From Thiohalobacter sp. IOR34 (GTDB lineage Bacteria > Pseudomonadota > Gammaproteobacteria > Thiohalobacterales > Thiohalobacteraceae), in contig NZ_CP128988.1 of assembly GCF_030406045.1 (NCBI RefSeq), positions 186,001 through 250,000 of the forward strand: a DNA stretch of 64,000 nucleotides, in the 5' to 3' direction. Of the stretch, positions 1-64,000 are shown in pieces (position 1 is the first letter of the stretch; each line of letters opens with the position of its first letter). The notes under the pieces were generated by a model. That model was not told the DNA's origin. It searched no databases and was given only the letters and a program-made list of their open reading frames with translations. The translations under genes were made by a program, and so were the position numbers.

Positions 1-1023
1 GAAGGCGCGGCGCCTGTCGTCCATCAGCGGATTGCCGGACCAGGCCTCGGGAATCAGCATCATCATGGCGTGGGCCATGGAATAGCCGCCGGCCACCAGC
101 AGCTCCAGGGCATTGTCGAAGCAGGCCGAGTCGGACTGGCCCTCGGGGATCAGCGGCCAGACCTTGTCCAGGTCGTCGCCGAACAGCCTGGAGGACATGG
201 CGTGGCGGCGCGCGGCCATCCAGTTGACGTTGCCGCGCAGGGTGTTGATCTCGCCGTTGTGGGCGATCATGCGGAACGGATGGGCCAGGTCCCAGGAGGG
301 GAAGGTGTTGGTGGAGAAGCGCTGGTGGACCAGCGCCAGCGCGGATTCCACGCGCTCGTCCTTCAGGTCGCCGTAGTAGGCGTCGACCTGGTTGGCCAGC
401 AGCATACCTTTATAGACGAGGGTGCGGCTGGACAGCGAGGGGATGTAGAAGTGCTGGCGGTCCACCCAGTCCGATTCCCGCACCCGGTTCTCGATCAGCT
501 TGCGGATCACGAACAGCTTGCGCTCGAAGGCCGTCTCGTCCCCGCAGCCCTCGCCGCGACCGATGAACACCTGGCGTACCAGCGGTTCCACCGGCAGCAC
601 GCTCTTGCCCAGGCCGCTGTTGTCGGTCGGCACCTCGCGCCAGCCCAGCAGCACCTGCCCCTCTTCGGCCACCACCTCCTCGATCAGGGCCTCGCACTGG
701 GCCTGGGTCTGGGCCGGCCGTGGCAGGAAGATCATGCCGACGCCGTAGTCGCCGGCCGGCGGCAGTTCCAGGCCGCGGGCGGCGCAGTCCTCGCGCAGGA
801 AGCGGTCGGGGATCTGCATCAGGATGCCGGCCCCGTCGCCGGCCAGGGGGTCGGCGCCGACCGCGCCGCGATGGGTCAGGTTCTCCAGGATCTGCAGGCC
901 CTGGCGGACGATGGCGTGGCTCTTCCGCCCCTTGATGTTGGCGACGAAACCGACGCCGCAGGCGTCGTGCTCATTGGTCGGGTCGTAGAGACCCTGTCTG
1001 GGCGGCAAAGCACCACGATTCAT
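1..1023 (-). CDS. gltB: Glutamate synthase (NADPH) large subunit, N-terminal part (cut by window edge)
   Basis: The 341 residues visible are the amino-terminal glutaminase (class II amidotransferase) domain of glutamate synthase, which transfers the amide of glutamine to 2-oxoglutarate. The translation opens MNRGALPPRQGLYDPTNEHD and then gives ACGVGF, so Cys22 is the expected nucleophile, exposed in the family by removal of a short propeptide. Further family blocks are LTHRGAVGADP and FSTNTFPSWDLAHPFR followed by HNGEINTLRGN. The reading frame stays open to base 1, so the central and FMN/Fe-S domains and any gltD lie outside. The start is the only ATG that keeps the normal short propeptide. 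Identification is secure; only completeness is unknown. Confidence 0.96.
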   Translation of the reverse strand, partial: MNRGALPPRQGLYDPTNEHDACGVGFVANIKGRKSHAIVRQGLQILENLTHRGAVGADPLAGDGAGILMQIPDRFLREDCAARGLELPPAGDYGVGMIFLPRPAQTQAQCEALIEEVVAEEGQVLLGWREVPTDNSGLGKSVLPVEPLVRQVFIGRGEGCGDETAFERKLFVIRKLIENRVRESDWVDRQHFYIPSLSSRTLVYKGMLLANQVDAYYGDLKDERVESALALVHQRFSTNTFPSWDLAHPFRMIAHNGEINTLRGNVNWMAARRHAMSSRLFGDDLDKVWPLIPEGQSDSACFDNALELLVAGGYSMAHAMMMLIPEAWSGNPLMDDRRRAF

Positions 1024-1223
1024 GGCGAACCTCTCGCAACAGCGTTCTGTTCAGGCCTGGACCCCGGGGGCGGGCCGGCATGCCACGCCTGTCACCGGAC
1101 TCCGGCAACAGGGTTTCATGCGTCCTGAATCCAGGAATCAGCTTGAAATACCGTATGTTCCGCGGCGGGGCAGATCCCCTGAACGGGGTCGGCGGGAATC
1201 GTCGATTCCCCGGGCGGTCGGGA

Positions 1224-1252
1224 AGTATAGCGTTCGGGGCGGGTGGGTTCAA
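1224..1252 (-). promoter_or_regulatory. Sigma70-type promoter for gltB
   Basis: On the minus strand TTGAAC and TATACT are separated by exactly 17 bases, 4/6 and 5/6 matches to the -35 and -10 consensus. Transcription would begin near 1217, leaving a leader of about 190 nt before gltB. The leader holds a perfect inverted repeat (GGGAATC-GTC-GATTCCC, 1194-1210). The rest of the 1024-1325 gap between gltB and damX shows no gene. Confidence 0.55.
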
Positions 1253-1325
1253 TTCACCGCCGATCGCTGCACCATCCGGCGCCGGGGGGCGTTTTTCAAT
1301 GCCTTACCGGGTGGCCTGGCCGGCC

Positions 1326-2972
1326 TCAGTCGCCGCGGCGGGCGCGAGGGATGCTGGAGAAACGCCGCGGCCAGGGCCGGTCCTTGCGCACCGCCGCTGG
1401 CAGGTCGGCGGCACCGCGGCGCGCCTCGGCCGCGCTGGGGTAGCTGCCATAGAGCACCACGTACCAGTCGCCCCCCTTGTAGCGGCTGGCGACGATATGG
1501 GCCGCATCACCTAGGCCGTGGCGGGCGATGAAGGCCCGGGCGGCGGCGCGCTCGCGGACCCCCAGCAGCTGCAGGGTGTAATGATCTGCAGGCTGCTGGC
1601 TCAGCCAGTCTTCGGGCGGGGGCGCTGGCGCCGCTTCGTCCGCCGTGGCTGTGGCTGCTGGTGCCGGGCCACTTTCCGCAGCGGGGGCGGCTGTCTCGGC
1701 CGGTGCTTCCGGCGTCGTCTCGGGGGCAGGCGGGGCAGGCGGCGCGGGCTCCGGTGGGCTGTCGGCGGGGAGGGGGGGTACCGCGGGGGGCTCGGTCACG
1801 GCCTGTTCCGGGGTTGTCGGGCTCGGAGGTGTGGCGGCTGCTGGCCGGTGCTCTGTACCGGGCGGCGGGATGGGCGCTGCCGGTGCCGGCACGGCAGCGC
1901 TCGCCGGAGTCGCGAGCGGTGCTTCCATCGCCACTGGGGCCTCGCCATCCTCCATGGCCGGGACGGCCAGGGGTGGGGGGTGGGTATCCGCAACCGCAGG
2001 GGCGCTGTCGGCCGTGTCGGCGGGCGGCAGGGCGAGTGGGATCTCGTTGCGTGGGGTCAGCTCGTCCCAGCGCAGATCCCGCCCCTGTTGCCAGAGCCAG
2101 AGTCCGCCGCCGAGGGCGCTGGCCAGAGCACCGAGGCCGAGCAGCAGTGGCCAGCGGCGCCCGCCGCTGCGCCCACGGCCGGGTTCAGGGCGGCGCTGGC
2201 CGAGGCGCAGGGCGCGTTCGCTGAGCGTCTGCTGGGCGAGGCGGTTGAGTTCGGCAGGCCGGCCGCCGGCGGCCTTGTGCATGGCCTGCACCTCGGTGGA
2301 GCTGAAGGGACTGTCGCCCGAATAACCGGCAATGGCCAGCCGGTACATCAGGTAGGCGGCGCTCTGCTGGGCATCGAAGGCCGGGATGTCGAGGCGATGG
2401 ATCAGCGGCGAGCGCGGGTTGTGCAGGCCGGCAGCGATCAGCCGCTGCTCCAGCTCGGGGCGGGCGAAGCAGACCACCCGCAGGCGCTGGATGCTCTCCT
2501 GGGGCGTGCCGCCCAGCCGCAGCAGGGCGGCGAACACCTCGTCCGGCACCTGCTCGGCATCGTCGATGAGCAGTACCGCCAGGCGGGCGTCCTGCTGCAG
2601 GGCCTCGCAGCGCAGCATCAGCCGGCGGGCGAATTCCGGGCCCTCGGCGGGGCTGACCTCGAAGCCATCGGCCAGTTGCCGTTCCAGGGCGGCCACCGAA
2701 TCCAGGCCGCTGCCCTCCAGCTGGCAGATCACCCAGCTGTTGCTGGCGCGCAGCCGGAACTGATGCAGCAGGCTGCTCTTGCCGCTGCCCGGCCCGCCGC
2801 AGACCAGCAGCAGCATGTCACCGAACTGGGTCAGGTGCTGCAGCAGGTCGAGCCGCTGCATCAGCACCGGGTCGGCGTAGAAGAAGCTGTCGGCGATCCC
2901 TTCGGCGAAGGGTGCACGGGTCAGTCCCAGGGCCTGCAGATAGTCGCTGCGCGTCTCGTCCTTCGGTTTCAC
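1326..2972 (-). CDS. damX: DamX-like AAA ATPase with C-terminal SPOR domain
   Basis: A 548-residue protein of the kind found downstream of aroB in gammaproteobacteria. Residues 1-260 form an ExeA-type AAA domain with Walker A GGPGSGKSS (59-67) and Walker B LAVLLIDDAE (131-140). A single membrane helix follows (about 274-294), then a long Pro/Ala/Glu-rich periplasmic linker (about 300-455). The end, from DHYTLQLLG onward, is a SPOR domain, which in the family binds glycan strands stripped of stem peptides at the division septum. The start is GTG and overlaps the stop of the upstream WGR gene by 4 bp, implying coupled translation. Enteric DamX lacks a clear ATPase motif; the intact Walker motifs here suggest nucleotide binding. 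A role in division or envelope organisation is inferred from the family. Confidence 0.85.
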   Translation of the reverse strand: MKPKDETRSDYLQALGLTRAPFAEGIADSFFYADPVLMQRLDLLQHLTQFGDMLLLVCGGPGSGKSSLLHQFRLRASNSWVICQLEGSGLDSVAALERQLADGFEVSPAEGPEFARRLMLRCEALQQDARLAVLLIDDAEQVPDEVFAALLRLGGTPQESIQRLRVVCFARPELEQRLIAAGLHNPRSPLIHRLDIPAFDAQQSAAYLMYRLAIAGYSGDSPFSSTEVQAMHKAAGGRPAELNRLAQQTLSERALRLGQRRPEPGRGRSGGRRWPLLLGLGALASALGGGLWLWQQGRDLRWDELTPRNEIPLALPPADTADSAPAVADTHPPPLAVPAMEDGEAPVAMEAPLATPASAAVPAPAAPIPPPGTEHRPAAATPPSPTTPEQAVTEPPAVPPLPADSPPEPAPPAPPAPETTPEAPAETAAPAAESGPAPAATATADEAAPAPPPEDWLSQQPADHYTLQLLGVRERAAARAFIARHGLGDAAHIVASRYKGGDWYVVLYGSYPSAAEARRGAADLPAAVRKDRPWPRRFSSIPRARRGD

Positions 2973-3220
2973 GGTTGCTCCTGGCCCTGGATGAAGACCA
3001 CGCGGTAGCCGCGTCTGAGCTGGTCGTCACGGGCCCGCATCATGGCCTGCTCCGCCGCCTCGCGGCTGTCGAAATGATCGCGCCGCACCCGCCCGCCGGC
3101 TCCCTGGTGGCCCCATTCACGGACCAGGGTCCAGCCCTCCAACAGGTCTTCCTGCAGGTGCAGATGGTAGAAGCGCGGCGCGGCCTGGTCGCCGGCGGGC
3201 AGCTGCATATAGATACGCAT
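2969..3220 (-). CDS. Small stand-alone WGR-domain protein
   Basis: An 83-residue protein that is essentially one WGR domain: EGWTLVREWGHQGAGGRV is the signature, followed by a helical stretch with FDSREAAEQAMMRARDDQLRRGY. WGR domains occur in PARPs, MolR-like proteins and short bacterial proteins and are generally associated with nucleic-acid binding; the function of this short form is not established. It starts at ATG and overlaps damX by 4 bp, so the two genes are probably one transcription unit. No signal peptide or membrane helix is visible. Confidence 0.8.
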   Translation of the reverse strand: MRIYMQLPAGDQAAPRFYHLHLQEDLLEGWTLVREWGHQGAGGRVRRDHFDSREAAEQAMMRARDDQLRRGYRVVFIQGQEQP

Positions 3221-3225
3221 GACGT

Positions 3226-3325
3226 TTCAGAATACAGAAGTCAGAATGGAGAATACAGAATCCGGAAGCCGGGGGTGCGTAAGGGCATTCCCTATTCCGG
3301 TTCTGAATTCTGACCCGGACATTCT
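3226..3325. repeat. Intergenic imperfect palindrome of CAGAATACAGAA-type units
   Basis: The gap between dgt and the WGR gene contains tandem, slightly varied copies of CAGAATACAGAA / TCAGAATGGA / GAATACAGAA. These are followed by a reverse-complementary arm (TCCGGTTCTGAATTCTGA), so the whole can fold into an imperfect hairpin. It has no coding potential. It looks like a dispersed intergenic repeat, but only this copy is in the window. Confidence 0.5.
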
Positions 3326-3330
3326 TGCAT

Positions 3331-4506
3331 TCACGTCAGCTCTTTGGGGTTGAAGACGCGCTCGTATTCGGCGATGGCGTAGCGGTCGGTCATGCCGGCG
3401 ATGTAGTCCGCCACGGCGCGGGCCCGGCCAGCCTCGCCCTGTTCACCGAGCCGCTGGGCGTGTCCCCGCGCCTCGTCCGGAAGCAGGCGTAGATCCTCGT
3501 GAAAGGCCTCGAACAGGGCGCGGATCACGCGTCGGGCCTTGGCCGACATGCGGTGCACGCGGTAGTGGCGGTACAGGTGCTCGCGGAGGAAACGCTTCAG
3601 CTCCAGGTTCTGGGACCGCATCGCTTCGCTGAAGGTGATCAGCGGCTGTTCCTCGGCACGCACCGCGTCGATGTCAGCCGGCCGGGCCTCGGCCAGGCGG
3701 GCCTGGCTGGTTTCGATCAGGTCGACGACCTGGGCGTTGATGATGCGCCGCACCACCTCGTGAATGACCCGGCGTTCCGGTAGCTGCGGATGCTGGCGGC
3801 AGACCTCGGCATAGGGCTTGCCGAACAGGGCGATGTCGGCCAGTTGCTCGATGTCGATCAGGCCGGCGCGCAGGCCGTCGTCGACGTCGTGGCTGTTGTA
3901 GGCGATCTCGTCGGCCAGGTTGGTGAGCTGTGCCTCCAGGCTCGGCTGGCGGCCATTGAGGAAGCGCTCGCCGATCTCGCCCAGGCCGCGGGCGTTGGGC
4001 TGGGAACAGTGCTTGAGGATGCCCTCGCGGGCCTCGAAGGTGAGGTTCAGGCCGCGGAAGCCGGCATAGCGCTCCTCCAGTTCGTCGACCACGCGCAGCG
4101 ACTGCAGGTTGTGCTCGAAGCCGCCATAGTCCTGCATGCAGGCGTTCAGGGCATCCTGCCCGGCATGGCCGAAGGGCGTGTGGCCGAGGTCGTGGGCCAG
4201 GGCGATGGCCTCGGAGAGGTCCTCGTTGAGACCCATGGCGCGGGCGATGGAGCGGGCGATCTGCGCCACCTCGATGGAATGGGTGAGTCGGGTGCGGAAC
4301 AGGTCGCCCTCGTGATTGACGAATACCTGGGTCTTGTATTCCAGGCGGCGAAAGGCGGCGGAATGGATGATGCGGTCGCGGTCGCGCTGGAACTCGCCAC
4401 GGTAGTTGGGCGAGGGCTCGGGGTGGCGCCGGCCGCGGGAGCGGGCATCACAGGCGGCATAGGCTGCGAGCCGCGCATCGCAGGGGTTGGGCGAGCCGGC
4501 GGCCAT
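3331..4506 (-). CDS. dgt: Deoxyguanosinetriphosphate triphosphohydrolase-like protein
   Basis: A 391-residue HD-superfamily dNTPase that hydrolyses dNTPs to the deoxynucleoside and triphosphate. The metal-binding HD signature is present: [10 protein letters not shown] (His76) and [16 protein letters not shown] (His105-Asp106), with [12 protein letters not shown] upstream as in the family. It is about 110 residues shorter than E. coli Dgt, matching the type common in non-enteric gammaproteobacteria. It lies 5 bp downstream of aroB and probably shares its message, an arrangement conserved in related genomes. Confidence 0.9.
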
Positions 4507-4511
4507 GCGTC

Positions 4512-5588
<1,077 letters not shown>

Positions 5589-5666
5589 CTGGGATCCGTG
5601 GTGGTTTCTGGTCAAGGGAGCAATATAAGCCATTGGCGCGGCCGGAAGAAGCCGTCCGCCCCCGGC

Positions 5667-6206
5667 TCAGGGTGCGGAGGCCGGCTGCGGCCCGTCGCGC
5701 AGGCGGCGACTGATCTCGCGCACCACGTCCTTGATGCAGCGGCCGTCGGTTTCGATCACCAGGTCGGCGATCTCCCGGTACAGGGGCTCGCGGACGGCCA
5801 TCAGCTCACTGAGCCGCGCACGCGGATCATCCGTCTGCAGCAGGGGGCGTTTCTGGTCGCGGCCGGTGCGGCTGAGCTGTTGGTCGATGGTGGTGTGCAG
5901 GTAGACCACGGTGCCGCGCGTCATCAGGTGGCGGCGATTGTCCGGGTCGAGGATGGCGCCACCACCGGTGGCCAGCACGATGTCCGGCTGTTGGGTCAGC
6001 TCGTCGATCACCTTGCGCTCACGGCGGCGGAAGCCGGCCTCGCCCTCCAGCTCGAAGATCAGCGGGATGTCGACGCCGGTGCGTTCCTCGATGACCCGGT
6101 CGCTGTCGACGAAGCGGCGGTGCAGGGCGCGCGCCAGCTGGCGGCCGATGGTGGTCTTGCCGGCCCCCATGGGGCCGATCAGAAAGATGTTGCCCGGCGT
6201 ATTCAT
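5667..6206 (-). CDS. aroK: Shikimate kinase
   Basis: Phosphorylates shikimate at O3 with ATP. The 179-residue product has the P-loop GPMGAGKTT (11-19), the shikimate-contacting FVDSDRVIE (Asp34, Asp36), TGGGAIL (82-84 Gly-Gly-Gly) and the lid region [12 protein letters not shown]. The start is the ATG at 6206. The frame stays open upstream, but that extension runs through a hairpin and two repeat elements and is not family-like. In most relatives aroK directly follows pilQ; here a terminator-like hairpin, a repeat remnant and a palindrome separate them. Confidence 0.95.
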
Positions 6207-6222
6207 GCCGGGCAGGTATGCC

Positions 6223-6254
6223 AGAAAGCGGGGCGGCTGGCAAGCCGCCCCGCT
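6223..6254 (-). terminator. Terminator-like hairpin between pilQ and aroK
   Basis: A perfect 12-bp stem (6227-6238 paired with 6243-6254, arm AGCGGGGCGGCT) with a 4-nt loop. On the minus strand it is followed by TTTCTGG, a short U-rich tail. It would end or attenuate transcription arriving from pilQ only about 17 nt before the aroK start codon. The tail is weak, so attenuation is as likely as full termination. Confidence 0.55.
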
Positions 6255-6262
6255 GGCCGGGT

Positions 6263-6283
6263 TAGCCCGGATATTGCATCGAA
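6263..6283 (+). repeat. Single end of the TAGCCCGG...MITE-like family
   Basis: TAGCCCGGATATTGCATC matches the left terminal repeat of the complete elements at 61699-61950 and 62042-62292 at all but one position. No matching right end is found before pilQ, so this is a remnant. It lies 34 bp from a copy of the large palindrome, the same pairing seen elsewhere in the window. Confidence 0.7.
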
Positions 6284-6316
6284 CCCCGGATGATGGCGTG
6301 CCTAGACCCGCCGGGG

Positions 6317-6387
6317 ATCGCGGCCTGGAGGCCGCTCCTACGGGGCATGGTGGCACAATGTGGTAGGAGCGGCCTCCAGGCCGCGAT
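6317..6387. repeat. REP-like palindrome, copy 1
   Basis: Perfect inverted repeat with 25-bp arms (6317-6341 and 6363-6387; core CGCGGCCTGGAGGCCGCTCC) and a 21-nt loop containing GGGGCATGGTGGCAC. It lies between aroK and pilQ. The same arms and a recognisable loop recur near 14.8, 20.8, 34.6 and 60.9 kb, in both orientations and always between genes. Confidence 0.9.
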
Positions 6388-6420
6388 TGGCGTGATGTTA
6401 TTACCCGACAACCAAATATG

Positions 6421-8571
6421 CTAGCGGGTGGACAGGCTTTCCTTGATGATCTTCGGGGTGACGAAGACCAGCAGCTCGGACTTGTCGTCGACCTTGCGGT
6501 CCTGGCGGAACATGAAACCGATGGCCGGCAGATCGCCCAGCACCGGGATCTGGTCCCTGGCCTCCTGCTTGGTGCGTTCGTAGATGCCGCCCAGGACCAC
6601 GGTCTCGCCGTTGTCGACCAGTACCTGGGTCTCCACCGAGCGGGTGTTGATGCTCGGCACGCCCTCGTACACCTGGCCGACGTTGTCCTTGCGCACCACC
6701 AGATCCATGATGATGCGGTCGTCCGGGGTGATCTGCGGGGTCACGGTCAGGCCCAGCACGGCCTCCTTGAAGGACACCGTGGCGGCACCGCTGGAGGCGG
6801 CCTGCAGATAGGGGATCTCGACGCCCTGGATGATCTCCGCCTCCTGCTGGTCGGAGGTGATGACCCGCGGGCTGGAGATCACCTCGCCGCGGCCCTCGGC
6901 CTGCATGGCGGAGAGTTCGAGGCGCAGGAACTCGCGCCCGAGGCGGCCGATCAGCAGGTTCACCGCGCCCATGGGGTTGGTGACGCGCAGGTCGGTCATC
7001 AGCGCCTCGACGGGCGGATCGGAGTCGGCGGGATTGGTGATGAAGCTGCCATAGACCCCGCTCTGCGCCAGGTCGCCTTCCAGGCCGCCGCCGATGATGG
7101 TGGTGGTGGTGTTGGAGGTCTCCAGCCGGCCGACACCGAGACGGGCGCCGATGTCCTTGGCGAAGTCATCGTTGGCGATCACGATGCGCGACTCGATCAG
7201 CACCTGGCGGACCGGGATGTCCAGCCGGTTGATCAGCCGGCGGATGTCTTCCAGCTTGTCCGCGGTATCTTGCACCAGCAGGGTGTTGGTGCGCTGGTCG
7301 ATGGATACCGAGCCGCGTTCGGAGAGCAGGCTGCTGCCTTCCTCGCCACGCAGCAGGGCTGCGATGTCCTTGGCCTTGGCATAGTTGATCTGGATGTATT
7401 CGGAATACAGCGGGGCCAGTTCCTCGATCTGCTTCTGGGCCTCGAGTTCGAGCTTCTCACGGGCGGCGATTTCCTCGCTGGGGGCGACCAGCATGACATC
7501 ATCGTTCTTGCGCATCGCCAGGCCCTTGGTCTTGAGGATGATGTCCAGGGCCTGATCCCAGGGCACGTTTTGCAGCCGCAGGGTGAGATTGCCGGTCACC
7601 GTGTCGCTGACCACGATGTTGGTGCCGGTGAAGTCGGCGATCAGCTGCAGTACGGAGCGTACCTCGATGTCCTGGAAGTTGAGCGACAGGCGTTCACCGG
7701 TGTAGCCGATCTTCTCGCGCTTGCGCTGTTCCAGCTCTTCCTTGGTGGCCTTGCTCACCTCGATCACGAACAGGTCGTTGGTCTGGTAGGCGACATGGTC
7801 GAAGTCGCCCGTGGCGCTGACCACCACGCGGGCGTTGTTGCCTTGGCTGAAGGTGTCGACGGTCTTCACCGGGGTCGCGAAGTCGAGCACGTCCAGCCGG
7901 CGGGCCAGCTCCTGCGGCAGCTTGACGTCGATGAAATCGACCACCACCTGCTTGCCTTCCTGGCGGATGTTGACGGCCGTGGAGGGGTCGGAGAGCTTGA
8001 CCAGCACGCGTCCCTCTCCCTTCTCGCCGCGGCGGAAGTCGATGTTGTCGATGCTGGGCACGGCAGCGACCTGGCCGCGGGCCTTGAGCTGGGCGACCGG
8101 CTTGGTTTCTGCCGGGGCAGTGCTGGCGGCAGCAGCAGCGGCGGCGGCCGCGGCGGGATCGGTCAGGGTGAGAATGATGTTGTTGCCGGAAACCTTGGTC
8201 TCATAGGGCGCCAGCTCGACCAGATTGAGCACCACCCGGGTACGTCCCTTGGCCTCGACGGCGGTCAGGCTCTTGGCCAGGCCGACGCCGATGGTCTGCG
8301 AGCGCCTGGGCAAGCGGTTGACCGTGTTCGGCAGGTCCAGCGCAATCCGCGCCGGGTTGTCGATGGTAAAGCTCAGCGGCTGGGGGGCCGGCTTGCTGAG
8401 CTTGAGGATCACCTGGACGCGGTTGCCGGGCAGCGAGCCGATGTCGATACCCTCCAGGGTGTTCGGTTCGCCGGCCTGCAATGGCAGGCTCAGCAGCGTC
8501 GCCGCTGCCAGCAGCGCGGCCGCCAGCAGTCGGGCGGCAGAGAAGATACGGGCGTTAAATGTGTGGCTCAT
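6421..8571 (-). CDS. pilQ: Type IV pilus secretin
   Basis: Outer-membrane secretin through which type IV pili are extruded. The 716-residue precursor begins with a signal peptide (about 1-33). It then has two AMIN domains (roughly 40-130 and 170-260) that bind peptidoglycan, a secretin/TonB short N-terminal domain ([29 protein letters not shown]), N0/N1-type repeats and a C-terminal secretin core ending [12 protein letters not shown]. An Ala-rich linker lies between the AMIN domains. It is last in the pilMNOPQ operon and begins 18 bp after pilP ends. Confidence 0.95.
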
Positions 8572-8589
8572 CTCGTTCCCCCCATGGGA

Positions 8590-9132
8590 TCATTCGCTCA
8601 GTGCGAGGGTAGCCGGTCGTTCCATCCAGCCGCCCAGCCCATCCGGTATGATTTCAGTCAATTCGATTTCGTATTCGGTGATGCGGGTGATCTTGCCATG
8701 GTTCTTGCCCAGATAGTTGCCGGGCTTGACGCGATGGATGGTGCCATCGCTGGTCTGTACCAGGCCCCAGGCCTGGCCGCCCTGTTCCAGGGTGCCGACC
8801 ATGCGCAGTGAATCCAGGGGATAGTCCTCCAGCGCCTCGCGCGGCCGGTTGGCGTCCGGGTGGATGCCGGAGCTGGTGCTGTCCGGGCCGATCTCCGCCA
8901 GCTGGCCGACCTCGCCCGGCGAGAAGGGGCTGCGCAGGTTGCCGGCCTGGTAGAGAAAGGTCTCATAGGGCTTGAACTCGGGCAGCGGTTCGATGCGCGC
9001 CTGCTGACGTGAGCGCACTTGCTTGACCCAGGCCTCGAGATCCCTGGTGTCGTATTGGCTGCAGGCGCCGAGGACGGCGCTGCAGGCCAGCACCAGGATG
9101 GTGCGCATCATCGGGCGGCGCTGGCGCATCAT
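8590..9132 (-). CDS. pilP: Type IV pilus assembly lipoprotein
   Basis: Inner-membrane lipoprotein that links the PilNO alignment complex to the PilQ secretin. The 180-residue product carries a lipoprotein signal with lipobox LGAC (Cys24), a flexible segment, and a C-terminal beta domain with YPLDSLRMVGTL and VKPGNYLGKNHGKI, typical of PilP. Its start overlaps the end of pilO by 4 bp. A second in-frame Met eight codons in gives an equally plausible signal peptide. Confidence 0.93.
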   Translation of the reverse strand: MMRQRRPMMRTILVLACSAVLGACSQYDTRDLEAWVKQVRSRQQARIEPLPEFKPYETFLYQAGNLRSPFSPGEVGQLAEIGPDSTSSGIHPDANRPREALEDYPLDSLRMVGTLEQGGQAWGLVQTSDGTIHRVKPGNYLGKNHGKITRITEYEIELTEIIPDGLGGWMERPATLALSE

Positions 9133-9773
9133 GGCTGCCCCCCCTCTTCGTCTTCTTCCAGGTAGCGATAGGTCTTCGCCGTCAGCTCCATGACCAGGGC
9201 CTCGGCGCCTTTCTCCTTCTCGCCCGTGTCGCCGTTGCCGGCCGTCTTCTCGACCGGCTTGATGGAGACATCGTGGATGGTGACGATGCGCGGCAGGGCG
9301 GCCACGCCGCTGACGAAGGCGCCGAATTCATGATAGCGACCCTTCACGCGGATGCTGATCGGCAGCTCGGCGTAGAAATCCTTGGGGATCTCCTCCTGCG
9401 GGCGGAACAGCTCGAATTCCAGGCCGCTGGCCAGTCCGGTCTGCGAAACGTCGACCAGCAGGTCGGCCACCTCGGTCTTGTTCGGCAGCTGGCGCAGCAT
9501 GGTGCCGAAGCTCTGGCGCATCTCCTCGAGCTGCTGTTCGTAGGCCTTGAGGTTGGTCGCCATCGCTGCCTTGCGTTCGAATTCGCTCTTCAGCTCGGCC
9601 TCCTTGCGCTCGGCCTGTTCCAGGCGCAGCTGCTGGTCCTTGACGTCGAACCAGTAGCCGAGGAACAGCACCACCACGAAGACCAGGACGACCAGAAAGA
9701 CGCGTGCCGCCAGCGGCCAGTTGGGGATGTTGCTGAAGTCCAGGTCGTTGATGTCGATTTCCGACAGGTTCAT
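9129..9773 (-). CDS. pilO: Type IV pilus inner-membrane protein PilO
   Basis: Partner of PilN in the inner-membrane alignment subcomplex. The 214-residue product has one membrane helix (about 22-42), a heptad-rich coiled coil (about 45-95) and a ferredoxin-like periplasmic domain with FYAELPISIRVKGRYHEFGAF, the best-conserved part of the family. The start at 9773 gives MNLSEIDINDLDF. The open frame upstream merely shadows pilN and is not used. ATG overlaps the pilN stop. Confidence 0.93.
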   Translation of the reverse strand: MNLSEIDINDLDFSNIPNWPLAARVFLVVLVFVVVLFLGYWFDVKDQQLRLEQAERKEAELKSEFERKAAMATNLKAYEQQLEEMRQSFGTMLRQLPNKTEVADLLVDVSQTGLASGLEFELFRPQEEIPKDFYAELPISIRVKGRYHEFGAFVSGVAALPRIVTIHDVSIKPVEKTAGNGDTGEKEKGAEALVMELTAKTYRYLEEDEEGGQP

Positions 9774-10348
9774 GGGGTTCCTCCCATCGCGTCCTCGCCC
9801 TCGGCCTGCGGCGTCTTCTGGGTGGCGAGCAGCGTGAACTTGGCGACCCGGCGGCGGTCGATGATCTCGGTTTCGATGACCTCCAGGCGGGGGTTGCCCA
9901 GCCACAGGGAGTTGTCGATGTTGCGCATGTAGGCGGAGACGCGGGCGTTGGATTCCGCCTTGCCCTCCAGGGTCAGCAGGGTACCCTTCTGTTCCAGAGC
10001 GGTGAGGTAGACGCCATCGGGGATGGTGCGTACCAGCTCATCCATCAGATGCACGCTGAGCGGACGGTTGCTCTGCAGTTCCTGGATGACGTTCATGCGC
10101 GCCAGCAGCTTGGACTTGGTCGATTCCAGGTCCTTGATCTTCTCGATCTCCTTGTTCAGCGAGGCGATCTCGCGCTGCAGGAAGCTGTTGCGGCCCTGCT
10201 GGCCTTCGATGAAGCTCTCCATCTGCATGTGGGCCAGGCCCCATACCAGGGCCCCCAGTACGGCGACGCCACCGACGATGAAGGCATATTCCTGCTGCTG
10301 TTCTTTGCGCTTCTTCTCGCGCCAAGGTAAGAGGTTGATATGTGCCAT
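9770..10348 (-). CDS. pilN: Type IV pilus inner-membrane protein PilN
   Basis: Connects cytoplasmic PilM to periplasmic PilO. The 192-residue product has the N-terminal INLLPWR motif (4-10), which in the family docks in the groove of PilM, then a basic stretch, one membrane helix (about 21-40), a coiled coil and a periplasmic alpha/beta domain. It lies 15 bp downstream of pilM and overlaps pilO. Confidence 0.94.
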   Translation of the reverse strand: MAHINLLPWREKKRKEQQQEYAFIVGGVAVLGALVWGLAHMQMESFIEGQQGRNSFLQREIASLNKEIEKIKDLESTKSKLLARMNVIQELQSNRPLSVHLMDELVRTIPDGVYLTALEQKGTLLTLEGKAESNARVSAYMRNIDNSLWLGNPRLEVIETEIIDRRRVAKFTLLATQKTPQAEGEDAMGGTP

Positions 10349-10363
10349 AGTCCGTCGAGCTCC

Positions 10364-11461
<1,098 letters not shown>

Positions 11462-11503
11462 TTAATATAATCCATGTGTTGCGCTGGAAATATGCTTTAG
11501 CGC

Positions 11504-11532
11504 ATTAGAGGCCATGCCCAAATATTTGTCAA
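11504..11532 (-). promoter_or_regulatory. Strong sigma70-type promoter for pilMNOPQ
   Basis: Minus strand TTGACA (consensus) and TCTAAT (5/6) with a 17-base spacer, 64 bp upstream of the pilM GTG. The surrounding 11441-11657 region is unusually AT-rich for this genome and serves both pilM and the divergent mrcA. Transcription would start near 11497. Confidence 0.75.
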
Positions 11533-11657
11533 CCAAGTGTGCCCGGGGTGCCAATGGGTTACGATTCAGCGTATCGGAAGTTTTATACTTTCCTTTATAG
11601 TTCAATACATGATTCCTTTCACATCCTGAACATTTCCTGGATACAACAATTCTCGGT

Positions 11658-14105
11658 ATGAAAATCTTGCGGGTCCTTCTTGCCGCGCTGGCCACTGTCA
11701 CCCTGCTGGGGGGCATGGCCGCCGCGGCGACCTATTTCTATCTGACACCCAGGCTGCCGCCGGTGGAGGCACTGCGCGAGCTGCGCCTGCAGGTGCCGCT
11801 GCGGGTGTACAGCGCCGATCGGCAGCTGATCGCCGAGTTTGGCGAGAAGCGGCGGGTGCCGGTCAGGTACGAGGACCTGCCGCAGCAGGTGATCCAGGCC
11901 TTCCTCGCCGCCGAGGACGACCGCTTCTTCGATCATCCGGGGGTCGACTACCAGGGGCTGATCCGCGCCGGGGTGTCGCTGCTGCGCACCGGCGAGAAGC
12001 GTCAGGGAGGCAGCACCATCACCATGCAGGTGGCGCGCAACTTCTTTCTTAGCAGGGAGAAGACCTATCTGCGCAAGCTCACCGAGATCCTGCTGGCGTT
12101 GAAGATCGAGCGCGAGCTCAGCAAGGAGCAGATTCTCGAACTCTATCTGAACAAGATCTATCTCGGCCACCGCGCCTACGGCGTGGGCGCTGCGGCCAAG
12201 GTCTATTATGGCCGCGATCTGCGCGACCTGAGCCTGCCGCAGATCGCCATGATCGCCGGCCTGCCCAAGGCGCCGTCGCGGGACAACCCGGTGAGCAACC
12301 CGGCGCGGGCCATCGAGCGCCGCAACTACGTGCTGGGCCGCATGTACAGCCTGGGCTACATCGACGCCGAGACCTACCGCGCGGCGTTGCTGATGCCGGA
12401 CGATGCCCGGCTGCACAAGGTGGGCATCGCGGTGGAAGCGCCCTTTGCCGCGGAGATGGTGCGTGCCGAGATGGTGCGGCGCTTCGGCGAGGCGGCCTAT
12501 ACCCGGGGCTACAGCGTCTATACCAGCCTCGACAGCGCTCGCCAGGCGGCCGCCAACAGGGCCCTGCGCGAGGCGCTGCTGGCCTACGACCGGCGGCACG
12601 GTTACCGCGGACCCGAAGCGCGCATCGAGCTGGCCGCGGATGCCGGGCCAGCGGACATCGCCGCTCGCCTCGAAGGGGTGCCGGTCTATGGTGACCTGTT
12701 CCCGGCCATCGTGGTGGCCGTCGAGGACAAGGCGTTTTCGGCGGTGCTGCGCAACGGCGAACAGGTGCAGGTCGAGTGGGAAGGACTGTCCTGGGCGCGG
12801 GCCTACAAGGGGCGTGACCGGCTCGGTCCCAGGCTGAAGCGGGCCGCCGAGGTGGTGCAGCCGGGCGACCGGGTACGCCTGCGCTACCATGACGACGCCT
12901 GGCGACTGTCCCAACTGCCGGCGGTCGAGGGCGCGCTGCTCTCGGTGGACCCAGACAGCGGGGCCATCCAGGCCCTGGTGGGCGGCTTCGACTTCTACCG
13001 GTCCAAGTTCAACCGTGCCGTGCAGGCGCGCCGTCAGCCCGGGTCCAGCTTCAAGCCGATCATCTATTCCGCGGCTCTGGAGAAGGGCTTTACTCCGGCC
13101 AGCATCCTCAACGATGCGCCCGTGGTGTTCGACGATCCGGCGCTGGAACGGGTCTGGCGGCCCGAGAACTACAGCGGCCGTTTCTATGGTCCGACCCGGC
13201 TGCGCGAGGCGCTGACCCATTCCCGCAACCTGGTCTCGATCCGCCTGCTGCGCGCCATCGGCGTGCCCTACGCCATCGAATATGCCCAGCGCTTCGGCTT
13301 CCGGCCGGAGCAGCTGCCGGCCAATCTGTCGCTATCGCTAGGCAGCGGCAGCGTCAGCCCGCTGGACATGGCCCGCGCCTACTCGGTGTTCGCCAATGGT
13401 GGCTTTCGCATCGAGCCCTATCTCATCAGCCGTATCCTCGACGCCGACGGCACGCCGCTCTACGAGGCCGATCCCGCCGTCGCCTGCCGCGAATGTGAAG
13501 CGGCGGACGCCGAACGCCCGTTGCCGGTCGCGGCGTCCGCGGAGACGACCACCGACGGGCCGGCCGCGGCGGCGGTGGACGAGGCCGCCGGGCCGCAGCC
13601 GCCAAGGCGTGCCGAACGGGTGATCACGGCCCAGAACGACTGGCTGATGCTGTCCATGCTGCAGGACGTCATCCGCCGTGGCACCGGGCGGCGCGCCCTG
13701 CAGCTCGGGCGCCGCGACCTGGCCGGCAAGACCGGCACCACCAACGACCAGCGGGATGCCTGGTTCTGTGGCTTCACTCCGGCGTTGGTCACCGTCAGCT
13801 GGGTCGGTTTCGACGAGGTGGCGCCGCTCGGCCGGCGCGAGACCGGCAGCCGCGCCGCCCTGCCGATGTGGATCGCCTACATGCGTGAGGCCCTGAAGGG
13901 GGTGCCGGAGATCCAGCGCGATCCGCCAGCGGGACTGATCAGCGTGCGCATCGACCCGGCCACCGGCCTGCTGGCCGGCGCCGATCAGCGCGACGCCATC
14001 TTCGAGACCTTCCGCGAGGAGAACGTGCCGCGTCGGCTGGCCGTGCCGCCGGGCATCCACGAGGGCGAGGCGGGGGCCGACGAGGGCAGTGACGCCCTGT
14101 TCTGA
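11658..14105 (+). CDS. mrcA: Penicillin-binding protein 1A, bifunctional peptidoglycan synthase
   Basis: Polymerises lipid II and cross-links the strands. The 815-residue class A PBP has an N-terminal membrane anchor (about 5-27). A GT51 glycosyltransferase domain follows (AAEDDRFFDHPG with Glu86, then QGGSTITMQVARN). Next come an OB-like insert (about 300-410) typical of PBP1A, and a transpeptidase domain with SSFK (catalytic Ser463), SRN and KTGTTNDQRDAW. A hydrophilic Ala/Glu-rich insertion lies around 613-655. It is divergent from pilM, as in many relatives. Possible -10 sequences TATACT (11584) and TATAGT (11596) lie upstream but lack a good -35. Confidence 0.95.
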   Translation: MKILRVLLAALATVTLLGGMAAAATYFYLTPRLPPVEALRELRLQVPLRVYSADRQLIAEFGEKRRVPVRYEDLPQQVIQAFLAAEDDRFFDHPGVDYQGLIRAGVSLLRTGEKRQGGSTITMQVARNFFLSREKTYLRKLTEILLALKIERELSKEQILELYLNKIYLGHRAYGVGAAAKVYYGRDLRDLSLPQIAMIAGLPKAPSRDNPVSNPARAIERRNYVLGRMYSLGYIDAETYRAALLMPDDARLHKVGIAVEAPFAAEMVRAEMVRRFGEAAYTRGYSVYTSLDSARQAAANRALREALLAYDRRHGYRGPEARIELAADAGPADIAARLEGVPVYGDLFPAIVVAVEDKAFSAVLRNGEQVQVEWEGLSWARAYKGRDRLGPRLKRAAEVVQPGDRVRLRYHDDAWRLSQLPAVEGALLSVDPDSGAIQALVGGFDFYRSKFNRAVQARRQPGSSFKPIIYSAALEKGFTPASILNDAPVVFDDPALERVWRPENYSGRFYGPTRLREALTHSRNLVSIRLLRAIGVPYAIEYAQRFGFRPEQLPANLSLSLGSGSVSPLDMARAYSVFANGGFRIEPYLISRILDADGTPLYEADPAVACRECEAADAERPLPVAASAETTTDGPAAAAVDEAAGPQPPRRAERVITAQNDWLMLSMLQDVIRRGTGRRALQLGRRDLAGKTGTTNDQRDAWFCGFTPALVTVSWVGFDEVAPLGRRETGSRAALPMWIAYMREALKGVPEIQRDPPAGLISVRIDPATGLLAGADQRDAIFETFREENVPRRLAVPPGIHEGEAGADEGSDALF

Positions 14106-14125
14106 AGGGCGGCGGGGGCGGTGAC

Positions 14126-14761
14126 ATGGCAAAGGGCGGCCCATCCACACGTGATCGGCAGATGCGGCTGCGCATCGCCCAGGAGGCGGCGCGGCTGATC
14201 GCCACCGAGGGGGTGCGCGATTTCCTGGTCGCCAAGCGCAAGGCGGCGGCCCGGCTCGGCGCGCCCGACACCCACAACCTGCCGCGCAACACCGAGGTCG
14301 AGGCCGAACTCGGCGCCTACCAGCGGCTGTTCCAGGCGGCCAGCCAGCCGCAGCGACTGCGCAGGCTGCGCGAGGCGGCGCTGGCGGCGATGCGCTTCTT
14401 CGCGGACTTCTCGCCGCGCCTCACCGGTTCGGTGTTGAGCGGCACCGCCGGGGCGCATTCCGACGTCAATCTGCATCTGTTCGCCGACACCCCGGAGGCG
14501 GTCATCCTGCAGTTGATCGATGCCAATATCCCCTTCGAGGATGATGAGCGGTGTTTCCGCTTCGGTCGTGGCGAGGAGAGCGAGAGTCTGCCGACGCTGC
14601 GTTTCCTGGCCGACGACATCAGCATCGAACTGGTGATCTTCCCCGGCAGCGGCCTGCGCCAGGCGCCGCGCAGTCCGCTCGACGGCCGGCCGATGGAACG
14701 GGCCAATGCCGCTCGGGTCGAGGCCCTGCTGGCCGGCGGGGAACAGTGCCTGTTCGATTGA
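14126..14761 (+). CDS. Putative nucleotidyltransferase-fold protein, conserved hypothetical
   Basis: A soluble 211-residue protein. The N-terminal half is helical and basic (RIAQEAARLIATEGVRDFL, KRKAAARLG), followed by an HNLPRNTEVEAEL segment. The C-terminal half resembles a minimal polymerase-beta-type nucleotidyltransferase: TGSVLSGTAGAHSDVNLHLF reads as the Gly-Ser plus Asp-x-Asp strand, with DDISIELVIF as a possible third acidic strand. The second catalytic Asp is Asn here (DVN), so activity is doubtful. It begins 20 bp after mrcA and may be cotranscribed with it. The fold assignment is inference from motif spacing; no substrate is suggested. Confidence 0.6.
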   Translation: MAKGGPSTRDRQMRLRIAQEAARLIATEGVRDFLVAKRKAAARLGAPDTHNLPRNTEVEAELGAYQRLFQAASQPQRLRRLREAALAAMRFFADFSPRLTGSVLSGTAGAHSDVNLHLFADTPEAVILQLIDANIPFEDDERCFRFGRGEESESLPTLRFLADDISIELVIFPGSGLRQAPRSPLDGRPMERANAARVEALLAGGEQCLFD

Positions 14762-14806
14762 TTCCGGGTTTTCTGCACCGAACCCTGGCGACAGGAACAC
14801 CACCCG

Positions 14807-14880
14807 ATCGCGGCCTGGAGGCCGCTCCTACAAGGGCACGGCGGCGCGATTTGCTGTAGGAGCGGCCTCCAGGCCGCGAT
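14807..14880. repeat. REP-like palindrome, copy 2
   Basis: Arms as in copy 1 (CGCGGCCTGGAGGCCGCTCC core) around a more diverged loop (AAGGGCACGGCGGCGCG). It lies between the convergent ends of the nucleotidyltransferase-like gene and the malic enzyme gene. Unlike the other copies, no MITE end is visible beside it. Confidence 0.88.
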
Positions 14881-14895
14881 CGGGGTACCGCCGGA

Positions 14896-14916
14896 ATCGC
14901 GGCGAGACCGCCGCGC

Positions 14917-14921
<5 letters not shown>
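14896..14921. repeat. Diverged half palindrome overlapping the malic enzyme stop
   Basis: ATCGCGGCGAGACCGCCGCG followed by CCTAC resembles one arm of the neighbouring palindrome with several substitutions. The malic enzyme stop codon (14917-14919) and last codons fall inside it. Confidence 0.55.
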
Positions 14922-16170
<1,249 letters not shown>

Positions 16171-16240
16171 GGCTGCGGGGCTTCCTTGGGGACTCGGCTT
16201 CGTTGCAGGGAGGGCAATGATAGCAGGATCGGCGCGGCGG

Positions 16241-17695
16241 TCACTCGACCACCTTGAGCCACTGGCCGGGACGGGGCTCGCCGTCCGGATAGAGGCCGTT
16301 GAGCAGGCGCAGCCGTTCCTCGGGATGATTGGGGATGGCCGAGTCGCGCGCCAGTTCGGCGAAGCGGGTATTCTCCTCCGCCCGGATCAGGCGGATACGC
16401 AGGGCCCGTGCCAGGGGTTGTTCCGCCTCGCTGAGCGGATGGAAGCGCCTCGCCGTGGCCAGCACCCGGGCGTCGTAGCGGTAGGGGTCGCCGCCGGGGT
16501 CGGCGCCGCCGATGAACAGAAGCGCCTTGTCGCCGCGGAACAGCACCAGGTAGCGCAGCGGCAGACGGCCCTTGGCGGTGTCGGTCTCGGCGATGGCGGT
16601 GTAGCCGGGGAGGCCGAGGTGTTCGATGGCCTCGCCGTGGCTGAGTCGCTTCAGTCCGAGGCGGCGGATCAGGAACTCGCGCGGCGTCAGGCGACGGTTG
16701 AGATCGGTCATGCTGAACTGGATGAAACCGTCGCGCGCCGGCGGGATGGCCAGCAGCCGGTCGGGCTGGTTGTGCAGGGTCCAGCCGGCCGGGAACTCGA
16801 GCGCCAGATCCAGCGCCCGGTGGTAGAAGTGGTTGCCACGGCGGATGCCCTCGCGTTCGCTGTCGCCGAATACCAGGCCGTCGATGGCGTGCAGGAAGGT
16901 CTGCCGCTCACGGCGCCCGCCGTTGGCGGTGAGGCGTCCGGCGGCGGCGATCACCGTCTGCAGCCGCCGGTCGTTGTCGGGATGGGTGGCGAACAGGCCA
17001 TGGTAGCTACGCGGTTCGCGGCCCTCCTCCTTGGCCAGCCGGCGCTCGAAGGTCTCCTGGGCCTTGAGCACCCGGATCACGTCGAGCATGGCCGAGGGGT
17101 CGTAGCCGCTGCGCGCCAGGTATTCGGCACCCAGGCGGTCGGATTCCAGTTCGTGCTCCCGGCCATAGCCGCGCACCAGGGCGGTACCGGCCAGGTTGGC
17201 CAGGTCGCCGGCAGCGGGGAGGCCGCTGCGACCGGCGATGACGGCGCCGAGCACACCGGTGGCAGTGGCCATGCTCTGCTGACGCACCGCGTGGCGGGCG
17301 GTGACATGGCCGATCTCGTGGGCCAGCACGGCGGCCAGCTCGGCCTCGGAATTGAGATAGGCGATCAGCCCGCGGTGGATGTAGATGTAGCCGCCGGGCA
17401 GGGCGAAGGCGTTGACGTCCGGGCTGTCCAGCACCGTGAAGCGGTAGATGAGGCCGGGACGGTGGCTGTGGCTCGCCAGGCGTTCGCCGATGCCCTGCAC
17501 ATAGGCGGCCAGTTGCGGGTCGTCGTAGGCCGGGATCTCCTTCAGTACCTGCGGATGCAGCCGGCGGCCGAGGGCGATCTCCTGGTCTTCCGACATGAGC
17601 ACGAAGTCGGCCTTGCCGGTGACCGGATTGGTGGCGCAGCCGCCCAGCCCGAGCAGCAGCAGGGCGGTGAGCAGCAGGGGGACGAGGCGGGGCAT
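16241..17695 (-). CDS. M48-family metalloprotease, putative envelope lipoprotein
   Basis: A 484-residue zinc protease with a lipoprotein signal (LLLLGLGGC, Cys20). The catalytic HEIGH lies at 126-130, with a second-helix glutamate in [13 protein letters not shown]. This is the arrangement of the BepA/YfgC and LoiP group that degrades misassembled outer-membrane proteins. The C-terminal region (about 260-484) is unusually long. It contains an alpha/beta section with [18 protein letters not shown] and a final segment ending GQWLKVVE that may be a LysM-like or other wall-associated motif. The precise physiological target is unknown. Confidence 0.85.
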
Positions 17696-17710
17696 GGCGG
17701 GGCTCGGGTT

Positions 17711-18535
17711 TCAGTCGTCGCTGGACAGTATACGCAGCGCATCCGGGTGGTGAAGGGTCATCCGCGGCTGGCCGCGGCGCGGATAGACCCAGCCCTGAAC
17801 CTCGATCGTCCTGCCGGGCAGGGTCTCGAACCGTATCCCCCGGAAATGCTCGAGGGCGTCGCGCGGGATGCGCAGCGCCAGCCCGCCCTCCAGGTTGATC
17901 CAGCGCGCCGAGTGGCTGTCGCCGATGCGGCTGACCCGCCCCCGAAGCCGTCGGTAGCCGCGCGTGGCAGCCGTCAGATCGCGGCTGGGGATGGGGCGCC
18001 AGGCCGGTTCGCCCCAGACGCCGCGGCCTGCCTCCCGTGCGCTGCGGGCGAGGCTGGCATAGCAGTCGTGCTGCCAGAGGTTGGGCGGGATGCTGATGTG
18101 GAAACCGGCACCCTCGGCGAGCAGCCGGGCGGTCAGGTTGCGGCCGTCGGCGAGAAAGGCGTGGGCCAGCAGCCGGCCGTGCCGGTCGCGGGCCTCATGG
18201 CCGAGACGCAGGCCGATGCGACGTCCGTTGCTCGAGATCAGCCGGCGCAGGCGGTCGCGGGCGGCGCGCGCCCCGGCCTCGTCGGCTGCGCCATCACGGC
18301 CGAGTTCGGGGGTATTGATGCCGATCAGCCGCAGGTGACGGCCATCGCCAAGGATCAGGGTGTCACCATCGATGACATAGCGGACAGGGGCCCGCTGGTC
18401 GATCCGTTGCGTCGGGCAGTCACTCGCAGCGATGACCGGTGGGGCGGTGGCGAGCAGGGCCAGACAACAAAAGAGGGCGCGACCGGCAGGCTGCGCCCTC
18501 TCTCGATATGGCTGTTTCCCGCCGGCTGCGGGCAT
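17711..18535 (-). CDS. Thermonuclease (SNase-like) family secreted protein
   Basis: A staphylococcal-nuclease-like OB-fold protein, 274 residues from the ATG at 18535. An N-terminal hydrophobic stretch (ALFCCLALLATAPPVIAA) looks like a signal peptide. The nuclease core follows: YVIDGDTLIL, LRLIGINTPEL and ARDRHGRLLAHAFL carry the Asp, Arg and Glu positions of the family. A second beta domain (RLRGRVSRIGDSHSARWINLEGG...) fills residues about 195-270. The frame stays open further upstream into rpmE, but that extension is not used. The rpmE terminator hairpin falls within its first 20 codons. The substrate is not determinable. Confidence 0.82.
   Translation of the reverse strand: MPAAGGKQPYRERAQPAGRALFCCLALLATAPPVIAASDCPTQRIDQRAPVRYVIDGDTLILGDGRHLRLIGINTPELGRDGAADEAGARAARDRLRRLISSNGRRIGLRLGHEARDRHGRLLAHAFLADGRNLTARLLAEGAGFHISIPPNLWQHDCYASLARSAREAGRGVWGEPAWRPIPSRDLTAATRGYRRLRGRVSRIGDSHSARWINLEGGLALRIPRDALEHFRGIRFETLPGRTIEVQGWVYPRRGQPRMTLHHPDALRILSSDD
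18460..18501 (-). terminator. Rho-independent terminator after rpmE
   Basis: On the minus strand a 9-bp stem (arm AGAGGGCGC, 18472-18480 with 18493-18501), a 12-nt loop and a TTTTGTTGT tail. It lies 49 bp after the rpmE stop and inside the 5' codons of the thermonuclease-like gene. Confidence 0.7.
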
Positions 18536-18549
18536 GGGTCCCGGCCCGG

Positions 18550-18756
18550 CTATTTCTTCATGCCGTACTTGCGGCGGAACTTGTCCAGGCGGCCGCCGGT
18601 GTCGACGATCTTCTGCTTGCCGGTATAGAAGGGATGACACTGCGAGCAGACCTCGATGTGCAGATCCCGGCCCGCGGTGGAACGGGTCTTGAAGGTATTG
18701 CCGCAGCTGCAGGTAACGGTGATCTCGTCGTATGCGGGATGGATGTCCGGCTTCAT
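18550..18756 (-). CDS. rpmE: 50S ribosomal protein L31 (zinc-binding form)
   Basis: A 68-residue ribosomal protein of the large subunit. The four zinc-ligand cysteines are present in TCSCGNTF and [15 protein letters not shown], so this is the Cys-containing form rather than the zinc-independent YkgM type. The C-terminus ([13 protein letters not shown]) is canonical. A promoter lies just upstream and a terminator downstream, so it is probably monocistronic. Confidence 0.97.
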
Positions 18757-18820
18757 GTTGTCATCCTCGGTTCAAAATCGTAGCCCCGCGGCGCGCCCGG
18801 CCACGGCGGAAAGGTCGGCG

Positions 18821-18849
18821 ATGATACGTGATTCCCCCCGGGCCGGCAA
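18821..18849 (-). promoter_or_regulatory. Sigma70-type promoter for rpmE, overlapping a strong hairpin
   Basis: Minus strand TTGCCG (4/6) and TATCAT (5/6) with a 17-base spacer, 65 bp upstream of rpmE. The -35 lies inside a 12-bp-stem inverted repeat (18837-18848 with 18854-18865). That repeat directly follows the DUF3135 gene and may act as its transcription stop, although it has no U-tract. Confidence 0.5.
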
Positions 18850-18870
18850 GCCCTGCCGGCCCGGGCCGGC

Positions 18871-19218
18871 TCAGGCGCGAGGGAGGAAGGCGACGACGTC
18901 ACCCGCCGGGCGCGGGCCGCGCGGCCGGGGCGTCTGGCCGAGGGCCTCCAGCAGGCCGCCGTGGCCGGTGATCCGGTCCCACATCATCTCGTTCATGCGG
19001 ATGCAGGCCGCCAGCGGCGTGGCCGAGGTCTTGCGTACCTGGTCGAGTTTCCACTGCAGGCGACGCAGGCGGGTCTGGTTGCGCTTGGGGGCCCTGCGGA
19101 TGGCCGCTTCGATGACCGCTGCGCGGCGTGCCTCGAACTGCTCCGGATCGCTGCGGGCCAGCTTCGACCAGTGGTCGAAATCGAAAACGGGTGGGTTCTC
19201 AAGACTGCCGGTATTCAT
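18871..19218 (-). CDS. DUF3135-like conserved protein
   Basis: A 115-residue soluble helical protein. The motif FDFDHWSKLARSDPEQFEARR followed by a basic helix (APKRNQTRLRRLQWKLDQVRKT) matches the DUF3135 family, whose function is unknown. The start is the ATG at 19218, giving MNTGSLENPP and preceded by GGGAGACG. A further in-frame Met 11 codons upstream lacks a comparable ribosome site. It is divergent from rimO; the 207-bp gap between them is AT-rich and presumably holds both promoters, but I could not pick convincing hexamers. Confidence 0.75.
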   Translation of the reverse strand: MNTGSLENPPVFDFDHWSKLARSDPEQFEARRAAVIEAAIRRAPKRNQTRLRRLQWKLDQVRKTSATPLAACIRMNEMMWDRITGHGGLLEALGQTPRPRGPRPAGDVVAFLPRA

Positions 19219-19425
19219 GGTTCGTCTCCCGTCTGTGCCGTGGCGTGCCACGGTTTGTTATTGTTGTGCCCTTCAAAATCTACCATGGCCCCCCTGGGAA
19301 GTCATGCTTTTGACGCCTGAAATATGACGCATGCCCAAAAAACGTGAATAAGATATTGTTTCTATTGAATCTTGATAAGCTGTGGATAAGTTGGGCCGGC
19401 GTGGCGGTCAAGGCGGGAGGACGGT

Positions 19426-20739
19426 ATGGCGACTGAACAGCCGAGCATCGGTTTCGTCAGCCTGGGTTGTCCCAAGGCCCTGGTGGACTCGGAGCGGATC
19501 CTCACCCGGCTGCGTGCCGAGGGCTACGCCATCGTCTCCGACTACGCCGGTGCCGACCTGGTGGTGGTCAACACCTGCGGTTTCATCGACAGCGCCGTGG
19601 CCGAGTCGCTGGAGGCGATCGGCGAGGCCGTTGCCGAGAACGGCCGGGTGATCGTCACCGGCTGCCTCGGCGAGCGGGCGGACGAGATCCTCGCCGCCCA
19701 TCCGCAGGTGCTGGCGGTGACCGGCGCCCATGCCTACGAGGCGGTGATGGAGGCGGTACACCGCCATCTGCCGCCGCCCGAGGATCCCTTCACCAGCCTG
19801 CTGCCGCCGGGCGGCATCAAGCTCACGCCGCGCCACTATGCCTATCTGAAGATCGCCGAGGGCTGCAATCACCGCTGCAGCTTCTGCATCATCCCCGCCC
19901 TGCGCGGTGACCTGGTCAGCCGCCCGGCCGGTGAGGTGCTGGAGGAGGCGGAGGCGCTGGCCTCGGCCGGGGTGCGGGAGTTGCTGGTGGTGTCGCAGGA
20001 TACCAGCGCCTATGGCGTCGACCGCCGCTATGCCACCAGCTTCTGGGGCGGGCGGCCGGTCAAGGGGCGACTGCTCGATCTGGCCCGTCACCTCGGCGAG
20101 CTGGGGGTCTGGGTGCGGCTGCACTACGTCTACCCCTATCCGCACGTCGATGCGCTGATCCCGCTGATGGCCGAGGGTCGGATCCTGCCCTATCTGGACA
20201 TTCCGCTGCAGCACGCCAGCCCCGAGGTGCTCAGGGCCATGAAACGGCCGGCCAGCAGCGAGGACGCGCTGCGGCGCATCGAGCAGTGGCGCGGGATCTG
20301 TCCCGAGCTGACCCTGCGCAGCACCTTCATCGTCGGTTTCCCGGGTGAGACCGAGGCCCAGTTCGAGGAGCTGCTGGCCTTCCTGGAGGCGGCACGGCTC
20401 GACCGGGTCGGTTGTTTCGCCTATTCACCCGTCGAGGGGGCGGCGGCCAATGCCCTGCCCGATCCGGTGCCGGAAGCGGTCAAGCAGGAGCGCCTGGAGC
20501 GACTGATGGCGCTGCAGGCGCGGGTCAGCGCCGCGCGCCTGGCCGAGAAGGTGGGACGGCGGATGCAGGTGCTGGTCGATGCCGTCGACGAACAGGGCGC
20601 CATCGCCCGCAGTGCCGCCGATGCCCCGGAGATCGACGGCCTGGTGTTCGTGGACGACGCCGGGCTCAAGGTGGGGGAGTTCGTCGAGGTGGAGATCACC
20701 GAGGCCGGCGAGCACGACCTCTGGGCGGTCAGGGTCTGA
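19426..20739 (+). CDS. rimO: Ribosomal protein S12 methylthiotransferase
   Basis: Radical-SAM enzyme that methylthiolates an aspartate of ribosomal protein S12. The 437-residue protein has all three domains. The UPF0004 domain carries Cys15, Cys51 and Cys80 for the auxiliary [4Fe-4S] cluster. The radical-SAM core carries CNHRCSFC (Cys147, Cys151, Cys154), and a C-terminal TRAM domain contains the [20 protein letters not shown] segment. GPMGAGK-like nucleotide motifs are absent, as expected. ATG at 19426 is preceded by GGGAGGA. It converges with hemW across a palindrome and a MITE-end remnant. Confidence 0.96.
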
Positions 20740-20752
20740 TAACACCGTGCCA

Positions 20753-20821
20753 ATCGCGGCCTGGAGGCCGCTCCTACCATGGTGCCGCCATGCCCCGTAG
20801 GAGCGGCCTCCAGGCCGCGAT
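20753..20821. repeat. REP-like palindrome, copy 3
   Basis: Arms as in copy 1; its loop reads as the reverse complement of the usual GGGGCATGGCGGCAC loop, so it is inserted in the opposite orientation. It starts 14 bp after the rimO stop, between two convergent genes. Confidence 0.9.
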
Positions 20822-20848
20822 GGGGCAGGCAGGATGTCCAAAATATCG

Positions 20849-20862
20849 AATATCCGGGCCTA
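20849..20862 (-). repeat. Remnant right end of the MITE-like family
   Basis: AATATCCGGGCCTA resembles the right terminal repeat AATATCCGGGCTA with one inserted C. It lies 27 bp from palindrome copy 3, again pairing the two repeat types. Confidence 0.45.
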
Positions 20863-20869
20863 GGAGGGA

Positions 20870-22003
20870 TCAGTCTGGCAGCAGGTCGGCCAGCAGGTCG
20901 TCGAGGAAGCGCCGGCCGCGGGGCGTCGGTCGGATCCATTCACCGGTTTCCAGCAGACCCTTCTCGGCCGGCCGCTGCAGCGCGCTCTCCAGGGGCTCGA
21001 CCGGCAGGCCGGTCGCGGCGCGGAAATCCTCCCGCCGGAAACCGCTCTCCAGGCGCAGGGCGTTGAGCAGGTACTCGAAGAGGATGTCCGTCTCGCCGAG
21101 GATCTGCTCCGAGGCGATGCGTTGCGGCGTGGCGGCCGTCTGCAGATAGCGGCGTGGGTGGCGCTGCTTGGCATAGCGGCGGATCTGTCCGCTGGCCGCG
21201 TCGGTCAGCTTGCCATGGGCCCCGGCGCCGATGCCGAGGTAGTCGCCGAAACGCCAGTAGTTCAGGTTGTGTTGGCAGCCGTGGCCGGGGCGGGCCCAGG
21301 CGGAAACCTCGTAACGCGCATAGCCGGCCTCGGCAAGGCGCGCCTGTCCGGCGTCCTGGATGGCGGCGATGAGGTCGTCGCCGGGCAGTGCCGGCGGGTG
21401 GCGGTGGAACCAGGTGTTGGGTTCCAGGGTGAACTGGTACCAGGAGAGGTGCCCCGGTTGCAGGGCGAGGGCGGTGTCGAGGTCGGCCAGTGCCGCGTTC
21501 TGTGTCTGCCCGGGCTGGCCGAACATCAGGTCGAGGTTGATTCGTTCGAAGCCGGCCGCTCGGGCCTCGTCCACGGCCTGCAGCGCCTGGCCCCGGTCAT
21601 GGATGCGGCCGATGCGGGCGAGCTGGGCGTCGTCGAAGCTCTGTACGCCGATCGACAGCCGGCTCACGCCGGCGGCGCGGTACTCGGCGAAGCGGCCCCG
21701 TTCCAGGGCGCCCGGGTTGGCTTCCAGGGTGATCTCGGCATCGGGGCGCAGGCTAAGACGGCTGCGGATGCCGGACAGCAGGCGGTCGACGGCCTCGGCC
21801 GGCAGCAGGCTGGGTGTGCCACCGCCGATGAAGACGGTCTCCACGGTGCGTCCCCAGACCGCTGGCAGCTCCTGCTCGAGATCCGCCAGCAGGGCCGCGA
21901 CATAGGTGTCTGCGGGGATCTCGCCGCGCAGCTCATGGGAGTTGAAGTCGCAATAGGGGCACTTGCGCAGGCACCAGGGGATGTGGACATAGAGTGAGAG
22001 CAT
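20870..22003 (-). CDS. hemW: Radical-SAM haem chaperone HemW
   Basis: A 377-residue HemN-like protein with the radical-SAM cluster CLRKCPYC (Cys11, Cys15, Cys18), the GGGTPSLL SAM motif, ITLEANPG and SIGVQSFDD. It lacks the N-terminal extension of true coproporphyrinogen dehydrogenase HemN; HemW is known to bind haem and deliver it to respiratory enzymes. The start at 22003 gives MLSLYVHIPWCL. The frame continues 34 codons upstream, but those codons lie in a MITE-like element that ends 11 bp before the start. In relatives hemW follows rdgB; here the cobalamin island separates them. Confidence 0.94.
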   Translation of the reverse strand: MLSLYVHIPWCLRKCPYCDFNSHELRGEIPADTYVAALLADLEQELPAVWGRTVETVFIGGGTPSLLPAEAVDRLLSGIRSRLSLRPDAEITLEANPGALERGRFAEYRAAGVSRLSIGVQSFDDAQLARIGRIHDRGQALQAVDEARAAGFERINLDLMFGQPGQTQNAALADLDTALALQPGHLSWYQFTLEPNTWFHRHPPALPGDDLIAAIQDAGQARLAEAGYARYEVSAWARPGHGCQHNLNYWRFGDYLGIGAGAHGKLTDAASGQIRRYAKQRHPRRYLQTAATPQRIASEQILGETDILFEYLLNALRLESGFRREDFRAATGLPVEPLESALQRPAEKGLLETGEWIRPTPRGRRFLDDLLADLLPD

Positions 22004-22014
22004 GTTCGGTTGGG

Positions 22015-22202
22015 GTTGGTCCGCATTTTGACGAAGGATTCGGGTTTCAGGGCGAATCTGGCCAAGCTGCTTTGCCAGAGTCGGCCTGACATCGAACAGG
22101 TGCAAACTGTAACCCGCCCGGAGGACCTTTCATGGCCTGGCGTCCTGGGATTGCAGCTCGACCCCCGTTCATGCCGGCCGCCTTGGTGCAATATCCGGGC
22201 TA
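22015..22202 (-). mobile_element. MITE-like element M1, adjacent to hemW and the cobalamin island
   Basis: One end (22181-22202) is a clean right terminal repeat: CCTTGGTGCAATATCCGGGC then TA. The other end (22015-22036) is degenerate but continues ACGAAGGATTCGGGTTTCAG, matching the inner border of element M2. The interior shares CAAACTGTAACCCGCC and CATCGAACAG with M2/M3 but lacks their central palindrome, so it is a shortened copy of about 188 bp. The remaining 22203-22374 stretch contains no recognisable gene. Confidence 0.75.
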
Positions 22203-22374
22203 AAAGCCTCATTCAGAGTTTACCAGGCGCTCCGGATCAAGGCGTGCTCCGCAGGGAATGGCCGACCTTGCCAAGAGGTTCAATGCAGGGTCGGGCTGCC
22301 TGGCAAGCTCGCTGCGGGCGGGCCACGGCGGCTTTCCAGGCATGAAGGTCAGTGGCGGCAACGGGTACGAGCGG

Positions 22375-23772
22375 TCACTGGGTGGCTCCGTTCAAGGCGT
22401 TTTCCTCAGAGGGGGCATTGGACAATGACGTAAACCCAGCTGCCCGTGGTTTGGTCAGCGCTTGCCAGGCATGGACGTAGGCTTGCTGCTGCCAGTGTTT
22501 ATCCTTCCCGGCAAGCGAAAGGGCGAAAACCTTCCGGCCGGCGGCATCCAGGAAATGCACTGCGCTTTCGGTCTCGGCACGGCGCAGGAACCATGCCTGC
22601 CCGAGTCGTGGCAGCTCGATCTCCAGGCTGAACTGCGGGGCTTCCAGGCGCAGCCGGTCGCCATCGAGCAGGAAGACAGGATTGTCCACTGTCAGCCGGC
22701 ATTCCGCGCCGGTCCCGCTCGCCACCCGGGCGTGCAGCCGCCCCCACTGCGCAGCCGCTTCGAGGAGGTCGTCGATGCGCGCCCCCTGGACCCGGGCGGC
22801 GGACCAGGCGCCCGCGCCGCCGTCGCCTTCGCTCTCTGCGATGGCGGAGAGGATCTCGCCCAGCGGCGCATCGAAGTGGCGGGCGGCCTCTTCAGGGGTC
22901 CGTATCGGATCCTCGCGCAGCCATGCGCGCGCGCAGGCCTTCCAGTTTTCCAGGCCCATGCGCAGCGAGCGGCCGGCCTGCTCGCCCTCGCGGACCGCGC
23001 CGGTTTCGGTGTCGTACTTGTTGCCGTAACCGCGCGGCGTGATCATGAGGCCGTGCCGCGCATATGTCTGGCTGTTGCCGATCAGCACGGTGGTCAGCAT
23101 GCCAATCTTGCACTCCGCCATCTCTTTCAGGGTGACGAGCTGAATATCCTGTTTCTGCCGGTAGGCCGACTTGACGATGGCCACCGGCGTATCGGGTTTG
23201 CGGTAGCGCAGCAGAATGCGTTGTGCCTCGACGATCTGCTGGGTCCGACGGCCGCTCTTGGGATTGTAGAGCGCCACCACGAAATCGGCCCGGCCGGCCG
23301 CATCCAGCCGTCGGGCGATGCGCGGCCAGGGCGTCAGCAGATCCGACAGGGAGATGGCGCAGAAATCGTGGGTCAGGGGGGCGCCGATCAGGGACGCGGC
23401 GGCATTGAGTGCCGTGGCCCCGGGTATCACTTCCACTTCGATGTCACTTCCGGGTTCCCACCCGGCGGCGAACAGGGTCTCGTACGTGGGGCCGGCCATG
23501 CCATACACGCCGATGTCACCCGATGAGACCAGGGCCACCGTCTTGCCCTGCCGGGCACGCTCCCAGGCTTCGATACAGCGATCGATTTCCTCGGTCATGC
23601 CCTTGCGGACCACTTCCTTGCCATCGAGCAGGTCCCGCACCAGATTGATGTAGGTGGCATAGCCGATCACCGTATCGGCCTCGGCAATGGCCTCGCGGGC
23701 CCGTTGAGTCATGTGCTCGGCGCTGCCGGGCCCGAAGCCCACCAGCAGAATCTTGCCCTTGCGCGTGTTCAT
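22375..23772 (-). CDS. cobJ: Precorrin-3B C17-methyltransferase fused to a HmuS/ChuX-like domain
   Basis: Residues 1 to about 255 are a class III SAM methyltransferase of the CobJ/CbiH family, which methylates C17 and contracts the corrin ring: LLVGFGPGSAEHMTQRA, VSSGDIGVYGMAGP, VIPGATALNAAASLIGAPL, ALYNPKSGRR. CobJ/CbiH normally ends there. The extra 200 residues read like one repeat of hemin-degrading HmuS/ChuX proteins: a helical IRTPEEAARHFDAPLGEILSA, then LTVDNPVFLLD and a core with SLEIELPRLGQAWFLRRAET, VHFLDAAGRKVFAL and WQAL. The domain assignment is by eye and should be tested. It is the last gene of the cobalamin operon and overlaps cbiG by 4 bp. It has no Fe-S cysteine cluster, unlike the long CbiH60 form. 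Confidence 0.88.
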   Translation of the reverse strand: MNTRKGKILLVGFGPGSAEHMTQRAREAIAEADTVIGYATYINLVRDLLDGKEVVRKGMTEEIDRCIEAWERARQGKTVALVSSGDIGVYGMAGPTYETLFAAGWEPGSDIEVEVIPGATALNAAASLIGAPLTHDFCAISLSDLLTPWPRIARRLDAAGRADFVVALYNPKSGRRTQQIVEAQRILLRYRKPDTPVAIVKSAYRQKQDIQLVTLKEMAECKIGMLTTVLIGNSQTYARHGLMITPRGYGNKYDTETGAVREGEQAGRSLRMGLENWKACARAWLREDPIRTPEEAARHFDAPLGEILSAIAESEGDGGAGAWSAARVQGARIDDLLEAAAQWGRLHARVASGTGAECRLTVDNPVFLLDGDRLRLEAPQFSLEIELPRLGQAWFLRRAETESAVHFLDAAGRKVFALSLAGKDKHWQQQAYVHAWQALTKPRAAGFTSLSNAPSEENALNGATQ

Positions 23773-24890
23773 GCGTCCTCCAGCCAGGCGATGGATACGG
23801 TGGCATTGCGGCCATCGGGGCCGCGATGCTTGTGTTTTTCGATCAACAACCGGCGCATGTCGCCACCGGCCAGAATCAGGGCGGCGGCCTCGGCCACCGA
23901 TGGCGTGCCCATGTATTTGCGTACCGTCTCCGAGGGATTGGGCACTTCGATCCGTGCCAGTTCGTCCGCGGTATGGAAATGCAACTTCCAGCCATGACGC
24001 TCGGCAACGCGCAGCAGGCCGGCTTCGTCCGACTTGCGATCGATACTGCCCGCTGCGACGACCACCTCCGGCCCCCGATCCAGTCGGGCCAGGGCATCGC
24101 TAATGGCGGTTTCGATGGTCTCGGCGGGGGTGTCCCTGTCACAACCCAGCCCCAGGACGACACGCACGGGCGGTCGATAGATCACCAGTCCGGGATGGTC
24201 TTCCCGCAACCCCGCCGGCACCTCGCGATGGGTTATCCACAGCAGGGTGTCATACCGCTTGCGATCCACTGCTTCCAGACGATCATGACGATGAATATTG
24301 TCCGGCAGCGGTTTGTCTGCCGGCCACCAGGCCGTGGTGCCACATTCCTGCACCAGGGCCACCGGCTCTCCATTGACCACATCGGCGGCCGCATGCACCA
24401 GCGCCTCCCGTGAGGCCGACACCTGCCAGCCCCACTCCCGGCCCAGAATATCCACCGGCAGGGTACCCAGCGACTCGGAGGCCGTGGTCAGCACCGGCAG
24501 GGCGCCCAGCACGCCGGCCAGCTTCTCGGCAAAGGCATTGGCGCCACCGAGGTGCCCGGACAGCACGGGAATCACGAAACGACCGGCATCGTCCACCACC
24601 ACCACGCCCGGATCCACGTCCTTGCCCTTGAGGTGCGGAGCGATCAGGCGCACGGCGGCGCCGATGGAGAACACGAACACCAGCTGGTCGAACTCGCGAA
24701 ACAGCGTGCCGATGGCACCACCGAACGGCGGCTTGATGGGATGCACCTCGTTCGGCACATCCCTGGCCTCATCCGCAAAACGGGCACTGATGAACAGGGC
24801 GGCCTCGGGCAGGGCGGGGCCAAGTGCCGCCAGCCGCTTGGCGCCATGACGGGTAATGGCGACCATGGCGACGCGTTCGGCGGCGCTCAT
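23769..24890 (-). CDS. cbiG: Cobalt-precorrin-5A hydrolase
   Basis: Opens the delta-lactone of cobalt-precorrin-5A and releases acetaldehyde, a step specific to the oxygen-independent route. The 373-residue product has an N-terminal domain with PFGGAIGTLFREFDQLVFVFSIGAAVRLIAPHLKGKD-type sequence, a central DDAGRFVIPVLSGHLGGAN block and a C-terminal GLGCDRDTPAETIETAI domain, all family hallmarks. The start at 24890 overlaps the cobI stop (ATGA). The frame remains open upstream, but that part only shadows cobI. Confidence 0.93.
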   Translation of the reverse strand: MSAAERVAMVAITRHGAKRLAALGPALPEAALFISARFADEARDVPNEVHPIKPPFGGAIGTLFREFDQLVFVFSIGAAVRLIAPHLKGKDVDPGVVVVDDAGRFVIPVLSGHLGGANAFAEKLAGVLGALPVLTTASESLGTLPVDILGREWGWQVSASREALVHAAADVVNGEPVALVQECGTTAWWPADKPLPDNIHRHDRLEAVDRKRYDTLLWITHREVPAGLREDHPGLVIYRPPVRVVLGLGCDRDTPAETIETAISDALARLDRGPEVVVAAGSIDRKSDEAGLLRVAERHGWKLHFHTADELARIEVPNPSETVRKYMGTPSVAEAAALILAGGDMRRLLIEKHKHRGPDGRNATVSIAWLEDA

Positions 24891-25654
24891 CGGGCCGCCT
24901 CCCGGGTCTTTTTCCGGCAGCCGCGGACGATGGGTCCGCGGCTCCGATGCGGATTGCGCACCAGGATCAGCGAGAGGTAGTTCACCGTCTCGCCCCGAAG
25001 GCTCGCCAGATCGAGCACCTTCCGCTCCTCGGGCGTGCCGGCCCGCTCGATGAAGGCGCTGTGCGGGAGCAGGCCGCGCTTCTCGAGCAGGTCCAGCAGG
25101 TCGTCGAGCACCGGCTTGACCTTGAGCAGCACCAGGGTGTCGAAATCGGCCAGCAGGCGGTCGATCATCTCGACCCCGTAGCCGGCGGGCACGATGGCCA
25201 GGGTGTCGTCGGTCTCCGCCAGCGGCATCCCCAGACCGGCGGCGGCGGCGTTGAAGGAGGACACCCCCGGCACGGTTTCGATCTCCACCCCGGCATCGAG
25301 GGAGGCGACGGTTCGGGCCAGGTGGCCGAAGGTGGCATAGGTGGACGCGTCGCCCTCCACCAGGAACAGCACGTCCTCGCCGCGGCGCAGACGTTCGAGC
25401 ACCGTCTCCGCGGCCCGCAGCCAATGGCGCGCCAGCTTTTCCGCGTCGTGGGTCATGGGAAAGACCAGCGCGGTGTGTTCTTCCGGCAGGGGCAGGCCGG
25501 CACGCAGGGCGATGTCCAAGGCGAAGCTGTCGCTTTTGGCGCTGCGCACCGGGTAGGTCCAGTGGGCGTCGCCGGTGAGCAGTTCCCAGGCCCGGCGGGT
25601 GATCAGGCCGGGATCGCCGGGGCCGACGGAGACGCCGTACAGTTTGCCTTTCAT
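24887..25654 (-). CDS. cobI: Precorrin-2 C20-methyltransferase
   Basis: SAM-dependent methylation of (cobalt-)precorrin-2 at C20. The 255-residue class III methyltransferase shows LYGVSVGPGDPGLIT, FLVEGDASTYATF, ETVPGVSSFNAAAA and VLLKVKPVLDDLLD, as in CobI/CbiL. The ATG at 25654 is preceded by GGAGAGAGGATTGAG, which decides the start over one eight codons upstream. Its ribosome site lies within the end of cobL, suggesting translational coupling. Confidence 0.94.
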   Translation of the reverse strand: MKGKLYGVSVGPGDPGLITRRAWELLTGDAHWTYPVRSAKSDSFALDIALRAGLPLPEEHTALVFPMTHDAEKLARHWLRAAETVLERLRRGEDVLFLVEGDASTYATFGHLARTVASLDAGVEIETVPGVSSFNAAAAGLGMPLAETDDTLAIVPAGYGVEMIDRLLADFDTLVLLKVKPVLDDLLDLLEKRGLLPHSAFIERAGTPEERKVLDLASLRGETVNYLSLILVRNPHRSRGPIVRGCRKKTREAAR

Positions 25655-25655
25655 C

Positions 25656-26936
25656 TCAATCCTCTCTCCGTTGTGCACCGATGATCCACACCGGCGTCTC
25701 CGGCGCCAGCCGTTGCATGTCCAGGATGGGCTTGTTGCGGCAGACCGAGAGCTGGCAGAGTTCCCAGTCCGCTTCCCGTTCCTTCAGGCGGGTGACGGCG
25801 CGGTGCATGTTCTCCAGGGTGACGAAGTTCATGACCAGGCGCCCGCCGGGCCGGAGGCGCGAGAGCGCGATGTCGATCAGTTGTTCCAGTTCGCCTCCGG
25901 AGCCGCCGATGAAGACGGCATCCGGATCGGGCCAGCGGTCCAGTCCCTCGGGGGCCCTGGCATGGGTGAGGCGATAGTTAGTGAGGCGGAACCGGCGCTG
26001 GTTGCGGCGGACGATGGCGGCGTCCTCGGCGTTCTTTTCGATCGCGAAGACGAAGCCGTCCGGACACAGGCGGGCCGCCTCCATGCCGACGGAGCCGGAG
26101 CCGGCGCCGATGTCCCAGACGATGCTGTCGCGGCGCAATGCCATCCAGGCCAGCGACACGGCCCGCACCTCGCGCTTGGTGATCAGGCCGGCTCGCGGTT
26201 TGCGCTGGTGGTAGGCATCGTCGGCGAGCCCGAACAGCACCGGGGCAGGCAGGGCGGCGCGGGGGCGCAGGATCACGACGTTGGGGTCGCCGAAACGGCG
26301 ATCCCTGATTTCGGACGCCGGCAGGAAACCGGTCACCCGTTCCCCGGGCAGCAGCAGCCTTTCCGCGACGGCCATTTCGTATTCGTCGGCCAGCGACACG
26401 GCATCCAGCATGCGCGCGATGCGTCCGGGACCGTTTTCCGGACTGGTGAAGACGGCCAGCAGGTCGCCGCGCCGGATTGCCTGCAACAGGGGGTAGAGGC
26501 CGTGTTCGGGGCCGGCGTCCGCGTGCCATTCCCCCGTGTCCTTGCCGTGGATGGAAAAGATGCGGGCATCCTGCCAGGCGACACCCAAACGCGCGAAGGC
26601 CAGCTGCACGACTGAGGTGTTGGGCAGCACGCGGCAACGTTCGCGTCCCAGCTTGCCGATCAGGTAGCGGGCGATGCCGTGGCAGAGCGGGTCGCCGGTG
26701 GCGAGCACCACCACCTGCCTGCCTTGCGCCAGGCCCTCTTCGATCCATTCGGGCACCCGGCCCAGGGCGCCGGAAAGATCCCTCGTCTCGCACTCCGGCC
26801 GGATCTCTGCCGCGAACAGCGCCAGGGTGCGGGTGTGGCCGATCAGCAGGTCGGCGCCGCGGATCGAGTCCAGCGCGGCCCGGCTGAGCCCTTCGGCGCC
26901 GTTGTCGAGGACGCCGACGATGTGGCATTCAGGCAT
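25656..26936 (-). CDS. cobL: Precorrin-6Y C5,15-methyltransferase (decarboxylating), CbiE-CbiT fusion
   Basis: A 426-residue fusion of two enzymes. The N-terminal CbiE half (1 to about 205) is a class III methyltransferase with VLATGDPLCHGIARYL and VLPNTSVVQLAFARLG. The C-terminal CbiT half (about 210-426) is a Rossmann methyltransferase with VWDIGAGSGSVGMEAARL and AVFIGGSGGELEQLI. Together they methylate C5 and C15 and decarboxylate the C12 acetate. The gene overlaps the end of cbiD by 8 bp. Confidence 0.95.
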   Translation of the reverse strand: MPECHIVGVLDNGAEGLSRAALDSIRGADLLIGHTRTLALFAAEIRPECETRDLSGALGRVPEWIEEGLAQGRQVVVLATGDPLCHGIARYLIGKLGRERCRVLPNTSVVQLAFARLGVAWQDARIFSIHGKDTGEWHADAGPEHGLYPLLQAIRRGDLLAVFTSPENGPGRIARMLDAVSLADEYEMAVAERLLLPGERVTGFLPASEIRDRRFGDPNVVILRPRAALPAPVLFGLADDAYHQRKPRAGLITKREVRAVSLAWMALRRDSIVWDIGAGSGSVGMEAARLCPDGFVFAIEKNAEDAAIVRRNQRRFRLTNYRLTHARAPEGLDRWPDPDAVFIGGSGGELEQLIDIALSRLRPGGRLVMNFVTLENMHRAVTRLKEREADWELCQLSVCRNKPILDMQRLAPETPVWIIGAQRRED

Positions 26937-28086
26937 CCCGGACCTCCGCCATCTTGTTGCCCTCGAAGTCGCAGATCAGCACCCGCAGGCGGAACTTGCC
27001 CGGGTAGCGGGCGCTCAGCGTGGCGATGACCCGGCGGCCCAGGATCTCCAGGAAGCGGGCATCCAGGCCGATCTCCGCGAGCCGCTCCAGCGCGAAGCGC
27101 GCCGTGTTCGCCTCGCGGATGGTCTTGCACAATGCCTCGCCGGCGCCCGCCTCGGCGGCGATCTCGGCGACCAGGTCCGTGTTCACCGGATTGCGCCCGG
27201 CATGGGTGATGGTCTCGCCCTGGGCCATCTTCACCAGCTTGCCCACCATGCCGCCGATCACGACCTTGGGGATGCCGTTCTCCACCACGGCATCCAGCGC
27301 CGGTTTGAGAAAGTCGCCCATCTGCACGAAGCAGGCGGGCGCAAGCTGGGGCAGCTCCCGCATGACGAACTTCTCGGTGCGGCCGCCGGTGGTCAGGACC
27401 ACGGTGTCCTGTCCCTGCCGGGCGGCGACCTCGATGCCCTGGATCACGCTGGCCCGGAAGGCGGCGGTGGACCAGGGATGGACGATGCCCGTGGTGCCGA
27501 GGATGGAGATGCCGCCGACGATGCCCAGGCGGCCGTTCAAGGTGCGCTTGGCCATCTTCTCGCCGTCCGGCACCGAGATGGTCACCTCGATGCCGTGCGT
27601 TTCCAACAGTGCCGCCCCGGCCTCGGCGACGTTCTCGCAGATGTTCTTCCGCGGCACGGGGTTGATGGCCGGCCCGCCCACTTCCAGGCCCAGGCCGGGC
27701 TGGGTCACGGTGCCCACGCCGGGACCGCCCCGCAGGACGATCTCGCCGGGACGGTCCGGCAGCAGGCGCAGGTCCGCCGTCAGCCGCGCACGATTGGTGA
27801 CGTCGGGGTCGTCGCCGGCGTCCTTGACCACCACGGCATGGGCAGAGGTCTTTGTGGCGCGGCCCTCGCTGACCGCGAAGGTCACTTCCTTGCCGTTGGG
27901 CAGCCGGCAGCGGATCCGCGCCGGCACGCTTCCGGTCACCAGCCCGGCGGCCGCGGCGCGGGCGGCGGCCGCCGAGCAGGCGCCGGTGGTGAAGCCGGTG
28001 CGGTTGCCGCGCTTCTTCTTCCGCCCGCGCGGGCCGGAGGCCTTGGGCCGGGTATCCTCCGTGGCCAGGGGCTGCATGCTCACCAT
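26929..28086 (-). CDS. cbiD: Cobalt-precorrin-5B C1-methyltransferase
   Basis: Methylates C1 in the oxygen-independent pathway. The 385-residue protein has the CbiD signature NRTGFTTGACSAAAARAA near the start, then GGPGVGTVTQPGLGL, NPVPRKNI, GIVGGISILGTTGIV and TTGGRTEKFV. A basic Lys/Arg-rich leader precedes the signature. It begins inside the last codons of bluB (7-bp overlap) without an obvious ribosome site, consistent with coupling. Confidence 0.95.
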   Translation of the reverse strand: MVSMQPLATEDTRPKASGPRGRKKKRGNRTGFTTGACSAAAARAAAAGLVTGSVPARIRCRLPNGKEVTFAVSEGRATKTSAHAVVVKDAGDDPDVTNRARLTADLRLLPDRPGEIVLRGGPGVGTVTQPGLGLEVGGPAINPVPRKNICENVAEAGAALLETHGIEVTISVPDGEKMAKRTLNGRLGIVGGISILGTTGIVHPWSTAAFRASVIQGIEVAARQGQDTVVLTTGGRTEKFVMRELPQLAPACFVQMGDFLKPALDAVVENGIPKVVIGGMVGKLVKMAQGETITHAGRNPVNTDLVAEIAAEAGAGEALCKTIREANTARFALERLAEIGLDARFLEILGRRVIATLSARYPGKFRLRVLICDFEGNKMAEVRDA

Positions 28087-28733
28087 CGGTCGTAGTGGAT
28101 CAGTTCATCGATCGGCAGGCGGGGCAGCCAGCCGGCCTTTTCCAGTTCCGGTTTTTCGTGGAAGCCGCTGACGTGGCCGACGCAGAGGTAGGCGATGGGC
28201 ACGATGCCTTCCGGAATGCCGAGGACCTCCTTCAGCCGGTCGGGATGGAGGATGCTCACCCAGCCGACGCCGAGGTTTTCCGCCCGCGCCGCGAGCCAAA
28301 GGTTCTGCACGGCGCAGACCGTGCTGTAGAGATCCATCTCGGGCTGGCTGGTGCGGCCGATGACCGGCCCGCCGGTGCGGCTGCGGTCGCAGGTGACCAC
28401 CAGCCCCAAGGGCGCCTCCAGGATGCCCTCCAGCTTGAAGGCGCGGTATTTCTCCCGCCGCGCCTCGTCGAACATTTCCGCGGCTTCCCGGTGGGCCGCC
28501 TCGAAATCCTCCTTGATGCGCCGGCGGATGGCGCGGTCGCGCACGATGATGAAGTCCCAGGGCTGCATGAAGCCGACGCTGGGGGCGTGATGGGCGGCGT
28601 CCAGGAGCCGGCGCAGCACTGCCTCGTCCACCGGGTCGGGGAGGAACTCGCGGCGGGTGTCGCGGCGGTGGTAGAGCACCTTGTAGAACCCCGCGCGCTC
28701 GGCCGGGGTGATCTCGGGCCGGATGCCGCTCAT
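28080..28733 (-). CDS. bluB: 5,6-dimethylbenzimidazole synthase
   Basis: Nitroreductase-fold flavoenzyme that converts FMNH2 with O2 to the lower ligand of cobalamin. The 217-residue product carries FYKVLYHRRDTRREFLPDPV, the BluB-specific HHAPSVGFMQPWDFI, and LGVGWVSILHPDRLKEVLGIP. Because its chemistry requires oxygen, its presence beside oxygen-independent ring genes is informative. It overlaps the cobH stop by 4 bp. Confidence 0.93.
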   Translation of the reverse strand: MSGIRPEITPAERAGFYKVLYHRRDTRREFLPDPVDEAVLRRLLDAAHHAPSVGFMQPWDFIIVRDRAIRRRIKEDFEAAHREAAEMFDEARREKYRAFKLEGILEAPLGLVVTCDRSRTGGPVIGRTSQPEMDLYSTVCAVQNLWLAARAENLGVGWVSILHPDRLKEVLGIPEGIVPIAYLCVGHVSGFHEKPELEKAGWLPRLPIDELIHYDRW

Positions 28734-29395
28734 GACGCCTGTCTTGCCTTCTCGGCCTCGGCCAGCAGCGCGTGGATGGCGGCGACCACCAGGGTGGAGC
28801 CGCCCTTGCGGCCCTCGGTGATGATCCAGGGTAGATCACTGAGGGCGGCGATCGCCGCCTTGGACTCGGCGGCGGAGACGAAGCCCACCGGCATGCCGAT
28901 GACCAGCGCCGGGCGGGCGCCTTCTGTCTCGCACAGCCGCTTGACCTCCAGCAGGGCGGTGGGGGCGTTGCCGATGGCGACGATGCCGTCCGTGAGCAGG
29001 CCCAGCCGGTGCGCCTTGCGCATCGCCTGCACGGCGCGGGTGCTGTTCTCGGCCTTTGCACTGGCGATCACGTCCTCGTCCGAGATGAACTGGTGGGTGT
29101 CGATGCCGAAATGGGCCAGGCGGGGTTTCGACAAGCCCACGCAGATCATCTCCACGTCGGCGACGATGGGCCGGCCGCGCAGGATGGCGTCGATGCCGGC
29201 CTGCACGGCATCGGGATGGAAGCGGGCCAGGCCGTTGAACTCGAAGTCTGCCGTGGCGTGGATCATGCGCCGGACCAGGGGCCACTGTTCGGCGGTATAG
29301 CCGTGCGGGCCGGCCTCGCGGTCGATGATGGCGAAAGAATCGTGCTCGATCTGCCGGCCGGCCTGGGTCAACTGTTCGGTGATGCGCTCGCTCAT
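28730..29395 (-). CDS. cobH: Precorrin-8X methylmutase
   Basis: Moves the methyl group from C11 to C12 to give (cobalt-)hydrogenobyrinate/cobyrinate. The 221-residue protein has the catalytic histidine in RRMIHATADFEF (His46), VEMICVGLSKPRL, GIVAIGNAPTALL and ALVIGMPVGFVSAAESK, all typical. It overlaps cbiX by 4 bp (ATGA). Confidence 0.95.
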   Translation of the reverse strand: MSERITEQLTQAGRQIEHDSFAIIDREAGPHGYTAEQWPLVRRMIHATADFEFNGLARFHPDAVQAGIDAILRGRPIVADVEMICVGLSKPRLAHFGIDTHQFISDEDVIASAKAENSTRAVQAMRKAHRLGLLTDGIVAIGNAPTALLEVKRLCETEGARPALVIGMPVGFVSAAESKAAIAALSDLPWIITEGRKGGSTLVVAAIHALLAEAEKARQAS

Positions 29396-30282
29396 TTCGG
29401 AAGGGCCTCCGTCTCAATGTCTTGGGCATGGCCGTGATCGTGGTGATGGGGGTGTCCGTGGCCCTGTTCCTCGGCCAGGCTGCGGTAGCGGCAGCCGTCG
29501 CATTCCATCCGGACAGGCTGCTGCGCGGGCAGCTCGCCCGCGGCCTCGCGCACGCGCGCATCCAGCAACGCGAAGATCTCCTCCTCGAAGCCGAAGTAGT
29601 CGGCGCAGGCGAAGGCGATATGCGGATACTGGCGCTCCAGCCGGGCCACCTGGCGGCGGATGCGCTCGATGAGAGTGCCGGTGAAGAGGTAGTAGGGCAG
29701 GACGGCGATCTGGGTCATGCCCAGCCTCGCCTGGCGCTGCACGACGGCCTCCAGGCGGGGGTGGGTGATGCCGGTGAAGGCGATGTCCACCAGCTCGTGA
29801 TCGCCTTCCTCGAACAGCCAGCGCGCCATCTTCGCCACCTCGCCGTTGGCCGCCCGGTCGGAGGCACCCCGGCCGAGCAGGATGACGCCGGTGGTGCGCG
29901 GATCCGGATGATCCAGGGCGCCCATGGCGCTGCGCAGCCTGCGTTTCAGGATGGCGAGGATCTTCTCGTTGGCGCCGAGGTGGCGGGCGTACACGAACTC
30001 GACGTCCGGGTGTCTGCCCCGCGCCTGCTCGATGTGGTGCGGGATCTCCATCTTCACATGCCCGGCCGCATTCAGGATCAGGGGCACCACGATGACCCGC
30101 CCGGCGTCGCCGGCGGCGCGGTCGAGTCCTTCGTCGAGCAGCACCTCGGCGAACTCGATGAAGCAGGTCTCGATGCGCCACTGGGGATTGGCCGCGGCCC
30201 AGCGGCGGGCGAATTCGAGGATCTCCTCGTTGGCCGCAGGCAGGCGCGAGCCGTGGCCGACCAGCAGGATGGTGGCATTCAA
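29392..30282 (-). CDS. cbiX: Sirohydrochlorin cobaltochelatase, long form with His-rich tail
   Basis: Inserts Co2+ early, into sirohydrochlorin. The 296-residue protein has two CbiX-type halves: LLVGHGSRLPAANEEI with His10 and NAAGHVKMEIP with His75 in the first, and LLGRGASDRAANGEVAKM and GITHPRLEAVV in the second. It ends with a Cys pair (CDGC) and a histidine-rich run GHGHPHHHDHGH that probably binds metal. No ATG exists in frame; the TTG at 30282 has GGGGGA upstream and overlaps the cobM stop (TTGA), so it is the likely start. Confidence 0.9.
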   Translation of the reverse strand: MNATILLVGHGSRLPAANEEILEFARRWAAANPQWRIETCFIEFAEVLLDEGLDRAAGDAGRVIVVPLILNAAGHVKMEIPHHIEQARGRHPDVEFVYARHLGANEKILAILKRRLRSAMGALDHPDPRTTGVILLGRGASDRAANGEVAKMARWLFEEGDHELVDIAFTGITHPRLEAVVQRQARLGMTQIAVLPYYLFTGTLIERIRRQVARLERQYPHIAFACADYFGFEEEIFALLDARVREAAGELPAQQPVRMECDGCRYRSLAEEQGHGHPHHHDHGHAQDIETEALPK

Positions 30283-31079
30283 GACGTTTCCCCCTTCGCC
30301 GCAATCGCCTTGCGAAAACGGTGGCTGAATCGTTTGTCGTAGAGTTTCGAAGTCTTCACTTCTTTCCGGCCGCGCGCGCCCAGGGCGGGGCTGACGATGA
30401 TCATGGCCTGGCTGTGGATCCTCGACGCCTTGCATCGCTCGCGGATGTCGGCGAGCGTGCCCCGGACGATCTTCTCCTCGCCCGGCCAGCTCGCTTTCTG
30501 CACCACCAGCACGGGGCAGTCCTCGGACCAGCCGGCCGCCAGCAGGGCCTCCCGGATCTTCTTGAGCAGGGTGATGGAGAGGAACAGACACAGGGTGCAA
30601 TGGTGCCGGGCCAGTTCCTCCAGCGACTCGCCCTCCGGCATCGGCGTGCGTCCTTCGACCCGGGTGAGGATCACGGTCTGGGTGACTTCGGGCAGGGTCA
30701 GGGTTTCCCTGGCCGCGGCCGCCGAGGCCATGGCCGAGGAGACGCCGGGCACCACGCCAGCCTCGATGCCGGCAGCGTCCAGCGGCCGGAGCATCTCGAT
30801 CAGCGCGCCGTAGAGGGTGGGATCCCCGGTCTGCAGCCGCACCACCGTCTCGTGCCGGGAGGCCCGGCGAATCAGCCAGCCGGTGATCTCCTCCAGGGTC
30901 ATGCCCCTGGAATCGGCGACCTCGCATCCTTCCGGGGCCCAGCGCAGCACGGCCTCGGACACCAGCGATCCGGCGTACAGGATGGCGCCGGCGCGCTCGA
31001 GCAGGCCGCGGCCCTTGACCGTGATCAGCTCCGGGTCGCCGGGACCGGCGCCCACGAACCAGACCTTGCCGGGCGTCAT
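30279..31079 (-). CDS. cobM: Precorrin-4 C11-methyltransferase
   Basis: SAM-dependent C11 methylation. The 266-residue class III methyltransferase shows VWFVGAGPGDPELITVKG, AGSLVSEAVL, VVRLQTGDPTLYGAL, VPGVSSAMASAAAA and LTLPEVTQTVILTR, the CobM/CbiF set. The start at 31079 follows cbtA with a 4-bp overlap; upstream open codons shadow cbtA. Confidence 0.95.
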   Translation of the reverse strand: MTPGKVWFVGAGPGDPELITVKGRGLLERAGAILYAGSLVSEAVLRWAPEGCEVADSRGMTLEEITGWLIRRASRHETVVRLQTGDPTLYGALIEMLRPLDAAGIEAGVVPGVSSAMASAAAARETLTLPEVTQTVILTRVEGRTPMPEGESLEELARHHCTLCLFLSITLLKKIREALLAAGWSEDCPVLVVQKASWPGEEKIVRGTLADIRERCKASRIHSQAMIIVSPALGARGRKEVKTSKLYDKRFSHRFRKAIAAKGETS

Positions 31080-31777
31080 GGGGAGAGGCGGCGGTGGAAG
31101 AAGCCGTAGAGCCCGCCGAGGGCCAGCCAGAAGGCGGCATTGGTGAGCAGGGCGGCCGTCTCGAAGGAGTCGATCAGCGCTTCCGGCGCCAGGGCCTGGT
31201 GAACCTCGGGCCGGGGGGCGCCGGCCAAGTGCGGCAGTGCCAGCAGCGCGGCCCCGCCAGCGCGGGCGATCCAGCCGCGGCCGAAGACCAGCAGGGCCAG
31301 TCCGGCCGCCGTGGCCGCCGCCGCGCCGGTCCACCACAACTGGCGGTCGCGCAGCGCCGCGGCCTCGGTGCCCGGCAGTTCCGGCGGCAGGCCGAGGGTG
31401 GGCGCGAGATAGAAGACGACGAACCCGGCCGCGCCCCAGGCGAGTCCGCTGCGCCAGTCCGGGTCGGTGCCCCGCAGGGTGATGGCCGCGCCGAGCAGCA
31501 GGGCGAAGCCCAGGGCGATCACCAGATTGGCCGCGGCGGTGAAAAGCAGGCGTTCCATGCCGTCTTCCGGCTGCCAGCCGTCCTCCGTTTCCCCGTGGCC
31601 GTGGTCGGCCGCCGCGGGATGATCGTGCGCCGCGCCGCCGGCCGCCGCCTCGTAGGTTTCCGCCTCGAGAATCGCCGGGACGACCTCGATCTGCTGGAGC
31701 AGGGTGAGCAGCAGGCCCGCCGAGAGGGCGGCGAAGGCGGCGGCCGTGAAGAGGCGCCGGAACCGGCTTCCGGTCAT
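31076..31777 (-). CDS. cbtA: CbtA-type cobalt transporter subunit
   Basis: A 233-residue membrane protein with about five hydrophobic segments (near 9-30, 78-98, 110-128, 148-166 and 208-228). A histidine-rich extramembrane loop (AHDHPAAADHGHG) fits metal handling. CbtA occurs with CbtB under B12-riboswitch control and is predicted to import cobalt. Its position inside the riboswitch-led operon directly after cbtB supports that. The transport mechanism is not experimentally settled for the family. Confidence 0.88.
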   Translation of the reverse strand: MTGSRFRRLFTAAAFAALSAGLLLTLLQQIEVVPAILEAETYEAAAGGAAHDHPAAADHGHGETEDGWQPEDGMERLLFTAAANLVIALGFALLLGAAITLRGTDPDWRSGLAWGAAGFVVFYLAPTLGLPPELPGTEAAALRDRQLWWTGAAAATAAGLALLVFGRGWIARAGGAALLALPHLAGAPRPEVHQALAPEALIDSFETAALLTNAAFWLALGGLYGFFHRRLSP

Positions 31778-31795
31778 GGTGCGGGCCTCCCCGGG

Positions 31796-31987
31796 TCAGT
31801 GGCAGGGAAAGGCGGCCGAATGCCGGGTGTCGTGCGCGGCGTTGTGCAATATGTCCATCTCCGCGAAGCCGGCCGCGTAGAGCAGGCCCAGGCCGAGCAG
31901 GGCGGCCAGCAGGGACGATGCCAGACGGCCGGCGAGGGTATCGTCGTGGGTGTGTGCCGCATGGGCCGTTCCGGATGCTGGATGCAT
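31796..31987 (-). CDS. cbtB: CbtB-type cobalt transporter small subunit
   Basis: A 63-residue single-helix membrane protein. The C-terminal motif LHNAAHDTRHSAAFPCH is characteristic of CbtB, with histidines and a terminal Cys-His that probably bind cobalt. The start at 31987 has a perfect AGGAGG ribosome site 7 bases upstream, so the longer open frame is discarded. It lies 13 bp after cbiA and 18 bp before cbtA. Confidence 0.88.
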   Translation of the reverse strand: MHPASGTAHAAHTHDDTLAGRLASSLLAALLGLGLLYAAGFAEMDILHNAAHDTRHSAAFPCH

Positions 31988-32000
31988 GGCGGTTCCTCCT

Positions 32001-33308
32001 TCAGTTGACGGGTGAAGCTGTGGGGGTCGAGAACAACCGGGCAGTGGCCGCCGGGTTGGATGGGAAATAGAGATGCAGGTAGGAGGCGTGCAGGCGGCCC
32101 TGCCGATAGACGGGTTCGCCCTGCCTGCCCTTGCGCGCCGGCTCGCTGGTGGCGGCCGGCGCAAGCGGCGTTTCCAGCCGCGAGTAGTGGTAGCTGTGGC
32201 CGCGCAATCCCCCCTCGGGCAGCACGACCCGGTGGAGGCCCAGGTTGGCGAGCCGTTCCTGCATGGCCGCCTTGCCCGGCAGGAGCCCGGCCATCTCCGC
32301 GGTACGGCCGGCCACGTCGGTCAGGGATTCGCACAGGTAGAGCATGCCGCCGCACTCGGCGACGATCGGCTTGCCCGCGGCATGATGGGCGGCCAGCGCC
32401 GCCTTCATGGACCGGTTGGCCTCCAGCCGCTCGAGATGCAGTTCCGGGTAGCCGCCGGGCAGGTAGAGCGCGTCCGCTTCCGGCGGGGCGCTGTCGTCGA
32501 GCGGCGAGAAGAAGCCGATCTCCGCGCCCAGTGCCTGCAGCGTGTCGAGATTGGCGCGGTAGACGAAGGAAAAGGCCTCGTCCCGGGCCACGGCGACGCG
32601 GATGTCATCCAGATGTGGCGGGCAGGCTTCCTCTTCCGGCGGTGCCTCGAAGGAGACCTCCGGGGGCAGCTCGCAGGCCGGCCCCTGGAGCGCGGCGGCC
32701 GCCCGCGCGATGCGGGCATCGAGATCGCCGATCTCTTGCGCCTGCACCAGGCCGAGATGCCGGCCGGGCAGGCCGATCTCCTCGTCGCGCTGCAACCAGC
32801 CGAAGGTACGCATGCCCTCCGGCAGGCTCTCGGCGAGCATCCGGTAGTGGTGTTCACTGGCCACCCGGTTGGCGAACACCCCGGCGAAGGGGAGCCCCGC
32901 GCGGTAGGTGGCGAGCCCGTGGGCCAGGGCACCGAAGGTCTGGGCCATGGCACTGCCGTCGATGACGGCGAGCACCGGCACGCCGAACAGACTGGCCAGG
33001 TCGGCGCTGGAACGGTCGCCGTCGAACAGCCCCATCACCCCTTCGATCAGGATCAGGTCGGCATCCCCCGCCGCTTCGTACAACAGCCGGCGGCAATGCG
33101 CCTCGCCGCCCATCCACAGATCGAGGTTGTACACCGGGGCCCCCGATGCCCGTTCCAGGATCATCGGGTCGAGAAAGTCCGGCCCCGTCTTGAAAACGCG
33201 CACCCGCCGGCCACGGTCGCGGTGCAGCCGGGCCAGCGCCGCGGTGACGGTGGTCTTGCCCTGGCCGGAGGCGGGGGCGGCAATGAACAGGGCGGGGCAG
33301 CGTCTCAC
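32001..33308 (-). CDS. cbiA: Cobyrinate a,c-diamide synthase
   Basis: ATP-dependent glutamine amidotransferase that amidates the a and c side chains of the corrin. The 435-residue protein has the P-loop APASGQGKTT (11-20), GPDFLDPMIL, EGVMGLFDGD, and a C-terminal class I amidotransferase domain with nucleophile Cys in AECGGMLYL and His in GHSYHYSR. The start is GTG at 33308, overlapping the cobO stop by 4 bp; the frame upstream shadows cobO. The neighbouring oxygen-independent genes favour the CbiA rather than the CobB substrate. Confidence 0.92.
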   Translation of the reverse strand: MRRCPALFIAAPASGQGKTTVTAALARLHRDRGRRVRVFKTGPDFLDPMILERASGAPVYNLDLWMGGEAHCRRLLYEAAGDADLILIEGVMGLFDGDRSSADLASLFGVPVLAVIDGSAMAQTFGALAHGLATYRAGLPFAGVFANRVASEHHYRMLAESLPEGMRTFGWLQRDEEIGLPGRHLGLVQAQEIGDLDARIARAAAALQGPACELPPEVSFEAPPEEEACPPHLDDIRVAVARDEAFSFVYRANLDTLQALGAEIGFFSPLDDSAPPEADALYLPGGYPELHLERLEANRSMKAALAAHHAAGKPIVAECGGMLYLCESLTDVAGRTAEMAGLLPGKAAMQERLANLGLHRVVLPEGGLRGHSYHYSRLETPLAPAATSEPARKGRQGEPVYRQGRLHASYLHLYFPSNPAATARLFSTPTASPVN

Positions 33309-33910
33309 AGGTCGACCCCCTTTTGCGCCCGCACGCCGGCGCGGAAGGCGTGTTTGACGTCGCGCAGTTCGGTGACGGTGTCGGCGGCGTCGATCAGCGC
33401 TTGCGGGGCGCCGCGGCCGGTGATCACCACGTGCTGCATGGACGGGCGCGCCTCGAGGTCGGCCAGTACCTGGTCGAGGTCCAGCCAGCCGTACTTGAGC
33501 GGGTAGGTGAGCTCGTCGAGCACCACCAGCCCCAGGCTTTCGTCGGCCAGCATGCCGCGCACCACCTCCCGGCCCTTTTGTGCGGTGGCGCGGTCCCGTT
33601 CGAGGTTCTGGGTCTCCCAGGTGAAGCCCTCGCCGAGCACATGCCAGACCACGCCGGGCTGGCGCCGGAAGAAGGCCTCCTCGCCGGTATCCTGGCGTCC
33701 CTTGACGAATTGCGCCACGCCGACCTTCATGCCGTGCCCCAGGGCCCGCGCCACCATGCCGAAGGCGGAACTGGACTTGCCCTTGCCGTTGCCGGTCAGG
33801 ACCAGCAGCAGGCCCTGGTCGCGGTCCGCGCGCGCAATGGCGGCGTCGACCACGGCCTTCTTGCGCTGCATGCGTTTGCGGTGGCGCTCTGTGGGGTCGG
33901 TGGTATCCAA
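33305..33910 (-). CDS. cobO: Corrinoid adenosyltransferase
   Basis: Adenosylates cob(I)yrinic acid a,c-diamide (CobO/BtuR type). The 201-residue product has the P-loop GNGKGKSS (40-47), FGMVARALGHGMKVGVAQFVKG, and LVVLDELTYPLKYGWLD. The open frame extends back to 34183, but that part is the riboswitch leader. The TTG at 33910 gives MDTTDPTERHRKRMQRKK, close to the family N-terminus and length (BtuR is 196 residues). The ATG at 33871 would give 188 residues and is the alternative. It is the first gene of the operon. Confidence 0.92.
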   Translation of the reverse strand: MDTTDPTERHRKRMQRKKAVVDAAIARADRDQGLLLVLTGNGKGKSSSAFGMVARALGHGMKVGVAQFVKGRQDTGEEAFFRRQPGVVWHVLGEGFTWETQNLERDRATAQKGREVVRGMLADESLGLVVLDELTYPLKYGWLDLDQVLADLEARPSMQHVVITGRGAPQALIDAADTVTELRDVKHAFRAGVRAQKGVDL

Positions 33911-34027
33911 GTCCTCGTCTTCCGCAGCCAGGTGTGTGGCACGAAGGCATGCGGGGGCGGAAACAAGGACGGAGGCAGGGATTGCAGGACCTGTCGCCGT
34001 GGCACCGCCCTCCGCAATGCCGGCTTT

Positions 34028-34268
34028 CGGCTTCAGGCCGGTCTCCGGGCTCGCGAGCGGGAGTTCAGACTCCCAGAGGCTGTGCCTTCCCGTGCTCGTG
34101 CACAGTGGCGTGATGCAGACCCTTGACTCGCCTACCGTTGCGGGGGCAGCGCCGGCATTGCGCTGGCGAGTGCCAGCACGCACCGGCTTCCCGTTTCATC
34201 CCTCCGGAGGAACCGCCGGGGGGACACCAGAAGCCGGGAATCCTTCAGCTTCGGTGAAAGGATTCCCG
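34028..34268 (-). ncRNA. Cobalamin riboswitch (B12 element) controlling the cob operon
   Basis: Reading the minus strand, the conserved cobalamin-riboswitch boxes occur in order: GGTG, GGATGAAACGGGAAGCCGGTG-type core (34181 to about 34202), CCGGCGCTGCCCCGCAAC, then the B12 box with CACTG (34103-34109 region) and GGGAAGGC (34084-34091), and finally the GGAGACCGGCC arm (34028-34045). A strong upstream hairpin (GGGAATCCTT arms, 34236-34268) precedes the aptamer. B12 binding represses downstream genes in this class. The 34027-33911 stretch up to cobO is the expression platform. Confidence 0.93.
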
Positions 34269-34274
34269 GGGCTG

Positions 34275-34304
34275 AATCTAAGGGGATACGGCACAGCCTG
34301 TCAA
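34275..34304 (-). promoter_or_regulatory. Promoter of the cobalamin operon
   Basis: Minus strand TTGACA (consensus) at 34304-34299 and TAGATT (4/6) with an 18-base spacer. It lies immediately upstream of the riboswitch, so transcription would begin near 34268 at the first hairpin. Confidence 0.6.
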
Positions 34305-34396
34305 GGAAGGGGCAAGCACCGGATTTCGGGTGGGGTTTGTGGAGGGGGCGACAGGGCTGCTTTCCATCAGCGCAGGAGATCAGTCCTGAGTCAGCT

Positions 34397-34416
34397 CGTA
34401 TATTGCACCAAAGCAT
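34397..34416 (+). repeat. Degenerate MITE-family end
   Basis: TCGTATATTGCACCAAAGC retains the inner part of the left terminal repeat (ATATTGCACCAA). It is 66 bp from the left end of element M5 and may be left over from an earlier insertion at the same site. Confidence 0.4.
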
Positions 34417-34461
34417 TTGGCCTGAAACCGAAATGAACAAAAAATTCCGGAGTAACGTGTC

Positions 34462-34737
34462 TAACCCGGATATTGCACCAAGGCTGCACGCATGATCGGC
34501 GTGCAGGCTGGTAAATGGGGCGGCAACTCGTAACCCGGCTTTGTGCCTGCTCGATTGACTCCGGGCATTGCCCGCCGTGGATCCCCCGATCGCGGCCTGG
34601 AGGCCGCTCCTACGGGGCATGGCGGCACAATATGTTGTCGTAGGAGCGGTCTCCAGGCCGCGATCGAGGCGCAAGGGGTACCGCGCCATCCTGCCACCCC
34701 GGCTCACGGAGCCCGCCTTGGTGCGGTATGCGGGATG
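34462..34737 (+). mobile_element. MITE-like element M5 with nested palindrome
   Basis: The left end TAACCCGGATATTGCACC (34462) and a degenerate right end (CCTTGGTGCGGTATGCGGG, near 34717-34737) enclose about 275 bp. Inside are a segment with GGGCATTGCCCGCCGTGGAT, palindrome copy 4, and AGGCGCAAGGGGTACCGCGCC. The same order, reversed, is found in element M4 at 60.7-61.2 kb, so both are the same composite type. It separates the cobalamin promoter from rdgB. Confidence 0.75.
34589..34664. repeat. REP-like palindrome, copy 4 (inside M5)
   Basis: Arms as in copy 1, the right arm with one change (GGTCTCC for GGCCTCC). The loop is GGGGCATGGCGGCACAATAT plus GTTGTC, shared in reverse by copy 5. Confidence 0.9.
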
Positions 34738-34776
34738 GAGTGTTGGAACGATCGTGTCTTTGAGATAAGCGGTCGG

Positions 34777-35364
34777 TCAGCCCAGCGCGGCGATCAGTTT
34801 GCGCAGCGCCTGGCCGCGGTGGCTGAGGGCATTCTTCCGCGCGGCGCTGAGTTCGGCGGCCGAGCAGCCCTCTTCCGGCACCCAGAACACCGGGTCGTAG
34901 CCGAAGCCGTTCTCGCCCCGCGGCGCGTCGAGGATGCGGCCTTCCCAGGTGCCCTGGAAGATCAGTGGCGTCGGGTCGCCGCCATGCCGCATATAGACCA
35001 TCAGGCACTGGAAGCGTGCGCTGCGTTCCTCTACCGGGAAATCCGCCAGTGCCTCCAGCAGCTTCTCCAGATTGGCCTGGTCGCTGGCGCCGGGGCCGGC
35101 GTAGCGCGCCGAGTAGATGCCGGGCGCGCCCTGCAGGGCGTCGACCTCCAGGCCGGAGTCGTCGGCGATGGCCGGCAGGCCGGTGTGCCGGGCGGCATTG
35201 CGCGCCTTGAGGATGGCGTTCTCGACGAAGGTCAGACCGGTCTCCTCGATCTCCGGGACATCGAAGTCGGACTGCGGCATGACCTCGATGCCGTGGCCGG
35301 CGAGCAGTTGATTGATCTCGCGGACCTTGCCCTTGTTGCCGCTGGCGAGGACGATTCTGCGCAT
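34777..35364 (-). CDS. rdgB: dITP/XTP pyrophosphatase (RdgB/HAM1 family)
   Basis: Removes non-canonical purine nucleoside triphosphates (dITP, XTP) from the pool. The 195-residue product has the family start [46 protein letters not shown] and [12 protein letters not shown], with SHRGQAL near the end. Two Mets are possible (35370 and 35364); the GGAGG site is 7 bases from the second, which is preferred. It is tightly coupled to rph. In relatives hemW follows directly, but here the cobalamin island intervenes. Confidence 0.95.
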
Positions 35365-35366
35365 AC

Positions 35367-36083
35367 TCATGCCTCCAGTGCCTTCTTCTGTTCCTCGATC
35401 AGCTGGAAGATCCCGGCCTGGGCCAGGTCCAGCATGTTCATCAGTTCCTCGCGGCTGAAGGGTGCCGCCTCGGCCGTGCCCTGCACCTCGATGAAGCGCC
35501 CCTCGCCGTCCATCACCACGTTCATGTCGGTCTCGGCGTTGCAGTCCTCGGGGTAGTCGAGGTCCAGTACCGGCGTGCCCTGGTAGATGCCGACCGAGAC
35601 CGAGGCCACCTGCCCGGTGAGCGGGCTGTCCTTGAGTTCGCCCCGCTCGATGAGGTGGGCGACGGCGTCGTGCAGGGCCACGTAGCCGCCGGTGATGCTG
35701 GCGGTGCGGGTGCCGCCATCGGCCTGGATGACGTCGCAGTCGATGGTGATCACCCGCTCGCCGAGCCGCTTCAGGTCGACCACGGCGCGCAGCGAGCGGC
35801 CGATCAGGCGCTGGATCTCCATGGTGCGCCCGCCCTGCTTGCCACGCGCCGCCTCGCGGCCCATGCGCTCGCTGGTGGAGCGCGGCAGCATGCCGTACTC
35901 GGCGGTCACCCAGCCCTGGCCCTTGCCGCGCAGCCAGGGCGGCAGGCGGCTCTCGACGCTGGCGGTGCACAGCACCCGGGTGTTGCCGAACTCGATCAGC
36001 ACCGAGCCCTCGGCGTGCATGGTGTAGTTGCGGGTGATACGGATGGGGCGCAGCTCGTCGGCGGCGCGTTGGCTGGGACGCAT
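35367..36083 (-). CDS. rph: Ribonuclease PH
   Basis: Phosphorolytic 3'-exoribonuclease that trims tRNA precursors. The 238-residue protein begins [20 protein letters not shown] and shows [15 protein letters not shown]...[37 protein letters not shown] and [18 protein letters not shown], intact throughout, unlike the truncated rph of some E. coli strains. The start at 36083 is chosen over a Met six codons upstream by family N-terminus. Confidence 0.96.
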
Positions 36084-36116
36084 CGGGAATCCTGTCGGCA
36101 AGTGGACGATGCGCGG

Positions 36117-36145
36117 ATTATACGCGAGCCGTCAGGTGTCGTCCT
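36117..36145 (-). promoter_or_regulatory. Candidate promoter for rph-rdgB
   Basis: A perfect TATAAT on the minus strand, 33 bp upstream of rph. The -35 position (AGGACG at 17-base spacing) is poor and falls inside the last codons of the PP2C gene. It is supported mainly by the consensus -10. Confidence 0.4.
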
Positions 36146-37013
36146 TTCCCTCGCCGCCCGGTTCCATCTCCCCCCCGTAGTCGGCGATGGCCTGCTCGAT
36201 GTCGGCGATGGCGCGCTGCAGGGGGTCGCTGTGTCGAGCGGCTGGGGTCGGGTCCGTGCCGGCGGGTGTTGCGGCGTGCCCCTCCCAGCGCAGGGCCACG
36301 GCGCTGACGTTGTCGCTGCGCGGGTAGCTGTTGCCCTCGGCCTCGCTGACCAGGGCGTCGAGTTGCCCGGCCAGGTCCTGTCCCGCGTCGCAGAGGCCGG
36401 TCAGGCGTTCCTCCGCCAGCGCCGACCAGAGGCCGTCCGAGCACAGCAGCAGGACGTCGCCGGCCTCCAGGAAGGCGATTGGCCCGATGCTGATCTCCGG
36501 TGGCGCCTCGGGGTTGCCGAGGCACTGGCTGACCCGGTTGCGCAGCCGGTGGTGGCGCGCCTCGCGGGCGTCGATCAGGCCCGAGCTCAGCAGGTCGGCG
36601 ACCGGGGTGTGGTCGCGGGTCTGGAAGAAGATGCGTCCTTCGCGCAGCAGGTAGAGGCGGCTGTCGCCGGCATGCGCCCAGAGGGCGGTGTCGTCCTGCA
36701 CCAGGCAGCAGACCAGGGTGGTCAGCGGCTGCACCGGTGGTTTCTGGGTGCGGCCCACGGCGAGGATGGTGCGATGTGCCTGGTGCACGGCCTGGCGGAG
36801 GAAGCCGGCCGGGTCCTGCAGCGGGTCGCGGGCCAGGAACTGGCGGCGCAGGCTGTCCACGCAGGCTTCGGCCGCCAGGTCGCCGCGGGCGTGGCCGCCC
36901 ATGCCGTCGGCCACCGCCAGCAGCACCGCATCCTCATGCTGCACGATCAGGCAGCGGTCCTGGTTGCTGTCGCGGTCACCGAGGTGGCTGCTCTGGGCGA
37001 CGCTGACGCGCAT
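36132..37013 (-). CDS. PP2C-family serine/threonine protein phosphatase
   Basis: A 293-residue metal-dependent phosphatase. Metal-binding motifs are all present: SNQDRCLI with the first Asp, LLAVADGMGGHARGD, HAGDSRLYLLR, LLCSDGLW and SDNVSAVALRW. The catalytic domain occupies about 1-240; the acidic C-terminal tail has no recognised domain. It starts 6 bp after the upstream kinase gene, so the two form an opposing kinase/phosphatase pair. No signal peptide or membrane helix is seen; it acts in the cytoplasm. The target is unknown. Confidence 0.92.
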   Translation of the reverse strand: MRVSVAQSSHLGDRDSNQDRCLIVQHEDAVLLAVADGMGGHARGDLAAEACVDSLRRQFLARDPLQDPAGFLRQAVHQAHRTILAVGRTQKPPVQPLTTLVCCLVQDDTALWAHAGDSRLYLLREGRIFFQTRDHTPVADLLSSGLIDAREARHHRLRNRVSQCLGNPEAPPEISIGPIAFLEAGDVLLLCSDGLWSALAEERLTGLCDAGQDLAGQLDALVSEAEGNSYPRSDNVSAVALRWEGHAATPAGTDPTPAARHSDPLQRAIADIEQAIADYGGEMEPGGEGKDDT

Positions 37014-37019
37014 CCCGCT

Positions 37020-37964
37020 TCAACCCCGGCCCCAGGGCAGACTGCTGACCAGGCGGTCCAGCGGCGATTCGGGCGTCTCGGGCTGGGGCGAGTCGGCCAG
37101 CAGGACCTTGCGGAAGTCGGCCACGCTCTGCGGCCGCAACAGCGGGTCGACCTCCATCGCCCAGTCGATGGCGCGCAGCAGGCCCTGCGAGTAGCGTTTG
37201 CGGAACTGCGTCTGCGCCGGGCGCATGCAGTCCCGCTCGTGGCGCTGGCGGGCCGGCGGCGGGGGGCGGCCCTCGATACAGGCGCGCATGGTGGCGCCGA
37301 GGGCATAGATGTCGGTCCAGGGCCCAACATAGCCGCCGGTCTCGTACTGTTCGATGGGTGAGAAGCCGGCGGTGATCACCTGTCCGGGCTGGGCCTGGCG
37401 GCTCTGCGGGAAGCCGTGCACGGCACCGAAGTCGAGCAGCAGCGGTGCGCCGCCCGGGCGGATGTGGATGTTGCCGGGCTTGATGTCGAGGTGCAGCAGG
37501 TCGGCGTCGTGGATCACTTCCAGACCGTCCAGCAGCGGCGGAAAGACGGTGCGCAGGAAGCGTTCGCTGAGTCGGCCGCCACGGTTGGTCAGGTAGTGCT
37601 GCAGATTCTTGCCGTCCTGGTAGTCCATCACCATGTACACCGTGCCGTTGGCCCGGAAGAAGCTTAGCACCTTGACGATGTTCGGATGCTTGAGGGTGGC
37701 CAGGGCACTGGCCTCCTGGAAGAAGAGCATGCGCCCGCGGTTGAAGCGGTTGGCCACCGCCTCGTCCTTTGGCGTCACGCTCAGGTCGGGCTGGCGCCGG
37801 GCCAGGCGGCCCGGCATGTACTCCTTGATCACCACCCGCTCGCCGGTTTCCCGGTCCGTGCCCAGGTAGACCAGGCTGAAGCCGCCGCCGCCCAGCAGGT
37901 GGCGGATCCGGTAGCGGTCCAGTTCGGTGCCGTCCGGCAGGGCATTTTTCTGTTTCTTCAGCAT
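37020..37964 (-). CDS. Eukaryotic-like serine/threonine protein kinase
   Basis: A 314-residue soluble kinase with the complete Hanks core: glycine loop GGGGFSLVY (25-33), ATP-binding Lys47 in VVIKEYM, catalytic loop HLDIKPGNIHI (158-168), DFG (178-180) and GFSPIEQYETGGYVGPWTDIYALGATM. The catalytic loop has Leu where many kinases have Arg (HLD rather than HRD), so it is a non-RD kinase. There is no PASTA, FHA or membrane segment. The ATG at 37964 gives MLKKQKNALPDGTELDRYRI; upstream open codons shadow yicC. It is cotranscribed with the PP2C gene and divergent from yicC across a 177-bp gap. Confidence 0.9.
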   Translation of the reverse strand: MLKKQKNALPDGTELDRYRIRHLLGGGGFSLVYLGTDRETGERVVIKEYMPGRLARRQPDLSVTPKDEAVANRFNRGRMLFFQEASALATLKHPNIVKVLSFFRANGTVYMVMDYQDGKNLQHYLTNRGGRLSERFLRTVFPPLLDGLEVIHDADLLHLDIKPGNIHIRPGGAPLLLDFGAVHGFPQSRQAQPGQVITAGFSPIEQYETGGYVGPWTDIYALGATMRACIEGRPPPPARQRHERDCMRPAQTQFRKRYSQGLLRAIDWAMEVDPLLRPQSVADFRKVLLADSPQPETPESPLDRLVSSLPWGRG

Positions 37965-38141
37965 GTCGTGGTCGCGGCTGGGCGGGCGAAGGGCTGCGGG
38001 CGTGTGGCGTGCGCCGGCCCCTCCCCGTGCCGCGGAGGCGCCGGTTTCACTGTGCTGGGGATAGGCCGTACCATGGGGGACAGATCGGCCGCGGCCGGCA
38101 GGGACTTGAGCCCCCGCAGTGGGGGCGGTGAGGGGAAGCAG

Positions 38142-39008
38142 ATGATACGAAGCATGACGGCCTTCGCACGCCAGGAGGGCGAGGGCGAATGGGGCAGCCT
38201 GACCTGGGAGCTGCGCTCGGTGAATCACCGCTACCTGGAGATCGGGCTGCGCCTGCCGGAGGAACTGCGCAGCCTGGAGCCGGTGGTGCGCGAGCGGGCG
38301 GCGGCGCGGCTCAAGCGCGGCAAGCTGGAGTGCAATCTGCGCTTCCGTCCGGCGCCGCGCCAGGCCGATGCCATCGAGCTGGACGAGGACTACCTGCGCC
38401 GGCTGGCGGCCGCGCTGGGGCGGGTCGACGGTGCCCTGGAGGCGGCCCGGCCGCCCGACGTGCTCGACGTGCTGCGCTGGCCGGGGGTGATGCTGGAACG
38501 CCAGCAGGACGTGGGGCCGGTGGCCGAGGCCGCGCTGGCGCTGTTCGGGCGCGCCCTCGACGAACTGGTCGAGACCCGCGAGCGCGAGGGTGCCGGCCTG
38601 CGCGAACTGATCCTTGCCCGGCTGGCCGCCATGGAGCCGCTGATTGCAGCCACCCGCCGGCGTCTGCCCGAGGTGCGCGCCCGGATCCGTGAGCGGCTTC
38701 GGGCGCGGCTCGAAGAAGTCGCTGCCGAGCCGGACAGCGACCGCCTGGAACAGGAGCTGGTCTACCTGGCGCAGAAGATGGACGTGGACGAGGAGCTGGA
38801 CCGCCTCGAGGCCCATGTCGCCGAGGTGCGCAAGGTGCTGGACCGTGACGAGGCGGTCGGCCGGCGGCTGGATTTCCTGATGCAGGAGCTGAACCGCGAG
38901 GCCAACACCCTGGCCTCCAAGTCGGCCGATGCCGAGACCACCGGCGTCGCCGTCGAACTCAAGGTGCTGATCGAGCAGATGCGCGAACAGGTGCAGAACG
39001 TGGAGTGA
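38142..39008 (+). CDS. yicC: YicC/YloC family endoribonuclease
   Basis: A 288-residue protein matching E. coli YicC in length. It begins MIRSMTAFARQEGEGEWGSL and contains WELRSVNHRYLEIGLRLPEELR and the C-terminal DFLMQELNREANTLASKS. Members of this family act as endoribonucleases affecting small-RNA turnover. The ATG at 38142 has GAGGGGAAG upstream; the open frame before it shadows the divergent kinase. It heads the yicC-gmk-rpoZ-spoT run. Confidence 0.94.
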   Translation: MIRSMTAFARQEGEGEWGSLTWELRSVNHRYLEIGLRLPEELRSLEPVVRERAAARLKRGKLECNLRFRPAPRQADAIELDEDYLRRLAAALGRVDGALEAARPPDVLDVLRWPGVMLERQQDVGPVAEAALALFGRALDELVETREREGAGLRELILARLAAMEPLIAATRRRLPEVRARIRERLRARLEEVAAEPDSDRLEQELVYLAQKMDVDEELDRLEAHVAEVRKVLDRDEAVGRRLDFLMQELNREANTLASKSADAETTGVAVELKVLIEQMREQVQNVE

Positions 39009-39063
39009 CGGGCGGCTTCACTGCAGCCGCTGGCCGATCCTGTATCATGGGCATTTTTCGTGA

Positions 39064-39714
<651 letters not shown>

Positions 39715-39781
39715 ATTGGGTAGACTCTGCCGCCCGTCCCGGGATTCCGATTCCCCCGAAACACGTTGAAAGGGTTGAGCC

Positions 39782-40150
39782 ATGGCGCGCGTTACCGTTG
39801 AAGACTGTCTGGAAAATGTAGCCAACCGCTTCGAGCTGGTGCTGGTGGCCGCCAAGCGGGCCCGGCAGCTGGCGCGCGGCGTGGAGCCGAAGGTGGAGTG
39901 GGACAACGACAAGCCGACGGTGGTGGCCCTGCGCGAGATCGCCGAGGGCCTGGTCGGTCCCGAGATCCTCGACGAGAAGCCGGAACACGAGCTGCTCCTC
40001 GAGACCGAGGCAGAAGCAGAGGCCGCTGAAGAGACGGCCGTGACCGCAGAGGCCGCCGGCGAAGAGGGCGAGGCCCCCGCCGCCGAGGCCCCCGCCGCCG
40101 GGAAGGGCGAGGCCGAGGCCGGCGGCGAGGAAACCCCGGACGCCGGCTGA
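39782..40150 (+). CDS. rpoZ: RNA polymerase omega subunit
   Basis: A 122-residue polymerase subunit with the canonical [20 protein letters not shown] start, [10 protein letters not shown] and [15 protein letters not shown]. The last 45 residues are a low-complexity Glu/Ala tail, longer than in E. coli (91 residues in total) but common in high-GC relatives. Upstream of spoT as in E. coli. Confidence 0.96.
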
Positions 40151-40271
40151 TTCCCCGCAGCATTCCCGGCGGAGCCCCCCTCTCCTGCCCGCAGCCGGCC
40201 CCTGTCGGCTGACCGCGCTTTATCCTATGATGCAATGAGCCGTCCGTTCCCTGCCGGGCACGGGCGGTCTC

Positions 40272-42473
40272 ATGACCACCATCGAATCGACACAGGGGAC
40301 GCCGCGGGCGCCGATGGCAGCCACTCCCGAGGACAGCGTGCAGGCCGAGGATCAGCGTTACCTGATCAGTGACCTGTGCAGCAAGCTGGAGCGCTACCTG
40401 CAGCCGGAGCAGGTGCGCGACATCTACCGTGCCTACCTGTTCGGCGCCGAGGCGCACGAGGGGCAGCACCGCCTTTCCGGCGAACCCTATATCTACCATC
40501 CCATTGCCGTGGCGCGCATCCTGGCCGAGATGCGCATGGATGCCAACAGCATCATGGCCGCCATCCTGCACGACGTCATCGAGGACACCTCGACCGCCAA
40601 GGAACAGCTGGAGCGGCTGTTCGGTGCCGAGGTGGCGGAGCTGGTCGACGGGGTCAGCAAGCTGACCCAGATCCACTTCGAGTCGAAGGCCGAGGCCCAG
40701 GCGGAGAACTTCCGCAAGATGATGCTGGCCATGGTCAAGGACATCCGCGTCATCCTCATCAAGCTGGCCGACCGGCTGCATAACATGCGCACCCTGGGGG
40801 CGATGCGTCCCGACAAGCGGCGCCGCATCGCCCGCGAGACGCTGGAGATCTATGCCCCCATCGCCAACCGCCTGGGCATGAACAGCATGCGCCTGGAGCT
40901 GGAGGACCTCGGTTTCGCGGCGCTCTATCCGATGCGTTCGCGGGTGCTGGCCGAGGCGGTGAAGCGGGCGCGCGGCAACCGCCGCGAGATCCTCTCCAAG
41001 ATCGAGACCGCGATCATGCGCCGCCTGGTGCAGGAGCAGATCGAGGGCCAGGTGCGCAGCCGGGAGAAGCACCTGTACAGCCTGTACCTGAAGATGAAGA
41101 CCAAGGGCCTGTCCTTCTCCGAGGTGTCCGACGTCTACGCCTTCCGCATCATCGTCGACAAGGCCGATACCTGCTACCGGGTGCTGGGCATCATGCACAA
41201 CCTCTACAAGCCGGTGCCCGGCAAGTTCAAGGACTACATCGCCATCCCCAAGTCCAATGGCTACCAGTCGCTGCACACGGTGCTGTTCGGCCCCTACGGT
41301 GTGCCCATCGAGGTGCAGATCCGTACCGAGGACATGGATCGGGTGGCCGAGGCCGGGATCGCTGCGCACTGGCTGTACAAGACCGGCGACGGTGGCAACG
41401 GTGCCCAGGCGCGGGCCCGCGAGTGGCTGCGCGAGCTGCTGGAGATGCAGAAGAGCGCCGGCGACTCGCTGGAGTTCCTGGAGAACGTCAAGATCGACCT
41501 GTTCCCGGACGAGGTCTACGTGTTCACGCCCAAGGGCGAGATCATGGAGCTGCCGCGCGGCGCCACGGCGGTGGACTTCGCCTATGCCGTGCACACCGAG
41601 GTCGGCAACAGCTGCATCGCGGCCAAGATCGACCGCCGCCTGGCGCCGCTGCGCACCCCGCTGCTGAACGGCCAGACGGTGGAGATCATCACCGCGCCCG
41701 GCGCCCATCCCAACCCGGCCTGGCTCAACTTCGTGGTCACCGGCAAGGCGCGCGCCAACATCCGCCATCATCTGAAGAACCTGCGCCACGAAGAGGCCGG
41801 CAAGCTCGGCCGGCGGCTGCTGGAGAAGGCGCTGGCCAGCTTTGGCTTCAGTCTCGACAGCCTGCCGGCGGGGCGGGTCGACGCCTTTGTCGAGGAGTGC
41901 AGCCTGGATTCCCTGGAGGCGCTGCTGGAGGACATCGGGCTCGGCAACCGCATGCCGCTGCTGGTGGCGCGCCAGCTGGCCGGCATGGCGGAGGAGGGCG
42001 AGAGCGGGGCGACGCCGCGCCAGCCGCCGGTGCCGCTGGCCATCAAGGGCACCGAGGGCATGGTCGTCAGTTTCGCCAAGTGCTGCCGGCCGATCCCCGG
42101 CGACCCCATCATCGGCTTCGTCAGCGCCGGGCGCGGCATCGTCATCCACAGCGAGAACTGCAAGAACGTCGCCGACTTCCGCAGCCAGCCGGAGAAGTGG
42201 CTGGACGTCGAATGGGAGGCCGAGCCGCAGGGCGAGTTCGCCGCCGAGCTGCGGGTCGAGGTCGCCAACCAGCGCGGTGTGCTGGCCACGGTGGCGGCGG
42301 CCATCGCCGATCTCGGCTCCAACATCGAGAACGTCGACATCGGCGAGCGCGACGGTCTGAACACCACCCTGGTGTTCACCATCAGTGTCCGCGACCGGCG
42401 CCACCTGGCCGCCGTGATGCGCAAGATCCGACACATCCCCCAGGTGATGCGCGTTTCGCGCATCAAGGGTTGA
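40272..42473 (+). CDS. spoT: Bifunctional (p)ppGpp synthetase/hydrolase
   Basis: Controls the stringent response. The 733-residue protein has an HD hydrolase domain with HDVIEDT (His100-Asp101) and QAENFRKMMLAM, a synthetase domain (VYAFRIIVDKADTCYRVLG, FKDYIAIPKSNGYQSLHT), a TGS domain (about 415-475), a zinc/helical region with KCCRPIPGDPIIGF, and a C-terminal ACT domain. Intact HD residues identify it as SpoT-type rather than RelA. A weak TATGAT -10 (40226) lies upstream, so it may have its own promoter in addition to gmk-rpoZ read-through. Confidence 0.95.
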   Translation: MTTIESTQGTPRAPMAATPEDSVQAEDQRYLISDLCSKLERYLQPEQVRDIYRAYLFGAEAHEGQHRLSGEPYIYHPIAVARILAEMRMDANSIMAAILHDVIEDTSTAKEQLERLFGAEVAELVDGVSKLTQIHFESKAEAQAENFRKMMLAMVKDIRVILIKLADRLHNMRTLGAMRPDKRRRIARETLEIYAPIANRLGMNSMRLELEDLGFAALYPMRSRVLAEAVKRARGNRREILSKIETAIMRRLVQEQIEGQVRSREKHLYSLYLKMKTKGLSFSEVSDVYAFRIIVDKADTCYRVLGIMHNLYKPVPGKFKDYIAIPKSNGYQSLHTVLFGPYGVPIEVQIRTEDMDRVAEAGIAAHWLYKTGDGGNGAQARAREWLRELLEMQKSAGDSLEFLENVKIDLFPDEVYVFTPKGEIMELPRGATAVDFAYAVHTEVGNSCIAAKIDRRLAPLRTPLLNGQTVEIITAPGAHPNPAWLNFVVTGKARANIRHHLKNLRHEEAGKLGRRLLEKALASFGFSLDSLPAGRVDAFVEECSLDSLEALLEDIGLGNRMPLLVARQLAGMAEEGESGATPRQPPVPLAIKGTEGMVVSFAKCCRPIPGDPIIGFVSAGRGIVIHSENCKNVADFRSQPEKWLDVEWEAEPQGEFAAELRVEVANQRGVLATVAAAIADLGSNIENVDIGERDGLNTTLVFTISVRDRRHLAAVMRKIRHIPQVMRVSRIKG

Positions 42474-42497
42474 ACCCATCCCGCAGAGGAGTCAGCA

Positions 42498-42881
42498 GTG
42501 GCAAGAGAGATCATATCCACCGACCGTGCGCCGCAGGCCATCGGCACCTATTCGCAGGCCGTGAAGTGCGGCCAGACCGTCTATCTGTCGGGCCAGATTC
42601 CGCTGGTGCCGGAGACCATGCAGCTGGTCGAGGGCGACATGGAGGCGCAGATCCGCCGCGTCTTCGACAACCTGGCCGCGGTCTGCGAGGCAGCGGGCGG
42701 CGGCCTGGCCGACATCGCCAAGCTCAACGTCTTTCTCACCGACCTGGCCCACTTTCCGCTGGTCAACCAGGTGATGGCCGATTACTTCGCCGAGCCCTAT
42801 CCGGCGCGGGCCGCGATCGGTGTCGCCAGTCTGCCCAAGGATGCCGCAGTGGAGATGGATGCGGTGATGGTGCTGGGCTAG
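42498..42881 (+). CDS. ridA: RidA family reactive-intermediate deaminase
   Basis: Hydrolyses enamine/imine intermediates such as 2-aminoacrylate. The 127-residue protein has the RidA blocks [51 protein letters not shown] and EMDAV, including the arginine expected for activity. It lies between spoT and recG, as in Pseudomonas. Confidence 0.95.
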
Positions 42882-42896
42882 GAGCCCTTGGACCGC

Positions 42897-44999
42897 ATGC
42901 CACGCGGGGAGGCGGCACCCAGCCTCGACCGCCTGCCGGTGACCGCGCTCCGGGGCGTGGGGCCGCGCATGGCCGGCAAGCTGGCGCGGCTCGGCATCGA
43001 GAGCGTGCAGGATCTGCTGTTCCACCTGCCGCTGCGCTATCAGGACCGCACCCGGATCCTGCCCATGGGCAGTCTGCGCCCCGGTGACCAGGCGGTGGTC
43101 GAGGGGTGCATCGAGCTGGCCGAGGTGAAGTTCGGCCGGCGCCGCATGCTGCTGGTGCGGCTCGGCGACGGCACCGGCCAGCTCACCCTGCGCTTCTTCC
43201 ATTTCAATGCCAGCCAGCAGGCCAGCCTGCAGCGCGGTGTCCGGCTGCGCTGCTATGGCGAGATCCGTGCCGGTGGCGCCACCCTGGAGATGATCCATCC
43301 CGAATACCAGGCGGTCTCGGACGCGGCGCCGCCCGCCGTGGAGACCCATCTGACGCCCATCTACCCCACCACCGAGGGTGTGCACCAGCTGACCCTGCGC
43401 GGTCTCACCGAGCAGGCGCTGGCCCTGCTCGCTGCCGATCCGGATGCCCTCCCCGACTGGCTGCCGTCGGAGCTGCTGGAGGGGCTTGGCCTGCCCGGAC
43501 TCGCCGAGGCGCTGGCGGTCATGCACCGGCCGCCGGCGGAGACACCGCTGGAGGCCCTGCTGGCGGATGGCCATCCGGCACGCCGGCGGCTGGTGTTCGA
43601 GGAGCTGCTGGCCCATCACCTCAGCCTGCGCCAGTTGCGCCAGCGGGCGCAGCAGACCCGCGCCCTGCCGCTGGCCGGTGACGGCCGGCTGCGCTCGCAG
43701 CTCCTGGAGGGGCTGGGTTTTCTGCCCACCGCCGCCCAGCGGCGGGTGGCGGCGGAGATCGAGGCGGACCTGCAGCGGCCCCACCCCATGCTGCGCCTGG
43801 TGCAGGGCGACGTGGGCTCGGGCAAGACCCTGGTCGCCGTGCTGGCCGCGCTGCAGGCGGTGGAGGCCGGTGCCCAGGCCGCGGTGATGGCGCCCACCGA
43901 ACTGCTTGCCGAGCAACACTGCCGGACCTTTGCCGCCTGGCTGGCGCCGCTGGGGCTGGAGGTCGCCTGGCTGTCCGGCAAGACCAAGGGGCGTGCCCGG
44001 CGCGATGCCCTGGCCGCGATCGCCGACGGCTCGGCCCCCCTGGTGGTCGGCACCCATGCCCTGTTCCAGGAGGAGGTGACCTTTGCCCGTCTGGGGCTGG
44101 TGATCGTCGATGAGCAGCATCGCTTCGGTGTCCATCAGCGGCTGGCGCTGCGCGACAAGGGGCGCCACGGCGAGTGGCATCCGCATCAGCTGACCCTGAC
44201 CGCCACCCCCATCCCGCGGACCCTGGCGATGGCCGTCTACGCCGATCTCGACACCTCGCTGATCGACGAGTTGCCGCCGGGCCGACAGCCGGTGCAGACG
44301 GTGGTGATTCCCGACAGCCGCCGGGCCGAGGTGGTGCAGCGGGTGGAGCGGGCCTGCGCCGGTGGCCAGCAGGCCTACTGGGTCTGCACCCTGATCGAGG
44401 AGTCGGAGGCCCTGCAGTGCCAGGCGGCCGAGGACGCGGCGCAGCAGCTCGGCGAGGCCCTGCCCGGGCTGCGGGTCGGCCTGGTGCACGGGCGCATGAA
44501 GGCGCAGGAGAAGGAGGCGGTGATGGCGGCCTTCAAAGCCGGCGACATCCAGTTGCTGGTCGCCACCACGGTGATCGAGGTCGGCGTCGATGTGCCCAAT
44601 GCCTCGCTGATGATCATCGAGAATGCCGAGCGCCTGGGGCTGGCCCAGCTGCACCAGCTGCGCGGCCGGGTCGGGCGCGGCGCGGCGCAGAGTAGTTGCG
44701 TGCTGATGTATCACCCGCCGCTGTCGCGCCTGGCGCGGGAACGGCTCGCCGTGCTGCGCGAGACCAGCGACGGTTTCGAGATCGCTCGCCGCGACCTGGA
44801 ACTGCGTGGTCCTGGCGAGGTGCTGGGTACCCGCCAGACCGGTCTGCTGCAGATGCGCATCGCCGATCTGCTGCGCGACCAGGCGCAGTTGCCGCGGGTG
44901 GAGCAGGTCGCGGGCCTGTTGCTGGAGCGCCATCCGCAGCGGGTCGCGCCGCTGATCCGCCGCTGGCTGGGCGAACGCCTGCGCTACGGCGAGGTGTGA
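42897..44999 (+). CDS. recG: ATP-dependent DNA helicase RecG
   Basis: Branch-migration helicase acting on stalled forks and Holliday junctions. An N-terminal wedge/OB domain (LRGVGPRMAGKLARLGI, LLFHLPLRYQDRTRI) is followed by superfamily 2 helicase motifs: GDVGSGKT (Walker A), VDEQHRFGVHQR, LTATPIPRTLAMAVY, VATTVIEVGVDVPNASLMIIENAERLGLAQLHQLRGRVGRG. The C-terminal TRG region is present. The ATG at 42897 gives about 700 residues; a TTG three codons earlier (42888) lies closer to the GGAG site and is possible. Confidence 0.95.
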   Translation: MPRGEAAPSLDRLPVTALRGVGPRMAGKLARLGIESVQDLLFHLPLRYQDRTRILPMGSLRPGDQAVVEGCIELAEVKFGRRRMLLVRLGDGTGQLTLRFFHFNASQQASLQRGVRLRCYGEIRAGGATLEMIHPEYQAVSDAAPPAVETHLTPIYPTTEGVHQLTLRGLTEQALALLAADPDALPDWLPSELLEGLGLPGLAEALAVMHRPPAETPLEALLADGHPARRRLVFEELLAHHLSLRQLRQRAQQTRALPLAGDGRLRSQLLEGLGFLPTAAQRRVAAEIEADLQRPHPMLRLVQGDVGSGKTLVAVLAALQAVEAGAQAAVMAPTELLAEQHCRTFAAWLAPLGLEVAWLSGKTKGRARRDALAAIADGSAPLVVGTHALFQEEVTFARLGLVIVDEQHRFGVHQRLALRDKGRHGEWHPHQLTLTATPIPRTLAMAVYADLDTSLIDELPPGRQPVQTVVIPDSRRAEVVQRVERACAGGQQAYWVCTLIEESEALQCQAAEDAAQQLGEALPGLRVGLVHGRMKAQEKEAVMAAFKAGDIQLLVATTVIEVGVDVPNASLMIIENAERLGLAQLHQLRGRVGRGAAQSSCVLMYHPPLSRLARERLAVLRETSDGFEIARRDLELRGPGEVLGTRQTGLLQMRIADLLRDQAQLPRVEQVAGLLLERHPQRVAPLIRRWLGERLRYGEV

Positions 45000-45075
45000 C
45001 CGCCGGCGCCGCCCGGGCGTCGCGATTCGTGCGATAATCCCGGGCCTGTCCCGCTACCGATGTGCTTGATATCCC

Positions 45076-45642
45076 GTGACACGTCATCTGCTGCATGGTC
45101 TGCACTGGGCGCCTCCGCAGCGCCGACTGCGTTCCGCGCTGGATGCGCGGCTGCGCCGCTGGTTGCTCGACCCCGCTTCCCTCACCCGGCGCTTGCAGCA
45201 GGCCTGTCCCGGCCGGTTCCGGGTACGGCTGGAGTTCCAGGGCTGGGCCCGGCCGCTGCTGGATGAGGCGCAGGCGCTGGGCATGGCGCCCCGGCAGCTG
45301 GCGCTGATCCGCGAGGTGCACCTGCTGTGCGACGAGCGGCCCTGGGTGTTCGCCCGCACGGTGATTCCCCGCCGGACCCTGAGCGGCCCCCAGCGACGGC
45401 TCGCCCGCCTCGGCGAGCGTCCGCTGGGGGCCTTCCTGTTCGCCGACCCGGGCATGCGTCGCGAACCGGTGGAGATTGCCGCCATCCCCCGCGGCACCCT
45501 CACCTGGGCACATGCCGTCGAGGGTCTGGAACGGCCGCCAGCGCAGGTCTGGGGGCGGCGCTCGGTGTTCCGTCTCGGCGGCAAGCCGCTGTTGGTGAGC
45601 GAGATCTTCCTGCCGGGCGTCAGCGGCTGCGGGGAGGGCTGA
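45076..45642 (+). CDS. ubiC: Chorismate lyase
   Basis: Converts chorismate to 4-hydroxybenzoate and pyruvate, the entry to ubiquinone synthesis. The 188-residue product keeps the key residues: Arg in [18 protein letters not shown]-like [16 protein letters not shown], and Glu in SEIFLP near the C-terminus. It starts at GTG (45076). ubiA follows after 4 bp, the conserved ubiCA pair. Confidence 0.92.
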
Positions 45643-45646
45643 GGCG

Positions 45647-46525
45647 ATGACGCCGGCGGCGCTGCGCGAGCGGCTGTACCAGTACTACCTGCTGATGCGG
45701 CTCGACCGGCCGATCGGCATTCTGCTGCTGCTGTGGCCGACGCTCTGGGCCCTGTGGATGGCCGCAGGTGGCCTGCCCGACCTGCAGGTGTTGCTGGTGT
45801 TCGTCGCCGGCGTGGTGCTGATGCGTTCCGCCGGCTGCGTGATCAACGACTTCGCCGACCGCCGCATCGACCCCCACGTGCGGCGCACCCGCGAGCGGCC
45901 GATCGCCGCCGGCCGGGTCAGCCCCCGCGAGGCGCTGCTGCTGTTCGCGGTGCTCTGCCTGGCCGCCTTCGCACTGGTGCTGACGCTCAACCGCCTGACC
46001 GTGCTGCTCTCCTTCGGCGCCCTGGCGCTGGCCGCCCTCTACCCCTTCACCAAGCGCTACACCCGGCTGCCACAGGTGGTGCTGGGAGCGGCCTTCGGCT
46101 GGGCCATCCCCATGGCCTTCGCGGCCCAGACCGGTGAGGTGCCGCGCCTCGCCTGGCTGCTGTTCACGGTCAACGTGCTCTGGGCCACGGCCTACGACAC
46201 CATGTATGCCATGGTCGACCGGGAGGACGACCTGAAGATCGGCGTCAAGTCCACCGCCATCCTGTTCGGCGAGGCGGACCGGTTGGTGATCGGGGTGCTG
46301 CAGCTGCTGGTGCTGCTTGGCCTGGTGCTGGCCGGGCGGCTGGCCAGCCTCGGTCTGCTGTACCATTTCGGCCTGCTGCTGGCGGCGGGGTTCGCCCTCT
46401 ATCAGCAGTACCTGATCCGCCGGCGGGATGCCGAGGGCTGCTTCGCGGCCTTCCTCAACAACAACTGGTTCGGTGCCGCGGTGTTCGTCGGCATCGTCCT
46501 CGACTATCTCGGTCGCGCCGGCTGA
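45647..46525 (+). CDS. ubiA: 4-hydroxybenzoate polyprenyltransferase
   Basis: Integral membrane prenyltransferase of ubiquinone synthesis. The 292-residue protein has about eight to nine membrane helices and both Mg-diphosphate motifs: NDFADRRID (67-75) and [13 protein letters not shown]. It uses the hydroxybenzoate made by UbiC, encoded directly upstream with overlapping transcription. It converges with comF across 41 bp. Confidence 0.95.
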
Positions 46526-46566
46526 GGCCGCGATCGGCCCGGCGCGTATCGATTCCCGCAGTCGCC

Positions 46567-47280
46567 TCAGCGTGAATCGTGGCCGGGGGTGCGGGCACAG
46601 ACCCAGAGCTCGACCCGCTCGGCGCCGGCGGCCTTCAGCACCCGGGCCAGGGCATCGGCGGTGCTGCCGGTGGTCATGACGTCGTCGAGGATGGCGATGT
46701 GGCGGCCGGCGGGCGGACGCTGCAGCCCGAAGGCGCCGCGCAGGTTGCGCCGGCGGTCGCCGGACGACAGGCCGGACTGGGGCAGGGTGGCACGCAGCCG
46801 CCGGCAGCTGTCCAGCTCCAGCGGCAGGCCGAGCCGGCGGGCGCTGAAGCGGGCGATCTCGATGGCCTGGTTGAAGCCGCGCTGGCGTTGCCGTGCCGGG
46901 TGCAGGGGCACGGGCAGGATGCAGTCGGGGCGGGGCTCGGCCGCCAGACGCTCGGCGAGCAGTTCGCCCAGCAGCCGGGCATGGGCCAGGCGGGTGGCGA
47001 ACTTGAGGCCGGTGATCAGGCTGTCGACCGGTGGCCGGTAGAGCAGGGCGGCGCGGGCAGCGTCGAAGGCCGGCGGGGCCTGCAGGCAGCGCCCGCAGGG
47101 GCGGTCACCGGTTCCGGCCGGAAGGGGCGTCGCGCAGCGCGGGCAGGCTGCCGCCGGCCGCGGCAGCTCCCGGCGGCAGCCGCTGCACAGGTCGAGGCCG
47201 TCGCTGCCCGGCCCGCCGCAGAGCAGGCAGTGCGGGACCCAGAGCCGCAGCTGGAGCGCCTCAAGCCAGTTGTAAACCAT
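46567..47280 (-). CDS. comF: ComF family phosphoribosyltransferase-like protein
   Basis: A 237-residue ComF/GntX-type protein. The N-terminal zinc-finger-like region has Cys pairs (CLLCGGPG, LCSGCRREL, CPRCATPL, CGRCLQAPP) and the C-terminal domain has the PRPP-binding loop AILDDVMTTGSTADA plus LPVPLHPARQRQRGFNQA. In other bacteria ComF is needed for DNA uptake; the presence of type IV pilus genes in the window makes a competence role possible but unproven. Its start codon abuts the BirA operator of the divergent biotin operon. Confidence 0.92.
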   Translation of the reverse strand: MVYNWLEALQLRLWVPHCLLCGGPGSDGLDLCSGCRRELPRPAAACPRCATPLPAGTGDRPCGRCLQAPPAFDAARAALLYRPPVDSLITGLKFATRLAHARLLGELLAERLAAEPRPDCILPVPLHPARQRQRGFNQAIEIARFSARRLGLPLELDSCRRLRATLPQSGLSSGDRRRNLRGAFGLQRPPAGRHIAILDDVMTTGSTADALARVLKAAGAERVELWVCARTPGHDSR

Positions 47281-47302
47281 CGGGGTCCATCCCGGTTGAC
47301 AG
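47270..47302. promoter_or_regulatory. BirA operator (biotin operon)
   Basis: TTGTAAACC (47270-47278), 15 bases, then GGTTGACAG (47294-47302). The proteobacterial BirA box is TTGTAAACC-N14/15-GGTTTACAA, so the left half is perfect and the right half matches 7 of 9. It lies between comF and the biotin genes, overlapping the first codon of comF and the -35 of the biotin promoter, exactly where biotinoyl-AMP-bound BirA would repress. Confidence 0.88.
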
Positions 47303-47324
47303 TGGAATCCGTTCGGGCGATAGT
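47296..47324 (+). promoter_or_regulatory. Promoter of the biotin operon
   Basis: TTGACA (consensus) with a 17-base spacer to GATAGT (4/6). The -35 lies inside the right half of the BirA operator. Transcription would start near 47331, giving a leader of about 150 nt before the first gene. Confidence 0.65.
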
Positions 47325-47481
47325 CGCTCGCCCGTTTTCCAGTCTACACCAGGGGAAAAGCGGATAACCCGACGGGCACAAGGCGTGCCTTCAGCGATAA
47401 GGCTGCAACATGTCGAACGATCGAACAACGATGCCAATTTCAGGGCGTCCCGGTGACATATCCGGGCTGGCCGGGTCGCCG

Positions 47482-47874
47482 ATGACCGATTCCGCCGCGC
47501 CGGTGCAGCTGATCACGGGCCGCAGTGCCCGCAACGCGGCCGCCCTGTTCAACTGGGGCAACATCGTCTCCCTGCTGCTGCCCTTCCCGCTGCTGATCTT
47601 CTGGCTGGGGGCCTCGATGTTCGTCTATGCCATGAACCGCCACCATCCCAACCCCAAGGTCGGCCACTATACCCAGCAGGCAGCCTATCGCTTCTATGGC
47701 ATCACCGGCTTCTTCGTCGCCGCCGCCATGTTCCTGCCGGTCGATCTCAGCTATTACCTCATCGCCTGGGCGCTGGCGGCGCTGATCCTGCTGCCCTGGT
47801 CGATCCGCGACCTGCTGCGCATCTACCGGGACAGCTGGGAGGATCAGCGTCTGCTGCGGGAGGTGCAGGCATGA
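47482..47874 (+). CDS. Unrecognised small membrane protein, first gene of the biotin operon
   Basis: From the ATG at 47482 the product is 130 residues. It has a long hydrophobic segment (25-50, [20 protein letters not shown]), two more (71-86, 89-106), and a hydrophilic C-terminus rich in Arg/Asp. I do not recognise the family. It follows the BirA-controlled promoter and overlaps bioB by 4 bp (ATGA), so it is cotranscribed with biotin synthesis genes. An alternative start at 47410 would add 24 polar residues without hydrophobic character. Confidence 0.75.
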
Positions 47875-48845
47875 GCGCCCCGCTGGCCGAGCGGCAGGCG
47901 GCAGACGGCCTGCGCCACGACTGGTCGCGGGAGGAGATCCTCGAACTCTTCGGGCTGCCCTTCAACGACCTGCTGTTCCGGGCCCAGCAGGTGCATCGCG
48001 CCGGCTTCGATCCCAACGCGGTGCAGATCAGCACCCTGCTGTCGATCAAGACCGGCGCCTGCCCCGAGGACTGTGCCTACTGTCCGCAGAGCGCCCACTA
48101 CAAGACCGAGCTGGACGTCGAGCGGCTGCTGCCGGTGGAAGAGGTGGTGGCCGCGGCCCGCGAGGCGCGGGCGCGAGGCGCCAGCCGCTTCTGCATGGGC
48201 GCGGCCTGGCGCAGTCCCCGTGACCGGGATCTGGAGCCGGTGCTGGAGATGGTGCGTGCGGTCAAGGCCGAGGGCCTGGAGACCTGCCTCACCCTGGGCA
48301 TGCTCAGCGAGGCCCAGGTGGCCCGCCTCAAGGCGGCCGGCCTGGACTACTACAACCACAACCTGGACACCTCGCCGGACTTCTACGGCGAGATCATCTC
48401 CACCCGCACCTACCAGGACCGGCTCGATACCCTGCGTCACGTCCGCGAGGCGGGCATCAACGTCTGCGCCGGCGGTATCGTCGGCATGGGCGAGTCGCGC
48501 GCCGACCGCGCCGGCCTGCTGCAGGCGCTGGCCAATCTGCCGCGCCACCCGGAGAGCGTGCCGGTCAACCTGCTGGTGCGGGTCGAGGGTACGCCGCTGG
48601 CCGAGGTCGAGCCGCCGGACCCCTTCGAGTTCGTGCGCACCCTGGCGGTGGCCCGGCTGCTGATGCCGAAATCCTACGTGCGCCTCTCCGCCGGTCGCGA
48701 ATCCATGAGCGACGAGCTGCAGGCGCTGTGCTTCCTGGCCGGCGCCAATTCCATCTTCTATGGCGAGAAGCTGCTCACCACCGGCAACCCCGACACCGAC
48801 CAGGACCGGCGCCTGTTCGAGCGGCTCGGCCTGAAGCCCCTCTGA
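47871..48845 (+). CDS. bioB: Biotin synthase
   Basis: Radical-SAM enzyme inserting sulfur into dethiobiotin. The 324-residue protein has CPEDCAYC (Cys64, Cys68, Cys71) for the SAM [4Fe-4S] cluster, ETCLTLGM and [13 protein letters not shown], and the Cys/Arg residues of the [2Fe-2S] site ([21 protein letters not shown]). Under the BirA operator upstream. Confidence 0.97.
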
Positions 48846-48862
48846 GGGCGCCGCCGCGTCCG

Positions 48863-50029
48863 ATGAAGGACCTCGCCGCTCCCCTCGCCGCGCGCCGCGC
48901 GGCCGGCCTCTACCGCCAGCGGCGTCGGGTCGGCAGTCCGCAGGCTGCCGAGATCGAGGTCGACGGGCGGCGCCTGCTGGCCTTCTGCAGCAACGATTAC
49001 CTCGGCCTGGCCGCTCATCCGCAGATCGCCGCGGCCCTGGCCCGCGGTGCCGAACGCTGGGGTACCGGGGCCGGCGCGGCGCACCTGATCAGCGGCCACA
49101 GCCGGGCCCATGAGGCCCTGGAGGAGGCGCTGGCCGAGTTCGTCGGCGCCCCCCGCGCGTTGCTCTTCTCCACCGGCTACATGGCCAATCTCGGGGTCAT
49201 CAGCGCCCTCGCCGGACGCGGCGACCGGGTGTTCGAGGACCGGCTCAATCACGCCTCGCTGCTCGACGGTGCCCGGCTCGGCGGGGCGCGGCTGCTGCGC
49301 TACCGCCATGCCGATGCCGCCGACCTGGAGGCGCGGCTGGCCGCGGCCGGCAGCAGCGAGCGGCTGGTGGCCAGCGACGGGGTCTTTTCCATGGACGGTG
49401 ACCTCGCCCCGCTGCCGGCGCTGCTTGCCGCCGCGCGCCGGCACGATGCCCGCCTGCTGGTGGACGACGCCCATGGTCTGGGGGTGCTCGGCCCCGGCGG
49501 CCGCGGCAGCCTGGCGCATGCCGGCCTCGTGCCGGAGACGGACGATCTGATCCTGGTCGGCACCCTGGGCAAGGCCTTCGGTACCTTCGGTGCCTTCGTC
49601 GCCGGTTCCGAGGCGCTGATCGAGACCCTGATCCAGCAGGCCCGTCCCTACATCTATACCACGGCCCCGCCGCCGGCACTGGCCGAGGCGACCCTGGCCA
49701 GCCTGGCCCTGGTGCAGGGCGAGGACTGGCGTCGCGAGCGGCTGCGGGCGCTGATCGCCCGGCTGCGTGCCGGTGCCGCCGAGCTGGGGCTGCCGCTGAT
49801 GGATTCGACGACCCCGGTGCAACCGCTGCTGGTGGGGGAGGCGGGGGCCGCCCTGGCGCTCAGCGAGCAGCTGCTGGCGGCCGGTATCCTGGTCCCGGCG
49901 ATTCGTCCGCCGACGGTCCCGGAGGGCAGCGCCCGGCTGCGCATCAGCCTCTCGGCCGCGCACAGCGAGGCCCAGGTCGATACCCTGCTGGCGGCGCTGG
50001 ATGCGGCCGGCGCGGGGCGGGTGGCGTGA
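48863..50029 (+). CDS. bioF: 8-amino-7-oxononanoate synthase
   Basis: PLP-dependent condensation of pimeloyl-ACP with alanine. The 388-residue protein has [41 protein letters not shown] and the PLP lysine in [11 protein letters not shown] (Lys237). The ATG at 48863 matches the family start; upstream open codons shadow bioB. It overlaps bioH by 4 bp (GTGA). Confidence 0.95.
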
Positions 50030-50784
50030 GCCTGGCGGTGCAGCGCAGCGGCCGTGGCCCCGACCTGGTGCTGGTGCATGGCTGGGGGCTGGAGAGCGGC
50101 GTCTGGGCGCCGCTGCTGGAGCCGCTGGGCCGGCAGTTCCGGCTGCACTGCATCGATCTGCCGGGGCATGGCGGCAGTCCGCTGACTGGCGAGTTCGAGT
50201 TCGATGCCGTGGTCGGGGCGCTGCTCGAGGCGGCGCCGGCCGGGGCCGCCTGGCTGGGCTGGTCGCTGGGCGGCATGCTGGCGCTGGGTGCGGCCCTGGC
50301 CGCTCCGGAGCGGGTGGATCGCCTGCTGTTGGTGGCCAGCAGTCCACGCTTCGTGGCCGATGCCGACTGGCCGCACGCCATGCAGCCGGAGGTGCTGGCC
50401 GGCTTCGGTCGGGATCTGGCGACGGAACGCACGGCCACCCTGCGTCGTTTCCTGTCGCTGGTGGCGCGCGGTGCCCCGGACGCGGGTGTGTTGCGCGCCC
50501 TGCGCCGGCGGCTGGTGGAGGCCCCTGCGCCTGTGCCGGCAGCGCTGGCCGGCGGGCTGGCGATCCTGGCCGGTTGCGACCTGCGCTCGGCCCTGACGCG
50601 GCTGGAGGTGCCGCTGGCGGCCCTGTTCGGCGGGCGCGATGCCCTGGTGCCGGCGGGCGTGGCCGGCGATCTGGCGCGGCTGTGTCCGGCGCTGCGCGTG
50701 CAGTCTCTGCCCGCTGCCGGCCACGCTCCCTTCCTCTCCCATCCCGGTGAATTCGTCGCCGCTGCCGCGGCCCTGCTGGCATGA
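50026..50784 (+). CDS. bioH: Pimeloyl-ACP methyl ester carboxylesterase
   Basis: Alpha/beta hydrolase that frees pimeloyl-ACP from its methyl ester. The 252-residue protein has [13 protein letters not shown], the nucleophile elbow GWSLGGM (Ser80), an acid in FGGRDALVP and His in [11 protein letters not shown], completing the triad. It starts at GTG (50026) and overlaps both neighbours, so it is coupled with bioF and bioC. Confidence 0.93.
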
Positions 50785-51647
50785 ACGAGGGGCAGCGGAT
50801 CGACAAGCGCCAGATGCGCCGCGCCTTTGCTGCCGCGGCGGCAGACTACGACGCCGGTGCCGTACTGCAGCGCGAGATCGGCGAGCGCCTGCTGGAGCGG
50901 CTGGCGCTGCTGCGGCTGCGCCCGGCGACCCTGCTCGATCTGGGCAGCGGCACCGGACAGATCGCCGAGGGCCTGCTGCGCCGTTACCGCGGCGCGCGGG
51001 TGGTGGCGCTGGACATTGCCGAGCCGATGCTGGCACGGGCGCGGCGCCGTGGCGGCTGGCGACGCCGGCCGCTGCCGGTGTGCGGCGACGCCGAATGCCT
51101 GCCGCTCGCCGATGCCAGCATCGACATGATCCTCTCCAACCTCTGTCTGCAGTGGGTCGACGACCTCGATGCCGCCTTCGCCGAGTTCCGGCGCGTGCTG
51201 CGGCCGGGCGGTGCCCTGCTGTTCACCAGCTTCGGCCCGGATACCCTCTGCGAGCTGCGCGAGGCCTGGGCGGCGGTGGACGCCATCCCGCACGTCAACC
51301 GCTTTCCCGACATGCACGAGGTCGGCGATGCCCTGCTGCGCGCCGGTCTGGCCGGGCCGGTGATGGATCGCGAGCTGCTGACGCTTACCTATGCCGACCT
51401 GCGCAGCCTGCTGGCCGACATCCGCGACATCGGTGCGCACAACGTCATTCAAGGCCGGCCGCGCGGCCTGACCGGAAAGGCACGCTGGCAGGCCTTCGCC
51501 GCCAACTACGAGGCCCGCCGCCGGGAAGGCCGGCTGCCGGCCAGCTACGAGGTCGTCTACGGTCATGCCTGGGCGCCGGAGGACAGTCGGCTGCGGGCGG
51601 AAGACGGCAGCGTGTGCATCCCTGTAGAGGGGCTGCGGCGGCGATGA
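50781..51647 (+). CDS. bioC: Malonyl-ACP O-methyltransferase
   Basis: Methylates malonyl-ACP to start pimelate assembly on the fatty-acid pathway. The 288-residue class I SAM methyltransferase begins with the BioC-type KRQMRRAFAAAAADYDAGAVLQ, has LLDLGSGTGQ (51-60), and NLCLQWVDDLDAAFAEFRRVLRPGG. Its pairing with BioH in the same operon fits the BioC-BioH route. Confidence 0.95.
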   Translation: MNEGQRIDKRQMRRAFAAAAADYDAGAVLQREIGERLLERLALLRLRPATLLDLGSGTGQIAEGLLRRYRGARVVALDIAEPMLARARRRGGWRRRPLPVCGDAECLPLADASIDMILSNLCLQWVDDLDAAFAEFRRVLRPGGALLFTSFGPDTLCELREAWAAVDAIPHVNRFPDMHEVGDALLRAGLAGPVMDRELLTLTYADLRSLLADIRDIGAHNVIQGRPRGLTGKARWQAFAANYEARRREGRLPASYEVVYGHAWAPEDSRLRAEDGSVCIPVEGLRRR

Positions 51648-52351
51648 GCGTGGGGCGGCCTGCCGGCCTGCCGCGGGTGATCTTCGTCACCGGCACCGAC
51701 ACCGGCATCGGCAAGACGCGGATCAGCCTGGGCCTGATCGAGCGCCTCAAGTCGGCGGGGCTGCGGGTTGCCGCCATGAAGCCGGTCGCCTCCGGCTGCG
51801 CGCGCACCCCCCAGGGCCTGCGCAATGCCGATGCCCTGGCCCTGCAGGCCGCCGCCTCCTTTCCCATCCCCTATGAACGGCTCAATCCCTATGCCTTCGA
51901 GCCGCCGATCGCGCCCCATCTCGCCGCCGAGCGGGCCGGTGAGGCCATCCGCCTGGAACCCCTGCGCAAGGCCTGTGCCGCATTGGCGGTCGAGGCCGAC
52001 GTGGTGGTGGTGGAGGGCGTGGGCGGCTGGGCGGTGCCGCTCGGCGAGCATTTGATGCTGGCCGACCTGGCCGCGGAGCTGGCGGCCTCGGTGCTGCTGG
52101 TGGTCGGGATGCGGCTCGGCTGCCTCAATCATGCCCTGCTCACCGCGGCGGCGGTCGAGGCGCGCGGCCTGCCCTGGTATGGCTGGGTGGCGAACCAGGT
52201 CGAGCCGGTCTTCGCGGCTGCGGAAGCCAATCTGCATGCCCTGCGCGCACGCCTGTCGCCGCCGCTGCGCGGTGTGGTGCCCTGGCTGGAGGGGGCGGAG
52301 GTGGCTGATGTGGCGCGCTGCCTGTGGCTTGACGAAACCGGCCCCGGCTGA
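51644..52351 (+). CDS. bioD: ATP-dependent dethiobiotin synthetase
   Basis: Forms the ureido ring of dethiobiotin from DAPA, CO2 and ATP. The 235-residue product has the P-loop GTDTGIGKT (17-25), MKPVASG, and [16 protein letters not shown]. The ATG at 51644 overlaps the bioC stop. No bioA is in the window, so the aminotransferase that makes DAPA must be encoded elsewhere. Confidence 0.95.
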
Positions 52352-52354
52352 CCC

Positions 52355-52383
52355 TTGTCGATCAAAAAAATCTATATTAGAAT
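52355..52383 (+). promoter_or_regulatory. Candidate promoter for the cbb3 oxidase operon
   Basis: TTGTCG (4/6) and TAGAAT (5/6) with a 17-base spacer, in an AT-rich gap between bioD and ccoN. A half FNR/ANR-type sequence (GATCAA) overlaps the -35, but no full inverted box is present. A short C4/G4 hairpin follows at about 52399-52413. Confidence 0.5.
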
Positions 52384-52451
52384 GTTGTGATATTTGCCCC
52401 CTTTTGGCAGGGGTTTCCATCCAACAACATCAAGCAATCGAGAGGCAGGCC

Positions 52452-53909
52452 ATGGCAGAGGGTGCAGCGACCGGCACTGAGCAGCAGTACAACTATGCGG
52501 TGATCCGCAAGTTTGCGGTAATGGCGCTGGTTTGGGGGGTGCTGGGGATGAGCGCGGGGCTGTACGCGGCCCTGGAGCTGGCCTATCCAGCCCTCAATTT
52601 CGACATCGCGCAGATCACGTTCGGCCGGCTGCGCCCGGTGCACACCACCCTGGTGATCTTCGGCTTCGGCGGCAGCGCCCTGTTCGCGACGTCCTATTAC
52701 GTCGTGCAGCGCACCTGCCAGACCCGCCTCTACGGCGACAGCCTGGCCAACTTCACCTTCTGGGGCTGGCAGGCGGCGATCGCCATGGGTGCCATCAGCT
52801 ACATGCTGGGCATCACCCAGTCGCGTGAATACGCCGAGTTCGAATGGCCCATCGACCTGCTGATCACCGTGGTCTGGGTGGCCTATTTCTGGGTCTATGT
52901 GCAGACCCTGCGGCGCCGCTCGCAGCCGCACATCTACGTCGCCAACTGGTTCTACATCGCCTTCATCCTGGCCACCGCCATACTGCACATCTTCAACAAC
53001 CTGGCGGTGCCGGTCGGGCTGTTCAGCCTCAAGTCCTACAGCCTGTTCTCCGGGGTGCAGGATGCCATGACCCAGTGGTGGTACGGCCACAACGCGGTAG
53101 GCTTCTTCCTCACCGCTGCCTTCCTCGGCATGATGTACTACTTCGTGCCCAAGCAGGCTGGCCGGCCGGTGTATTCCTACCGGCTGTCCATCGTCCACTT
53201 CTGGGCGCTGTCCTTCCTCTACATGTGGGTCGGTGCCCACCACCTGCACTGGACGGCGCTGCCCGACTGGACCTCGACCCTGGCCGCCACCTTCTCGGTG
53301 ATGCTGCTGCTGCCCTCCTGGGGCGGCATGATCAACGGCATCATGACCCTGTCCGGAGCCTGGGACAAACTGCGCAGCGATCCGATCATGCTGTTCCTGA
53401 TCACCTCGCTGTCGTTCTACGGCATGTCCACCTTCGAGGGGCCGCTGATGTCGCTGAAGAGCGTCAATGCCCTGTCCCACTACACCGACTGGACGGTCGG
53501 CCACGTGCACTCCGGTGCCCTGGGCTGGGTGGCGATGGTCTCCTTCGGCTCCTTCTACCACATGTTCCCGCGGCTGTATGACACCAGGCTCTACAGCCAG
53601 CGCCTGGTGTACGTCCACTTCTTCCTGGCCACCATCGGCATCGTGCTCTACATCACCGCACTGTGGGTGGCCGGTATCGGCCAGGGGCTGTTGCTGCGTG
53701 CCTTCGACGAGTACGGTTCGCTGGCCTACACCTTCATCGAGACGGTCAGCTTCCTGCACAAGCCCTATGTGGTGCGTTCGCTGGGTGGCGCCTTCTTCGT
53801 CGCCGGCATTCTGGTCATGGCCTTCAATATCGGCATGACCATCCGCCGTGCCCGGGCCGGCGCGCCCGCCATCGATGCCCAGGCCGCTGCCAAGCCGGCC
53901 GGCGCCTGA
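52452..53909 (+). CDS. ccoN: cbb3-type cytochrome c oxidase subunit I
   Basis: Catalytic subunit of the high-affinity cbb3 terminal oxidase, carrying haem b and the haem b3-CuB centre. The 485-residue membrane protein has about twelve helices and family motifs [56 protein letters not shown] and [15 protein letters not shown], which supply the histidine ligands. The ATG at 52452 has GAGAGGCAGG upstream; the open frame before it shadows bioD. Confidence 0.96.
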
Positions 53910-53930
53910 ATCTAGCGGAGGATACAGACA

Positions 53931-54674
53931 GTGAGTTTCTTCAAGCATGAAACCCTGGAGATCAATGCCGGTCTGCTGATCGCATTGACCCTGGTGGTGA
54001 TCAGCATCGGCGGCCTGGTGGAGATCGTGCCGCTGTTCTACATCAACAACACGGTGGAGGACGTGGAGGGGGTGCGGCCCTATTCGCCGCTGGAGCTGCG
54101 TGGCCGCGACATCTATCAGCGCGAGGGCTGTTACCTGTGCCACTCGCAGATGATCCGTCCCTTCCGTGACGAGATGCTGCGCTATGGCCACTATTCACTG
54201 GCCGCCGAATCGCAGTACGACCATCCCTTCCAGTGGGGTTCCAAGCGTACCGGTCCCGACCTGGCGCGGGTCGGTGGCAAGTATTCCAACGAGTGGCATG
54301 TGGCGCACCTCAACCGGCCGCGTTCCGTGGTGCCGGAGTCGATCATGCCCAACTATCCCTGGCTGCTGGAGAACGAGCTGCAGTATGCCGACGTGGCCGA
54401 CCGCATGCGCGCCCTGAAGAAGACCGGCGTGCCCTATTCCGAGACCCGCGAGGAATACGAGGCCAATGTGGAGAAGTTCGGGCCGGAGATCGCCGAGCGG
54501 CTGAACATCGTCCATGCCGAGCGGAACCTGCTCGCCCAGGCCGAGGCCGGCAACTACGACGGCGATCGCCGGCGGCTCACCGAGATGGATGCCCTGGTCG
54601 CCTATCTGCAGGTGCTGGGTACCATGGTCGATTTCAGCCGCTATGACGAAGGCTATTTTGCGGAGTTCCGCTGA
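53931..54674 (+). CDS. ccoO: cbb3-type cytochrome c oxidase subunit II (mono-haem)
   Basis: Membrane-anchored c-type cytochrome passing electrons to CcoN. The 247-residue protein has one N-terminal helix (about 12-36) and a single haem site CYLCH (67-71), with the axial Met in [13 protein letters not shown]. It starts at GTG with GCGGAGGA upstream. A longer form than Pseudomonas CcoO in the region before VAYLQVLG. Confidence 0.95.
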
Positions 54675-54722
54675 GCGGATGGCCGTCGGGCAGACTGCCC
54701 GCGGCCCGCGGAGGTAAGACGG

Positions 54723-54929
54723 ATGGCGGATTTCCTGGCCTGGATCGGTCGCTTCGAGAACAGCAAGGTGGTTGCGCTGTTGATCTTCTTTGCGACCTTC
54801 AGCGGCATCCTGCTGTACGTCTTCACCGGCAGGCAGCGCAAGGAACGACTGGAATCCTACAAGTACATGCCGTTCGAGGACGATGATCCGGCCCCGGCGG
54901 CGACCAAGAAGGTAGAAGGCGATGAGTGA
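54723..54929 (+). CDS. ccoQ: cbb3-type cytochrome c oxidase subunit CcoQ
   Basis: A 68-residue single-helix subunit (about 16-36) with a charged C-terminus (RQRKERLESYKYMPFEDDD), the CcoQ pattern. In other species CcoQ stabilises the assembled oxidase. It overlaps ccoP by 8 bp. Confidence 0.9.
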   Translation: MADFLAWIGRFENSKVVALLIFFATFSGILLYVFTGRQRKERLESYKYMPFEDDDPAPAATKKVEGDE

Positions 54930-55845
54930 CGCGAACAAGCAGCAGGACAAGGTTCAGACCACAGGTCACGTCTGGGACGGGGATCTCCAGGAATTCAACA
55001 ACCCGCTGCCCAACTGGTGGCTGTGGGGCTTCTATGCCTCGGTGGCCTTCGCCATCATCTACTGGGTGATCTATCCCGCCTGGCCGGTGGGGCGCGACTA
55101 TACCAAGGGTCTGTTCAACACCATCAGCTACCAGGTCGACGGTGAACAGCGCAGCAGCCACTGGAACACCCGTGCCCTGCTGCTCAAGGACATGCAGGAG
55201 GGCGAGGAGGCGCGGCGCATGCAGGCCTATCTGCAGCGGGTCGCGGCTGCCAGCTACGAGCAGATCCTCGCTGATCCGGAGATGATGGCCTTCACCCGCT
55301 CGGTGGCCAAGGGGCTGTTCGGCGACAACTGCGCCGCCTGTCACGGCAGCGGTGGCGGCGGGGTGATCGGCCTGTTCCCCAACCTGGCCGACGACGACTG
55401 GCTGTGGGGCGGCCGGGTGGAGGACATCCAGCAGACCATCAGCGGGGGGCGCAATGGTTTCATGCCGGCCTTCGGCCGTGCCTTCAGCGAGGAGCAGCTG
55501 GACGACCTGGCGAGCTTCGTGCTCAGCCTTTCCGGCCAGGAGGTCGACGCCGAGCGCGCGGCGCGTGGCCGGGAGCTGTTCACCGGCGAGGGCGGCGGTT
55601 GCTACTATTGCCATACCAAGGCCGGTACCGGCCTGAAGTCCCAGGGTGCCGCCAACCTGACCGACAGCATCTGGACCATCGCCGATGTACCCGGGCAGAA
55701 CGACCTCGAGGGCCGACTGGCCGTGGTCAAGCAGGTGATCCGCAACGGCGTGTCGCGAGTCATGCCGAGCTGGAAGGCGCGTCTCGGGGAGACCCAGATC
55801 AAGCTGCTCACCGTCTATGTCCACGAGCTGGGCGGCGGCCAGTAG
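54922..55845 (+). CDS. ccoP: cbb3-type cytochrome c oxidase subunit III (di-haem)
   Basis: Electron-entry subunit with two c haems. The 307-residue protein has the N-terminal HVWDGDLQEFNNPLPNWWLW motif and one helix (about 33-54), then CAACH (137-141) and CYYCH (227-231), each followed by a suitable axial Met region. The gene order ccoNOQP is complete and canonical. Confidence 0.96.
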   Translation: MSDANKQQDKVQTTGHVWDGDLQEFNNPLPNWWLWGFYASVAFAIIYWVIYPAWPVGRDYTKGLFNTISYQVDGEQRSSHWNTRALLLKDMQEGEEARRMQAYLQRVAAASYEQILADPEMMAFTRSVAKGLFGDNCAACHGSGGGGVIGLFPNLADDDWLWGGRVEDIQQTISGGRNGFMPAFGRAFSEEQLDDLASFVLSLSGQEVDAERAARGRELFTGEGGGCYYCHTKAGTGLKSQGAANLTDSIWTIADVPGQNDLEGRLAVVKQVIRNGVSRVMPSWKARLGETQIKLLTVYVHELGGGQ

Positions 55846-55945
55846 GCGATGAGGGCGGGCCGCCGCGGGCGGTGCTGGCGCGGAACCACCGGGGCGACAT
55901 CGCCCCGGTTTCCGTTTGGCTCGCTGCATCTTCGACAGGATGGAC

Positions 55946-57364
55946 ATGGTCGATAGCGGAACCGACAAGCTCTTCCAGTCGAGGGTCCGGATCTACCCGC
56001 GCTCGGTGGCGGGCCGCTTCCGGCGCCTGAAGACGGCGATCCTGCTGCTCGCCTACGGCACCTATTTCCTGTTGCCCTGGCTGCCCTGGGAACGCCGCGT
56101 CGGTCCGCCCCAGGCCGTGCTGTTCGACATCGAGGGGCGCCGTTTCTATCTCTTCGATCTGGTGGTTCACGCCCAGGACATCTTCTGGCTGGCCGGGCTG
56201 CTGGTGATCGCTGCCCTGCTGCTGTTCTTCGTCACCGGTCTGGCCGGCCGGGTGTTCTGCGGCTATTTCTGCTTCCAGACGCTGTGGACCGACGTCTACC
56301 TGTTCATCGAGCGCAAGCTGCAGGGCGAGCGGGTGGCGCGCATCCGCCTCGACCGGGCGCCCTGGGGGGCGGAAAAGATCCGCAAGAAGCTGCTTACCCA
56401 CCTGCTGTGGCTGCTGGTCGCCTTCGCCACCGGTCTGACCTTCACCCTCTACTGGGGCTATGCGCCGCAGCTGGTGCGGGACTTCTTCACCGGCCAGGCG
56501 CCCTTTGCAGCCTATGCCACGACCCTGCTGCTGACCCTGGGCACCTATGTGATGGCCGGTCTGGCGCGGGAGCAGGTGTGCACCTACATGTGTCCCTATG
56601 CGCGTTTCCAGGGGGTGATGTTCGACCGCGACACCCTGGTGGTGGCCTATGACAGCAAACGCGGGGAGGGCGCGGCCGGCCGGCAGCGGGTGAGGCGTGG
56701 CCTGAAGACCGCCGAGGAGCGCCAGGCGGCGGGTGTCGGTGACTGCATCGACTGCGGCTTCTGCGTGCAGGTCTGCCCGACCGGCATCGACATCCGCGAT
56801 GGCCTGCAGTACCAGTGCATCTCCTGTGCGTTGTGCATCGATGCCTGCGATACCATCATGGATTCGCTGGGCTGGCCGCGCGGCCTGGTGAAGTACACCT
56901 CGGAGAAGGCGCAGCGGGGCGGGAAGACGCGCCTGCTCAAGGCGAAGAATATCGGCTATGCGCTGGTCCTGGTGGCGGCCATCGCTGCCCTGGCGGCGAG
57001 CATCATCGGCCAGGCGCCGCTGGAACTGAGCGTGGCCCAGGTGCGCCAGCCGCTGGCGGTGATGCTCTCCGACGGTCGCATCCAGAACAGCTACGAGATC
57101 AAGATCAACAACAAGACCGACCGCCGGCTGGCCCTGCGCCTCGAGCTGGAGGGCCTCGTGGGCGCCGAACTCGATCTCGGCCAGGTGCAGGGCATCGAGC
57201 TGGCGCCGGAGCAGAGCCTGCGCCTGCTGGCGCGGGTGCGGCTGCGCCCGGCAGTGGCCCGGAGCGGGCGCCAGGCATTCCGTTTCGTGCTGACGCCGCT
57301 CGACCCGGCGGCGGGAACGCCCCTGCAGGAGCCGGCCATGTTCTACCTGCCGGAGGCGCGCTGA
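55946..57364 (+). CDS. ccoG: cbb3 oxidase assembly ferredoxin-like protein CcoG
   Basis: Membrane-bound Fe-S protein (RdxA/FixG family) involved in copper handling for cbb3 assembly. The 472-residue protein has about five membrane helices, FCGYFCFQTLWTD, CTYMCPYARFQGVM, two [4Fe-4S] motifs (CIDCGFCVQVCP and CISCALCIDAC), and a C-terminal immunoglobulin-like periplasmic domain. The ATG at 55946 has AGGA at best spacing; Mets at 55940 and a start at 55916 are alternatives. Confidence 0.94.
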   Translation: MVDSGTDKLFQSRVRIYPRSVAGRFRRLKTAILLLAYGTYFLLPWLPWERRVGPPQAVLFDIEGRRFYLFDLVVHAQDIFWLAGLLVIAALLLFFVTGLAGRVFCGYFCFQTLWTDVYLFIERKLQGERVARIRLDRAPWGAEKIRKKLLTHLLWLLVAFATGLTFTLYWGYAPQLVRDFFTGQAPFAAYATTLLLTLGTYVMAGLAREQVCTYMCPYARFQGVMFDRDTLVVAYDSKRGEGAAGRQRVRRGLKTAEERQAAGVGDCIDCGFCVQVCPTGIDIRDGLQYQCISCALCIDACDTIMDSLGWPRGLVKYTSEKAQRGGKTRLLKAKNIGYALVLVAAIAALAASIIGQAPLELSVAQVRQPLAVMLSDGRIQNSYEIKINNKTDRRLALRLELEGLVGAELDLGQVQGIELAPEQSLRLLARVRLRPAVARSGRQAFRFVLTPLDPAAGTPLQEPAMFYLPEAR

Positions 57365-57372
57365 GGGGGCTC

Positions 57373-58188
57373 ATGGAACTGCTCATCACCCTGCCTGTCG
57401 GTGTCACCCTCCAGCTGCTGCTGTTCGTGCTGCTGCGCGCCTTCGGCGGCTTCGCCGCCAAGCCGGCCGCGGTCCTGGTCGCGCTGCTGGCGCTGGCCCT
57501 GTACCTGCCCTACGCGGTGCTCGACTGGCCCGGCGGCGACGTGGTCGGCCTGCATGTCGCTATCTATCTGGTCACTGCCTATGCGCTGGGGCTGATCGTT
57601 GCCAACCGCGAGGCACGGCTGGCGACGCACGGTGGCGGCCGGGGCTGGTTCCACTGGGGACCGGCCGGCATCATCGCCTTCTTCGTGGTGCTGGTGCTGT
57701 TCGACGGCGTGCTGGTGGTGATCGCCAGCCGCGGCCTGCCCGGCCCGCTGTCCGAGGTCCTGCTGCCGCGTCCCCGGGTACCGGGCGAGCAGGTGACCTC
57801 GGCCTTTCCCGGCGTGGTCTCGCGTGACTACCAGAAGCAGCAGCTGCGCTACAACGCCTTTCTCGAACAGATGCGCCGTCAGCAGGCGCGCGGCTGGGTG
57901 GTGCACAAGGGCTGGCTGGGCGGCGTGCGGGCCGGCCAGCCCGGCCTGTTCCAGGTCAAGGTGCTGGATCGCAACGGACGGCCGCTGACCGGTGCCGAGG
58001 TGCAGGGGGTCTTCATGCGGCCCTCGGACACCCGCCGGGACGTCGACTTCCGCATGACCGAGACCGGGCCCGGGGTCTACCGCGTCGAGCTGAGCCTGCC
58101 GCTGCCCGGCAACTGGGATCTGGAACTGGAGATCCGCCGCGGCGATGACCTGCATCACTTGCGGGCCACGACCCGTGTGGAACAATAG
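57373..58188 (+). CDS. ccoH: FixH/CcoH-type cbb3 assembly protein with extra N-terminal membrane region
   Basis: The C-terminal part, from a membrane helix (about 96-116) onward, has the FixH pattern: a periplasmic beta domain with GLFQVKVLDRNGRPLTGAEVQGVFMRP and PGVYRVELSLPLPGNWDLELEIRRGD. The 271-residue length exceeds the usual 150-180; the excess is an N-terminal unit with three hydrophobic helices (about 3-22, 32-50 and 57-76). It sits in the expected place between ccoG and ccoI. Its role in assembly is inferred from family and context. Confidence 0.85.
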   Translation: MELLITLPVGVTLQLLLFVLLRAFGGFAAKPAAVLVALLALALYLPYAVLDWPGGDVVGLHVAIYLVTAYALGLIVANREARLATHGGGRGWFHWGPAGIIAFFVVLVLFDGVLVVIASRGLPGPLSEVLLPRPRVPGEQVTSAFPGVVSRDYQKQQLRYNAFLEQMRRQQARGWVVHKGWLGGVRAGQPGLFQVKVLDRNGRPLTGAEVQGVFMRPSDTRRDVDFRMTETGPGVYRVELSLPLPGNWDLELEIRRGDDLHHLRATTRVEQ

Positions 58189-58221
58189 GCGCCTTCAACG
58201 CCTGCATCCCTGTTCCACTTC

Positions 58222-60678
58222 ATGAGCGAAGCCGATCCCACTACCGAAGCCGCCTCCCAGCCGGCCTGTTTCCATTGCGGCCTGCCGGTGCCCAAGGGAG
58301 CACCCTACCAGGCGGTGATCGACGGCCAGCCCCGGCCGATGTGCTGCCCTGGCTGCCAGGCGGTGGCGGAGAGCATCGTCGCCGCCGGTCTCGGCGATTT
58401 CTACCGCCACCGCGAGGGGCCGGCGCGCACCGTGCAGGAGCTGGTGCCGGAGGCGCTGCGCGAGATGGCGCTGTACGACCAGCCGGAGCTGCAGAAGAGC
58501 TTCGTCCATGCCGAGGCCGGTAGCGTGCGCGAGGCCTCGCTGATCCTCGAGGGCATCACCTGCGCCGCCTGCGTCTGGCTCAACGAGCGCCACGTCGGGG
58601 CCCTGCCAGGGGTACTCAGCTTCCAGGTCAACTATTCCACCCACCGGGCACGGGTGCGCTGGGACGACAGCCGCATCCATCTCAGCGACATCCTCAAGGC
58701 GATCAGTGCCATCGGCTACATCGCCCACCCTTTCGATCCGGGCCGCCAGGAGGCGGTCTACAAGAAGGAGCGGGGTCAGGCCCTGCGCCGGATCGGCGTC
58801 GCCGCGCTGGGGACCATGCAGGTGATGATGATCGCGGTCGGCCTCTACGCCGGCGATTATCAGGGCATGGATCCCGAACTGCGCGAGTTCCTGCGCTGGG
58901 TGAGCCTGCTGATCGCCCTGCCGGTGGTGCTCTATTCGGCCCGGCCCTTCTTCCAGAGTGCCTGGCGCGACCTGCGCCGCCGCCGCCCCGGGATGGACGT
59001 GCCGGTGGCCCTGGCCATCGGCGGCGCCTTCCTGGCCAGCGCCTACAACACCCTGACCGGGGGGGCGGAGGTCTACTACGACTCGGTCACCATGTTCACC
59101 TTCTTCCTGCTCACCGGCCGCTACCTGGAGATGAGCGCCCGCCACCGCGCCGGCCAGGCGGCCGAGGAGCTGGTGCGGCTGATGCCGGCCACCGCCACCC
59201 GCATTGCCGAGGACGGCAGTGAGGAGCGGGTCGCGGCGGTCCAGCTGGAACCGGGCGACCGGGTGCTGGTGCGGCCCGGCGAGACGGTGCCGGCCGACGG
59301 CCGGGTGCTGGAGGGGCAGAGTTCGGTCGACGAGTCGCTGCTCAGCGGTGAGAGCCTGCCCCAGCCCTGCGCCCCGGGCCAGCCGCTGATCGGCGGCACG
59401 GTGAACATCGAGAGTCCGCTGCTGATGCAGGTGGAGAAGGTCGGCGAGGACACCGTGCTTTCCGCCATCGTGCGCCTGCTGGACCGCGCCCAGACCGAGA
59501 AGCCCCGGGTGGCGCGTCTCGCCGACCGGGTGGCCGGCTGGTTCGTCGTCGCCCTGCTGCTGCTGGCCGCGGCGGTGGCCTGGTACTGGTGGCGGACCGA
59601 TCCCGCGCATGCCTTCGCCATCACCCTCTCGGTGCTGGTGGTGACCTGCCCCTGCGCCCTGTCACTGGCCACCCCGGTGGCGGTGACTGCGGCCACCGGC
59701 GCCCTGACCCGGCTCGGCCTGTTGACCACCCGCAGCCATGCCCTGGAGACCCTGGCGCGGGTCAGTCACATGGTCTTCGACAAGACCGGCACCCTTACCG
59801 AGGGCCGCCTGCAGCTGGTCCGGGTGCAACGTCTGGGACAGCTCACCCGGGACCGCTGCCTGGCCATCGCCGCGGCCCTGGAACAGGGCTCGGAGCATCC
59901 CCTGGCACGCGCCCTGGTGCGTGAGAGCGAGGTGCGGCTGGCCGCGCTGGAGGTGCGTGCCGTGCCCGGCGAGGGGGTCGAGGGCGAGGTGCAGGGGCGG
60001 CGTTACCGTATCGGCAGCCGGGAATTCGCCCTCGGCCTCGGCGGCCGCAGCCGGCCGCTGCCGGCCGCTCTGGAAGAGGAGACCGGCACCCTGGTGTTCC
60101 TCGCCGACGGCCGCGGGCTGCTGGCCGTCTTCGTCTTCGAGGACCGGATGCGGCCCGGTGCACAGCAGGCGCTGCAGGCGCTGCGCGAGCTGGGTATCGA
60201 GGTCAGCCTGCTGAGCGGCGACGCGGAGCGCCCGGTGCGGCGGGTGGCCCGGGCCCTGGATATCGAGCATGCGGTCAGCGGGCTCAAGCCGCAGCAGAAG
60301 CTGGCCCATCTGAAGGCGCTGCAGGCGCAGGGGGCGGTGGTCGCCATGGTCGGCGACGGGGTCAACGACGCGCCGGTGCTGGCCGGTGCCCAGGTGTCGA
60401 TCGCCATGGGCGGGGGCACCCAGCTTGCCGCCTCGGCTGCGGACATGGTGCTGCTCTCCGAGCAGCTGCCGCACCTGGCCGACGGCGTGCGCACCGCCCG
60501 GCGCACCCTGAGCGTGATCCGCCAGAACCTGGGCTGGGCCGCAGTCTACAACCTGTGCGCCGTGCCGCTGGCGGTGGCCGGCTGGGTCGCGCCCTGGATG
60601 GCGGCGATCGGCATGTCCCTGAGCTCCCTGCTGGTGGTCCTGAATTCGCTGCGCCTGCGGCGCATCCCCGGCCAGTGA
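58222..60678 (+). CDS. ccoI: Copper-translocating P1B-type ATPase for cbb3 biogenesis
   Basis: Exports Cu+ for insertion into the oxidase. The 818-residue pump has an N-terminal Cys-rich segment (CFHCG, CCPGC), one heavy-metal-associated domain with TCAAC (Cys114, Cys117), eight membrane helices, the CPC metal site (476-478), the phosphorylation motif DKTGT (Asp520), the HP nucleotide motif in SEHPLARA and the hinge [10 protein letters not shown]. It belongs to the FixI/CopA2 group by neighbourhood. Two repeat elements follow before ccoS. Confidence 0.95.
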
Positions 60679-60836
60679 TACACTAGCCCGGATATTGCGC
60701 CGAGGCGGCGCGCATGATCGGAGTGCAGACAGACATACAAGGCCGGGAGGCTCGCAAATGGCTCCTCACGGCGGGGTACGGTTTGTGGCAGGCTCCGTGG
60801 GCCGGGGTGGCAGGATGGCGGGTACCCCTTGCGCCT

Positions 60837-60914
60837 CGAACGCGGCCTGGAGACCACTCCTACGACAACATATTGTGCCGCCATGCTCCGTAGGAGCGGC
60901 CTCCAGGCCGCGAT
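60837..60914. repeat. REP-like palindrome, copy 5 (inside M4)
   Basis: Arms as in copy 1 with substitutions in the left arm (GAGACCAC for GAGGCCGC). The loop is the reverse of copy 4's (GACAACATATTGTGCCGCCA). Confidence 0.88.
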
Positions 60915-60930
60915 GGGGGTTGCCACCAAA

Positions 60931-61005
60931 ATCGCGGCGTGGAGGCCGCTCCTACAGGGTAGGGCGGAACCTCTTGTTTTGTAGGAGCGGTCTCCAGGCC
61001 GCGAT
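60931..61005. repeat. REP-like palindrome, copy 6 (inside M4)
   Basis: Arms as in copy 1 with single changes (GGCGTGG, GGTCTCC). The loop (AGGGTAGGGCGGAACCTC) is diverged. It lies 16 bp from copy 5 in tandem. Confidence 0.88.
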
Positions 61006-61157
61006 CGGGGAGATCCACGGCGGGCAATGCCCGGGGTCAATCGAACAGGCACAAACTGTAACAGGGCACAATCGCTCGCATAGATGATCACTGCCTTGAT
61101 AAATACCGGAAAAATTACGCTTTCAAGGCCGCCTTCGTGCAATATCCGGGCTAGCAG

Positions 61158-61302
61158 GGCAGGCTGTTGAAAAAGTCTCTGGCGAGTGCGAGACAAGGCA
61201 AAAAATGGCGAAAAAGCGCAGTTTACTTGGCCGTAAATGAGCATTTTGAGCCATTTTTTAACGCCGTATCGTGCCGTCAGAGGGTTTTTCAACAGCCTGC
61301 CA
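61158..61302. mobile_element. Second short terminal-inverted-repeat element
   Basis: About 145 bp with perfect 17-bp inverted ends (GGCAGGCTGTTGAAAAA at 61158 and its complement at 61302) and an AT-rich interior, unlike its surroundings. It is unrelated to the M family. Ends of this form resemble insertion-sequence tips, but no transposase is present, so it is a non-autonomous element. It abuts M4 and ends 43 bp before ccoS. Confidence 0.75.
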
Positions 61303-61345
61303 GGACCTTAGCCGGGCCGCTGCCCGCAAACCAGGAAACACCCAC

Positions 61346-61564
61346 ATGGATATCCTCTATCTTCTCATCCCCCTGGCGCTGGTGCTGCTGGTGATCGCGG
61401 TCGCGGCCTTCGTCTGGGCCTCGCGCAGCGGCCAGTTCGAGGATCTCGAAGGGCCGGCCTACCGTATCCTGATGGACGACGACGATCCGCGGATTCCGCG
61501 CAGCGGCCCGGCGGAGGGCGAGTCCGCTGCCGGTGAGGAGGACTTGAAGCCGCCCCGCCCTTAG
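61346..61564 (+). CDS. ccoS: cbb3 oxidase maturation protein CcoS
   Basis: A 72-residue single-helix protein (about 5-28) followed by the CcoS motif SGQFEDLEGPAYRILMDDDD. CcoS is needed for cofactor insertion into the cbb3 oxidase. It is separated from ccoI by 667 bp of repeat elements, whereas the genes are normally close or overlapping. Confidence 0.92.
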   Translation: MDILYLLIPLALVLLVIAVAAFVWASRSGQFEDLEGPAYRILMDDDDPRIPRSGPAEGESAAGEEDLKPPRP

Positions 61565-61608
61565 CATAAGATTAAGCTAATACTGCCTAAAAATTACAGG
61601 ACAATTCG

Positions 61609-61701
61609 ATGTTTAGCTTCCAGAATTTTCCGGTCGTGATCGTCATTGCGCTGGTGACCCTGGCCTATCTGAGCTTCTTCTCGGTCATCCTGAGCGGCTA
61701 G
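61609..61701 (+). CDS. 30-residue single-helix membrane ORF after ccoS
   Basis: ATG to TAG encodes 30 residues beginning MFSFQNFPVVIVIALVTLAY: one hydrophobic helix (about 7-26) and almost no charge. ACAGGA lies 7 bases before the ATG, and the ORF is 44 bp after ccoS and before the operon terminator. Small single-helix subunits such as CcoM accompany some cbb3 oxidases, so this is a candidate. The stop codon is the first three bases of MITE M2, so the original protein may have been longer. Function unproven. Confidence 0.55.
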   Translation: MFSFQNFPVVIVIALVTLAYLSFFSVILSG

Positions 61702-61950
61702 CCCGGATATTGCACCAAGGCGGCGCGCATGAATGGGGTTCGTGCTGTAATACAGGGACGCCATGGCCATGAAAAAGGCCCCCTGGGCGGGTTACGGTTT
61801 GTGCCTATTCGAGTTCAGACCAAATCTGGCGTCGCATTTTGCCCGATCCCCCTTGAACCATAGCTACGGCTATGCTTCGGCGGGCGATCGAACAAACTGC
61901 TTGGTCAGATTTGCCCTGAAACTCGAATCCTTCGTGCAATATCCGGGCTA
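61699..61950 (+). mobile_element. MITE-like element M2 (complete)
   Basis: 252 bp bounded by TAGCCCGGATATTGCACC and its inverted copy GTGCAATATCCGGGCTA, with TA at each border. The interior has GCGCGCATGAATGGGG, GGGCGGGTTACGGTTTGTGC, a small palindrome ATAGCTACGGCTAT and CTCGAATCCTT before the right end. It has no coding potential. It lies between the 30-codon ORF and the cco terminator. Confidence 0.88.
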
Positions 61951-61976
61951 GTCCGGCCGGCCATGGCATGGACGGG

Positions 61977-62000
61977 GGCCTCCCCACGGGGAGGCCTTTT
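61977..62000 (+). terminator. Rho-independent terminator of the cco operon
   Basis: Perfect stem GGCCTCCCC / GGGGAGGCC (61977-61985 with 61988-61996) followed by TTTTCG. It lies between elements M2 and M3, now 275 bp from the last ORF because M2 intervenes. Confidence 0.8.
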
Positions 62001-62041
62001 CGCATGCCGGACAGGGAATGACGGCCGCCATGCAGGCGTCC

Positions 62042-62292
62042 TAACCCGCATATTGCACCAAGGCGGCTGGCATGAATGGGGCTCGAGCTGTCATACAAGG
62101 GCGCCATGACCATGAAAGGCCCGCCTGGGCGGGTTACGGTTTGTGCCTGTTCGATGTCAGGCCGACTCTGGCTGCGCATCCTGGGTGATCCTCCTCAAGC
62201 CATAGCGACGGCTATGACTTTTCGGACGATCACCCAGGCTGCCTTGCCAGCCTCGCCCTGAGCATCGAATCCTTGGTGCAATATCCGGGCTA
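62042..62292 (+). mobile_element. MITE-like element M3 (complete)
   Basis: 251 bp bounded by TAACCCGCATATTGCACC and TTGGTGCAATATCCGGGC plus TA. It is alignable with M2 over its length (CATGAATGGGGCT, GGGCGGGTTACGGTTTGTGC, palindrome ATAGCGACGGCTAT). It lies 69 bp upstream of the binding-protein gene. Confidence 0.88.
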
Positions 62293-62360
62293 ACGACAAC
62301 GGCCGGTGCTCGTGGAGGGGCGGCGCCGGTTGCCAGGGAAGGGTTCGGGGGAGGACGGTC

Positions 62361-63242
62361 TTGCCTATGCCAGCAGCCAGCTTCATGCACCGGTCCCGGG
62401 GTGCCGGCCGCGGGCGCCGTCTGCTGCCGGTCCTCCTGCTTGCATTCCTCCTCGGCGGGGCGGAGGCGGCGGAGCCGGAGCGGACGCGGCTGGTGTTCGG
62501 TTTCCTCCCCATCGTCAGCCCGGAACGCCTGGTGCGCCGTTTCGCCCCCCTGGTGGATCATCTCTCGCAGCGTCTGGGCGTCGAGGTGCGCCTGGAGACG
62601 GCGCCCGATTTCGCCGAGTTCCTGCGCCGCACCCACGAGGAGCAGCGCTACGATCTGCTCTTCACCGCCCCCCATTTCTATCCGCTGGCCCGGGAGCGGG
62701 CCGGTTACCGGGCACTGGTCCGGGTCGGCGGGCCCGGCATGCGGGCGGTGATCGTGGTGCCGCGCCAGAGCGCCATCCGCTCGCTGCAGGACCTGCGCGG
62801 CCGGCGCCTGGCCACGGTCGACCCACTGGGGCTGGCCACGGCGCTGGTGCGTGCCCGCCTGTCGCGCGCGGGGCTGGATCCGCAACGCGATCTGACGCTG
62901 GTCAGCACGCCGAGTCACAACGCCTCGCTGTTGAGCGCCTACCAGGGACGCACCGACGCCGCCTCGCTCATGCTGCCCCTCTATCGCCAGGCAGTGCCCG
63001 AGGTGCGCGACGGGATGCGCATCCTGGCCACCACCGCGGCCAGCCAGCACATGCCGATCAGCGCAGCGCCCTGGCTCGACGCGGCCGAGGTCGAGCGTAT
63101 CCGCGGGTTGTTGCTGGGACTGGGGGCGGACGAAGCGGGGCGCCGCCTGCTGCGCCGCCTCGACTGGCCGGCCCTGGTGCCGGTCGCGGACGGTGATTAT
63201 GCCGACCTCGGCTGGGCGGCTCCCCGCCTGGGGCGTCCCTGA
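62361..63242 (+). CDS. PhnD-like periplasmic phosphate/phosphonate-type binding protein
   Basis: A 293-residue secreted solute-binding protein: signal peptide (about 20-37, LLPVLLLAFLLGGAEAAE) then a two-lobed fold with LVFGFLPIVSPERLVRRFAPLVDHLSQRLG, YDLLFTAPHFYPLARE, SLQDLRGRRLATVDPLGLAT and HNASLLSAYQGRTDAASL, the PhnD superfamily pattern. The ligand cannot be read. TTG at 62361 has GGGGGAGG at ideal spacing; ATG at 62367 is the alternative. It ends 2 bp before a membrane sensor gene, suggesting it senses rather than transports. Confidence 0.82.
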   Translation: MPMPAASFMHRSRGAGRGRRLLPVLLLAFLLGGAEAAEPERTRLVFGFLPIVSPERLVRRFAPLVDHLSQRLGVEVRLETAPDFAEFLRRTHEEQRYDLLFTAPHFYPLARERAGYRALVRVGGPGMRAVIVVPRQSAIRSLQDLRGRRLATVDPLGLATALVRARLSRAGLDPQRDLTLVSTPSHNASLLSAYQGRTDAASLMLPLYRQAVPEVRDGMRILATTAASQHMPISAAPWLDAAEVERIRGLLLGLGADEAGRRLLRRLDWPALVPVADGDYADLGWAAPRLGRP

Positions 63243-63244
63243 GC

Positions 63245-64000
63245 ATGGCGGTGCCACTGCTGCGTTCCCTGCGCACCCGGCTCATCGCCAGCGTGGTGCT
63301 GATCGAGATCGTCATGCTCTCGCTGCTGGTCTGGAACAACATGAGCCTGATTCGCCAGGCCCATGCCGACCGGCTGCGGGACACGGCGGCCAGCATGTTG
63401 CAGCAGATCGCCAGCACCGCTGGCAGCTACCTGGTGGAGGTGGACTACGCGCGGCTGGAGGAATATCTGGGCAACATCGCCGGCCATCCGGAACTCGCCT
63501 ATCTGGCCGTGCTGGACGGCGACCAGCGGCCGGTGGTGCGATTCGGTGAGCTGCCCGTCGGCGGCTGGCCGGAGGCGGACCGCCACCCTGCCGCCGTGGA
63601 CGACGGGCGCTATGACCGGGTGGCCGAGATCCGCTTCGCGGGGCGGGGCATGGGCCAGGTACGGATGGGCTTTTCGCTGGCCCGGATGGAGCAGGCGATC
63701 CAGGCGGCGCGCATGCGCAGCGTGGCCATCGCCGGTGGCGAGATCGTGCTCACCGTGCTGGCGACGGTGCTGCTCGGGCTGGGGTTGACCCACCGCCTCG
63801 GCCAGCTCGCCGCCGCGGCCCAGCGGGTCGGGGCCGGCGACTACGGTGTCACCGTGCCCACCGGCGTGAAGGACGAGGTCGGCATGACCGCGGCGGCCTT
63901 CAACCGCATGGTGGCGGAGGTCTCGCAGCGTACCTGCCGCCTGCAGGAGGCCCTGGCGCGGGAACGGGTCATCGAGCAGACCGCCATCGACGGCATGATC
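63245..64000 (+). CDS. HAMP-containing membrane sensor, N-terminal part (cut by window edge)
   Basis: 252 residues are visible. Two membrane helices (about 11-31 and 160-180) flank a 130-residue periplasmic sensing region. A HAMP domain follows (about 181-233, RLGQLAAAAQRVGAGDYGVTVP...VGMTAAAFNRMV), then a coiled coil leading to VIEQTAIDGMI, which looks like the start of a PAS domain. The output domain (kinase or cyclic-di-GMP enzyme) is beyond base 64000. It is directly downstream of the binding-protein gene, so the two probably form a ligand-sensing pair. Confidence 0.85.
   Translation, partial: MAVPLLRSLRTRLIASVVLIEIVMLSLLVWNNMSLIRQAHADRLRDTAASMLQQIASTAGSYLVEVDYARLEEYLGNIAGHPELAYLAVLDGDQRPVVRFGELPVGGWPEADRHPAAVDDGRYDRVAEIRFAGRGMGQVRMGFSLARMEQAIQAARMRSVAIAGGEIVLTVLATVLLGLGLTHRLGQLAAAAQRVGAGDYGVTVPTGVKDEVGMTAAAFNRMVAEVSQRTCRLQEALARERVIEQTAIDGMI

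Follow-up and report, generated by a model that had tools for sequence, protein, structure and literature searches.

The window, that is, the whole stretch of 64,000 nucleotides from Thiohalobacter sp. IOR34 that was analyzed, carries on its minus strand a gene for CbiH, the methyltransferase that contracts the ring in oxygen-independent B12 synthesis, which is extended at its C-terminus by a domain of the HemS/ChuX fold. This CbiH-HemS fusion is not private to the window genome but is shared, as an uncharacterised feature, by many Proteobacteria that oxidise methane or iron. According to our best explanation, which is held tentatively and with less than even confidence, the HemS/ChuX tail of CbiH would form, along with a ferredoxin, a tetrapyrrole-holding or tetrapyrrole-reducing module, the window copy of which is probably altered or in the course of being lost. 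The following features were assigned to the gene:

22375..23772, minus strand, cbiH-hemS fusion gene, 465 aa (open reading frame)
23008..23772, minus strand, CbiH/CobJ precorrin-3B (cobalt-factor III) C17-methyltransferase domain, residues 1-255 (TIGR01466, 328 bits; PF00590)
22453..22947, minus strand, HemS/ChuX-type domain, residues about 276-440 (profile, PDB search, fold)
22456-22815, minus strand, PF06228 match, residues 320-439 (Pfam)
22621..22734, minus strand, positions of the family pocket signature R347, R351, E359, H382 and H384, here H, A, R, S and E (tail alignment)

The frame of 465 codons starts with ATG, and its translation agrees with the coordinates and the length given in a first-pass annotation of this DNA, the strand being minus. 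The cobJ_cbiH model TIGR01466 spans residues 8-249 with 328.5 bits, compared with a curated cut-off of 246.35, and the CbiH domain keeps every residue that is invariant in a 16-member family. The first-pass annotation had counted about 200 residues beyond the methyltransferase; the extension exists, but its size had to be reduced to about 190 residues, since the segment GY.NKY...GE..G.SL in front of the HemS/ChuX domain is common to the tail-less CbiH proteins of Thermus and Leptospira, and residues 245-275 thus represent the end of CbiH and a linker. A Pfam scan of the whole protein yielded the families TP_methylase and ChuX_HutX only, and no nitrite/sulfite-reductase-like [4Fe-4S] domain.

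The tail had been regarded in the same annotation as a single-repeat HmuS/ChuX-like domain on the basis of four quoted motifs, all of which were found in the translation. It had also suggested a profile search against the HmuS/ChuX families and a structural overlay as checks, and both bore the assignment out. The Pfam family ChuX_HutX matched residues 320-439 with profile positions 15-134 of 134 at E-values of 1.5e-4 (complete protein) and 2.6e-5 (only the tail); the corresponding score was 24.5 bits, and 25.7 bits with neighbours in frame, compared with a curated value of 25. All 16 homologous tails examined matched ChuX_HutX (best E-value 3.1e-13), and the same 16/16 was obtained for HemS (best 8e-10). 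A profile of the family tails detected chains of HemS, ChuS and PhuS in the PDB at 1e-6 to 1e-4; these matches came from the family profile only, as a phmmer search with the window tail alone gave no match in the PDB. The AlphaFold2 model of the window tail (pLDDT 83) led Foldseek to 27 first matches that all belong to the HemS/ChuX fold, and VIA-align placed the model on ChuX with Z 18.1 and an rmsd of 2.3 over 151 residues, on HutX with Z about 18 and on HemS, ChuS and PhuS with Z about 15. The full-length model, with a pTM of 0.47, does not give the mutual orientation of CbiH and tail. The match goes beyond chance, as the 16 homologous tails, the profile search of the PDB and the predicted fold all agree. 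The window tail is a true HemS/ChuX homologue with a single repeat, and a second HemS repeat is absent from the tail model.

Among the known proteins of this fold, ChuX and HutX (PF06228) resemble the window tail in length and in that helices at the N-terminus precede a beta sheet, and they superimpose on it with Z 18.1 (6u9j) and 17.8 (5exv) over 151-158 residues at 14-18% identity. Unlike ChuX and HutX, the fused tails are joined to CbiH and encoded in a B12 cluster rather than in a haem-uptake operon, and the haem-contact strand reads HLH in the fused tails and SLE in the window copy. The proteins HemS, ChuS, HmuS and PhuS (PF05171) are homologous to the tail by sequence (PDB profile E-value 1e-6) and by fold (Z about 15); they reduce or carry a tetrapyrrole and consist of two repeats, whereas the fused tail has one. 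The position of HemS R102 is occupied by His in the fused family and by Glu384 in the window copy. The combination of two repeats, the haem ligand His196 and the distal Arg102 that characterizes the NAD(P)H-dependent haem degraders HemS and HmuS was not found in the window tail.

The fused gene is the last one in a same-strand cluster that comprises the genes for CbtA, CbiF, CbiX, CbiC, BluB, CbiD, CbiE-CbiT, CbiL and CbiG; upstream lies the gene of a CbiA-type synthase:

23769..24881, minus strand, CbiG, cobalt-precorrin-5A hydrolase (part of frame 23769-25424)
24887..25678, minus strand, CbiL
25656..26936, minus strand, CbiE-CbiT fusion
26929..28086, minus strand, CbiD, anaerobic-pathway marker
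28080..28733, minus strand, BluB
28730..29395, minus strand, CbiC
29392..30300, minus strand, CbiX-type chelatase with a C-terminal His-rich stretch in the translation (part of frame 29392-31140)
30279..31073, minus strand, CbiF (part of frame 30279-31337)
31079..31777, minus strand, CbtA cobalt transporter subunit
32004..33308, minus strand, CbiA/CobB-type a,c-diamide synthase (PF07685, PF01656; part of frame 32004-33950)

The presence of CbiD, CbiX and CbiG marks this cluster as one of the oxygen-independent pathway. The sole corrin-ring enzyme absent from the otherwise complete anaerobic cluster is CbiJ, and the CbiJ/CobK profile PF02571 gave no match across the whole window genome, the tail matching ChuX instead. 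A regulatory partner was likewise not seen in the cluster, which, along with the replacement of the HemS haem-contact strand DLR by HLH in the fused family, speaks against a function of the domain as a haem sensor that adjusts B12 synthesis to the haem supply; this role is very improbable, even though the fold family binds haem and the haem and B12 pathways share uroporphyrinogen III.

The fusion was found in about 118 loci from Methylococcales, Zetaproteobacteria, Gallionellaceae, Ferrovum and other Proteobacteria. It occurred in 20 of 369 gammaproteobacterial genomes, and a scan of GTDB genomes provided 113 relatives, 80 of which were retained, including Methylococcus, Methylomonas, Methylobacter, Methylotuvimicrobium, Gallionella, Sideroxydans, Ferrovum, Mariprofundaceae, Ghiorsea and various Gammaproteobacteria. 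Subsamples were used for both the class and the phylum, and they include some draft genomes. One further match in the gammaproteobacterial scan (genome G273, locus L051) was discarded, as it represents a zinc/manganese-type substrate-binding protein and not a tail. The fused gene carries the plain name cobJ in annotation pipelines, and a literature search for precorrin, ChuX and fusion retrieved no published description of the combination. Not all tails are intact: in Burkholderiales (G693, G625 and Methylibium) and in Thiodictyon the tail is reduced to its first helices with loss of the beta part, the cluster being kept, and the tails of G423 and G429 are strongly altered. Since the lineages with truncated tails retain the cluster and the step also takes place in relatives without a tail, the HemS/ChuX domain is non-essential for ring contraction as such.

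Other arrangements of CbiH were also encountered. Genome G350 (L035:718-2829, minus strand) encodes CbiH-HemS and BluB in one frame of 704 residues, a triple fusion within the B12 pathway, and in two loci from genomes of family f211 (L252 and L253) CbiG is located at the N-terminus of CbiH in a single frame of about 650 aa. On a plasmid of Leptospira interrogans (L305:11998-13488), a CobJ protein of 497 aa ends in about 220 additional residues without any Pfam match, and the respective cluster lacks CbiJ and contains an FAD-dependent oxidoreductase. A plasmid of Methylomonas sp. LL1 (L303) carries a whole anaerobic B12 cluster, with the fused CbiH and the ferredoxin, flanked by transposases, so that the module can move horizontally.

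The ferredoxin belongs to the [2Fe-2S] thioredoxin-like family PF01257 and is labelled 'ferredoxin' in the annotation of Methylomonas sp. LL1. Its gene is the next one after the fused gene in 93 of 119 loci with a tail and lies within 2 kb in seven more (100/119), while about 17 tail-bearing loci with room downstream have no adjacent ferredoxin. It also adjoins both truncated-tail genes, and it was detected in none of the 14 loci without a tail; the clade therefore acquired the tail and the ferredoxin more or less together. A strict coupling of the ferredoxin to an HxH motif was considered and rejected, as 83 of 103 HxH tails have an adjacent ferredoxin gene and 13 tails with a variant motif have one too. 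In the window cluster the ferredoxin is absent, and elsewhere the genome has only a distant paralogue with 59 bits, compared with 177-236 bits for most true members.

This linkage suggests electron transfer at the CbiH step. In the proposed scheme, the domain of the fused family and the adjacent [2Fe-2S] ferredoxin would act as an accessory module for ring contraction, in which the HemS/ChuX domain would hold the cobalt-tetrapyrrole next to CbiH and the module would help to deliver two electrons for the conversion of cobalt-factor III to cobalt-precorrin-4. According to Moore et al. in 2013, CbiH60 of Bacillus (Priestia) megaterium reportedly needs a nitrite/sulfite-reductase-like [4Fe-4S] extension and a reductant for this very conversion. 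Like the fused proteins, CbiH60 has its extension at the C-terminus of CbiH; that extension is a [4Fe-4S] domain, whereas the tail of the fused family is of the HemS/ChuX type, and the HemS-fold tail plus the ferredoxin might be the equivalent of the Fe-S tail of CbiH60. The CbiH60 operon begins with cbiW-cbiH.

The HemS/ChuX domain may plausibly handle corrinoids, and precedents exist for both a reducing and a carrying function, since HemS and ChuS supply haem with hydride from NAD(P)H and PhuS acts as a haem chaperone (PMC11773379). The latter activity is the model for a non-catalytic holder that shuttles the labile cobalt-tetrapyrrole between CbiL, CbiH and CbiF without redox chemistry, as HutX and PhuS do with haem. 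The nearest folds are indeed the single-domain proteins ChuX and HutX, and fusion to a pathway enzyme suits channelling, but such a holder leaves the linked ferredoxin unexplained, and we consider it rather unlikely. A redox-active corrinoid enzyme, formed in Methylococcales, Zetaproteobacteria and relatives by the HemS/ChuX domain and the ferredoxin, that would reduce either cobalt-factor III or, in replacement of CbiJ, cobalt-precorrin-6A, is regarded as rather doubtful. The best-supported guess is that the fusion serves ring contraction in a reductive or a holding capacity.

The window copy departs from its family in the ligand pocket. Residues R347, R351, E359, H382 and H384 (window numbering) are 97-100% conserved across the 117 other tails, and the full pattern RREWHHW is present in 95 of 118 sequences, including the nearest relative of the window protein (G043, L161), which keeps the full pocket pattern, whereas the window protein has H, A, R, S and E at these positions. 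In an alignment to repeat 1 of HemS, R351 corresponds to the Arg of TRN, E359 to the Glu of VHE and H384 to R102, a haem contact located two residues from the gate residue F104. Moreover, 16 of 67 conserved tail columns are changed in the window copy, compared with a median of seven. With all five signature residues replaced and no ferredoxin in the cluster, the window tail is probably altered or decaying. It is quite conceivable, though short of an even chance, that the domain of the window genome is a decaying or purely structural remnant without a ligand, the more so as the beta domain has been wholly lost in related lineages. Against a mere remnant stand the open frame, the retained hydrophobic and fold-forming positions, the well-folded AlphaFold2 model of the tail and a tail identity of 0.325 that is only modestly below the 0.386 (sd 0.043) of pairs at equal CbiH distance. 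With an open frame and intact fold positions but a lost pocket, the domain would still fold, and whatever chemistry it performs on a ligand must be different or absent. The loss of family-conserved pocket residues thus weakens a tetrapyrrole-binding role for this copy, and no other ChuX-type domain was found in the window genome. The CbiH part probably stays active in this genome while the tail is altered or lost.

The absence of CbiJ raised a further interpretation, in which the tail on CbiH would be the lacking reductase that acts on cobalt-precorrin-6A with NAD(P)H, standing in for CbiJ/CobK without being homologous to it. The first-pass annotation had proposed a survey of whether the fusion correlates with the absence of CbiJ/CobK, and among 40 gammaproteobacterial genomes with CobJ/CbiH the anticorrelation was perfect: all 20 genomes with the fusion lack PF02571 and all 20 with an unfused protein contain it. 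CbiJ was also detected in none of 43 fused GTDB genomes looked up and in none of 20 further fused genomes of the phylum sample, although some genomes may recur across these sets of 20, 43 and 20. The window genome fits this pattern, and the hydride chemistry of HemS on a tetrapyrrole (PMC11773379) is consistent with a reductase. In genome G036 (L004:727-2274, minus strand), a protein of 515 aa carries CbiJ itself at the C-terminus of CbiH, so that such a position is tolerated; this second pathway domain is attached to the same end of CbiH as the HemS tail, but it is a Rossmann-type reductase unrelated to HemS.

The class sample of 20 versus 20 had appeared to prove that the tail replaces CbiJ, a conclusion that was demoted by the phylum sample and by a tree of 129 CbiH domains. 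In about 30 CbiH genomes of the phylum sample, both CbiJ and a full tail are lacking. In the tree, fused and truncated-tail sequences form one clade of 62 rows (support 100/98), which is joined by 19 tail-less sequences from CbiJ-less genomes in a clade of 81 rows (100/98), outside of which CbiJ is usual. Because these 19 tail-less relatives also lack CbiJ, its loss most simply predates the tail; in the simplest history, CbiJ would have been lost or replaced by something unknown first, and the tail would have been gained once, later. The truncated-tail Burkholderiales have neither CbiJ nor the beta domain, and CbiJ was present in only three of seven well-known control genomes with CobJ, consistent with published papers that report it missing in most archaea, in Geobacter and in the methanotroph Methylocaldum. 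Replacement of CbiJ by the tail is therefore a minority reading that we regard as unlikely. The correlation between the tail and the missing CbiJ is real and confounded by descent, and it does not amount to evidence of replacement; the CbiH tree is a warning against taking such co-occurrence as replacement.

Anaerobic cbi clusters that look complete but have neither CbiJ nor a HemS domain were also observed (L246-L258, L273, L274 and L277). BluB was rejected as a general hidden reductase, as it is absent from the related clusters examined, and an all-against-all comparison of CbiJ-less clusters for a shared unknown gene returned only known cbi/cob genes and the ferredoxin, which occurs in no clade but that of the tail.

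Little is understood of the reductive steps in anaerobic corrin synthesis, both the reduction of cobalt-factor III for ring contraction and the CbiJ step in the many producers that lack CbiJ. Since culturable methanotrophs such as Methylomonas and Methylococcus combine a domain of the tetrapyrrole-binding type on CbiH with the ferredoxin, part of this question is directly testable, and a methanotroph is a better subject for the function of the fusion than the window organism. If the reductive role is true, a corrinoid reductase of the HemS fold would represent a new catalytic role for a fold of haem utilisation.

Follow-up and report, generated by a model that had tools for sequence, protein, structure and literature searches.

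A probable composite non-autonomous transposon in which REPINs take the place of a MITE hairpin

How did a MITE come to carry REP palindromes at its centre, and by what route did such composites spread? The question is raised by M4, a 470-bp repeat in the window, by which we mean the whole 64-kb stretch analysed here (bases 186001-250000 of a single 2,961,281-base contig). The stop codon of the P-type ATPase gene of a cbb3-oxidase cluster (58222-60678; HMA and E1-E2 ATPase domains) lies 6 bases before M4, which in turn precedes a FixS/CcoS gene (61346-61564). The initial annotation held that the palindrome had entered a MITE once, that the composite had then spread, and that M4 had later gained a second, tandem palindrome.

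Structure of M4 and of its relatives in the window

M4 has what defines a MITE: terminal inverted repeats (TIRs), a length under ~500 bp and no transposase gene. By our own reading of the ORF list, the open reading frames within it are frame-open REP sequence only. The left boundary reads CTAG followed by CCCGGATATTG and the right boundary CAATATCCGGG followed by CTAG; because CTAG is palindromic, these end copies alone are insufficient as proof of a target duplication. M4 contains four REPs of the type GTAGGAGCGGCCTCCAGGCCGCGA, arranged as two inverted doublets (two REPINs). Its parts and the related elements of the window are given below; the subfamily names A1, A2 and A3 were coined in this analysis.

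60684-61153 (470 bp): M4 composite, a REPIN-in-MITE element without a transposase gene and with near-identical ends
60683-60686: left copy of the 4-bp target CTAG, which is found at both M4 ends
60684-60787, minus strand: M4 left arm with TIR, matching the A1 right half in reverse complement (94%; M4 1-104 = A1 251-148; A1 is a MITE subfamily)
60787-60839, plus strand: CL arm (GGTACC side), the portion of the C composite next to the REPIN
60840-60913: first REPIN of M4 (minus-strand REP 60840-60863, diverged; plus-strand REP 60890-60913)
60932-61004: second REPIN of M4 (minus-strand REP 60932-60955; plus-strand REP 60981-61004)
61005-61055, plus strand: CR arm fragment, GGGCAATGCCCG side
61041-61153, plus strand: M4 right arm, the right half of MITE subfamily A2 (95%; M4 358-470 = A2 139-251), ending in the TIR
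61151-61154: right copy of the 4-bp target CTAG
34462-34745, minus strand: M5, a C composite (CL arm, one REPIN, CR arm), ~26 kb from M4
6263-6420, plus strand: D-type composite (DL arm with TIR, REPIN at 6318-6386, DR arm); right limit approximate
20754-20868: REPIN (20754-20820), DR-like flank and a degenerate MITE end (GAATATCCGGG) ~35 bp off; limits approximate
14745-14879: REPIN (14808-14879) with a CR arm remnant upstream; left limit approximate
61699-61950, minus strand: bare MITE of subfamily A3, without REP
62042-62292, minus strand: bare MITE of subfamily A3, without REP

We compared M4 with M5. The two elements share the arms CL (GGTACC side) and CR (GGGCAATGCCCG side): M4 104-236 and 298-372 (133 + 75 bases) align to M5 at 95%, and the alignment crosses the boundary between palindrome and MITE on the GGTACC side as well as on the GGGCATTGCCCG side. 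The earlier observation that the palindrome occupies the same internal position in both elements, ~26 kb apart and in opposite orientation, is thus borne out, the junctions being identical. The palindromes reported near MITE ends at 6.3 and 20.8 kb were also recovered, with a REPIN within ~35-40 bp of the end in each case and a degenerate end at 20.8 kb. Unlike the arms of M5, the outer arms of M4 are half-MITEs of 104 bp and 113 bp from two other subfamilies. On the right, CR passes into A2 within ~15 bp of sequence common to both, and among the fetched loci this joint was seen in M4 only; the left joint (A1R-CL) also occurs in loci L009 and L015. Overall, the window holds 11 REP matches (versus 0 in 100 shuffles) and 8 TIR matches (versus a shuffle mean of 0.03), counts that chance does not explain.

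A composite transposon bounded by insertion sequences was considered and rejected for M4, whose flanks are the two half-MITEs and not two full IS copies. As a terminator or promoter between ccoI and ccoS, M4 yielded one weak terminator-like match on the minus strand, versus 0.8 expected, and no promoter. Its predicted RNA fold is much stronger than that of shuffled sequences (z = -12.9), as expected of any nested inverted repeat. Immediately after M4 lies a second self-inverse repeat (GGCAGGCTGTTGAAAAA...; 61158-61301), so that ccoI and ccoS are separated by two repeats. Near M5, at a distance of ~220 bp, a cobalamin riboswitch (RF00174, 105 bits) occupies 34019-34246 on the minus strand.

MITEs, REPs and their association in the genome

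The TIR of the MITE family is CCCGSATATTGCACSAAGG, with ends also written CCCGSATATTGC. Allowing at most 1 mismatch, the pattern matched 213 + 213 times on the two strands of the genome (~210 end pairs), while the reversed-pattern control gave 0. Ordinary MITEs, which we call the A family, are mostly ~251 bp long, carry a central hairpin of their own and fall into at least three subfamilies. Identical 4-mers flank 34 of the 54 REP-free complete elements, mostly CTAG, TTAG and CTAA, a count that 0 of 2000 shuffles reached; therefore, the family duplicates a 4-bp YTAR target. Among these 34 bare MITEs, nine have non-palindromic 4-mers, none of them reverse-complementary. Tandem arrangements were seen as well: MITE right ends repeat with a ~247-bp period at L032 (661600-663600), and REPIN composites stand in tandem at L287 (1631405-1632177).

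IS701-type elements use YTAR targets, which is why the search for an autonomous partner covered the DDE_5 family in addition to DDE_Tnp_1. The DDE_5 profile had no matches in the genome, and none of the 13 DDE_Tnp_1 loci, which belong to at least three IS groups, is bounded by the MITE TIR.

With at most 2 mismatches we counted 509 + 502 REPs on the two strands (~1000 copies; reversed-pattern control 0). They are GTAG-tagged, high-copy sequences that form inverted doublets, 97 of which lie among the fetched loci. The genome encodes three Y1 transposases, all above the cut-off of 80 of the REP-associated tyrosine transposase (RAYT) model, the third barely so (82.1). Locating such a transposase had been proposed at the outset, and one (2575348-2575671; NF047646, 149 bits versus the cut-off of 80) indeed lies within a REP array with REPs on both sides. 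Its relatives are at most 60% identical and mostly from Gammaproteobacteria. The array (L031, G000:C1:2574591-2575963) has a ~93-bp period on either side of the gene and adjoins a bare MITE. Other tandem REP arrays have periods of ~128 bp (L103, 584336-584871, assembled from CL and CR pieces), ~92 bp (L142, 381683-382351), ~148 bp (L143, 692103-693158) and ~115 bp (L294, 659124-659607).

We asked how often REPINs lie at MITEs, using 45 loci derived, irrespective of MITEs, from 60 zero-mismatch plus-strand REPs among the matches listed (positions 2479-725133). Bare-MITE homology or a TIR was found within 250 bp at 31 of the 45 loci, a share far higher than that of random stretches (52 of 1000). 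When any library arm was counted, REPIN-linked arms included, the figures were 35 of 45 and 67 of 1000; the random stretches were drawn from the 64-kb window, and 3 of the 45 REPIN stretches were shorter than intended. The 10 sampled loci without a MITE arm could be candidates for mobilisation of the REPIN on its own by a RAYT. Conversely, a REP was present in 9 of 41 complete elements sampled via their TIRs. In the C and D classes the REP dimer lies at a constant place inside the other repeat. Beyond C, REPINs were found with at least three other arm sets (D, E and A-half), whose junctions are unrelated, and in L106 a REPIN occupies the place of the A core.

We also searched other genomes. 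The M5 query matched 3 of 56, namely its own and two of the same family; in these two only 32-47 bp aligned, confined to the REPIN and the sequence at its edge. None of the 55 other genomes yielded the composite itself. The TIR pattern was clearly enriched only in G001, a sister genus (51 + 59), and in G008 (8 + 5); the remaining genomes had 0-4 matches per strand and the controls 0-3. In G001, MITEs built on this plan are numerous; they are 254 bp long, with related ends, a central hairpin and, for several, CTAG on both sides. No REP within 4 mismatches was found in 20 fetched MITE stretches of G001. Because no REP was found in the fetched G001 stretches and no composite in the other genomes searched, MITEs without REPINs are likely the older state.

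Junctions and arm combinations of the composites

To the extent that loci were gathered, mostly by similarity and not by an element-by-element scan of the genome, the C class presents a uniform junction. Single-arm searches of the genome gave at least 37 matching stretches for CL and at least 40 for CR. Among the fetched loci a recognised REP abuts CL at 24 of 24 junctions and CR at 38 of 40; of the two exceptions, L124 retains a REP in diverged form, and in L015 a short-homology (microhomology) deletion has removed the REPIN. The DL arm abuts a REP in 25 of 26 cases, the exception (L277) resembling the deletion in L015. CL-CR composites with fixed junctions occupy 22 sites, and no empty C MITE, that is, one without a REPIN, was found among the fetched copies. 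Because of these constant junctions and the lack of an empty C MITE, the C class appears to have captured its REPIN once and then spread as a unit.

Chimeric forms recur too. L009 and L015, at unrelated sites, have the A1R-CL joint in common as well as the CR arm, and in both the end repeat shows an identical 2-bp lesion (right end CCGGG to CCG). A CR-A joint was found in 8 loci, two of which (L018 and L023) are ~410-bp elements with TIRs. The non-palindromic TTAG stands on both sides in L013, L016 and L018. Judged by sequence, the composite moved as a unit at least sometimes, as the initial annotation had proposed; the shared joint and lesion of L009 and L015, the recurrent CR-A joint and the TTAG copies speak for it. 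Taken as a group, REPIN-bearing elements have matching target copies in 6 of 22 cases, or 5 of 22 under a second definition, no better than shuffles; in the latter count we judge four of the 22 rows to be artefacts, caused by an internal GGCAATGCCCGG match or the like, which would make it 5 of 18. The unmatched copies weaken the case for movement as a unit for most composite copies. We read the poor match as a sign that arms were exchanged once the elements had inserted, with a possible contribution from decay or from ends paired wrongly.

Two further kinds of flank were observed. A third repeat (GCAGCCTGTCGGACTTRGGCGATCGTAGCGAGCAGGGTGGGAGA...) abuts composite ends at CTAG in the right flanks of L010, L019, L057, L101 and L287; it is 97-98% identical between several sites and is possibly another MITE with the same target. 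In the REPIN-CR elements L280 (1850500-1851400) and L281 (1828800-1829700), a short GC-rich hairpin directly at CTAG forms the other arm, and that side has no TIR.

The double core of M4 is not peculiar to it. This 177-bp segment recurs in at least six other loci (L009, L010, L011, L012, L013 and L014), so the second tandem palindrome cannot be read as a later gain of M4 alone. In L009 and L014 the core is inverted (94-97% match) while both arms keep their direct orientation. We then classed the arms of the 97 REPINs in the fetched loci. Both arms could be classed for 52, and the other 45 had an unclassed arm or a further REP alongside. The 52 comprised 19 DL-DR, 16 CL-CR and 3 EL-ER pairs (38 in all) and 14 other pairs; since the loci were partly selected by similarity, these shares are not genome frequencies. 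Mixed pairs include CL-REPIN-DL' (L017, L024) and CR with DL (L057). A distance-matrix (Mantel) test of the histories of CL and CR gave r = -0.20 for composites and only 0.10 and 0.07 for the bare controls, and thus had no power. Many composites combine halves of different MITEs, and M4 is one of these chimeras.

Origin of the composites and comparison with known systems

Taken together, these results make it likely that M4 is a composite non-autonomous transposon in which a REPIN has taken over the central place of the MITE hairpin, travels with the MITE ends and is reshuffled by recombination. A MITE would have acquired a GTAG-class REPIN in place of its own hairpin, and a DDE transposase that works on the ends of the MITE would move the REPIN along with it. 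Through recombination among the numerous REP copies, together with microhomology joins in the arms, cores would be inverted, duplicated or deleted and arms exchanged; any two TIR-bearing arms linked by a REPIN would still make a transposable MITE. M4 would be a late product, a C composite that gained a second REPIN and then had its left arm swapped for an A1 half and its right arm for an A2 half. We would extend this only tentatively, with somewhat less than even confidence, to a more general role: the REPIN may serve as an interchangeable central joint and common recombination site, at which half-elements are combined anew into transposons bounded by TIRs. Most REPINs of this genome would then owe their spread to a DDE transposase, as cargo of MITEs, and not to a RAYT of their own.

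Could a RAYT instead have put REPINs repeatedly at a preferred target in MITEs, for example the central hairpin, so that shared junctions reflect target choice? Such insertions fit the presence of REPINs in several unrelated arm sets (C, D, E and A-half), the REPIN in place of the A core in L106, and a genome with a RAYT and ~1000 REPs; REP dimers inside palindromic targets are also described for other bacteria in the pertinent section of PMC3733652. However, repeated targeting is not expected to produce recurring chimeras with the same REPIN junction. It also sits poorly with the failure to find an unoccupied C MITE and with the CL (24 of 24) and CR (38 of 40) junctions, whose exceptions are a REPIN deletion (L015) and a diverged REP (L124), and we regard it as unlikely. 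At the other extreme, one palindrome may have entered one MITE a single time, the intact composite then spreading and M4 later gaining its second palindrome. The junction common to M4, M5 and 20+ other loci agrees with such a history, but it is contradicted genome-wide by the other arm sets, by the joining of arms from different classes, by a double core that at least six further loci possess, inverted in two of them, and by the derivation of the M4 arms from two other MITE subfamilies. It holds only for the C class, and as a full account we give it very little credence. The initial claim of a single entry therefore survives for that class, which has one junction and no empty member, and fails for the genome, where the D, E and A-half arms have unrelated junctions: independent insertion points of the palindrome, named at the outset as what would speak against a single entry, exist at the level of the family but were not found within C.

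The composites might also be what many insertions, deletions and gene conversions have left behind in gaps rich in repeats, a case of ordinary repeat decay and not mobile units. This would account for target copies that match no more often than shuffled pairs, for the many loci with only one intact end (46 of 112 REP clusters) and for the third repeats that abut many composites. Yet the same chimeras are found, with their ends intact, at sites unrelated to one another, and at some of these (L013, L016, L018) the non-palindromic TTAG matches on both sides; decay seems to us an improbable explanation. We retain, as the likeliest, the reading of M4 as a MITE whose hairpin gave way to REPINs. The usual view of REPINs is that a RAYT of their own mobilises them. 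Carriage within a MITE that makes a DDE-type target duplication would give them a second route of spread, and would illustrate how short palindromes allow MITEs of bacteria to evolve by exchange of halves. Given the fixed junctions and the recurrent chimeras, strain comparison could test this.

Several known systems resemble parts of this one. In the relevant passages of PMC3116915 and PMC3733652, GTAG-class REPs and REPINs associated with a RAYT share with ours the GTAG palindrome, the inverted doublet, the high copy number and a REP-flanked RAYT gene; here, by contrast, most sampled REPINs lie at MITE arms and not alone in unique sequence. BIMEs, the REP mosaics treated in part of PMC2817692, have regularly spaced alternating REPs like those of the array around the RAYT gene, whereas our composites are bounded by MITE ends and not by REPs. 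MITEPsy1, as presented in the pertinent part of PMC3189936, is a short, probably IS5-type MITE with a 4-bp duplication at CTAG or YTAA; it is like the MITE described here in its 4-bp target duplication and differs in its end sequence, the lack of a REP and its length (100 bp versus ~250 bp).

The closest parallel comes from the section of PMC3733652 on REP dimers that regularly lie inside one palindromic sequence, as in A. variabilis (GTAG-15), H. neapolitanus (CGTC-1) and T. roseum (GTAG-23). That section states that empty host palindromes were not found in two of the three bacteria and that most REPs are not so associated. The likeness, as far as this account goes, is a dimer at a constant place inside another repeat. 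The hosts in section 7 of PMC3733652 are palindromes for which that section reports no TIR or duplication, whereas here the host is a MITE with end repeats and a YTAR duplication; in addition, compared with the hosts of that section, REP-free members are abundant and arms are exchanged across the REPIN. No description of MITE arms exchanged through REPINs was found in the open-licence literature searched. REP dimers inside other repeats have been published before, and the shuffling of arms is the new part.
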